A stretch of 64,000 nucleotides of DNA from Closterium sp. NIES-65 (lineage: Eukaryota > Streptophyta > Zygnematophyceae > Desmidiales > Closteriaceae). The notes beneath the pieces were generated by a model, which worked only from the letters and a program-made list of their open reading frames with translations, was not told the DNA's origin and ran no database searches. The translations under genes and the position numbers were made by a program. This document shows positions 1 through 64,000 of this stretch, piece by piece (within the stretch, counting starts at the first letter, position 1; each line of letters opens with the position of its first letter). The stretch covers positions 124,001 through 188,000 of the forward strand of contig CANXME010002280.1 in the NCBI GenBank assembly GCA_948144175.1. Direction: 5' to 3'.

Positions 1-67
1 TGACCTCGCATACCCTCTTAGCATTCTCGCACGCTTTGTTGCTCCTGGGAGACACCGACCAGAGCAC

Positions 68-640
68 ATGGCTGCAGCGAAGAGGGTGTTGCGCTACTTG
101 TGCAGTACGTCGGGCATGGGGCTAGTGCTTGGAGGGCGCAGTCCAGTGGTCCTCACTGGGCACGCAGACGCTTCTTGGGCTGACGACCAGGCTACGCAGC
201 GGTCGTCACAGGGTTACACCTTCAGCCTTGGTTCCGGCTCTGTCTCGTCGCGGGCTACCCGCTCGTCTTCTGTTCTCGGCTCCAGTTGTGAGGCTGAGAT
301 CTACGCTGGGGCTATGGCTGCACAGGAGTTACGCTGGCTCACCTACCTGCTGACCGACCTTGGAGAGCAGCCTCGTTCTCCTCCAGTCCTGTACGTAGAC
401 AACAAGGCCATGCTGGCCTTGTGTCGCGAGCAGCGACTGGAGCACAGAACGAAGCACATTGCTCTCCGCTACTTTCTTGCTCGTGAGCTACAGCAGCGTG
501 GACAGTTGCGACTTGCGTACGTGGCCTCTGAGGCCAACACTGCTGATGTTTTCACCAAGGCACTTGCGCCTTGTGATCATCAGCGTTGCTGCACGCAGTT
601 GGGTCTTGTGCCTGTCTTGCCTCACTTGCTCTCCTCTTGA
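68..640 (+). CDS. Copia pol, RNase H domain (partial at 5' end)
   Basis: This is the C-terminal RNase H domain of a Copia polyprotein, which removes the RNA strand during reverse transcription. The motif YVDNKAML and the region from LEHRTKHI to ANTADVFTKAL are typical of Ty1/Copia RNase H. The frame is open to the stop at 638-640 and continues upstream past the window edge; the Met at 68 is internal, not a start. Sense orientation and a downstream LTR support the call. No internal stop is seen here, unlike the related copy at 19996-23528. Confidence 0.88.
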   Translation: MAAAKRVLRYLCSTSGMGLVLGGRSPVVLTGHADASWADDQATQRSSQGYTFSLGSGSVSSRATRSSSVLGSSCEAEIYAGAMAAQELRWLTYLLTDLGEQPRSPPVLYVDNKAMLALCREQRLEHRTKHIALRYFLARELQQRGQLRLAYVASEANTADVFTKALAPCDHQRCCTQLGLVPVLPHLLSS

Positions 641-852
641 CCTTGCTTGTACCTTCGCATATATATACTCTTGCTCTTGCTTGCTTGACTCTTGTATACC
701 TCTATATATGATCTTGCATGTGAACTGACCTTCTGGCCTTTGAACTTGTGCTCGGAATGCTTGGTGACTTTGTGATCCACCCTGAGCTTTGCTTTGCTTT
801 GTTTGACTGGTCTTGTGACCCCTTGTTCTCCCCCACTTTGCCTATGGGGGTG

Positions 853-983
853 TGTCAGAACATATAGCTTACTTGTTTCTGTAGGCTATAGTGGGGTATC
901 CCATAGGGGGTACAACACAATTAGGGTTTCCTATTTGTATTCACTTCACTTCATAGTCATTCATTCTCGTTCACACTTTCTCA
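853..983 (+). repeat. 3' LTR of the left-edge Copia
   Basis: A 131-bp terminal repeat starting TGTCAGAAC and ending TTTCTCA. It matches the reverse complement of the LTRs at 12740-12871 and 19859-19990, with a few substitutions. A purine-rich tract abuts its 5' end. Confidence 0.88.
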
Positions 984-1246
984 GGGGTGACAAGGAAACT
1001 GGGGGAGGCATGGAAGAAAGATTCGACTAGGAGAAATTGGCGGAGGAGGAGACCAGAACCACAGGAGCAACCACGTGCAGACTTCATATCGTTGGTGTTG
1101 TATCGGAGATTTTCAGCTGCCTGGCTTCAAGTTGCCCGTTCAACAAGTGGTCCTGCCTGCCGGCGGTTGCATGTGGGCCACGGCGGTGGTAGTGCTCTTG
1201 TGGCAACTCTTTCAGGCATGGCGCTGGCCCCTATGTTGCACAAGTC

Positions 1247-1355
1247 ATATTATATTATGTCATGCGATGTCACAACCTGTCACGTCATGTCACATCATGT
1301 CATGCCATGTCACATCATGTCACGTCACGTCACATCATGTCAGGTCACGTCGTAT
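1247..1355. repeat. Simple tandem repeat of CATGTCA-type units
   Basis: Short, imperfect repeats of CATGTCA, CATCATGTCA and CACGTCACGT. They give open frames on the plus strand that are pure repeat translations, not genes. Bases 984-1246 before it hold no feature I can support. Confidence 0.8.
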
Positions 1356-1464
1356 CATCATACCACTGTATGATTTAGAATTCTTTTGTGAGTCGGGCAA
1401 GGTTCTCATGTTTCCAGTGCCGGTGCTTTTCATTTTACCCTGCATCCCGCATATCTCATCCCCA

Positions 1465-1556
1465 TTGTTCCACCATGTCAGCCAAAAGAACAAGCTAGCC
1501 AACCACTTGAAGGTTTTCCAAAGCCAGCATGAGCTTGCCTCCCAGAGCACACTTCT
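1465..1556 (+). pseudogene. Possible fragment of a STOP1-like zinc-finger exon
   Basis: The plus-strand translation around 1480-1540 (QKNKLANHLKVF) resembles the end of the zinc-finger region of the gene at 26675-34129 (RKDKLANHLNTF). At DNA level a 17-base block ACAAGCTAGCCAACCAC is identical to 31224-31245. No finger cysteines or splice sites remain. It ends just before the MITE at 1561. It may be a captured or duplicated fragment of the neighbouring gene, but the match is short. Confidence 0.35.
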
Positions 1557-1560
1557 CCTA

Positions 1561-2119
1561 CCGTATTCTCCCGGACATAACACCCTAGGGTAGATCTAAA
1601 AATACAGGGAAAAAAAGGGGGGTGTCTTCTCATAGGAAAAACTACATAATACTCGGGTGCATATAGATGGTATATTTTAGTGTTAGTTTTTTTTTATTAG
1701 AGAAGTCGAGTGTCTCCATGGGCTTTTAAACATCACATGTTAAGGCGCGAATGCCAGTTTCGACGCGAACGTCATCAACCCCTCGAAAATGTCATTTGGC
1801 ACCCTCCCTGGCCACATGCAGCAGAAGATTCGCCAGCACGTGGCGACAGCGAAATAGTGGGCGGGGGGGAGTTTCGGCAGATTTGATGTGAAAGAACCGA
1901 GAAATTTCATCGAGCGAGGGATTTTCGCGATATACTTCCGTGTTTGCACCGACTCGTTAACAGCTATAATATAGAATCTGTAAGAAAAGGGGAGTGTTTA
2001 ATTATAAATCATGCAAAAAGGGGGGTATAGTGAAATCGAGGTCGCCCATAGCACCCACCCTGCACAAGCTACCCAGAGGTGCTCTATCATGGGGGGGTGT
2101 TTTGTCCGGGAGAATACGG
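1561..2119. mobile_element. MITE, copy 1 (non-autonomous DNA transposon)
   Basis: A 559-bp element bounded by inverted repeats CCGTATTCTCCCGGACA and its complement. TA flanks the left end; the right end has an extra G before TA. It has no coding capacity. Copy 2 lies at 23943-24500 in reverse orientation and matches over the whole length. A TA target would fit a Tc1/mariner-like or related family, but without a transposase this stays open. Bases 2120-2330 to its right show nothing I recognise. Confidence 0.75.
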
Positions 2120-2330
2120 GTAGATCCATCTCCTATGCACAATGCCGGCACAGCTCTCCGTGAGGATTCTGGTCCGTTCAACGCAACATTTATTGTAGGG
2201 ATACACCTATCATTGGCCCAAGCCCCACCGATCAGTTACCCTGTGCTGATCCCTGTAACGGTGTCGATGTGAACACACAAGACCGTTACGATGCTACAAT
2301 GGGTGTGCATCAAGCTTCCGCCATCGGGAA

Positions 2331-2463
2331 TGTGAAAAGTCGGAACGAGAATGAAGAAGAGAGGGGTTTCATTAGCAGCAATGAGGATACATATAGCAAA
2401 CCCTAGATGGGTTGTACTCGCTATAGAGCACCCCACTACAAGCTAGAGAATAACATTCTGACA
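2331..2463 (-). repeat. 3' LTR of the non-autonomous Copia-like element
   Basis: 133 bp, starting TGTGAAAAG and ending TTCTGACA on the plus strand. It is next to the purine tract on the minus strand. It differs from the other LTR at a few positions only. Confidence 0.9.
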
Positions 2464-2849
2464 CACCCCCATAGCCAAAGTGGGGTGTAATCAGCACAAT
2501 GAGCAAGCAGGCATAGAGCAGAAGTTCACAATAGGTAAGTAAGGCTAGAGCTAATCACAGAGAGCAAGTGAGGAGGAGGAGAGACTGTGGGGGAGAGAAG
2601 ATGGGAGGCGACTACTGACGATGCAGACACACAGACGAGCTGCTGGCTCAGTGGCTACCGAAGCAAAGGCCCGGACTACAGGAGTAACTGGCTCCGCGGC
2701 TAAAAGTAGCGGCAGACGAGCAACTGACCCACAGGCGACTGGCGACTACCGGAGATTGTAGCCTCCGGACTGCTGGTGGTGCTGACGACAAGACTGCTGC
2801 CTCCACGCAACCTCCCCCAGCTGCCCAACGCCCCTCTCACACACCCCCT

Positions 2850-2996
2850 GCTCAAACCCTAACCCTACACCCACAGCACCCCCGTAAACCCTAAACCCCA
2901 GACGCCCACACATCCACCTCCCTCAAAACCCTAGCTCCACTCCCACAGTACCCCCCTTAAACCCTAAACCCCAGGCTCCCACACATCCACCCCCCT
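2850..2996. repeat. Two-copy tandem repeat with CCCTAAA motifs
   Basis: A unit of about 75 bp occurs twice. Each copy holds AAACCCTAAACCCC, which resembles the plant telomere repeat but is not a telomeric array. It lies inside the non-autonomous element. Confidence 0.6.
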
Positions 2997-3339
2997 CAGC
3001 GACAGCTGCAGCAGTGGGAGACGAAGGAGGAGCAGGAGCAGGGGAGACCACACACCCGTCACCCCCTTCTTGCCACCCCCAATCCCTAACACAGGGCAGG
3101 GCGAGATGGCGGGTAGGGAGGGGGGGGGGGGGGGGGGGCCGACGCGCGGCCTCCCAGGACGCCAAAGCAGGCGGCAGAAGGGGCGACGCTCGGCCCCCCC
3201 CTCCCCCCCCCCCCCCACGCGGCCCCCTCAGGTCGCCTCGACAGGCGACGGGAAAAGGGGAGGGGGCGGTGCACGTGCCCCCGGTGCGCCGTGGCTGGCG
3301 GCAGGGCATGGCCGGGGCGGGGCCGGGGCCGCTGTAGGC

Positions 3340-3985
3340 GGCGACGGGGCCGAGGAAGGGCGGCGACGGGGCCGCTGAAGGGCGGCGACGAGGCCGCTGA
3401 AGGGGTGGCGGCAACGGGGCCGCTGAAGGGGCGGCGACGGGGCCGCGGAAGGGCGGCGACGGGGCCGCTGAAGGGCGGCGACGGGGCCGCTGTAAGGGGC
3501 GGCGACTGAGCCGCTGAAGGGGTGGCGACAACGGGGCCGCTGAAGGGGCGGCGACGGGGCCGCGGAAGGGCGGCGACGGGGCCGCTGAAGGGCGGCGACG
3601 GGGCCGCTGTAAGGGGCGGCGACGGGGCCGCGGAAAGGGCGGCGTCGGGGCCGCTGAAAGGGCGGCGACGGGGCCGCTGAAGGGCGGCGACGGGGCCGCT
3701 GAAGGGGTGGCGGCAACGGGGCCGCTGAAGGGGTGGCGACGGGGCCGCGGAAGGGCGGCGACGGGGCCGCTGAAGGGCGGTGACGGGGCCGCTGTAAGGG
3801 GCGGCGACAGGGCCGCGGAAAGGGCGGCGTCGGGGCCGCTGAAAGGGCGGCGACGGGGCCGCGGAAGGGCGGCGACGGGGCCGCTGAAAGGGCGGCGACG
3901 GGGCCGCGGAAGGGCGGCAACGGGCCGCGAAAGGGGCGGCGACGAGGCCGCGAAGGGGCCTGGAAGGGCGGCAACGTGGCCGCTA
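3340..3985 (-). repeat. GC-rich leader array of the Copia-like element
   Basis: About 25-30 imperfect units of 22-25 bp with the core AAGGGCGGCGACGGGGCCGCTG. The same kind of array lies between the primer-binding site and gag in both larger Copia elements (4500-5390 and 18990-19770). Position and core are shared, so it is an element component and not a chance satellite. Confidence 0.85.
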
Positions 3986-4077
3986 AGAGAAGCGCGAGGG
4001 GCACGCCACGGGGCGTGCCGAGCACAGAGCAGCAGCGGAAGCAGTTGGGTCCTAGGATCGGAACCACTCTGATAACA

Positions 4078-4210
4078 TGTGAAAAGTTGGAACGAGAATG
4101 AAGAAGAGAGGGGTTTCACTAGCAGCAATGAGGATACATATAGCAAACCCTAGATGGGTTGTACTCGCTATAGAGCACCCCACTACAGGCTAGAGAATAA
4201 CATTCTGACA
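4078..4210 (-). repeat. 5' LTR of the non-autonomous Copia-like element
   Basis: 133 bp, next to the iMet-type primer-binding site at about 4063-4077 (minus strand). The duplicated target GGGAA follows at 4211-4215. Confidence 0.9.
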
Positions 4211-4282
4211 GGGAATTCCATGCATGGACCTTGCAATAGAGTGCTCTAAAAGGGATGCTGTGAGTGCCGTCAAGGCACTGGC

Positions 4283-4404
4283 TGTCAAATTATAATGTTG
4301 TCTAGGCTTTAGTGGGGTAGCCCATATGGGGTACACATTTCCAGGGTTGCATATTTGTATCACTTTCATTCCATAGTCATTTCATTCTCGTTCTAATTTC
4401 CTCA
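4283..4404 (+). repeat. 5' LTR of the outer Copia
   Basis: 122 bp, TGTCAAAT to TTTCCTCA. It differs from the 3' LTR by about three changes. The TSD CTGGC precedes it. Confidence 0.92.
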
Positions 4405-4499
4405 TCGTATCGAGCAGGTTCCCCCGTGGGAACTGTGCCTAGGGCCCACCACATCGAGTTTTTTTTTTTTTCCTGCCCGAAGCGCGCTCAGCCCGAGTC

Positions 4500-5390
4500 G
4501 CGCTTCGGGCTCTCACTTCGTCGAGCCGCCCTAGCGGCCCCAACGCCCTAGCGGCCCCGCAGCCCGTCGATTCGGCCCCACCGCCCTTCGCTGCGGCCCC
4601 GCCGCCCTTCGCTGCGGCTCCGCCGCCCTTCGCTGCGGCCCCGCAGCCCTTCACTGCGGCCCCGCCGCCCTTCACTGCGGCCCCGCCGCCCGTCTCAGCG
4701 GCCCCGCCGCCCTTTGCTGCGGCCCCGCCGCCTCTCTCGCAGCGGCCCCGCCGCCCTTCTCAGCGGCCCCGCCGCCCTTCGCTGCGGCCCCGCCGCCCTT
4801 CGCTGCGGCCCCGCCGCCTCACATTTCATCCCCGCCGCCCTTCCCTGCGGCCCCGTCGCCTCACACTGAGGCCCCGCCGCCCTTCGCTGCAGCCCCGCCG
4901 CCCATCTCAGCGGCCCCGCCGCCCTTCGCTGCGGCCCCGCCGCCTCTCTCGCTGCGGCCCCGCCGCCCTTCTCAACGGCCCCGCCGCCCTTCTCTGCGGC
5001 CCCGCCGCCTCTCTCACTGCGGCCCCGCCGCCCTTCTCAGCGGCCCCGCCGCCCTTTACTGCGGCCCCGCCGCCCTTCACTCCGGCCCCGCCGCCCCTCC
5101 CACTGCGGCCCCGCCACCTACCTTGCGGCCCCGCCGCCCTACCAGCGGCCCTACCGCCCTACACCGCCCGAGCCGCCCGAGCCGCCCGAGCCGCCTGAGC
5201 CGCTGAGGAGCCGAGCCGCCCGAGCAGCCCGAGCCGCCCGACCTGCTCGAGCCGCCCGAGCCGCCTGAGCCGCTGAGGAGCCGAGCCGCCCGAGCCGCCC
5301 GACCCGCCCGAGCCGCTCGAGCCGCCCAAGCCGCCTGAGGAGCCGAGCCGCTGGTGCCGCGGAGCCGCAGTTGCTGCTGAGCCGTCCGAG
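4500..5390 (+). repeat. GC-rich leader array of the outer Copia
   Basis: Roughly 30 units with the core GGCCCCGCCGCCCTTCGCTGC, then a zone of GAGCCGCC units (5160-5390). It lies between the primer-binding site and the gag start. Reverse-complemented, the core matches the arrays at 3340-3985 and 18990-19770. Confidence 0.85.
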
Positions 5391-5511
5391 CAGCCGTGTT
5401 GCCGTGTTGCTGTGCTACTGAGCTGCCCGAACCGCCCTGTCTGGTGAGAGCAGCGCTTCTGTCACTGCACTGCCCCTGTCCTACAGTTGGTACTGCTAGT
5501 TTACTATTGTC

Positions 5512-6407
5512 ATGGCTACCCCTAGTGTCCTCGGGTTTGACGCTGAGGGTCGAGCCATTGACTTTGAGGTCTGGGTCGACGACCTGCAGCTGTTCTTACA
5601 ATGCGATAGGGCAGACGGTCTCTCTCTCTTTGACCTCACCTCTGGCGCCTCTCCTGCCCCTGCTGCTGATGCTGACCCCACTGTTCGCTCCCAGTGGGCC
5701 ACGCGCGATGCTGCTGCACGTCTTGCTGTGCGTCGCCACCTGCCTACCACTGAGCGCGCGCACTTTAGTCAGTACAAGAGTGCTCAGACCTTGTACAACG
5801 CTGTAGTTGCGCGCTACTCTTCCCCTGCCACTGCTGCACTGAGCCGCCTCATGCTACCGTACCTCTTCCCTGACCTTGCTGCCTTTCCCACAGTCGCTGA
5901 CCTCATTACGCACCTCCGCACTAGTGACACTCGCTACCGGCCGCGCTTCCTGCTGAGTTCTGCGCCAAGAACCCCCCTCCCATGTACATCACTCTCTATT
6001 ATATAGTCACCCGCCTCCCTCACTCCCTTCGTGTAGTCAAGGACCACTTCCTCTCAATCTGTCCCACCACTCTCACTGTTGACCTCTTAAAGAAGGCCCT
6101 CCTAGCAGCCGAGAAGAGCATAGTCGCTGTAGGAGCCTCTCGTGGTGACCCTCGCACCCCCATCTTTGAGGGGTGTTCTCCATCCCCCCTTTTGCCCTCT
6201 GTCGCCTCTACCGCTGCGGCCGACCTCGTTGGTCTTGAGTCGGTCGGTGCGGCGTCTGCCCCTAGCGGGAGACGCCGCTCTGGCAAGGGCAAGGGGGGCA
6301 AGGGCGCAGGTGGAGCTAGCGGGGGCGGTGGAGGTGGCGGTGGAGGCGGCGGAGGAAGTGGGGGTGGCGGTGGGAGTGGTGGCGGGGGTGGAGGTGTCGG
6401 TGGCAGC
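5512..6407 (+). pseudogene. Copia gag, 5' segment, frameshifted
   Basis: The frame starts at ATG 5512 with MATPSVLGFDAEGRAIDF, the usual start of gag in this family, and follows the intact relative at 17649-18935. Near 5944 the frame is lost by an indel and continues in another frame from about 5980 (PMYITLYYIVTRLP and so on). It leads into a glycine-rich, basic segment from 6240 on. The Gypsy element enters at 6408. Gag would form the particle that packs the RNA; this copy cannot make it. Confidence 0.85.
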
Positions 6408-6796
6408 TGTGAGGATCTAGGATCGAGTTCAGAAAAGAGAATGAGAATTGAGTCGAATTGAATGAATTGAATGTGTTCACCTGGGTACAACACGAGGCTA
6501 TATATAGGCTCGACACAAGGCCCCGTAACCAGGTGTTACGCGAAGGTTCCGCGGGCCGCGTAGAGTCCCGAACGGATCCTTACCGAATTCGGTAGAAGGC
6601 AATTCGGTGGCAACCGAAAAGCCAGAATTCGGTGCACGCAACCTAGCTCGGTGCTATAACTATAATAAAATATAGGAAAGCACCTAGCCTAGGAAATCAA
6701 GCAATTCATGCATGCATATAATTATCCTATGCTAGAAATAGCATGATAAAGTAAAGGCAAGCAAGCATAGCTGGCATAAGCCGTCGTACTCTCACA
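6408..6796 (-). repeat. 3' LTR of the Gypsy element
   Basis: 389 bp, TGTGAGGATC to ACTCTCACA on the plus strand. It holds a TATA-like GCTATATATAGGC at about 6500. A C-rich tract (the purine tract of the minus strand) follows at 6797-6806. Confidence 0.93.
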
Positions 6797-6806
6797 CGTC
6801 CCCCCC

Positions 6807-9234
6807 TCAAAGCTGGGTGGCGTGAGATACACCCTGCTTGACAAGATAGTCCTTGAGAGCACGGCGTGCGTTGCCCATATCAGCTTCTGCAACCCAACTG
6901 TCCTCAGTGGGGTCGTATCCCTTCCAGCGTATCAAGAACTCGAGGGTCTTGCCACCGCGGCACCGATGAGAGAGAACGCGCTCGATCTCGTACTCGGGTT
7001 CATCCTGTACAAGAACAGGTGGAGGTGGCGGTAGCTGCCGTCCCTTGAACTGTTGGTTGGGGTACTTGTAGGGTTTCAGTAGCTGCACATGGAAAGCATT
7101 GTGAAGCTTCCACGTATCTGGTAAGCGCAAGCGGAATGTAACTGGTGTTACCTGTGCCTCAACGAGAAAAGGACCACAGAAGCGAGGCCGGAGTTTGGAT
7201 GGGAGGTGAGACAGGTTCAAGTTGCGCGTGTCAAGAAGCACCTGATCTCCGGCTGCTACTGAGTGATCACGTCGCTGACGATCGGCATACTGCTTATGGG
7301 AGGTCTGCATCGTGGTGAGTCGTCGCTGAGTCTTCTCCCATAGCTGCTGCATGGTGGTGACGAAGTCATGTGCGGCTTGGACGTGTGCCGGTGTAGTTGG
7401 CTGCTGTGGTGTGAGTGGTTCCCGTCCGTAACACAGGAAGAAAGGAGTTTTCCCTGTGGCCGCATGTGATGCGTTGTTGTAAGCGAACTCTAGGGTCGGT
7501 AATTGTGTGTCCCAGTGGCTGACGTCGTCCTTGCAAGCTGTGCGCAGTAACTGTTCAACCACTTGATTGAGTCGCTCTGTCTGTCCGTCAGTCTGGGGGT
7601 GGTATGCTGAAGACATTGCAAGCTTTGTCCCCAACAGTCCCATGAGCTCCTGCCATGGCTGCTCCGGTACGGGTAGAGGCTGAAGTAACCCTGCTTTTTT
7701 CTGCTTGCTGCTCTTCATCCGCTGGCACGTGTCGCATGAGGTGACGAACTGCTGCATGTCTGCTGCCATCCCGGGCCAGTAGTAATACTTCGCTATCCAT
7801 GCTAACGTCTTGTTGCTCCCGAAATGTCCCGCGTATGGTACGTCGTGAAACTCCTCCAATAGGATCTGCCGTAGCGGGGCGTAATTTGGTACCCAAATCT
7901 TTCCTGAACCCTTCCTTACAGCTAAGTCTTTCTCCCACTGTAATAGCTTCTTGGTCTGTGCTGTAGCAATCTCTGCGTCCACGGAGTACCCATGTTGAAA
8001 TAGACCCTTGAGCAGAGGGTTCATCCCGTCGAGCTGGATGCCTGCTACATGTCCGGGGCGGCTCAACGCGTCTGCCTTGTTGTGTAGCCCGGGCTTGTAG
8101 ACGATGTCGTAGTGGAAGTGAGTTTCCAGGAAGTCCACCCACCGCACCTGTCGTCGTGAGAGTGTCGGGTGCGACTTCAGGTATTTGAGACTGCAGTGGT
8201 CAGTATAGACTGTAGTCTTGGCTCCCTCTAGGTAATACCTCCACGCCTTGAAGGCTATGACTATTGCTAAGGCTTCCTTATCGTGAATGGGGTAGTTTAG
8301 TTCTGCTCCGTGTAGCTTCTTACTGAGGTAGGCGATGGGCTGCAACCCGCGTCCGTGATCCTGCATCAGTACTGCTCCGACTGCTTGGTCACTAGCATCT
8401 GCTTCCACCACGTAGTCTTTGTCTGGATCCGGCAAGATGAGTACTGGCGCTGTAGTCAGTGCTGTCTGTAGCTGCTCCATGGCTTGCTGATGAGGGGTAT
8501 CCCATTTGTAGGGCGTATCCTTTTTCAGTAGGTCGGTCAGTGGCGCTACTATCTTAGCGTACTGCGGCACGAACCTGTTGTAGTAGTTGGCAAAGCCTAG
8601 GAACTACTGTAACTCCTTTATGTTTTCCGGTACTTTCCACTTCTTGACGGCTTCGATCCTCCGTGGGTCCACGTGTACGCCCTCGGCACTCACCATGTGC
8701 CCGAGAAAGTGCACCTTCTTCAGGGCGAAGTCGCTCTTCGACAGCTTCACGTAGAACTTGTTTTTCCGCAGGATCTCGAACACCTTCCGTAGATGCTCCA
8801 CGTGCTCCTTCATGTTCTTGGAGTAGATGAGAATGTCGTCCAGGTACACCACCACGCACTCGTCAAGCAGGGGTCGTAAGATGTGATTCATCTCCGCCTG
8901 AAACGTTGCTGGTGCGTTGCAGAGTCCGAACGGCATCACCAAGTATTCGTAGGAGCCGTATCTAGTACGGAACGCTATCTTGTGGACGGAGTTGTCTGCC
9001 ATCTTGATCTGCTAGTAGCCCGATCGTAGGTCCAGCTTCGAAAATACTGTTGCTCCACGCAGTTGATCGAGTAGGTCGTCTATGCGCGGTATGGGATATT
9101 TGTTTTTGACTGTCTGTTTGTTCAGTGCGCGGTAGTCGATGCACATCCGTAGACTGCCGTCTGGTTTTGGAGTGAAGAGAACTGGTGCGCCGTAGGGAGA
9201 GGTGGATGGGCGGATCAGTTGTCTGTCCAGTAGA
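6807..9234 (-). pseudogene. Gypsy pol: RT, RNase H, integrase remnant, chromodomain
   Basis: Minus-strand pol after the TRIM insertion. RT covers about 9230-8580, with YLDDILIYSK as the catalytic YxDD block; stops TAG at 9012-9014 and 8604-8606 break it. RNase H (DASDQAVGAVLM, TDHCSLKYL) and the integrase zinc-binding part (YAGHFGSNKTLAWIAKYYYWPGM, CDTCQRM) are open. The integrase core jumps from EQPWQELMG straight to the AYHPQTDGQTERLN block. The two aspartates before it are gone, so about 80-90 residues seem deleted. A chromodomain (PEYEIERVLSHR, FLIRWKGYDPTEDSW) ends the frame; in chromoviruses this directs insertion to marked chromatin. The stop is at 6807-6809. Confidence 0.92.
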
Positions 9235-9576
9235 TGTCAGAGGTCCACTGGTGATCCCCGATTGATCCTAGGGAAGGGTTACAGGCTCGTTGTCCTGGGG
9301 GGTTATGGGCGCACTGACCCGCTACTTAACAAGCCCTTTTATCCCAATGGTCTAGTGGTTGGGATTCTGACATGGTATCAGAGCGGTCTCGGGTTCGAAT
9401 CCCGGTGTATGCACTTCGGGCATCCCAGTGCGGGGGGGTGTCAGAGGTCCATTGGTGATCCCCGATTGATCCTAGGGAAGGGTTACAGGCTCGTTGTCCT
9501 GGGGGGTTATGGGCGCACTGACCCGCTACTTAACAAGCCCTTTTATCCCAATGGTCTAGTGGTTGGGATTCTGACA
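9235..9576. mobile_element. TRIM (miniature LTR element) with tRNA-like sequence
   Basis: Two 138-bp direct repeats (9235-9372, 9439-9576), each TGTCAGAGG to TTCTGACA, differ at one base and enclose only 66 bp. The target GTAGA is duplicated (9230-9234, 9577-9581). The interior starts with TGGTATCAGAGC, the standard iMet primer-binding site, and ends in GCGGGGGGG, a purine tract. There is no coding capacity. The LTR end (from 9342) reads like the 5' half of tRNA-Glu, and the interior holds the exact B-box GGTTCGAATCC at 9392-9402. Removing the 347 bp of insert plus duplication restores the Gypsy pol frame. Confidence 0.93.
9342..9413 (+). promoter_or_regulatory. tRNA-Glu-like segment with Pol III A and B boxes
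   Basis: The last 31 bases of the left TRIM LTR (TCCCAATGGTCTAGTGGTTG...) resemble the acceptor/D-arm start of eukaryotic tRNA-Glu, with an A-box-like TGGTCTAGTGG at 9349-9359. The B-box GGTTCGAATCC follows about 43 bases later, the spacing of a tRNA gene. The 3' acceptor side (TGTATGCA) does not pair with the 5' end, so it is not an intact tRNA. Pol III activity is an inference. Confidence 0.6.
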
Positions 9577-9581
9577 GTAGA

Positions 9582-11032
9582 TACTCTATCTGTTTTTTCA
9601 TGTCTGTCAGTTCAGTCGGACTCAGTCGGTATGGTGCACATGAGACGGGTTTCGCACCTGGTTCCTCCACGATCTCGTGCTCGTGGGTGCGTGCTGGAGG
9701 TACGCCTGCAGGTAGGTCGTCGGGCATTATATCCTTGTACTGCTCCAAGACCTCCTTCACTGCTGCAGGTAGCTCGGAACTCGGCTTCTCCTCCTCTGCT
9801 GCTGCCATAACCAGTGCTAGGTAACCTGTGTTACTCTCGTTCACCGTCCGTTCGAACCGTGCCAGTGTCGTTTCAGGTACGTCCCCTGTATCCGTCCAGC
9901 TTCGCAGTGCTATCCGCTTCCCATTGTTGTAGATGCACACCTTGCTGTTGACCCAATCGATCTCGGAGTTGAATCGCTTCAGGAAATCTCGCCCCAAGAT
10001 AAAATCTAATCCTTTGATGTTGGTGACTGGTGGCTTCGGCTTCCACCTCAACGCACCTATATGCAGTTGCAGTGATGCTTCGCCGTGGATAGGAAGCTTC
10101 GTAGCGTCCACCATGGTTGCTGAAAACTGGGTCTCTTCCGCCTTCTCTCCAATTTTCTCCAATGCTCCGCGGTCACACACCGAGTGAGATGCACCGCTGT
10201 CCACCAGTGCCTGGAGGCGTCGCCCATTGCATAACACCTCGAGGAGTAGTGGTTTCTGCTGCGCTGAGTAGCCAAAGAGGGTCTCGTTAATAGGATCATA
10301 GGGTACATCAAACTTAATACCTTCCCTTTTTCCTATACCTGACTCAGCGCTTTCCAACTTCACCTGGGGGGTAGGAGGATTTTTCCGAGGCTTGTATACT
10401 TTCTCCTGAGCCTGGATGTCTCCTCTAAGCCTTGGCAGCTGTGTAGGCTTCACCTGTGGGCGACGGGGAGCCTTAACACTGTGCTGCGGGGAGAGAATAT
10501 TAACTCCACGGAACGCACGACCCTTTTCTACGCTCCGTAGTACTTTGCCCAACTTCTCAGGTACTTGAATAATTTCTAAAGGCTTTTTCTTGGCCTCTAG
10601 ACCTCCCCTGAATTTTTTGAAGGCTTGTAAACCACGAGAAGCAATATTCTTCGTTAGAGCATCTTTATAGGATACTTTTAACGAATTCTTACTTTCGTGG
10701 GTGTTCGGCTGGAGTTTCCTGGTCGGTGCAGAGTCTTTTTTCGCGGAGCCTCCATTCGCCTCGGCGATTTCCCCTGATGCCGATCGGTCGTGACGTTTTA
10801 AATTCGCGCCATCTTTTTCTCCTTTTTTCACCCGCTCCGAAGTCGCCACGTCGTCGCCTTTTCCTGCTTTTCGGATCTTTACGCGATCGCCAGGTCGATC
10901 CGCAGCTACTGGCGATTCCCGTTTTTTGACTTCGAGGGTGCTCCACTGTTTCCGTCCCGGAGTGCCGCACGTGCTTTCTTCATTTTGTAGCACGACAAAA
11001 ACTGATGTCCTGCTGCGCCGCAAAATTCGCAT
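9582..11032 (-). pseudogene. Gypsy pol, N-terminal part: spacer, protease, RT start
   Basis: Minus strand. A basic, charged stretch comes first, then a retropepsin-like aspartic protease: LVDSGASHSVCD holds the catalytic D-S-G and GLDFILGRDFL is the second conserved block. The linker before RT (MPDDLPAGVPPARTHEHEI, YRLSPTEL) follows. The TRIM at 9235-9576 then interrupts RT. The start overlaps gag (10906-12015) in another frame, so pol was probably made by frameshifting or another recoding step. Confidence 0.88.
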
Positions 11033-12015
11033 TTTGTCGGCTGCTGCTTCGCGTCGTATTTGTCGATATCCATCGGTTCGGCGAACGTGGGGGGTGCCGA
11101 TCGCTCCGTGCCGAATGTACGGTTCGGCGTGAAGCGTCGTGTTTCGGGTTGACTTCGAGTCAGCGCGTCGTATCGCTCGGCAGCACGCACGATGTCTCTG
11201 TAGCTGTTGTAATTCGCCGCAATCACCTGCCGTCGAATCTCCATTTTTAATCCTTCGGTGTACGCCTGGATTTTTTCGCCTTCGGTCAGGTCGGTGATGC
11301 GGTTGAACAGTAACTCCATCTGCTGCGTGTACTGTGTTACACTACTGTATTGCTTGTGTCGGTGTATCTGCTGCCGCGCCATGTAGGTTGTATTAATTGG
11401 TTCGAAACGCTCGATTGAGTCTGCCCGGAACTGCTGCCACGTTTTCTCCCCGCGGGCTACGTCGGTGTAGTAAATCCATTCGAGAGCCGGTCCACGTAAC
11501 AGTGTCGCTGCGAGCCGAATCCTTGCCGCGTCGTGTTGCGGGGTCGAACAGCCAATGGCCTCGAAGTAAATTTCGAGGGTGGCCACGAATCGCAGGACGT
11601 CGGATCCCTTCGCGCTTGGATCGAACGCCTCCGGGAGCCTCGGTCGTGCTGCTTCGAGGTTCGGCGACAGTGGTGCCATTGGTCCGTGAAATGTTGGTGT
11701 CGCCACTGCTGCTGGAGTTGTCGGTGCTGCAGTCGCTATGGTCGCTGCTGCTGCGGTGGCGAACCCTGGTTGGCTTGTCAGAAAAGCCTCGAGTCGACGA
11801 AGCGTCGCTTGCGTCTGCTCCATGTCGCTGCGGAGGCTCGCGATGTCGCTCGTAGTCGCGTAGTTGTCGCCTTGGCCCTCCATGCCTGACATCAACGTGT
11901 CCGAAAAACCGAATCGAGGGGGAGCGAAAAACACGGAACCGGTTCTACGTACCCGAAATCGATGTTTGACTGCGTCGCCCCCGCGGTTTTTGAAGAATGG
12001 TTTTTTAGCGGTCAA
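10906..12015 (-). CDS. Gypsy gag with CCHC zinc knuckle
   Basis: A 369-codon minus-strand frame. It has a capsid-like region (residues about 120-290, with WQQFRADSIERF and YTQQMELLFNRI) and one zinc knuckle CEFCGAAGHQFLSC (C-x2-C-x4-H-x4-C) near the C-terminus, which binds RNA. The frame starts at 12015; the Met at 11886 (MSGMEGQG) is a more likely start, since it lies just before the coiled-coil-like segment. The frame is free of stops. Confidence 0.85.
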   Translation of the reverse strand: MTAKKPFFKNRGGDAVKHRFRVRRTGSVFFAPPRFGFSDTLMSGMEGQGDNYATTSDIASLRSDMEQTQATLRRLEAFLTSQPGFATAAAATIATAAPTTPAAVATPTFHGPMAPLSPNLEAARPRLPEAFDPSAKGSDVLRFVATLEIYFEAIGCSTPQHDAARIRLAATLLRGPALEWIYYTDVARGEKTWQQFRADSIERFEPINTTYMARQQIHRHKQYSSVTQYTQQMELLFNRITDLTEGEKIQAYTEGLKMEIRRQVIAANYNSYRDIVRAAERYDALTRSQPETRRFTPNRTFGTERSAPPTFAEPMDIDKYDAKQQPTKCEFCGAAGHQFLSCYKMKKARAALRDGNSGAPSKSKNGNRQ

Positions 12016-12051
12016 AGGAACTTCGCGTGTAAACGGGCTCTGATTACCAAG

Positions 12052-12440
12052 TGTGAGGATCTAGTATCGAGTTCAGAAAAGAGAATGAGAATTGAGTCGA
12101 ATTGAATGAATTGAATGTGTTCACCTGGGTACAACACGAGGCTATATATAGGCTCGACACAAGGCCCCGTAACCAGGTGTTACGCGAAGGTTCCGCGGGC
12201 CGCGTAGCGTCCCGAACGGATCCTTACCGAATTCCGTAGAAGGCAATTCGGTGGCAACCGAAAAGCCAGAATTCGGTGCACGCAACCTAGCTCGGTGCTA
12301 TAACTATAATAAAATATAGGAAAACACCTAGCCTAGGAAATCAAGCAATTCATGCATGCATATAATTATCTTATGCTAGAAATAGCATGATAAAGTAAAG
12401 GCAAGCAAGCATAGCTGGCATAAGCCGTCGTACTCTCACA
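12052..12440 (-). repeat. 5' LTR of the Gypsy element
   Basis: 389 bp, about 99% the same as 6408-6796 by eye. The primer-binding site lies at 12036-12051 on the minus strand. Confidence 0.93.
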
Positions 12441-12445
12441 GCAGC

Positions 12446-12739
12446 GGTGGAGGCGGAGGCAGCGGAGGCGGCGGCGGTGCTAGCGGAGGCAGTGGTGGTG
12501 GCGGAGGTGGAGGAGGCGGTGGTGGAGGAGGTGGCGGTGGTCGGGGTGGCGCTTCGCAGCGGAGCAGCCCTGGTGGTGGTCAGCGCCAGCAGCAGCACCA
12601 GCAGCAGCGTTCTCGGGACATTCCCCACCCTCAGCAGCTCCGTGAGTGGTACGCGCAGCGTCAGCGTGGTGGGGGTTTTGGTCCGTGCACCTACGTCCTT
12701 CGCTCCGGCGACTGCGCGGGTGAGCAGTGTGGGGGTGCC
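12446..12739 (+). pseudogene. Copia gag, 3' segment of the outer element
   Basis: Gag resumes after the Gypsy insertion: a glycine-rich run, then a Q-rich stretch and the motif PHPQQLREWYAQRQRGGGFGPCTYVLRSGDCAGEQCGG. The latter matches the cysteine-containing tail in the intact relative. It breaks off at 12739, where the second Copia is inserted, and its last bases continue at 19996. Confidence 0.82.
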
Positions 12740-12871
12740 TGTGGAAACAAAGAACGAGGATGAAATGACTATGAACGAAGTGAGTACAAATAGGAAACCC
12801 TAATTGGGTTGTACCCCCTATGGGATACCCCACTATAGCCTACAGAAACAAGTAAGCTATAAGTTCTGACA
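12740..12871 (-). repeat. 3' LTR of the nested Copia
   Basis: 132 bp, TGTGGAAAC to TTCTGACA on the plus strand. Confidence 0.94.
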
Positions 12872-13069
12872 CACCCCCATAGGCAAAGTGGGGGAGAACA
12901 AGGGGTCACAAGACCAGTCAAGCAAAGCAAAGCAAAGCTCAGGGTGGATCACAAAGTCACCACGCATTCCGAGCACAAGTTCAAAGGCCACAAGGCCAGT
13001 TCACATGCAAGATCATATATAGAGATATACAAAAAACAAGAGTATATATATGCGAAAGTACAAGCAAGG

Positions 13070-15691
13070 TCAAGAAGAGAGCAAGTGAGGCAAGACAGGC
13101 ACAAGACCCAACTGCGTGCAGCAACGCTGATGATCACAAGGCGCAAGTGCCTTGGTGAAGACATCAGCAGTGTTGGCCTCAGAGGCCACGTACGCAAGTC
13201 GCAGCTGTCCACGCTGCTGTAGCTCACGAGCAAGAAAGTAACGAAGAGCAATGTGCTTCGTTCTGTGCTCCAGTCGCTGCTCTCGACACAAGGCCAGCAT
13301 GGCCTTGTTGTCTACGTACAGGACTGGAGGAGAACGAGGCTGCTCTCCAAGGTCGGTCAGCAGGTAGGTGAGCCAGCGTAACTCCTGTGCAGCCATAGCC
13401 CCAGCGTAGATCTCAGCCTCACAACTGGAGCCGAGAACAGAAGACGAGCGGGTAGCCCGCCACGAGACAGAGCCGGAACCAAGGCTGAAGGTGTAACCCT
13501 GTGACGACCGCTGCGTAGCCTGGTCGTCAGCCCAAGAAGCGTCTGCGTGCCCAGTGAGGACCACTGGACTGCGCCCTCCAAGCACTAGCCCCATGCCCGA
13601 CGTACTGCACAAGTAGCGCAACACCCTCTTCGCTGCAGCCATGTGCTCTGGTCGGTGTCTCCCAGGAGCAACATAGCGTGCGAGAATGCTAAGAGGGTAT
13701 GCGAGGTCAGGTCGTGTGCAGGTCATCAGGTACATGAGGCAGCCAACAAGCTCTGCAAACGGGCCACTCGACTCTACGGACTCATCCGAAGGCAGAGCTG
13801 AGAGCGAGTGGCGAGTAGGCAGAGGAGTGGCCTGAGGCGAGGAGTACGTGAAGCCGAAGCGCTGAAGGACCTGCTGCACCATGTGTGACTGAGTCAGGGT
13901 AATGGTGCGGCGTGCTCTGTCCCGGGTGATCTGCAAGCCAAGGTAGCTGCGCAGTTCACCCAGGTCAGTGCACGTGTGTCTCTTCTGCAGCTCGGACTTC
14001 ACGTAGGCGAGTCCAGCAGTGTCAGCTGTGGCAAAGACCAAGTCGTCGACGTACACGAGGATGTAGAACGGCGGCAGAGAGGTGTCGGTGCGCAGAAACA
14101 GCGACGGGTCGGCAGTGGAAGGAGCAAACCCAAGTGCCGCCAGCGTAGTCCTCAGTGTGTCGTGCCACTCACGTGGCGCCTGGCGGAGACCGTAGACTGG
14201 ACGCCGGAGACTCCACTGGGTACCAGGAGGGAAAGACCCAGTGAAGCCAGGTGGGCGACGCAGCCAGATCTCCTCGTGCAGGCTGCCCTGCAAGAAAGCT
14301 GTGCTGAAGTCGAGAGAGTGCAGCTCGTAGTCACGGTGAGCAGCAACGTGTAGCAGAACCCGAAGAGTGGTCATCTTCGGGGTGGGGGAGAAGGTCTGAA
14401 AGTAGTCAACCCCCTGCCGCTGACTGAAGCCACGAGCCACGTAACGCGCCTTGAAGACAGGCGGAGAACCCGGCGGCCGCTTCACCCTGAAAATCCACAT
14501 GCCACTGACGATGTTCGCCCCAGGAGGGGGAACAGCGTCAACGTAGGTGCCTGTGGACTTCCAGGAAGCCATCTCTGCATCCATAGCTGCCTGCCACTGA
14601 GAGGAGTAGGGACCCTCTATCGCCTCCGCGTAAGAGCGCGGAGTCGGGATGTCTGGTGCATCCGGGTCTCCCTCAGGGGCTAGCAGTACAGACGCGAGAC
14701 GAGGTGAAGCGGCGGCCAGACACTGGAACTCCTCCTGCCTGTCCTCAAGGACGTCCGTGCCAAGGGCACACTCACCCCCGACGGACGGAGGACAGGCGGA
14801 CTCAGACTCAGTGACAAGACGAGCAGCGTAGTCTAGACGACAGCGCGCAGCAAAGTCGACAAGCTCAGTGACAAGGGCAGACGCAGCAGACGACTCGAAG
14901 GAGGGGTCAGTGACAGCAGTAGCCAGGAGACGCGTGACAGTAGGACTGGCAGCACGAAGGGCGTCCGACTCCGGGTCGGCAAGAGCAGGAAGAGAGGAAG
15001 CAGGAGGAGAAGGCAAAGGGGCACGCAGAGGAGCAGTGGACGGACGCAGGGACATCCGGTGCGTGCCAGGGACAGGAGGAGGACGCTGACGCGACCCGCG
15101 ACCACTAGCGCGCTCAGTACGAACAGGCGACACAGGACGAGACGCAGGCTCACGACGCTCAGTAAGACCTCCAGTCGGACCAGCGTAGGGAGAAGGAGCA
15201 GGCAAAGGGGAGGCAGGCTGTAGCTGTGGCTGTGACCGGACAGGCTGCGGACCCTCTAAGGGAGGAGGAGGAGGTGTAAGACCAAGAACCTGCTGCAGGA
15301 GCGGAACGAAGTACGGTCGGGGCCGCGCGGCGACGCTAGAAACAGCAGGAACAGCACCAGCAGCCCCGGCAGGAGCACCCACTCCAGTAGCACCTCCAGC
15401 AGCACCACCAGAAGCTCCAGAACCTCCAGCCGCAGCACCAGGAGCACTGTCAGTCGGGCCGCCAACGGCAGGCTCAGCACCAACACCCTCAGCAGGACCA
15501 GCTCCAGGAGAACTCTCAGACTCAGCAGCTCCAGCACCCACAGTACGAGCGCCGGCGGGGCGCGCAGCAGCAGTACCCTCTGCAGCCGAAGAACCACCAG
15601 CACCAGCAGCACGCCTCCAGCGCCCGGCAAACCACTCACGCAGCTCCTGTGGGGAGAGTGGCTCCCGGCGAGACGAAGCACCCCCAGGCAC
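13070..15691 (-). CDS. Copia pol, RT and RNase H part
   Basis: Minus-strand frame of 873 codons. It starts after a TAG at 15704-15706 and is in the same frame as the upstream pol part. An S/A/G/P-rich linker (about residues 1-250) leads to RT: FKARYVARGFSQRQGVDYFQTFSP, the tyrosine and aspartates of ILVYVDDLVFA, and LGLQITRD. RNase H (YVDNKAML, KHIALRYF, ADVFTKAL) ends the protein at 13070. The stop lies in the repeats of the linker and replaces a GAG codon of the usual GAEPGG unit, so it looks like a single nonsense change. Confidence 0.93.
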   Translation of the reverse strand: MPGGASSRREPLSPQELREWFAGRWRRAAGAGGSSAAEGTAAARPAGARTVGAGAAESESSPGAGPAEGVGAEPAVGGPTDSAPGAAAGGSGASGGAAGGATGVGAPAGAAGAVPAVSSVAARPRPYFVPLLQQVLGLTPPPPPLEGPQPVRSQPQLQPASPLPAPSPYAGPTGGLTERREPASRPVSPVRTERASGRGSRQRPPPVPGTHRMSLRPSTAPLRAPLPSPPASSLPALADPESDALRAASPTVTRLLATAVTDPSFESSAASALVTELVDFAARCRLDYAARLVTESESACPPSVGGECALGTDVLEDRQEEFQCLAAASPRLASVLLAPEGDPDAPDIPTPRSYAEAIEGPYSSQWQAAMDAEMASWKSTGTYVDAVPPPGANIVSGMWIFRVKRPPGSPPVFKARYVARGFSQRQGVDYFQTFSPTPKMTTLRVLLHVAAHRDYELHSLDFSTAFLQGSLHEEIWLRRPPGFTGSFPPGTQWSLRRPVYGLRQAPREWHDTLRTTLAALGFAPSTADPSLFLRTDTSLPPFYILVYVDDLVFATADTAGLAYVKSELQKRHTCTDLGELRSYLGLQITRDRARRTITLTQSHMVQQVLQRFGFTYSSPQATPLPTRHSLSALPSDESVESSGPFAELVGCLMYLMTCTRPDLAYPLSILARYVAPGRHRPEHMAAAKRVLRYLCSTSGMGLVLGGRSPVVLTGHADASWADDQATQRSSQGYTFSLGSGSVSWRATRSSSVLGSSCEAEIYAGAMAAQELRWLTYLLTDLGEQPRSPPVLYVDNKAMLALCREQRLEHRTKHIALRYFLARELQQRGQLRLAYVASEANTADVFTKALAPCDHQRCCTQLGLVPVLPHLLSS

Positions 15692-15703
15692 AGCACCTCC
15701 AGG

Positions 15704-17536
15704 CTAAGCACCCCTAGACACAGCACCCCCAGGCACGTCACCCCCAGGCTCAGCACCCCCAGACTCGGCACCTCCAGGCTCAGCACCCCCAGACTCCGCA
15801 CCCCCAGGCTCAGCTCCCGCAGCAGCACCAGAGTCACCAGTGACCTCGACAGGCTCGACCGCATCTACCTGGGACACACCTGAAGGGGCAGGACCCTGAG
15901 GGGGGAGGGGGACTACCGGGGGGGGACCTGGTACCAAGAAGAGCGGGGGTGGGGGGAGGGACGGAGTGCGGTAGGGGAAGAGGCGGTAGTAGGGTACCGA
16001 CTCGTCGAACGTGACGTCCTGGGAGGACAGAACACGTCGAGAGGTGGGGTGGTAAAACTGCCACCCAGGGGCGTCGGGGGGGAACCCCAGGAAGACGCAG
16101 GGAGAAGCACGAGGGGATAGCTTGTCCGCAGACAGGTCGCGAACAAACGCCCGAGATCCCCAGACCCGGAACGCCGACGCATCGCCAACCTTCCCCGTCC
16201 ACAGCAGGGCTGGGGAGGTCTCCGGTCGAGAGACCCTGGGGTGGAGGTTGATCTGGTGCGCAGCGTACCCGACCGCAAACGGCCACAGAAAATGGGGAGC
16301 AGCCGCATGCATCATGGACGTACGAGCGACGTCCATGACCATGCCAATGCGGCGCTCAGCAATCCCATTCTGCTGCGGTGAGTCCGGAAGCGTGAAGGTC
16401 TGACGGATGCCTCGCGCACGACAGTAGGCACTCAGGAGGCCAGAGGAGAACTCTCCGCCTCTGTCCGAGTGCAGACGCAAAACAGGGAAGTCAGAGCCAA
16501 AGCTCCTCCGAAGCTGGAGACGAGCTGCGCGGATCCAGTCGATCAACACCGCAGTGACCTCACCCTTGCTGCGCAAGGGGAAGACTATGGTGTAACGCGA
16601 GTAGTCGTCAACCACCAGCAGGAAGTAGCGCTCCTGACCCTGTCCACGGACGCGGGCTGGGCCCCACACATCCATGTGAAGCGTCTGCAACGGGGCCTCT
16701 GTCGGAGGAAACTGGGAGGAGTGAGGGGCAGCACGCTGGCGCCCCTCGACACAGGGGACACAGGTGGGGCCAGGGCCCGGAGGAAGGGGAGGGAGAGACC
16801 GGGGAAGACCAGACACAAGGACTCGCGAGGCCATGCCTCTGAGCCGAAGCAGAGAGGGGTGGCCAAGGCGGTGGTGCCAGAGGAGGGTCTCGTGAGACAA
16901 ACGACGGCACGAGCAGGGGGCAGACTCAGGACCAGACCTGGACGCTGCAGCAAACACCTGACCAGACGAAGTGACCCTACCAGACTCAGCACCTGGAGGA
17001 GAAGCAGTGGTCAGAGTGTACAGGCTCGACCCTGGCCGACGTGTAAACGTAGCCAGGTGGCGACCTGTATCCGCCTCCGTGCAGTGGGTCACCCGCTGAC
17101 GAGCAGGGGTGAACTGGTGGACACCCGCATCCTGAAGGTCAGCACCACTCACCAAGTTCGTCGGGAACGAGGGGAGGTAGAGACCAGTCAGGGTGCCAGA
17201 GGGGGCCGCCGGACACGGGAGGACAGTGGAGAAGCGAGACAGGACAGGCCCCCCAGAGGGGTCAGCCAGGGACACCGCAACCGGCCGACTCAGCGGCGTG
17301 AGAGTGGTGCGGTCCCGAAAGAAGGAGCGAGACGCTCCAGAGTCAAGGGTGAAGGTGTGAGAGGCCGAAGCCGACACAGTACCTGAGAGGGCAGACTCAC
17401 CAGCACCTGAGAGCACAGACGCACTGGCACCTAGAGCAGCAGCCTCACTAGTACCTGACGCGGCAGTACCAATGCCCGGGTCGGGCGGGAAACACCGGTA
17501 ACAGTCATCCTCATCACTACCAATCGCAGCATACAT
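15704..17536 (-). CDS. Copia pol, protease and integrase part
   Basis: Minus-strand frame. The first Met is internal; the frame continues upstream into the gag tail. Domains in order: aspartic protease (FTLDSGASRSFF), GAG-pre-integrase HHCC-like part (LLWHHRLGHPSLLRLRGM, CVPCVEGRQ), integrase core with LHMDVWGP, HSDRGGEFSS and SPQQNGIAERRIGMVMD (catalytic D, D, E), then the GAEPGGAESGG repeat linker. All catalytic residues I can check are kept. The frame ends with the TAG at 15704-15706. Confidence 0.93.
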   Translation of the reverse strand: MYAAIGSDEDDCYRCFPPDPGIGTAASGTSEAAALGASASVLSGAGESALSGTVSASASHTFTLDSGASRSFFRDRTTLTPLSRPVAVSLADPSGGPVLSRFSTVLPCPAAPSGTLTGLYLPSFPTNLVSGADLQDAGVHQFTPARQRVTHCTEADTGRHLATFTRRPGSSLYTLTTASPPGAESGRVTSSGQVFAAASRSGPESAPCSCRRLSHETLLWHHRLGHPSLLRLRGMASRVLVSGLPRSLPPLPPGPGPTCVPCVEGRQRAAPHSSQFPPTEAPLQTLHMDVWGPARVRGQGQERYFLLVVDDYSRYTIVFPLRSKGEVTAVLIDWIRAARLQLRRSFGSDFPVLRLHSDRGGEFSSGLLSAYCRARGIRQTFTLPDSPQQNGIAERRIGMVMDVARTSMMHAAAPHFLWPFAVGYAAHQINLHPRVSRPETSPALLWTGKVGDASAFRVWGSRAFVRDLSADKLSPRASPCVFLGFPPDAPGWQFYHPTSRRVLSSQDVTFDESVPYYRLFPYRTPSLPPPPLFLVPGPPPVVPLPPQGPAPSGVSQVDAVEPVEVTGDSGAAAGAEPGGAESGGAEPGGAESGGAEPGGDVPGGAVSRGA

Positions 17537-17648
17537 AGCAGAGAGAATAGCATCAAAATCAAGATCATAAATAGCTACACCAGCCCTAGACAGCTCTCCC
17601 CAGCGGGGGATCTCAGCTGCCTCCGAAACTGCTGACGCCAGGCGTCAG

Positions 17649-18935
17649 TCAGGCGGCCAAAGCAGCGGCGGGCAGTGTGGGCGCCTCCACACCTCTCCCC
17701 TGCACGGTCACCGGTGCGGAGAACGTAGGGGCAAGGACCAAGCGCACCACCACGCTGACGCTGCGAGTACCACTCACGGAGCTGCTGAGGGGCGGGGACG
17801 GTGCGAGAGCGCTGCTGCTGCTGTGGCTGCTGCTGCGGCTGCTGCTGCTGTTGCTGCTGGCGCTGACCACCCCCGGAGCTGCTCCGCTGGGACGAGCCAC
17901 TCCGACCCCCGCCTCCACTGCCACCCCCGCCTCCACCGCCACCCCCGTCTCCACCTCCACCTCCCCCACCAGGACCGTCGCTCCCACCGCTCCCACCGCC
18001 TCCTCCGCTACCACCTCCGCCGCCACCTCCGCCTCCACCGCCGCCACCAGTACCTCCACTTCCGCCACCACCCCCACCGCCACCCCCACTCCCCCGCCAC
18101 CCCCACCGCCTCCTCCACCGCCCCCTCTAGCTCCACCCGCTCCCTTGCCCCCCTTGCCCTTGCCAGCGCGGCGTCTGCCGCTGGGGGCAGACGCCGCGCC
18201 GACCGACTCAAAACCAGTGAGGTCGGCCGCAGCGGCAGAGGCGACAGAGGGCAGCAGGGGGGAAGGACCACACCCCTCAAAGATAGGGGTGCGAGGGTCA
18301 CCCCGAGAGGCCCCTACAGCGACAATACTCTTCTCAGCCGCTAGCAGGGACTCCTCAAGGAGGTCGACAGTGAGAGTGGTGGGACAGACAGAGAGAAACT
18401 GGTCCCTAACGACACGAAGGGACTCAGGGAGACGGGTGACGAGAAAGTAGAGAGTGATGTACATGGGAGGAGGGTTCGCAGCGCGGAACTCAGCAGGAAG
18501 GGCAGCGCGGTAGCGGGTGTCACTAGCACGGAGGTGGGTAACGAGGTCAGCGACAGTGGGAAAGGAAGCGAGGTCAGGGAAGAGAAACGGTAGCATGAGG
18601 CGGCTAAGGGTAGCGGAGGAAGGGGAGGAGTAGCGTGCAACTACAGCGTCGTACAAGGCCTGAGCGGTCTTGCACTGACTAAAGTGGGCACGCTCAGAGG
18701 AAGGGAGGTGGCGACGCACAGCAAGACGTGCAGCAGCATCGCGGGTCGCCCACTTGGAGCGAACGGCAGAGTCAGCATCAGCAGGTGGGGCAGGGACAGC
18801 GCCAGAGACAAAGTCAAAGAGAGAGACCTCATCTATCGCATCACACAGTAAGTACAGCTGCAGGTCTTCAATCCAGACGGCAAAGTCAATGGCCCTCCCC
18901 TCAGCGTCAAAGGTAAGAACATTGGGGGTGGCCAT
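17649..18935 (-). CDS. Copia gag
   Basis: I chose the Met at 18935 (MATPNVLTFDAEGRAIDF) because it matches the start of gag in the outer copy; the frame opens seven codons earlier. The first 290 residues are a UBN2/Copia-type gag. A glycine-rich tract follows at about 18140-18040, after which this frame reads V/A/E-rich noise. The proper tail (PQQLREWYSQRQ, GPCPYVLRTGDRAGERCGG) lies in the pol frame, so one indel in the glycine tract separates gag from pol, or programmed frameshifting joins them. Confidence 0.85.
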   Translation of the reverse strand: MATPNVLTFDAEGRAIDFAVWIEDLQLYLLCDAIDEVSLFDFVSGAVPAPPADADSAVRSKWATRDAAARLAVRRHLPSSERAHFSQCKTAQALYDAVVARYSSPSSATLSRLMLPFLFPDLASFPTVADLVTHLRASDTRYRAALPAEFRAANPPPMYITLYFLVTRLPESLRVVRDQFLSVCPTTLTVDLLEESLLAAEKSIVAVGASRGDPRTPIFEGCGPSPLLPSVASAAAADLTGFESVGAASAPSGRRRAGKGKGGKGAGGARGGGGGGGGGGGGVGVAVGVVAEVEVLVAAVEAEVAAEVVAEEAVGAVGATVLVGEVEVETGVAVEAGVAVEAGVGVARPSGAAPGVVSASSNSSSSRSSSHSSSSALAPSPPLSSSVSGTRSVSVVVRLVLAPTFSAPVTVQGRGVEAPTLPAAALAA

Positions 18936-18989
18936 GACAGCAGCTGAAAATCTCACCGGGCTGGGAGAGGCGGGTAGGTCAGCAGCAGA

Positions 18990-19770
18990 GGAACAGCAGC
19001 ACGGCTCCGCAGGCGGCTCGGGCGGCGCGGGCGGCTCGGCGGCGGCTCGGGCGGCGGCTCGGCAGCGGTTCGGCGGCGGCTCGGCGGCGGCTCAGGCGGC
19101 GGCGGCTCGGCGGCGGCTCGGCTGCTGCTGGGCGGCGCGGGCGGCTCGGGCGTCACGGGCGGCTCGGCGGCGGCTCTGGCGGCTCGGCGGCGGCTCGGGC
19201 GGCGGCTCGGCGGCGGCTCGGCGACGGCTCGGCGGCGGCTCGGCGGCGGCTCAGGCGGCGGCGGCTGCTGCTGGGCGGATCGGCGGGGCCGCGTAGCAGA
19301 GTGGCGGCGGGGCCGCGACCGAAGAGAGCGGCGGGGCCGCGTAGCAGAGGGCGGCGGGGCCGCGTAGCAGAGGGCGGCGAGACCGCGTAGCAGAGGGCGG
19401 CGGGGCCGCGATCGAAGGGCGGCGGGGCCGCGTAGCAGAGGGCGGCGGGGCCGCGTAGTAGAGGGCGGCGGGGCCGCGTGGCAAAGGGCGGCGGGGCCGC
19501 GATCGAAGGGCGGCGGGGCCGCGTAGCAGAGGGCGGCGGGGCCGCGTAGCAGAGGGCGGCGGGGCCGCGTAGCAGAGGGCGGCGGGGCCGCGAGGCAGAG
19601 GGCGGCGGGGCCGCGTAGCCGAGGGCTGCGGGGCCGCGATCGAAGGGCGGCGGCGGGGCCGCGTAGCAGAGGGCGGCGGGGCCGCGATCGAAGGGCGGCG
19701 GGGCCGCTAGGGAAGGGCGGCGGAGCCGCGAGGGGAAGGGCGGCGCAACGGTCCGCTAGGGGCGACACGA
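18990..19770 (-). repeat. GC-rich leader array of the nested Copia
   Basis: Two blocks: GGCGGCTCGG-type units (19000-19260) and about 20 units of 23-24 bp with the core AGGGCGGCGGGGCCGCGTAGCAG (19270-19760). It lies between the primer-binding site and gag. An A12 run follows at 19780. Confidence 0.88.
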
Positions 19771-19858
19771 CGGGTCGCTAAAAAAAAAAAACGCGCCTCG
19801 GGGCGCGGTTCGGTGGGCCCTAGAAGCAGTCCCTAGGAGGGAACCTGCTCTGATTCCA

Positions 19859-19990
19859 TGTGGAAACAAAGAACGAGGATGAAATGACTATGAACGAAGT
19901 GAGTACAAATAGGAAACCCTAATTGGGTTGTACCCCCTATGGGATACCCCACTATAGCCTACAGAAACAAGTAAGCTATAAGTTCTGACA
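19859..19990 (-). repeat. 5' LTR of the nested Copia
   Basis: 132 bp, the same as 12740-12871 at every position I compared. The TSD GTGCC follows. Confidence 0.94.
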
Positions 19991-19995
19991 GTGCC

Positions 19996-22900
19996 CACCC
20001 CACCGAGCGCTTCTTTGGCCGCCTGACGGACGCTTGGTGTCAGCAGTCCGTGCGCGAGGCATCCGCCAGACCTTTACGCTTCCGGACTCTCCACAGCAAA
20101 ATGGGATTGCTGAGCGCCGCATTGGCATGGTCATGGACGTCGCTCGTACGTCCATGATGCATGCGGCTGCCCCCCATTTTCTGTGGTCGTTTGCGGTTCG
20201 GTACGCGGCGCATCAGATCAACCTTCACCCCAGGGTCTCCATGCCGGAGACCTCCCCAGCTTTGCTGTGGACGGGGAAGGTTGGCGATGCGTCTGCGTTC
20301 CGTGTCTGGGGATCTCGGGCCTTTGTCCGCGACTTGTCTGCGGACAAACTGTCCCCTCGTGCTGCTCCTTGTGTCTTCCTTGGCTTCCCCCCTGATGCAC
20401 CAGGGTGGCAGTTCTACCACCCCTCCTCTCGTCGTCTTGTGTCCTCCCAGGACGTAACGTTTGACGAGTCGGTCCCCTACTACCGTCTCTTCCCCTACCG
20501 CACTCCTTCCCTCCCCCCGCCGCCGCACTTCCTTGTGCCAGGTCCCCCCCAGGTAGACCCCCTCTCCCCTCAGGGTCCTGCCCCTTCAGGTGTGTCCCAG
20601 GTAGACGCAGTCGAGCCGGTCGAGGTTGCTGGTTACTCTGGTACTGCTGCGGGTGCTGAGCCTGGGGGTGCTGACTCTGGGGGTGCTGCGCGAGTGAGTG
20701 CTGAGCCTGGGGGTACTGAGCGTGGGGGTGCTACGACTGGGGGTGCTGAGCCTGGGGGTCCTTCGCCTGGGGGTGCTGCGTCTAGAGCTGCTGAGCCTGG
20801 GGGTGCTGCGTCTGGAGCTGCTAAGCCTGGGGGTACTGAGTCTGGAGCTGCTGAGCCTCGGGGTGCGGAGCCCGCGGCCGCTGGACCTGCTCGTGTGGCG
20901 TCTGGTGGTGCTGGGCCTGGTGGTTCTCCGGGTGCTTCGTCTCGGCGGGAGCCACTCTCTCCACAGGAGCTGCGCGAGTGGTTTGCCCGGCGCTGGAGGC
21001 GTACTGCTGGAGCTGGTGCTTCTTCGGCTGCTGAGGGTACTGGTGTCGCCGGTCTCGGAGGTGCTAGCCCTGGGAGTGCTGGAGCTACTGGGCCTGCGAG
21101 TGCGACTGGAGTCGGAGCTGCTGAGGGTGTTGGCGCTGAGGCTACTGCTGTCAGTCCTAGCGGCGGTCCTGCTGCGGGTGCTGCTGGTGCTGCTGGAGGT
21201 ACTGGAGCTGGAGGTGTTGTTGACGCTGTTGCTGCCACTGGGGGTGCTGGTGCTGTCCCTGCTGTGTCTGGAGTCGCCGCGCGGCCTCAGCCGTACTTTG
21301 TTCCACTCCTTCAGCAGGTTCTTGGTCTTCCTCCTCCCTTAGAGTGTCCACCGCCTGTCCAGTCACAGTCACAGTTACCGCCGGCCTCCCCACTGCCTGC
21401 TCCTTCTCCCTACACTGGTCCTACCGGAGGTCTTGCTGAGCGTCGTGAGCCTGCGTCTCGTCCTGCGTCGCCGGCTCGTGCTGCTCGCGCTAGTGGTTGC
21501 GGTTCGCGTCAGCGTCCTCCTCCTGTCCCTGGCACGCACCGGATGTCTCTGCGTCCGTCCACTGCTCCTCTGCGTGCCCCTTTGCCTTCTCTTCCTGAGT
21601 CCTCTCTTCCTGCCCTTGCCGACCCAGAGTCGGACTCTCTTCGTGCTGCCAGTCCTACTATCATGCGTCTCCTTGCTACTGTCGTCACTGACCCCTCTTT
21701 TGAGTCCACTGCTGCGTCTGCTCTTGTTGCTGAGCTCGTCAACTTTGCTGCTCGCTGTCATCTAGACTACGCTGCTAGTCTCGTTGCTGAGTCTGCGTCT
21801 GTCTGTCCTCCGTCCGTCGGGGGTGAGTGTGCCCTTGGCACGGACGTCCTTGAGGACAGGCAGGAGGAGTTTTAGTGTCTGGCTGCTGCTTCACCTCATC
21901 TCGTGTCCGTACTGCTTACCCCTGAGGGAGACCCGGATGCACTTGACATCCCGACTCCGCGCTCTTACGCAGAGGCCGTAGAGGGTCCCTACTCCTCTCA
22001 GTGGCAGGCAGCTATGGATGCAGAGATGGCTTCCTGGAAGTCCACAGGCACCTACGTTGACGCGGTTCCCCCACCTGGGGCGAACATTGTCAGTGGCATG
22101 TGGATCTTCAGGGTGAAGCGGCCGCCGGGCTCCCCGCCTGTCTTCAAGGCGCGATACGTGGCCCGTGGCTTCAGTCAGCGGCAGGGAGTTGACTACTTTC
22201 AGACCTTCTCTCCCACCCCGAAGATGACCACTCTTCGGGTGCTGCTACACATCGCCGCTCAGCGTGACTACGAGCTTCACTCCATTGACTTCAGCACTGC
22301 TTTCCTGCAGGGTAGCCTGAACGAGGAGATCTGGCTGCGCCGTCCACCTGGCTTCACTGGGACTTTCCCTCCTGGCACCCAGTGGAGCCTCCGACGGCCA
22401 GTCTACGGTCTCTGCCATGCACCGCGCGAGTGGCACGACACACTGAGGACTACGCTTGCGGCTCTTGGGTTTGCTCCCTCTACTGCTGACCCGTCTCTGT
22501 TTCTACGCACCGACACCTCTTTGCCGCCGTTCTACATCCTCGTGTACGTCGACGACTTGGTCTTTGCCGTTGCTGACACTGCTGGACTCGCCCACGTGAA
22601 CTCCGAGCTGCAGAAGAGACACACGTGCGCAGACCTGGGTGAACTGCGCAGCTACCTTGGCTTGCAGATCACCCGGGACAGAGCACGCCGCACCATTACC
22701 CGGACTCACTCACACATGGTGCAGCAGGTCCTTCAGCGCTTCGGCTTTACGTACTCCTCGCCTCAGGCCACTCCTCTGCCTACTCGCCACTCGCTCTCAG
22801 CTCTGCCTTCGGATGAGTCCGTAGAGTCGAGTGGCCCGTATCCAGAGCTTGTTGGCTGCCTCATGTACCTGATGACCTGCACACGACCTGACCTTGCATA

Positions 22901-23528
22901 CCCTCTTAGCATTTTTGCACGCTATGTTGCTCCTGGGAGACACAGACCAGAGCACATGGCTGCAGCGAAGAGGGTGTTGCGCTACTTGTGCAGTACGTCG
23001 GGCATGGGGCTAGGGCTTGGAGGGCAGAGTCCAATGGTCCTCACTGGGCACGCGGACGCTTCTTGGGCTGACGACTAGACTACTCAGCGGTCGTCACAGG
23101 GTTACACCTTCAGCCTTGGTTCCGGCTCTGTTTCGTGGCGGGCTACTCGCTCGTCTTCTGTTCTCGGCTCCAGTTGTGAGGCCGAGATCTACGCCAGGGC
23201 CATGGCTGCATAGGAGCTTCGCTGGCTCACCTACCTGCTGACCGACCTTGGAGAGCCGCCTCGTTCTCCTCCAGTGCTGTACGTAGACAACAAGGCCATG
23301 CTGGCCTTGTGTCGAGAGCAGAGACTGGAGCACAGAACAAAGCACATTGCTCTTCGCTACTTCCTTGCCTGTGAGCTACAGCAGCGTGGTCAGTTGCGGC
23401 TTGCGTACGTGGCCTCTGAGGCCAACACTGCTGATGTTTTCACCAAGGCATTTGCGCCCTGTGATCATCAGCGCTTCTGTACTCAGCTTGGTCTTGTGCC
23501 TGTCTTGCCTCACTTGCTCACTTCTTGA
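19996..23528 (+). pseudogene. Copia pol of the outer element, with deletion and stops
   Basis: The first 50 bases finish the gag tail (CCGAGCGCTTCTTTGGCC...). At about 20047 the sequence jumps into the integrase core (VRARGIRQTF, SPQQNGIAERRIGMVMD), so protease, pre-integrase and the first integrase aspartates are missing. The linker, RT (YVDDLVFA at about 22545-22570) and RNase H follow. TAG stops at 21873-21875, 23076-23078 and 23211-23213 each replace a CAG kept in the nested copy. It ends at 23526-23528; bases 23529-23738 are the 3' untranslated part and the purine tract. Confidence 0.93.
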
Positions 23529-23738
23529 CCTTGCTTGTACTGTCACATATATATACACCTGCTCTTGTTTGCTTAGCCTCTTACATATATATGTGTGCTC
23601 CTGCATGTGAACTGGCCTTCTGGCCTTGAACTTGTGCTCGGAATGTGTGGTGACTTTGTGATCCACCCTGAGTTTTGTTTTGCTTTGCTTGACTGGTCTT
23701 GTGACCCCTTGTTCTCCCCCACTTTGCCTATGGGGGTG

Positions 23739-23861
23739 TGTCAAATTATAATGTTGTCTAGGCTTTAGTGGGGTAGCCCATATGGGGTACACATTTGTAG
23801 GGTTGCATATTTGTATCACTTTCATTCCATAGTCATTTCATTCTCGTTCTAATTTTCCTCA
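23739..23861 (+). repeat. 3' LTR of the outer Copia
   Basis: 123 bp, TGTCAAATT to TTTTCCTCA, followed by the TSD CTGGC. Confidence 0.92.
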
Positions 23862-23942
23862 CTGGCCGAGTCTTTCGTGAGGACAAGCAAGTAACATGTG
23901 ATCATTGGGACCCAAGGGGACAAAAGTTTGATGCATTTGTTA

Positions 23943-24500
23943 CCGTATTCTCCCGGACAAAATACCCCCCCCATGATAGAGCACCCCTGGGTAGCTTGTG
24001 CAAGGTGGGTGCTTTGGGCGACCTCGATTTCACTATACCACCCTTTTTGGATGATTTTTTATACCACCCCCCTTTTCTTACAGATTCTATATTATAGTTG
24101 TTAACAAGTAGGTGCAAATACGGAAGTATATCGCGAAAATCCCTCGCTCGATGAAATTTATCGGTTCTTTCACAGAAAATCTGCCGAGATTTCCCCCCGC
24201 CCACTATTTCGCTGTCGCCACGTGCTGGCGAATCTTCCGCTGCATGTGGCAAGGGACGGTGCCAAATGACATTTTCGAGGGGTTGATGACGTTCGCGTCG
24301 AAACTAGCATTCGCGCCTTATCATGTGATGTTTAAAAGCCCATTGAAACACTCAAATTCTCTAATAAAAAAACTAACACTAAAATATACCATCTATATGC
24401 ACCTGGGTATTATATAGCCTTTTCCTATGGAAAGAAACCCCCACTTTTCCCCCCTGTATTTTTAGATCTACCCTAGGGTGTTATGTCCGGGAGAATACGG
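23943..24500. mobile_element. MITE, copy 2
   Basis: 558 bp, bounded by CCGTATTCTCCCGGACA and its complement, with TA on both sides. It is copy 1 (1561-2119) in reverse orientation. No coding capacity. Bases 24501-24813 after it show no feature I recognise. Confidence 0.78.
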
Positions 24501-24813
24501 TAGTTGAGAGCGAGAGAGAAGAGGCTGTGGAGAGTAGGTTTTCAGTCACCGAGTAGTTCCCTGAGCTGTTTTGCGAAATACTTACGGCTCGTTGAAATAC
24601 CTGAAGATAATTCTAGCATACTATATATTTTCTGTATTGCTGGTATTGATTTCGAACTACACCCCGCCGTCTGACCGCTTATCACAATTATCCGGTTCAA
24701 TACTGGTCAAACTAACCATTCGCCCGAAGCAACCAGTAGCTAGACGAAATAGTTGGCGCTTCTTTTCACTCGCCTCTGTGCCGCCGACACTTTCACGACC
24801 AGCAATTTTAATA

Positions 24814-25589
24814 GGGAAAGTATACGCGCAGTCACAATCATGGCCGTATTATCACGTCTGATCACGGGTCACGTCGGACAGTCACAGTACAGTACCTCGC
24901 TATCACGCGTGATCACATCGCAATCACGCTTGGTCACAACTCGCCCCGCAGGGTTATCACGTTTGGTCACTCGTTGAAACGCCCGCCAAAAAGTCGAAAC
25001 TCTAGAATCTACTGTATAGATTTGGGTAAAAATTATATCGCGTGCGTTTTGTCTGCAGCGAAAAACGTGATGTTATAGCTAAAATACACTCGGACCTTGT
25101 TAGGAACTGTAGCAGGATAATCCAGAGTCTGCATTTTGCAGTGAATCACCGCCATCAATAGCAGTTGCGATTTTACCATTTATCAATTTGGAATGATACC
25201 TTGACATTTTTGCTTTCTTACCCAGTAATAAATAATTCAAGTACAAAGTGTAGTTTGTATCTCAGACATATGTCAATCTGGATTATCCTGCATCAGTTCC
25301 TAACAAGGTCCGAGTGTATTTAGGCTGTCACATCACGTTTTTCACTACAGACAAAACACGCGCTTGATAATTCTACCCGAATCTTTACAGTAGTTTCTGG
25401 AGTTTCGACTTTTTGGCGGGCGTTTCAACAAGTGACCAAACGTGATAACCCTGCGGGGCGAGGTGTGACCAAGCGTGATAGCGTTGTGTTCACGCGTGAT
25501 AGCGAGGTATTGTACTGTGGCTGCCCATGATGATCCCGTGACCAGACTTGATAATTTTGCAATAATTGTGACACCGCGTATAATCTCCC
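24814..25589. mobile_element. Foldback-type element with arms of about 310 bp
   Basis: The left arm (24814 to about 25128) is imperfectly complementary to the right arm (about 25275-25589). The ends read GGGAAAGTATACGCGCAG and, from the other side, GGGAGATTATACGCGGTG. The inner ends pair over a block around AGGTCCGAGTGTATTT. The loop is about 145 bp and AT-rich. The flanks AATTTTAATA and ATTTTGAG suggest, but do not prove, an 8-9 bp target duplication. There is no coding sequence. Long inverted arms fit a MULE-like or other foldback family. Confidence 0.75.
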
Positions 25590-26674
25590 ATTTTGAGGTA
25601 TCACTCAATTCTCTTGGTGCTCAATGCCAAAAATGCAACTGTTGAATTCGGAGCCTGGTTGCAGTTTTCGCCTATGTTATGCCAATCACTCACATGGCCA
25701 ATCAATGACCCCAATCTTCTCACGACATGGTGTAATGAAGTAACTCATTTTTGTTACCAGTGTCAGAGCCACTCAGGCGCAGCCTTCCAACAACTCCGTC
25801 CCTTCGCTTGGTGGGGCCTCCCCCGCCGACCAAAAGAGCCAGGCTGGCTCTCAAATGGTCGGCGCTCTGGGATTGGTCACGTCCCATTCCAAACAAAAAA
25901 TGAGCGTCAGAAATGTGTCGTATACAACTTAGGATTCTGTTCCACATTGGCATTTAGCGCGGTTCGAGTCCAGCGTGGCAGAACAAGACACTACAGTATT
26001 TCCCGTCAACTGAACTCCACTCCAAGTGCAACCCTAAATCTCAGGCTCCCCTAATCACAACAGAACAGCAATTCTGCCTAATCATCTCCAACAACAGCAC
26101 AGCTGCATCCATTCCGCACCACAGGCCGCCCAACTCCAGCCAGGACAGTCCCCACCCGAGAATGCACGGAATGGCGCTCCGTTTTGTTCCGTCCCGTTCG
26201 GTTCTGTTCTGTTCCGTTCTCTTGTGCTGCCCAGTTCTGATCAGGCTGGTCTCACCCTCCCCGAATTGGGCAGTATTTCATGCAGACAACGTACGGCCGT
26301 GAAATGCGGCATTTCAATGCTCCAACCATCAACACTCCTTTTCAACTTGAAGCTGAATTTGAAATTGTGGCTGTGATGAAACGCGCTGCGTTCAACGGTG
26401 GATCGGATCCACTGAAGGTACTATTATATCCTCATCAGATACAGGTCATTTGAGCCTGCTTTTGCCAGACCATTAATAAGTCTATAGTAGTAGGGGAAAA
26501 ATGTACACGGCTGCTACTAGCAGTGCTGTGCACACTCGATCACGTGACGCAGTGTGTAGAGTGGCAGTAGTGCTTTGCCTAGTAATCGCAACTCTTTGCC
26601 GGAGGATCCTCTGAGGGAAAACAACAGAGAACTACTACTCCATTGGCAAAAGCCTGACTTCGGATAGAAAATCA
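25590..26674. other. Upstream region of the STOP1-like gene
   Basis: No gene seen. At about 26155-26225 there is a pyrimidine-rich stretch with repeated TTCCGTTC/TTCTGTTC. Promoter and 5' UTR are likely here, but no TATA box or start site can be named with confidence. Confidence 0.4.
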
Positions 26675-34129
<7,455 letters not shown>

Positions 34130-34987
34130 GACTCTCTTTTCTAGGCGCCTCAAAACTCGCCTCTGTTTTTTAGGCGCCTCGAAACTCGTCTCTGTTTTCG
34201 AGGCGCCTCAAAAACAGTCAGGGTAACGACTCTGGAGGAGTGCTTTCCTATCCCAAGCTTCAAGACCCCTTCAAATCTCTGCTTCAGTTACGCGTTCATG
34301 CTTTGCCGCCTTACCACAATCTCCGCAATAGACTTATCAAGTCCTCATTCATACCTTTTTTCCTAGTCCTACGAAGCAACCCACCCATACTTAGCTGAAA
34401 GTTTCAACGGTGACCACACGGCTTGCTGCGTTTCGAATCCTTCATTACTCCGCAAGAGGCTACCGCTTCAAGACCCCTTCAAATCTCTGCTTCAGTTACG
34501 CGTTCATGCTTTGCCGTCTTACCACAGAGTGTGGGGCAAAGGAGAACCAAACTTCGAGGCTTGAGATGTCTCGAAATTCCAGGATACGATTGTAGGACCA
34601 GGCTGAGTGGTTGACAGCCTCAGGCCTGCAGGGTCCTTATTAGTCATATGATCATATATATTTTCCGCAACTAGGCTTCTACCATAATATAATGTGTTCC
34701 TTTACTGGTCATTGTGCCCGTAAATAGGCAATGCATCTTGCAAATAGGCAAGACCTTTTTGTAACCTGTTCCGTTTTTAATTGATTGTTTCTGCTGCACG
34801 TTGACTAGTGAACCATCCATCGTCAATCAGGCTAGGAGCTCAGAGTCTCAGTCCCTCAACCAGCGCTGCAAGGATACTGCCACTAACCACAAAGCGAGCA
34901 GCGCCCAGCGCAAGGTGGGTAATCCCCAGTGCAAGGTGAGTGATGACCGGCGCAAGGAGAGTAGCCACACCACCTTGCAATGCAACA
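34130..34987. repeat. Intergenic region with palindromes and a 61-bp direct repeat
   Basis: Three copies of the AGGCGCCTC palindrome type at 34143-34215, within repeats of CTCGCCTCTGTTTT. A 61-bp block (34258-34318) recurs almost unchanged at 34466-34526. Near 34895-34975, GCGCAAGG-type units of about 27 bp occur three times. No gene is seen; it is the 3' flank of the STOP1-like gene. Confidence 0.8.
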
Positions 34988-35490
34988 CCATAGATGAGAC
35001 AAGACACCCAACATTTGAGACGTCTCAAACACCATAGATGAGACAAGACATCCAACATTTGAGACGTCTCAAACACCATAGATGAGACAAGACATCCAAC
35101 ATTTGAGACGTCTCAAACACCATAGATGAGACAAGACATCCAACATTTGAGACGTCTCAAACACCATAGATGAGACAAGACATCCAACATTTGAGACGTC
35201 TCAAACACCATAGATGAGACAAGACATCCAACATTTGAGACGTCTCAAACACCATAGATGAGACAAGACATCCAACATTTGAGACGTCTCAAACACCATA
35301 GATGGGACAAGACATCCAACATTTGAGACGTCTCAAACACCATAGATGAGACAAGACATCCAACATTTGAGACGTCTCAAACACCATAGATGAGACAAGA
35401 CATCCAACATTTGAGACGTCTCAAACACCATAGATGAGACAAGACATCCAACATTTGAGACGTCTCAAACACCATTGATGAGACAAGACA
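34988..35490. repeat. 44-bp tandem array with a palindrome in each unit
   Basis: Eleven full units and one partial unit of 44 bp, nearly identical. Each holds TTTGAGACGTCTCAAA, a perfect 16-bp palindrome, and GATGAGACAAGACATCC. It gives no meaningful protein. It lies between the 3' ends of two convergent genes. Confidence 0.95.
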
Positions 35491-35604
35491 TCCAACAACG
35501 CATCAGATGCAATGCAATGCAACACCATAGAGAGATATAAACACAATATCCAACATGATACAGCCATCGAAGCAGCAGGAACAACATTATTCAACCGCCA
35601 CGGT

Positions 35605-36168
35605 GAATCATCTAAGCAGCAGCAGCAGCAGCAGGCGCTGGTTCTGGCAGGAACTGCACCGGAACATGCTGCAGCATCTGAGCCCACAGGTCTAGCGGCC
35701 CTGGAATGCAATCTGCAGCATCTGAGCCAGCCTTTCTTTGAGGCGTCTTGAAAAACATCTAAGCAGCAGCAGGTTCCGGCTCTGGCAGAAGCTGCAGCAG
35801 CACGTTCTGCAGCATCTGGGGCCACAAGTCCTGCGGCCCGAGCATGAACTTTCCAGCATCTCAGCCGGATAGCCCTTCCTTGAGGCGTTCCAGAAAAAAA
35901 TTTAAGCAGCAGCAGCAGCAGCAGCAGCAGGTTCTGGCTCTGGCAGCAGCTGCAGCAGCACGTTCTGCAGCAGCTGAGCCCACACGTGCTGCAGCTCGGG
36001 AATGCAGTAGTGCAAGCACTCCTCGTGATTCAACTCCGGTATAACCCCTGGTGCGAGTCCGGTCGAAGCACCGTCACCGTGGGTCTAGGCAGCAGCAGGC
36101 ACCGGCGCTGGCAGAAGCTGCAGCAGCACGTCCTGAAGCATCTGAGCCCACAGGTCCTTTTCCAGGCC
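35605..36168 (-). pseudogene. Four decaying copies of the 3' end of the GT61-TBL gene
   Basis: Blocks at about 35605-35720, 35760-35835, 35900-36075 and 36085-36168 repeat the last 70-170 bases of the coding sequence at 36226-36400 (core CTGGCAGAAGCTGCAGCAGCACGTTCTGCAGCATCTGAGCCCACAGGTCC-like). The third keeps the segment for the DCxH box but with changes. Each is joined to a CAG run of different length. Confidence 0.85.
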
Positions 36169-36225
36169 TCATTTTGGCGTTCAAAGAACATCCCAGCAGC
36201 AGGAGCCGCAGCAGCATTGTGTCAT

Positions 36226-37865
36226 CTAGGCGTCAACAGCAGGCGCCGGCTCTGGGAGTAATTGCAGCAGCACGTTCTGTAGCATCTGGGCCCACAGGTC
36301 CTGCGGGCCTGGAATGCAGTAATGCAAGCAGTCCTCGTGGTTCAACTCCGGAATGAACCCCTGATGCGAGTCCGGACGAAGCACCGTCATCGCCGCTACA
36401 TCCAAGTACACGCCGCCCACCTCCTCCACTGCCGCCCGCGCCAGCTCGTTCTGCTCGTGAAACTTCCCCCAGAAGAACGGCAGGTTGTCCGTGGGACCCG
36501 GCACGAGCAGCGGCTTGTCGTGTTCCGAGCAGTTGGCATGGCCTTGCACGGTGGTTCGATAGATCAAGAGCGCGTCCGGGAGCTTGTTCCGGAGAAATCG
36601 CACCGTCGAACGGACCGCTGAGATGAAGTGTCGGTCCGGGCGGTAGTGCGCGCCGCGATTCAGTATAACCACGCGGGCGCCGGTGAGCAAAGAGAGGCGG
36701 GCGAAGGGGACTCGGTCGAACTTGATCTGCGAGTTGGAGAGCTGGAGGTAGTCGTGGCGAATGAACCGGATGGTGAGATTGGCGCACACGTTGCTGTGCA
36801 GCTTGTAGTCTCGACAGAAAGAGTGCCTGGCATGGTCTGGTTCGATCAGCTCGCTGCATTCCTTGGGGATCGTTTCCTCCACGGCCCACGTGGCGGGTTT
36901 CTTTACATGTGTAAGCATGTTGTTCACCAGCACGCGCACAAACTGCTCCTGTAACGAATCGCCTATAAGGAGTACAAGCGCGCCGCTCCCGTCGCCCTTC
37001 TCCCTCACAGCCTCCCCTTTGAAAGCCGCCTCTTCCCTCTCCTCCTCCTCCTCTTCTGTCAGCGGCATTCCTGTTCCATTCCACCTTCTCCCTCTCACCC
37101 AGTCACACACCACTGGGCCATCAAAAGCATCCCATGCCCCACACTTACCCTCCGTGTCCCACACGTATTTCAGCTGGGGCCGTACGTCCCACTCCTCCTG
37201 CCGCACCTTCCTCTCTTCTGGAGGAAGTTTCATAATGGAATCTGCGATTTGATCTGCTTTGGAGACCACGACAGCAGTAGGGGATGCTGCCATGTGTCTT
37301 TTGTCGCAGTAATTCGAGTAACCCTTGAATTCCCAGGGTAATCGCCTCGGCCTCGGGTCCATTTTCCAGCTGCCTTCTGCTGCCACACACTCCTGCCATT
37401 TCAGAAACTTTTCTTTCAGACCTGCCCGGCTGACCTTGCTACCTGGAATCTTCGTCCGGAACCCCTCCCCAGACCTGTCGAGGAGGTTCGGGTCAAAACT
37501 CTCCGAAGCAAACCCATCGTGGAGAACGCTTTCCAGGACCGTTCTCAACCGCTCAATACCGCAAGCCAGGGAACCTCTAGGCAAGTACACTGACGACCCA
37601 CCACCTTTATCCCCATCCTCCTCCTCTGTATCCTCCCAAAAAGCAACCCCAGAAGCACCACCGGCACCAGCACCGGCATCACCATCGCCGCCACCTCCAC
37701 CACTCCCGACCTCTCCCCATCTGTCTCCACCGCTCCCTGCCCCCGCATCTGCTGTCTCCACCACTGGTTCCTCTGGGCATTCCACCAGGTAGTGCTTCAC
37801 ACCTGCTGCCAACGCTAGGTTTCTGTACAGCTGCCTTCCCCCGTCCGGATACACTGACTCTGCAC

Positions 37866-37937
<72 letters not shown>

Positions 37938-40900
37938 GAATTTCGATGACAGAGGAGTGGGAAGGCATGAAGAGGGTGTTTACAAGGGCATTATCGCAGG
38001 CGACGAACAGCAGAGCCCGTTGGAACAGCGCTCTGGCTGGGTGCCACGGGGAACAGGGTGGGAGAGGCGGGGGGGGGGAAGAGGGCATGAAGAGGGCATG
38101 AAGAGGGCATGAAGAGGGTATTTACGAGGAAGTTATCGCACACAACGAAAACCAGAGCTCGTCGAAACAGCGCCCTGGGTGGGTGGGAGCAGGGGAGGGG
38201 CAGCGCGGGGAGCTTGGAACGCAATTCAGATTCGAAACAGTCAGCCGACAAAATTATCGGCTATTCAGCTCAAAAGCAATGATGACAGCACGCCACTCAC
38301 TTACCTTCTTGGAGCGGCATGTTTCGTCTGTACACGGCGACTCTATCCTCGGTATAGAGCTGCTTCAGTATCCATTTCACCGCACGTAGCGCTGCAGCCA
38401 GCGCAGCAGCTTGCACTGTGGGCAGACGGGATGGGGGAGCCGCCACCACCACCACCCAATCATGCTTCAAACGCCCATCTATAGACCCCATAAATCCCAT
38501 AGGGACCACAGGCAGCTCCCCTGCTGCATCGTGTGCTCCTTGTTCTGCCAGACCCCCAGGTGCAGGGGGGCGGTAGGAGCCGTCTTGAGAGAAGAGCGGC
38601 AGGCCGGAGGGGGGGAAGAGGTGGCGGGCGCGGAAGGCGTGCAGGAGAGACGGGCTGGGGTGGCCGCATGGGGGAAATAGCGGCTGGTAGAGAAGGCGGT
38701 CAAAAGATGAGAGAGGGAAAAATGGGGGAAACGGGGAACGGGGAAGGAGGCTCAAAGTCTTGAAAAACCCCACGCCAGATACACAAGCATGCGTGCATAC
38801 CATGTACAGCATGCGAGCAAAGAGCAGCGAGGAGTGCGACATGGCATGGATGGCAGGAGTGCGACATGACATGGATGGCAGGAATGCGACATGGCATGGA
38901 TGGCAGGAGTGCGACATGGCATGGATGGCAGGAATGCGACATGTCATGGATGGCAGGAGTGCGACATCTCCTGGGTTCACCCCTCCTGGGTTCAACCCTC
39001 CTGCCTGGGTTCACCCCTCCTGCCTGGGTTCAACCCTCCTGGGTGCACCCCTCCTCCTGGGTGCACCCCTCCTGGGTTCACCCCTCCTGGGTTCACCCCT
39101 CCTGGGTGCACCCCTCCTGGGTGCACCCCTCCTGGGTTCACCCCTCAGGGATCAGTGAGGTGTGCGCCATGGCATGGATGACATTCGCTGTTTGTGTATT
39201 TGCGTGCAGTGCATGCAGTGCGTGGGCGCACTTACCATGTAGAGGGTGCGAGCAAAGAGCAGAGACGAGTGCGCCATGGCATGGATGGCACTCGCTGAGG
39301 GCCTCAACCCCACCGCGGCCTGCAGTGTGTGTATGTGGGCGCGCGTGAATGTGCTTGCACATGTGTGTGCTTGCAGTGCGTGCAGTGCAGTGCGTGCAGT
39401 GCAGTGCGTGCAGTGCAGTGCGTGCAGTGCAGTGCGTGCAGTGCAGTGCGTGCAGTGCAGTGCGTGCAGTGCAGTGCGTGCAGTGCAGTGCGTGCAGTGC
39501 AGTGCGTGCAGTGCAGTGCGTGCAGTGCAGTGCGTGCAGTGCAGTGCGTGGCCGCACTTACCATGTAGAGTGTGCGAGCGAAGAGCAGTGAGGAGTGCGA
39601 CATGGCATGCACGGCACTCGCTGTGGGCCTCAACCCTACCACGGCCTGCCAGATGCCGCGCACCAACTGCCACGTAGGGAGAGGGAGGAAACGGGTGGGA
39701 GGGGGAGAGAAGACGCAAGGATGCATTAAAGCGTGTCTGTCTGAGCAGCTTTGGAACACCCAACCTAGCTTATGTGTCTCGCTCTCACAACTTACCTTTC
39801 TGTTCTGCACTGCAACTGGTATGCGCCTCAGCAGCAGCATGGCAGGCGCCAGTGACAGGAAGAGAGGAAGCTTCTCCGCCATTTCCGAGAAGACCACATC
39901 GGACGGCAAGCGGGCGGCGGAAAGAAGGTTGAGGAGGGAAGGGAAGGCGGCAAACTGGGTGCCTGAGGGGTAGTCGAACTGAGGGAAAAAGGGGGTTGGG
40001 GCGAGTTGGGGGTTGGGGGAGTGGGGTGAGGAAAGAAGGGGTGAAGAAGCAGAGAGGGGGTTGAGGAGGAGAGAGGGGGTAGAAGAGTGGGAGAGGAAAG
40101 TGGGGGGAGTATGGGATAGAGGGCAGAAGGCGTGGACGCAGAATGGAGAGGGATGAGGAAGGGGGAATGGCGGTGTCAAATAGGCGAGTCACTCACATCA
40201 GCCAATCGGTCGCCGCATCTCCCAGCGTCGAATAGATGCGTCTGGTTGAACACCTGACCCCTCCAATTCACAAACAGATGGAGAATGGAGGAAAAGTTGA
40301 GTCACTCACATCAGCCAGTTGGTCGCTGCATCTCCCGGCGTCAAACAGATGCGTCTGGTTGAACACCTGACCCCTCCAGTTCACGAACACGTTCTGCAGC
40401 CGGAAAAGCTGCCCGGACCATTCCTTCAGGTTGCCCGGATCCGGTATTTCCACCTGTAATGACTCCGGCCACTCCGCCTGCTCCTCCAAAAATCTTTTCA
40501 TTTTCAAGACCGCTTCTGCACACTGTGCTGGGACGACCCTGGTCATCTCAAGCTCATCTGGGATCTCCGGGCAGAATGCAGGGAACTTTTTCTGCTGCCC
40601 GGAGGGGGTCTGATCAAATAGGTCAACGAATTCTCTGTTCCAGCATGCCTCAATCTGCCCCAGGGCACCTGAGCAGGGTGAAAAATCCGGGCAGCTCCCT
40701 CCTTTACACCCCCCTCCTCTCCCCCGCACATCCCCTCCTCCTGCATAGAAACCCAAGGAAACAACCGAGAGATCTGCACCATTGATTCGCGCGGTCGTGG
40801 ATTCATCAGCCGCCACGGGCCTCTGTGGGCCGTCGGATTCCCCAGATGCGCCTTCCCAGAGTACCACCTCCGATCCTGATGCTCCCTGAGCGCGACCAGC

Positions 40901-41104
40901 TCGACCAATCAGCTTCCTCCTGCTGACGCTGCTATCATCGCCTGTCCAATCGCTGCTGCTGCTGGACCCGATTCTAGTGTCAGCTCTGGCGCTGGCTGGC
41001 GAGGAAGCAACGGGCCGCGAATGGACTGACAGGTGGAGAAAGACGAGGAAGAGGAGGATGGATTTGTATGGAAAGAGCTGCGTGTAGCCGAACCGGAGTG
41101 TCAT
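36226..41104 (-). CDS. GT61-like glycosyltransferase fused to TBL/DUF231 O-acetyltransferase
   Basis: Inferred exons (minus strand): 41104-40310, 39978-39796, 39666-39562, 38683-38305, 38036-36226; phases agree and give 1,090 aa. Residues 14-28 (KSILLFLVFLHLSVH) form a signal anchor, so a Golgi type II protein is likely. The part up to about residue 560 fits GT61/DUF563: LQNVFVNWRGQVFN, then the block CDNALVNTLFMPSHSSVIEI where family members have HGAGLTN-LFMP, and LYRNLALAAGVKHYLV. The catalytic-type His is replaced by Cys. A serine run and acidic linker follow. The C-terminal part is a PC-esterase of the TBL family: LLIGDSLQEQF (near residue 846, nucleophile Ser) and DCLHYCIPG (near 1058, Asp and His). 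TBL proteins acetylate cell-wall polysaccharides. The last exon encodes both domains without a break. Confidence 0.75.
37867..37932 (-). repeat. (CTG)n microsatellite, polyserine on the coding strand
   Basis: About 21-22 trinucleotides coding for a serine run directly after the VIEIRT block, within the GT61-like C-terminal part. Confidence 0.93.
38085..38195 (-). pseudogene. Decayed copy of the start of the last GT61-TBL exon
   Basis: It repeats the exon part RALVFVVCDNFLVNTLFMPS with its own acceptor. The exon would enter in the wrong phase after the preceding exon, while the copy at 38036 enters in phase. The 10-bp unit GAAGAGGGCAT is amplified three times next to it. Confidence 0.8.
38800..38968 (-). 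repeat. 25-bp minisatellite derived from an exon
   Basis: About five units of GACATGGCATGGATGGCAGGAGTGC. On the minus strand it extends the HAMSHS(S) part of a third, partial copy of exon 39666-39562, whose end (LLFARMLYM plus GT donor) is at 38803-38830. Confidence 0.85.
38968..39150. repeat. 13-16 bp minisatellite
   Basis: About twelve units of the type CCTCCTGGGTTCACC in the same intron of the GT61-TBL gene. Confidence 0.9.
39230..39320 (-). other. Near-complete extra copy of a GT61-TBL exon
   Basis: Minus-strand copy of the exon at 39666-39562, lacking its first seven codons. It has an open frame (AAVGLRPSASAIHAMAHSS...), a donor GTAAGTG and an acceptor CACTGCAG, so it could act as an alternative or extra exon. 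Confidence 0.75.
39372..39550. repeat. 14-bp minisatellite
   Basis: About twelve units of GCGTGCAGTGCAGT between the two exon copies. Confidence 0.93.
40189..40258 (-). pseudogene. Copy of the end of GT61-TBL exon 1
   Basis: It repeats 40310-40385 with its GTGAGTGAC donor; two indel-type differences break the frame. It lies in intron 1, about 120 bp downstream of the true exon end. Confidence 0.88.
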
Positions 41105-42546
41105 TTCAGAGCCTAGGGAGCATCAGAAGTCGGTCATTGAGGCGCGGAGCGACACGGATAGCGAGGGGTAAGAACCTGCTGCACAAGACTCCTCCAATCA
41201 GACTCATTCAAGAAGTGAGAGTAGGACTAACTTAGGCCAGACCGACCAGACTTCCTTCAGACCGAGGGACGCACGACGCGCAACGTGCTCACAAATTTTG
41301 AGTCGCATATCCCAAGAATCGGCTTTCTCAATGTATTGCCAAACGGAGTAGTATTGACTAGTATCGACAGTTCAAACTGTGCACTTTTGTGCAAGAACGG
41401 ATGGTAAGCCACAACTGGTGAAGTGGGAGTGGAAAACCGCGCTGAGAGATTCGACCTAGCGGAGCAACTGACGGCGGTAGCACAAACCCGCCGAAATGCT
41501 GTTACTGGACGACCCAATGCCAGCTTCAGGCAGAACAATGCAGGTAGGAATGCGAGAAAAACACGAATTGACAAGCGAAAGAGCGAGCGGACGGCAAGCG
41601 GCTGGAGTGGCAGGCAGGTGATGCTGTTTTTGACTGATTCAATCATAACGCTTTCAATATCTGATCTGTGTGCTTCCATCCAGACCGGATTGAATAGAAT
41701 TTCCGATAGCGAGGATGTGTGCTCATGTTGTTGCAATACTTGTTCACTTGTTTTATTGCACACGTAACACATAGTGTAATGATTGGTTATTGAGCTTAAA
41801 TTAGCACAAAACACCCAAGCTGCGTTTCCTCAATCGCTGAGCTCGAGGATTTTCGTCGATGCTGTGGGTGCTGGGCGTGAGCGAGGGTATACCACCAGGC
41901 ACAAGTATCGCCAAGCTTTTCCCCGCTTGCATGCTCCCACCCACGCCTTGGGCGAATACGCGCGCAAGCCAGCGAACCAATCAGCTGCTTCTAAAACTTT
42001 CGGCATATTCGTCAGCCCCCACCACATGAGCCATGCATCCGAGAATTACTGTGCATTTCGCCGTTTCGCCAGCTCAAGCACCGTTTGGGCAAATGCGGCG
42101 TTCACTTTGTGCTGACTCCACCCCCAGAACCAGGAACTGATCGACAGGATATTCAGCCACCTCGGGTTCTAATAACGAGACAAGCCTCGCTTTCCGATTC
42201 CTATGCCCAACCGTGTTTCCCCTCGATACAAGCTGCCCAGCGCTGAAACTTCTGCGCCAAACTCCCATCTCCCGCCAAAGTGTGTCCCCCCAATCTCCCC
42301 CCTACTTCCCCCAACCTGCCTGTCCTTTCATTCTGCGAACCTCGGGATTTGCTGGCTCCTTCAAATACCCCAGCCTGTTCATTGATCGTACTTGCAGATC
42401 TTTTTCTGATCCCTTGATCCTAGTTCCTTTTGTCAATCACCATTCCTTTTCTTCATGGTCGCTGGATTTCACACGCGACCTAAGGCGTTGTCAGCTCGGC
42501 ATCGCGCCGCCTGTCGGTGGTTAGTGGGGAATTCTCGAGTAGATTG
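41105..42546. promoter_or_regulatory. Divergent intergenic region between GT61-TBL and eIF4G
   Basis: The two genes are read outwards from this 1.44-kb stretch, so it should hold both promoters and the 5' UTRs. Base composition is more AT-rich than the genes. I see no firm TATA box. A 185-codon minus-strand frame (41257-41814) has no recognisable domain and is not called. Confidence 0.5.
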
Positions 42547-59355
<16,809 letters not shown>

Positions 59356-61490
59356 CTTCAGTATTCTACACCTGATGGAAAACTCAAAAAGTGCAGATCC
59401 ATGGCTTTAGAAGGCCATAGATGATATCATTGAGAAGGCAAATGCCTACCACAATTCTGGTCACATTGTTGTTTGTATCTTTACTTCCTCAAATCCTCTG
59501 TTGCCTACACCGCAATACGCTACAATTTCGAATTTGCCTTCACTTGCGGAGATCTCAATGCTGAAGTTGTGCGACTGTTTTGGACGCGCCATCCACCCTT
59601 GATTATCGCCAGCTTGTTCAACACTGGTGCACATTCACTCGTGCGATGTTGATGTCCATGAACATGTCGCATGCGTCGTCACGCGCACGCTGCGACATGC
59701 TCGCAATATCGCCAAGTTTTCCATGTGACGCGAAACGCCCGTCACGATGGATTAGATCTTTCGCAACGTCGCCTCTCAGTCGTGCAAGGCACTTCTCAAC
59801 CACCCAAGCGTACGTGTCTCCCAACTTCCGCCTCGTCTCCGACTCGGAGGTTGGCAAGAAGGCGGCTCCTTCAAATTGTGCGCAAGTTTTTTCCGCCTGC
59901 CACCAGCCTCTTTGGCAGCTTGCGCCAAAGTTGCGCGCGCAACGCCTGCGCTCGCGCCAATCTGGCTGCGCCCCCGCCCCTGGTCCTTCTCCAGGTGAGT
60001 CGGTTTCGTTCTGAAGCTTTCCACGTGGCTTTGGTTTTCCCTGTTTCTGCCGCGGGGCCCTTGAAACTGCCGATTTGCGGAGAGATGGGCGGAAAGGCAG
60101 GCGCGACATTATCCAGGTTTCTGTAGGCACCAGACAGGCACTGTTGTACACTAGGAAAAGCTTTTTGGTGTGTTGACACTTAGCCGAACCGAACCAAAGA
60201 GCAGTCATTAGTCCCGTGATCAGTCAGTCAGTGAGCAGCAAGCAAGTACAGTGCAGGAGGCTTGCTATGCAATGGTGCGGTGCTCATTTTGAGACAGCAG
60301 CAGCAACCGGCAAAACAACACGCAACTAGCACCCCTTGGCTAACCCTAAAGTCCACTCCTGTCGCTGTGAAGCTATTTTTCCCAGCCTTGTTCGCTCGAG
60401 AGCGTTAGTGTAGCTATTCGCGTGACAGTAGCGGCGGAGCTGTGGCGGCTGTCGTCTATTGCGCGATTTAAAAATCCAGGTTATCTTGATGTTACCGTAA
60501 CTGGCGGGGAGTAAGTCGTGCTGTTCGTGGTAATCAGAAATCAAGTGCTTTTTTAGAATGGAGCGGCTATTATGTAGACCCTGTCTACGTTCGCGGGGTG
60601 AATGTAGATGACGTGACGTACATCGATACTTCTTAAATTCGTTTTCTTTGTAGCGACGCACTTTTCAGCTAGACACGTTTGAAGCCGCGCAGAGACGTGA
60701 TAGAGGCATTCCCGACACGTCCGGAAGAATTGCGTTCCGTTCTTTCTGGCATCCTCGCCGTTCTTTCGACATAGCTAGGCAGCCTTGCGATGCTTTCGTC
60801 TGCTCTCCCCCCGTGTGACCGTCGGCTACAGACATAACATCGGGGATCGCCAAGCGGAAGTAGGGAGGGTTACCAGCTTTCGCCATGAACAGGTGCGATC
60901 GTCGTCGGGAACCGTCGCAACGGGTACCAGCTGTCAGGTGCAGCACAGAACGTGGCGTCACAGCGACCTTTGCAGTGACAGCATTTTAAAAGGAGCAGGT
61001 TGTTTTTTTCTGGAAACATTTCATGTGTGGTCCATTAGGTCGTTCCGACGTGTCGAGCTCTTGAGACCCCTCACAAATGTTCGTTGTTAACTGTCCATGT
61101 CGGACCTGATCTCCGGGGCCTTCATTGAGGTGTCTTTCCATCACCCGTTTGATTCTGGAGACGATGGTTCTCCGAGTTGGCTTGAAGTTTTATTAGAGCT
61201 GTTTAGGCGCCTTATTGATGGGCTAAACGGTTTCAGTCATAGGTCCTTCCAGCACCCCTTCCATTCCAGACGCGACGACCCTTCGAATCAAGTTGATCTT
61301 ATTGGGGGTGTATGCTGGTTAAGGCTCGTAACTCAACCAGACGCGACGACCCTTTTGAGGCGCTTAAAAAAACTATTTATGACTCGCTGTAGGGGTGCGT
61401 GCCAGTACACGGCATTGAATACGATTTTGGAGTTGACTCAAACGTTCCTGCTTTGACTCCGACTCTTCCCTGTGGGTGTCATGCGTGCAG
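59356..61490. other. Region between eIF4G and the kinase
   Basis: It should hold the eIF4G 3' UTR and the promoter and first exon of the kinase. A 196-codon minus-strand frame (59618-60208) and overlapping plus-strand frames have no motif I recognise, so none is called. At 61275-61375 CCAGACGCGACGACCCTT occurs twice, once followed by TTTTGAGGCGCTT. Confidence 0.4.

Positions 61491-64000
<2,510 letters not shown>

Follow-up and report, generated by a model that had tools for sequence, protein, structure and literature searches.

A probable, motif-degenerate GT61 descendant fused to a TBL/PC-Esterase domain in Closterium

Introduction

Closterium is a unicellular alga from a lineage near that of land plants. 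We analyzed a 64,000-nucleotide stretch of DNA from Closterium sp. NIES-65 (contig CANXME010002280.1, positions 124,001 to 188,000; here called the window), in which an earlier note had read a single gene encoding a GT61-like glycosyltransferase half followed by a TBL O-acetyltransferase domain. The locus raises the question of whether such a protein exists and, if so, whether it could add sugar to a glycan and acetylate the same glycan, as that note proposed. The note knew of no described protein with this pairing, and none of the papers listed by our literature searches describes GT61 joined to a TBL-type domain.

Results

Gene structure and reality of the fusion

The window gene consists of five exons on the minus strand (41104-36226) that splice in frame into a product of 1,090 amino acids with zero internal stops. 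Exons 1 to 4 are bordered by GT..AG and, as the earlier note had described, match in phase, and all 1,811 bases of exon 5 are open from the GT61-like block through the esterase end, again as in that note; the longest open stretch in 500 mononucleotide shuffles of exon 5 was 242 codons. An alternative acceptor, at 38174, would run into a stop shortly past the junction, at codon 505. The features of the gene are as follows.

40310..41104, minus: exon 1, aa 1-265; hydrophobic stretch at the N terminus, region rich in Cys, beginning of the GT61-like half (NVFVNWRGQVFNQTH)
39796..39978, minus: exon 2, aa 266-326; GT61 N-lobe including motif 1
39886..39897, minus: motif 1, aa 293-296, VVFS; place of GT61 N-x-x-H, with Asn and His both replaced
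39562..39666, minus: exon 3, aa 327-361
38305..38683, minus: exon 4, aa 362-487; CGHPSPSL block and GT61 second lobe
38426..38461, minus: motif 2, aa 436-447, DWVVVVAAPPSR; two-Arg place, the first lost, R447 possibly the second
36226..38036, minus: exon 5, aa 488-1090 plus stop codon; last part of the GT61 lobe, linker and entire esterase domain in one open frame
37984..38001, minus: HGAG-loop counterpart, aa 500-505, ACDNAL
37867..37937, minus: Ser-tract trinucleotide repeat of the linker; the exon 5 of the second copy (contig C21) shows gaps totalling 27 bases
37429..37938, minus: linker, aa 521-690, including YRNLALAAGVKHYLVEC and CGIERLRTVLESVLHDGFASESFDPNLLD
36244..37428, minus: TBL/PC-Esterase domain, aa 691-1085
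36955..36963, minus: GDS motif, nucleophile Ser848 (XOAT1 S216)
36364..36366, minus: His1045 (XOAT1 H437)
36316..36333, minus: DCLHYC, the DxxH motif, Asp1056 and His1059

The hydrophobic stretch lies at about aa 15-30 and has a mean hydropathy of 1.9 over 15 residues. By eye, the two linker segments listed above look like the C-terminal end of C1652, a stand-alone GT61 gene that this genome also carries.

A second copy, on contig C21, has an identical exon structure and is probably the other haplotype of the window gene. It differs by five codon substitutions (two synonymous and three other), too few to gauge selection; its exon 5 also shows 27 bases of gaps and a shorter Ser tract. In strain NIES-68, the partial protein P0002 begins inside exon 1 and matches part of that exon and exons 2 to 5. 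Both halves occur together in five Closterium database proteins, at seven further loci of the window's genome, and in other Closterium strains. At four of the seven loci (L047, L048, L050, and L051), a single uninterrupted frame covers the GT61 C-lobe and the esterase, so that the pair requires no assumed splicing there. A scan of a database of genome contigs gave two loci that were left out of further analysis.

Could a wrong gene model, or an assembly that merged two adjacent genes, have created the pair? The fusion is known here from genomic DNA and database gene models; N-termini differ among the database models, one of which has inserted repeat-derived residues, and copies of exon pieces are present in introns. 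However, the joint lies within a single open exon in the window and C21 copies alike, the four loci named above each carry it in one unbroken frame, and P0006 is a single 982-aa protein from a contig of 3,386 bases. Given this evidence, an artefact is hardly credible, and we regard it as almost certain that one gene, as in the earlier note, joins a GT61-derived N-terminal part to a TBL-type C-terminal part.

Origin of the N-terminal half

The Pfam check bore out only one half of the earlier assignment: PC-Esterase (PF13839) was found in the window product, while GT61 (PF04577; cut-off, 27 bits) had no match there up to an E value of 5. Among the fused database proteins, P0002 and P0006 scored 14.0 and 22.5 bits (E = 1.5e-4 for the latter) against PF04577, below the cut-off, and P0014, P0010, and P0023 had no Pfam match to it. 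Six of the seven fused genome frames scored 12.4 to 22.5 bits, and L051 had no match. An NCBIfam search of the window product gave nothing useful, and a phmmer search of the entire product against the PDB returned chance matches only.

Evidence of descent came instead from profile comparison and a bridging gene. A profile of the GT half aligned with GT61 enzymes in hhalign at P = 2.7e-9 over 250 columns (controls: 0.059 for the best of 60 shuffles and 0.5 for the esterase half). A GT-half profile had seven matches in the PDB up to an E value of 10, all of them POMGNT2 (E = 8.3e-4 to 0.016). The bridge is C1652, which scores 51.8 bits against PF04577, aligns with the window GT half over 302 residues at 117 bits, and has intron 1 in the same place and phase as the window gene. 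Stand-alone GT61 relatives were found only in the window's own genome; a profile search of the protein database with the GT halves returned three fragments and no stand-alone relative. Searched by tblastn against plasmid records, the P0006 GT half had a single weak match (E = 0.7), to an annotated GT61 gene, which we used solely to find our way to GT61 sequences of bacteria. On these comparisons, the N-terminal half almost certainly descends from GT61. It resembles members of that family (POMGNT2, EOGT, plant XAT, XYXT, and core beta-1,2-XylT) in its domain-wide profile alignment but differs from them in its sub-cut-off Pfam score, its altered motifs, and the attached esterase.

Loss of donor-site residues

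Active GT61 enzymes are described as needing N-R-R residues to bind UDP and the donor; in motif 1 (N-x-x-H), the Asn binds the donor and the His is the proposed catalytic residue (PMC13123520). In EOGT, changing residues of this kind one at a time either abolished activity or reduced it severely (PMC13123520). POMGNT2 was misaligned at motif 1 in the MAFFT merge, so we read this motif from the bacterial and stand-alone Closterium rows. The Asn is lost in all three fused subfamilies aligned, and the place of the His holds Ser in the window family and His in P0006 and P0014. The first Arg is kept in none of the 10 readable fused rows: its place is taken by A, K, or E in the MAFFT merge and by Pro or Val in a gap-free count against C1652, and neither method puts an Arg there. 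The second is uncertain in the window family, where R447 may be retained. HGA or HGS is kept in 0 of 13 fused rows. The earlier note had read the HGAG-type His of the window product as Cys; the His is indeed replaced, by Asp or Cys according to where a one-residue gap is placed. By contrast, the stand-alone C1652 retains every one of these features, from the N-R-R donor site and the catalytic His of motif 1 to HGAG, and the motifs of C1276, another stand-alone gene, are likewise intact.

The HGA His is missing as well from some bacterial GT61 rows, which read MGA, and some GT61 proteins have F, Y, or G in place of the Asn (PMC13123520), so loss of residues alone is no proof of inactivity. Nevertheless, with UDP-binding residues missing, a noncatalytic GT half, which the earlier note had raised as a caveat, becomes the likelier state. 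Judging from these motifs, we consider it very probable that the half cannot use a UDP-sugar as GT61 enzymes do.

The esterase half and conservation of the pair

PF13839 matches aa 1023-1075 of the window product at 43.5 bits (E = 5e-11), above its 27-bit cut-off. The catalytic residues are kept: Ser848 in GDS, Asp1056 and His1059 in DxxH, and His1045. The sole clear PDB relative, a distant one, is ESKIMO1/XOAT1, an O-acetyltransferase whose catalytic residues have roles described in PMC9487903. Like TBL/PC-Esterase proteins generally (ESKIMO1/XOAT1, PMR5, and Cas1p), the window protein passes the Pfam cut-off and keeps GDS, DxxH, and a counterpart of His437; it differs by its group, which has NRGAHY and DCLHYC as hallmarks, and by the long pseudo-GT61 module in front. 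By eye, Asn220 of XOAT1 is Gln in the window protein. From its retained residues, this half is probably an active O-acetyltransferase. Xylan was dropped as a candidate substrate, the relative being distant and the evidence neither for nor against it.

Between strains, the GT half diverges more than the esterase half, with 78% identity (234/300) between the window and NIES-68 GT halves, and it is open in every fused locus read. In a tree of the GT C-lobe, the C1934 pair falls outside the grouping of the other fused rows. In the esterase tree, the tandem-esterase proteins P0018 and P0020 are sister to the fused clade. These two resemble the window protein in that a motif-degenerate first domain (GDE/GGD at the GDS place, by eye) precedes an intact second one, but their first domain is another esterase rather than GT61.

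Discussion

What, then, might the fused protein do? The coupling of sugar addition to acetylation put forward in the earlier note is not supported, as UDP-binding residues are missing. An enzyme whose two halves work on the same glycan would fit the descent from GT61 and a frame that is open and conserved, as well as the motif 1 His of P0006 and P0014 and R447 of the window family. However, the Asn is gone from three subfamilies, and the first Arg (10 of 10 readable rows) and HGA/HGS (13 of 13) are absent where C1652 and C1276 keep them; given also the cost of single changes in EOGT, we consider such a bifunctional enzyme very unlikely. It is less improbable, though still unlikely, that the C-terminal domain takes acetyl groups off and that the GT61 half targets a deacetylase: the PC-Esterase family was originally predicted to consist of esterases (PMC2824669), but XOAT1/ESKIMO1 is an O-acetyltransferase (PMC9487903).

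A more serious alternative, if still an unlikely one, is that the GT61 half is a structural remnant that helps the protein to fold, to take its place in the membrane, or to pair with an active GT61 but reads no glycan. Its lost donor residues, its lower conservation relative to the esterase half, and the intact stand-alone GT61 genes of the genome are all consistent with a remnant. Against this stand the open GT half in all fused loci read and the 78% identity with NIES-68. On balance, a role in recognition or docking seems somewhat the better account of the GT half, and we give about even credence to the fuller proposal that the window protein is a TBL/PC-Esterase-type polysaccharide O-acetyltransferase with a decayed GT61 N-terminal module serving that role. 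Such a protein would reside in the secretory pathway, probably in the Golgi. Its GT61 module would have stopped transferring sugar while retaining a GT-B fold, and it may recognize the acceptor glycan or dock a partner enzyme, which would direct acetylation by the C-terminal domain to a chosen substrate. Its active counterpart could be a motif-intact GT61 that this genome encodes as a stand-alone gene. A partial parallel is provided by C7orf58/CPED1-type PC-Esterases, which also carry a large, unrelated enzyme-like domain at the N terminus (ATP-grasp, cadherin-like; PMC2824669); those proteins are animal, and the partner domain is ATP-grasp, whereas in Closterium it is a glycosyltransferase.

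How O-acetyltransferases find their polysaccharide is an open question, and a family with a fused GT fold makes it testable: the GT module could be removed or exchanged between paralogues, with the motif-intact stand-alone GT61 of the same genome as a ready control for the losses in the fused copy. We tentatively suggest that a decayed GT61 became a glycan-reading module that multiplied together with a TBL-type acetyltransferase in Closterium and some relatives, yielding O-acetyltransferases in which a pseudo-glycosyltransferase may set substrate choice.

Gene structure and copies

The window gene lies on the minus strand in five exons, all with GT..AG borders and in compatible phase:

41104-40310, minus strand, exon 1
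39978-39796, minus strand, exon 2
39666-39562, minus strand, exon 3
38683-38305, minus strand, exon 4
38036-36226, minus strand, exon 5

Splicing these exons gives 1,090 aa with no internal stop, which bears out the earlier note's claim that one gene carries both halves. We searched the genome (874 Mb, 2,400 contigs; the window is C1982:124001-188000 there) and found a second copy on contig C21. No exon is missing from it; it differs by 5 codon substitutions, of which 2 are synonymous, and by gaps totalling 27 bases in exon 5, whose Ser tract is shorter than in the window gene. Intron 3 of this copy is shorter too. Intron 3 of the window gene contains minisatellites with units of 25, 15, and 14 bases (38830-39146 and 39372-39550). 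Introns of the window gene also hold copies of its own exon pieces, 81-90% alike, from exon 5 (38103-38185), exon 3 (39214-39323), and exon 1 (40179-40276). Since the exon 3 copy (84 bases) is in frame and has splice-like borders, it may be an alternative exon. Beyond the stop (35620-36158) there are extra copies of the coding region's final 75-127 bases, and a 1,010-codon open frame at 31097-34129 on the plus strand opens with zinc-finger-like Cys/His spacing and has long Gln tracts.

Descent of the N-terminal half

A Pfam search of the spliced product, proposed in the earlier note, recovered the esterase (PF13839, aa 1023-1075, E 5e-11, 43.5 bits) and missed the GT61 domain (PF04577). Four lines of sequence comparison nevertheless establish that the N-terminal half descends from GT61, as that note had supposed. 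A profile of six GT-half sequences run against every PDB chain returned 7 matches up to E 10, all POMGNT2 (E 8.3e-4 to 0.016). The related database protein P0006 matched PF04577 from position 8 to 136 of the 137-position profile (E 1.5e-4), and its 22.5 bits fall short of the 27-bit cut-off; P0002 reached 14 bits, also under it, and PF04577 was not found in P0014, P0010, or P0023. With hhalign, the GT halves aligned to 7 bacterial GT61 proteins plus POMGNT2 over 250 columns (probability 96, P 2.7e-9), to the bacterial proteins alone at P 3e-6, and to POMGNT2 alone at P 1.6e-4, while the three GT-half subfamilies taken singly gave P 4.3e-5, 4.1e-7, and 8.6e-6; among controls, the best of 60 column shuffles gave 0.059 and the esterase half 0.5. 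Finally, a stand-alone GT61 gene on contig C1652 of the same genome (PF04577 over its whole length, 51.8 bits) gave a 302-residue alignment with the window product (30% identity, 117 bits in a set of 70 proteins). The two also share an intron that matches in place and phase (C1652, ...CHADGQ/FHYKAK; window, ...CSDQLAD/FDYPSG). Neither an esterase motif nor an esterase match turned up in the 9 kb read around this stand-alone gene or around a second stand-alone GT61 gene on C1276. Both contigs are also missing from the genome PF13839 list, which is weaker evidence because that list holds scored candidates only and omits the window's own esterase.

Loss of donor-site residues

Passages of PMC13123520 describe how an Asn and a pair of Arg hold UDP in GT61 enzymes (N163, R294, and R298 of POMGNT2), with POMGNT2 H166 as the proposed catalytic base, and report that changing N245 or R372 of EOGT severely diminishes or abolishes activity. 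Their residue numbering fits the POMGNT2 fragment compared here. The stand-alone genes keep the motif set (GGNYYH, GQRPGSDKRR, and PHGAGL in C1652; GGNFYH, GQRDTTRR, and PHGALM in C1276). At the N-x-x-H place, the fused proteins instead have VVFS (window family), EIYH (P0006), or LPFH (P0014), so that the Asn is gone in all three subfamilies and the His in the window family only. The first Arg is missing in all 10 readable fused rows, the stretch being absent from the other 3 of 13 through truncation or an exon border. HGA/HGS is missing in 13 of 13, but near-copies among these rows mean fewer than 13 independent losses. HGA or HGS is retained in each of the genome's 12 PF04577 matches, although the Pfam model itself favours this motif.

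These losses of Asn, first Arg, and HGA/HGS favour the earlier note's suggestion that the GT half might be non-catalytic. Loss of the Asn is not decisive by itself because some reported GT61 relatives carry F, Y, or G at that place (passages of PMC13123520), and loss of HGA alone says little because MGA takes its place in 4 of the 7 bacterial GT61 rows. R447 of the window family may occupy the second Arg place.

The esterase half

With a profile of 21 relatives, ESKIMO1/XOAT1 (6CCI) was the one clear PDB match, at E 7.8e-14, against 0.1 and 0.74 for two others. By alignment and shared motifs, Ser848, Asp847, and His1045 correspond to XOAT1 S216, D215, and H437, and Asp1056/His1059 form the DxxH pair; these esterase residues are thus intact. 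By eye, Gln852 stands at the place of XOAT1 Asn220. The roles of D215, N220, and H437 are described in section 14 of PMC9487903. The whole assembly has 141 exon-level PC-Esterase matches, many in near-identical contig pairs, and PC-Esterase is a large family in this genome, probably present in two haplotypes.

Recurrence and relatives of the fusion

The N-terminal 525 aa, searched against the genome, had 77 exon-level matches (E <= 0.001), many of them in near-identical contig pairs that are probably haplotypes. Among the part of these matches that was read, seven loci have the GT61-esterase pair, not counting the window gene or the copy on C21:

L047 and L049, contig C1846, fused pair
L048, contig C794, fused pair
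L050, contig C1604, fused pair
L051, contig C2188, fused pair of the P0014 kind
L042 and L043, contig C1934, fused pair, locus or frame ending within the esterase

One stop-free frame runs from the place of the two Arg through the HGAG place to the esterase end in L047, L048, L050, and L051 (833, 727, at least 753, and 645 codons, stop to stop), and a 607-codon frame runs from the HGAG place to the esterase end in L049. On C1934, L043 extends to the GDS and L042 only to the region before it. PF13839 was above cut-off in 5 of the 7 frames, and PF04577 was under cut-off, at 12.4-22.5 bits, in 6. Elsewhere, C170 and C1711 carry GT61-like and PC-Esterase matches some kilobases apart on opposite strands, perhaps as unfused neighbours, and a further GT61-like locus (L033, C1712:2291000-2300000) has HGS and a VFNATH block resembling the fused proteins.

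When aa 140-530 of the spliced product were used as a protein query (7,999 candidates scored), 5 proteins came back at E <= 0.01. All are from Closterium, which was accordingly taken as the source of the window, and each includes the GT61 C-lobe and the esterase as a minimum. The partial model P0002 (strain NIES-68) spans part of exon 1 and exons 2-5, with 234 of 300 positions identical to the window product in the GT61 half and 348 of 395 in the esterase. Compared with P0002, P0001, P0003, P0004, and P0005 have different N-termini or pieces added or missing, as is usual for automatic models of repeat-rich genes. P0014 and P0017 come from strains NIES-53 and NIES-64, for which gene prediction used RNA-seq hints (passages of PMC10407611). 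A GT-half model detected the GT half in 14 of 66 database proteins, from which the model was itself partly built; the named hosts of these 14 include none besides Closterium, in a search limited to proteins that have short words in common with the query.

In an esterase tree of 41 of 70 sequences (29 omitted as short, distant, near-duplicate, or domain-less), one group (97/94) unites the 15 fused rows with 8 rows whose N-terminus is not readable; this fits a single fusion event, the 8 rows being unscored. Adjoining it are the tandem-esterase proteins P0018 and P0020, followed by unfused Closterium and liverwort proteins. In P0018 and P0020, the GDS place of the first esterase domain looks degenerate (GDE, GGD) and that of the second is intact. 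A GT C-lobe tree (25 rows, 107 columns) places the fused rows with C1652, C1276, and locus L027, away from the bacterial rows, POMGNT2, and the remaining GT61s, with weak support (78/98). Since the C1934 pair falls outside the group of the other 11 fused rows, this tree neither shows nor excludes one origin.

Novelty and proposed role

The earlier note knew of no described protein with this pairing, and none was described in the titles and abstracts listed by searches for it in open-licence literature. Passages of the founding PC-Esterase paper name fusions to 10TM acyltransferase, EGF, filamin-like Ig, ATP-grasp, and cadherin-like domains (PMC2824669), and the main text of the EOGT paper (PMC13123520) has no word beginning with Closterium, charophyte, or Zygnema. 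As far as could be seen in these sources, then, each domain is known, and the pairing and the repeated donor-site loss are undescribed.

The hydrophobic stretch at the N-terminus of the window product, and an N-x-T sequon that follows FN in this product and in P0002, P0006, and P0014, suggest a secretory-pathway protein that faces the lumen. The GT half is open and conserved, which speaks to some extent against its being debris. Judging from sequence, the likeliest role is that of a predicted O-acetyltransferase, in which the C-terminal half would transfer acetyl groups and the pseudo-GT61 module would recognise the acceptor glycan or dock a partner.
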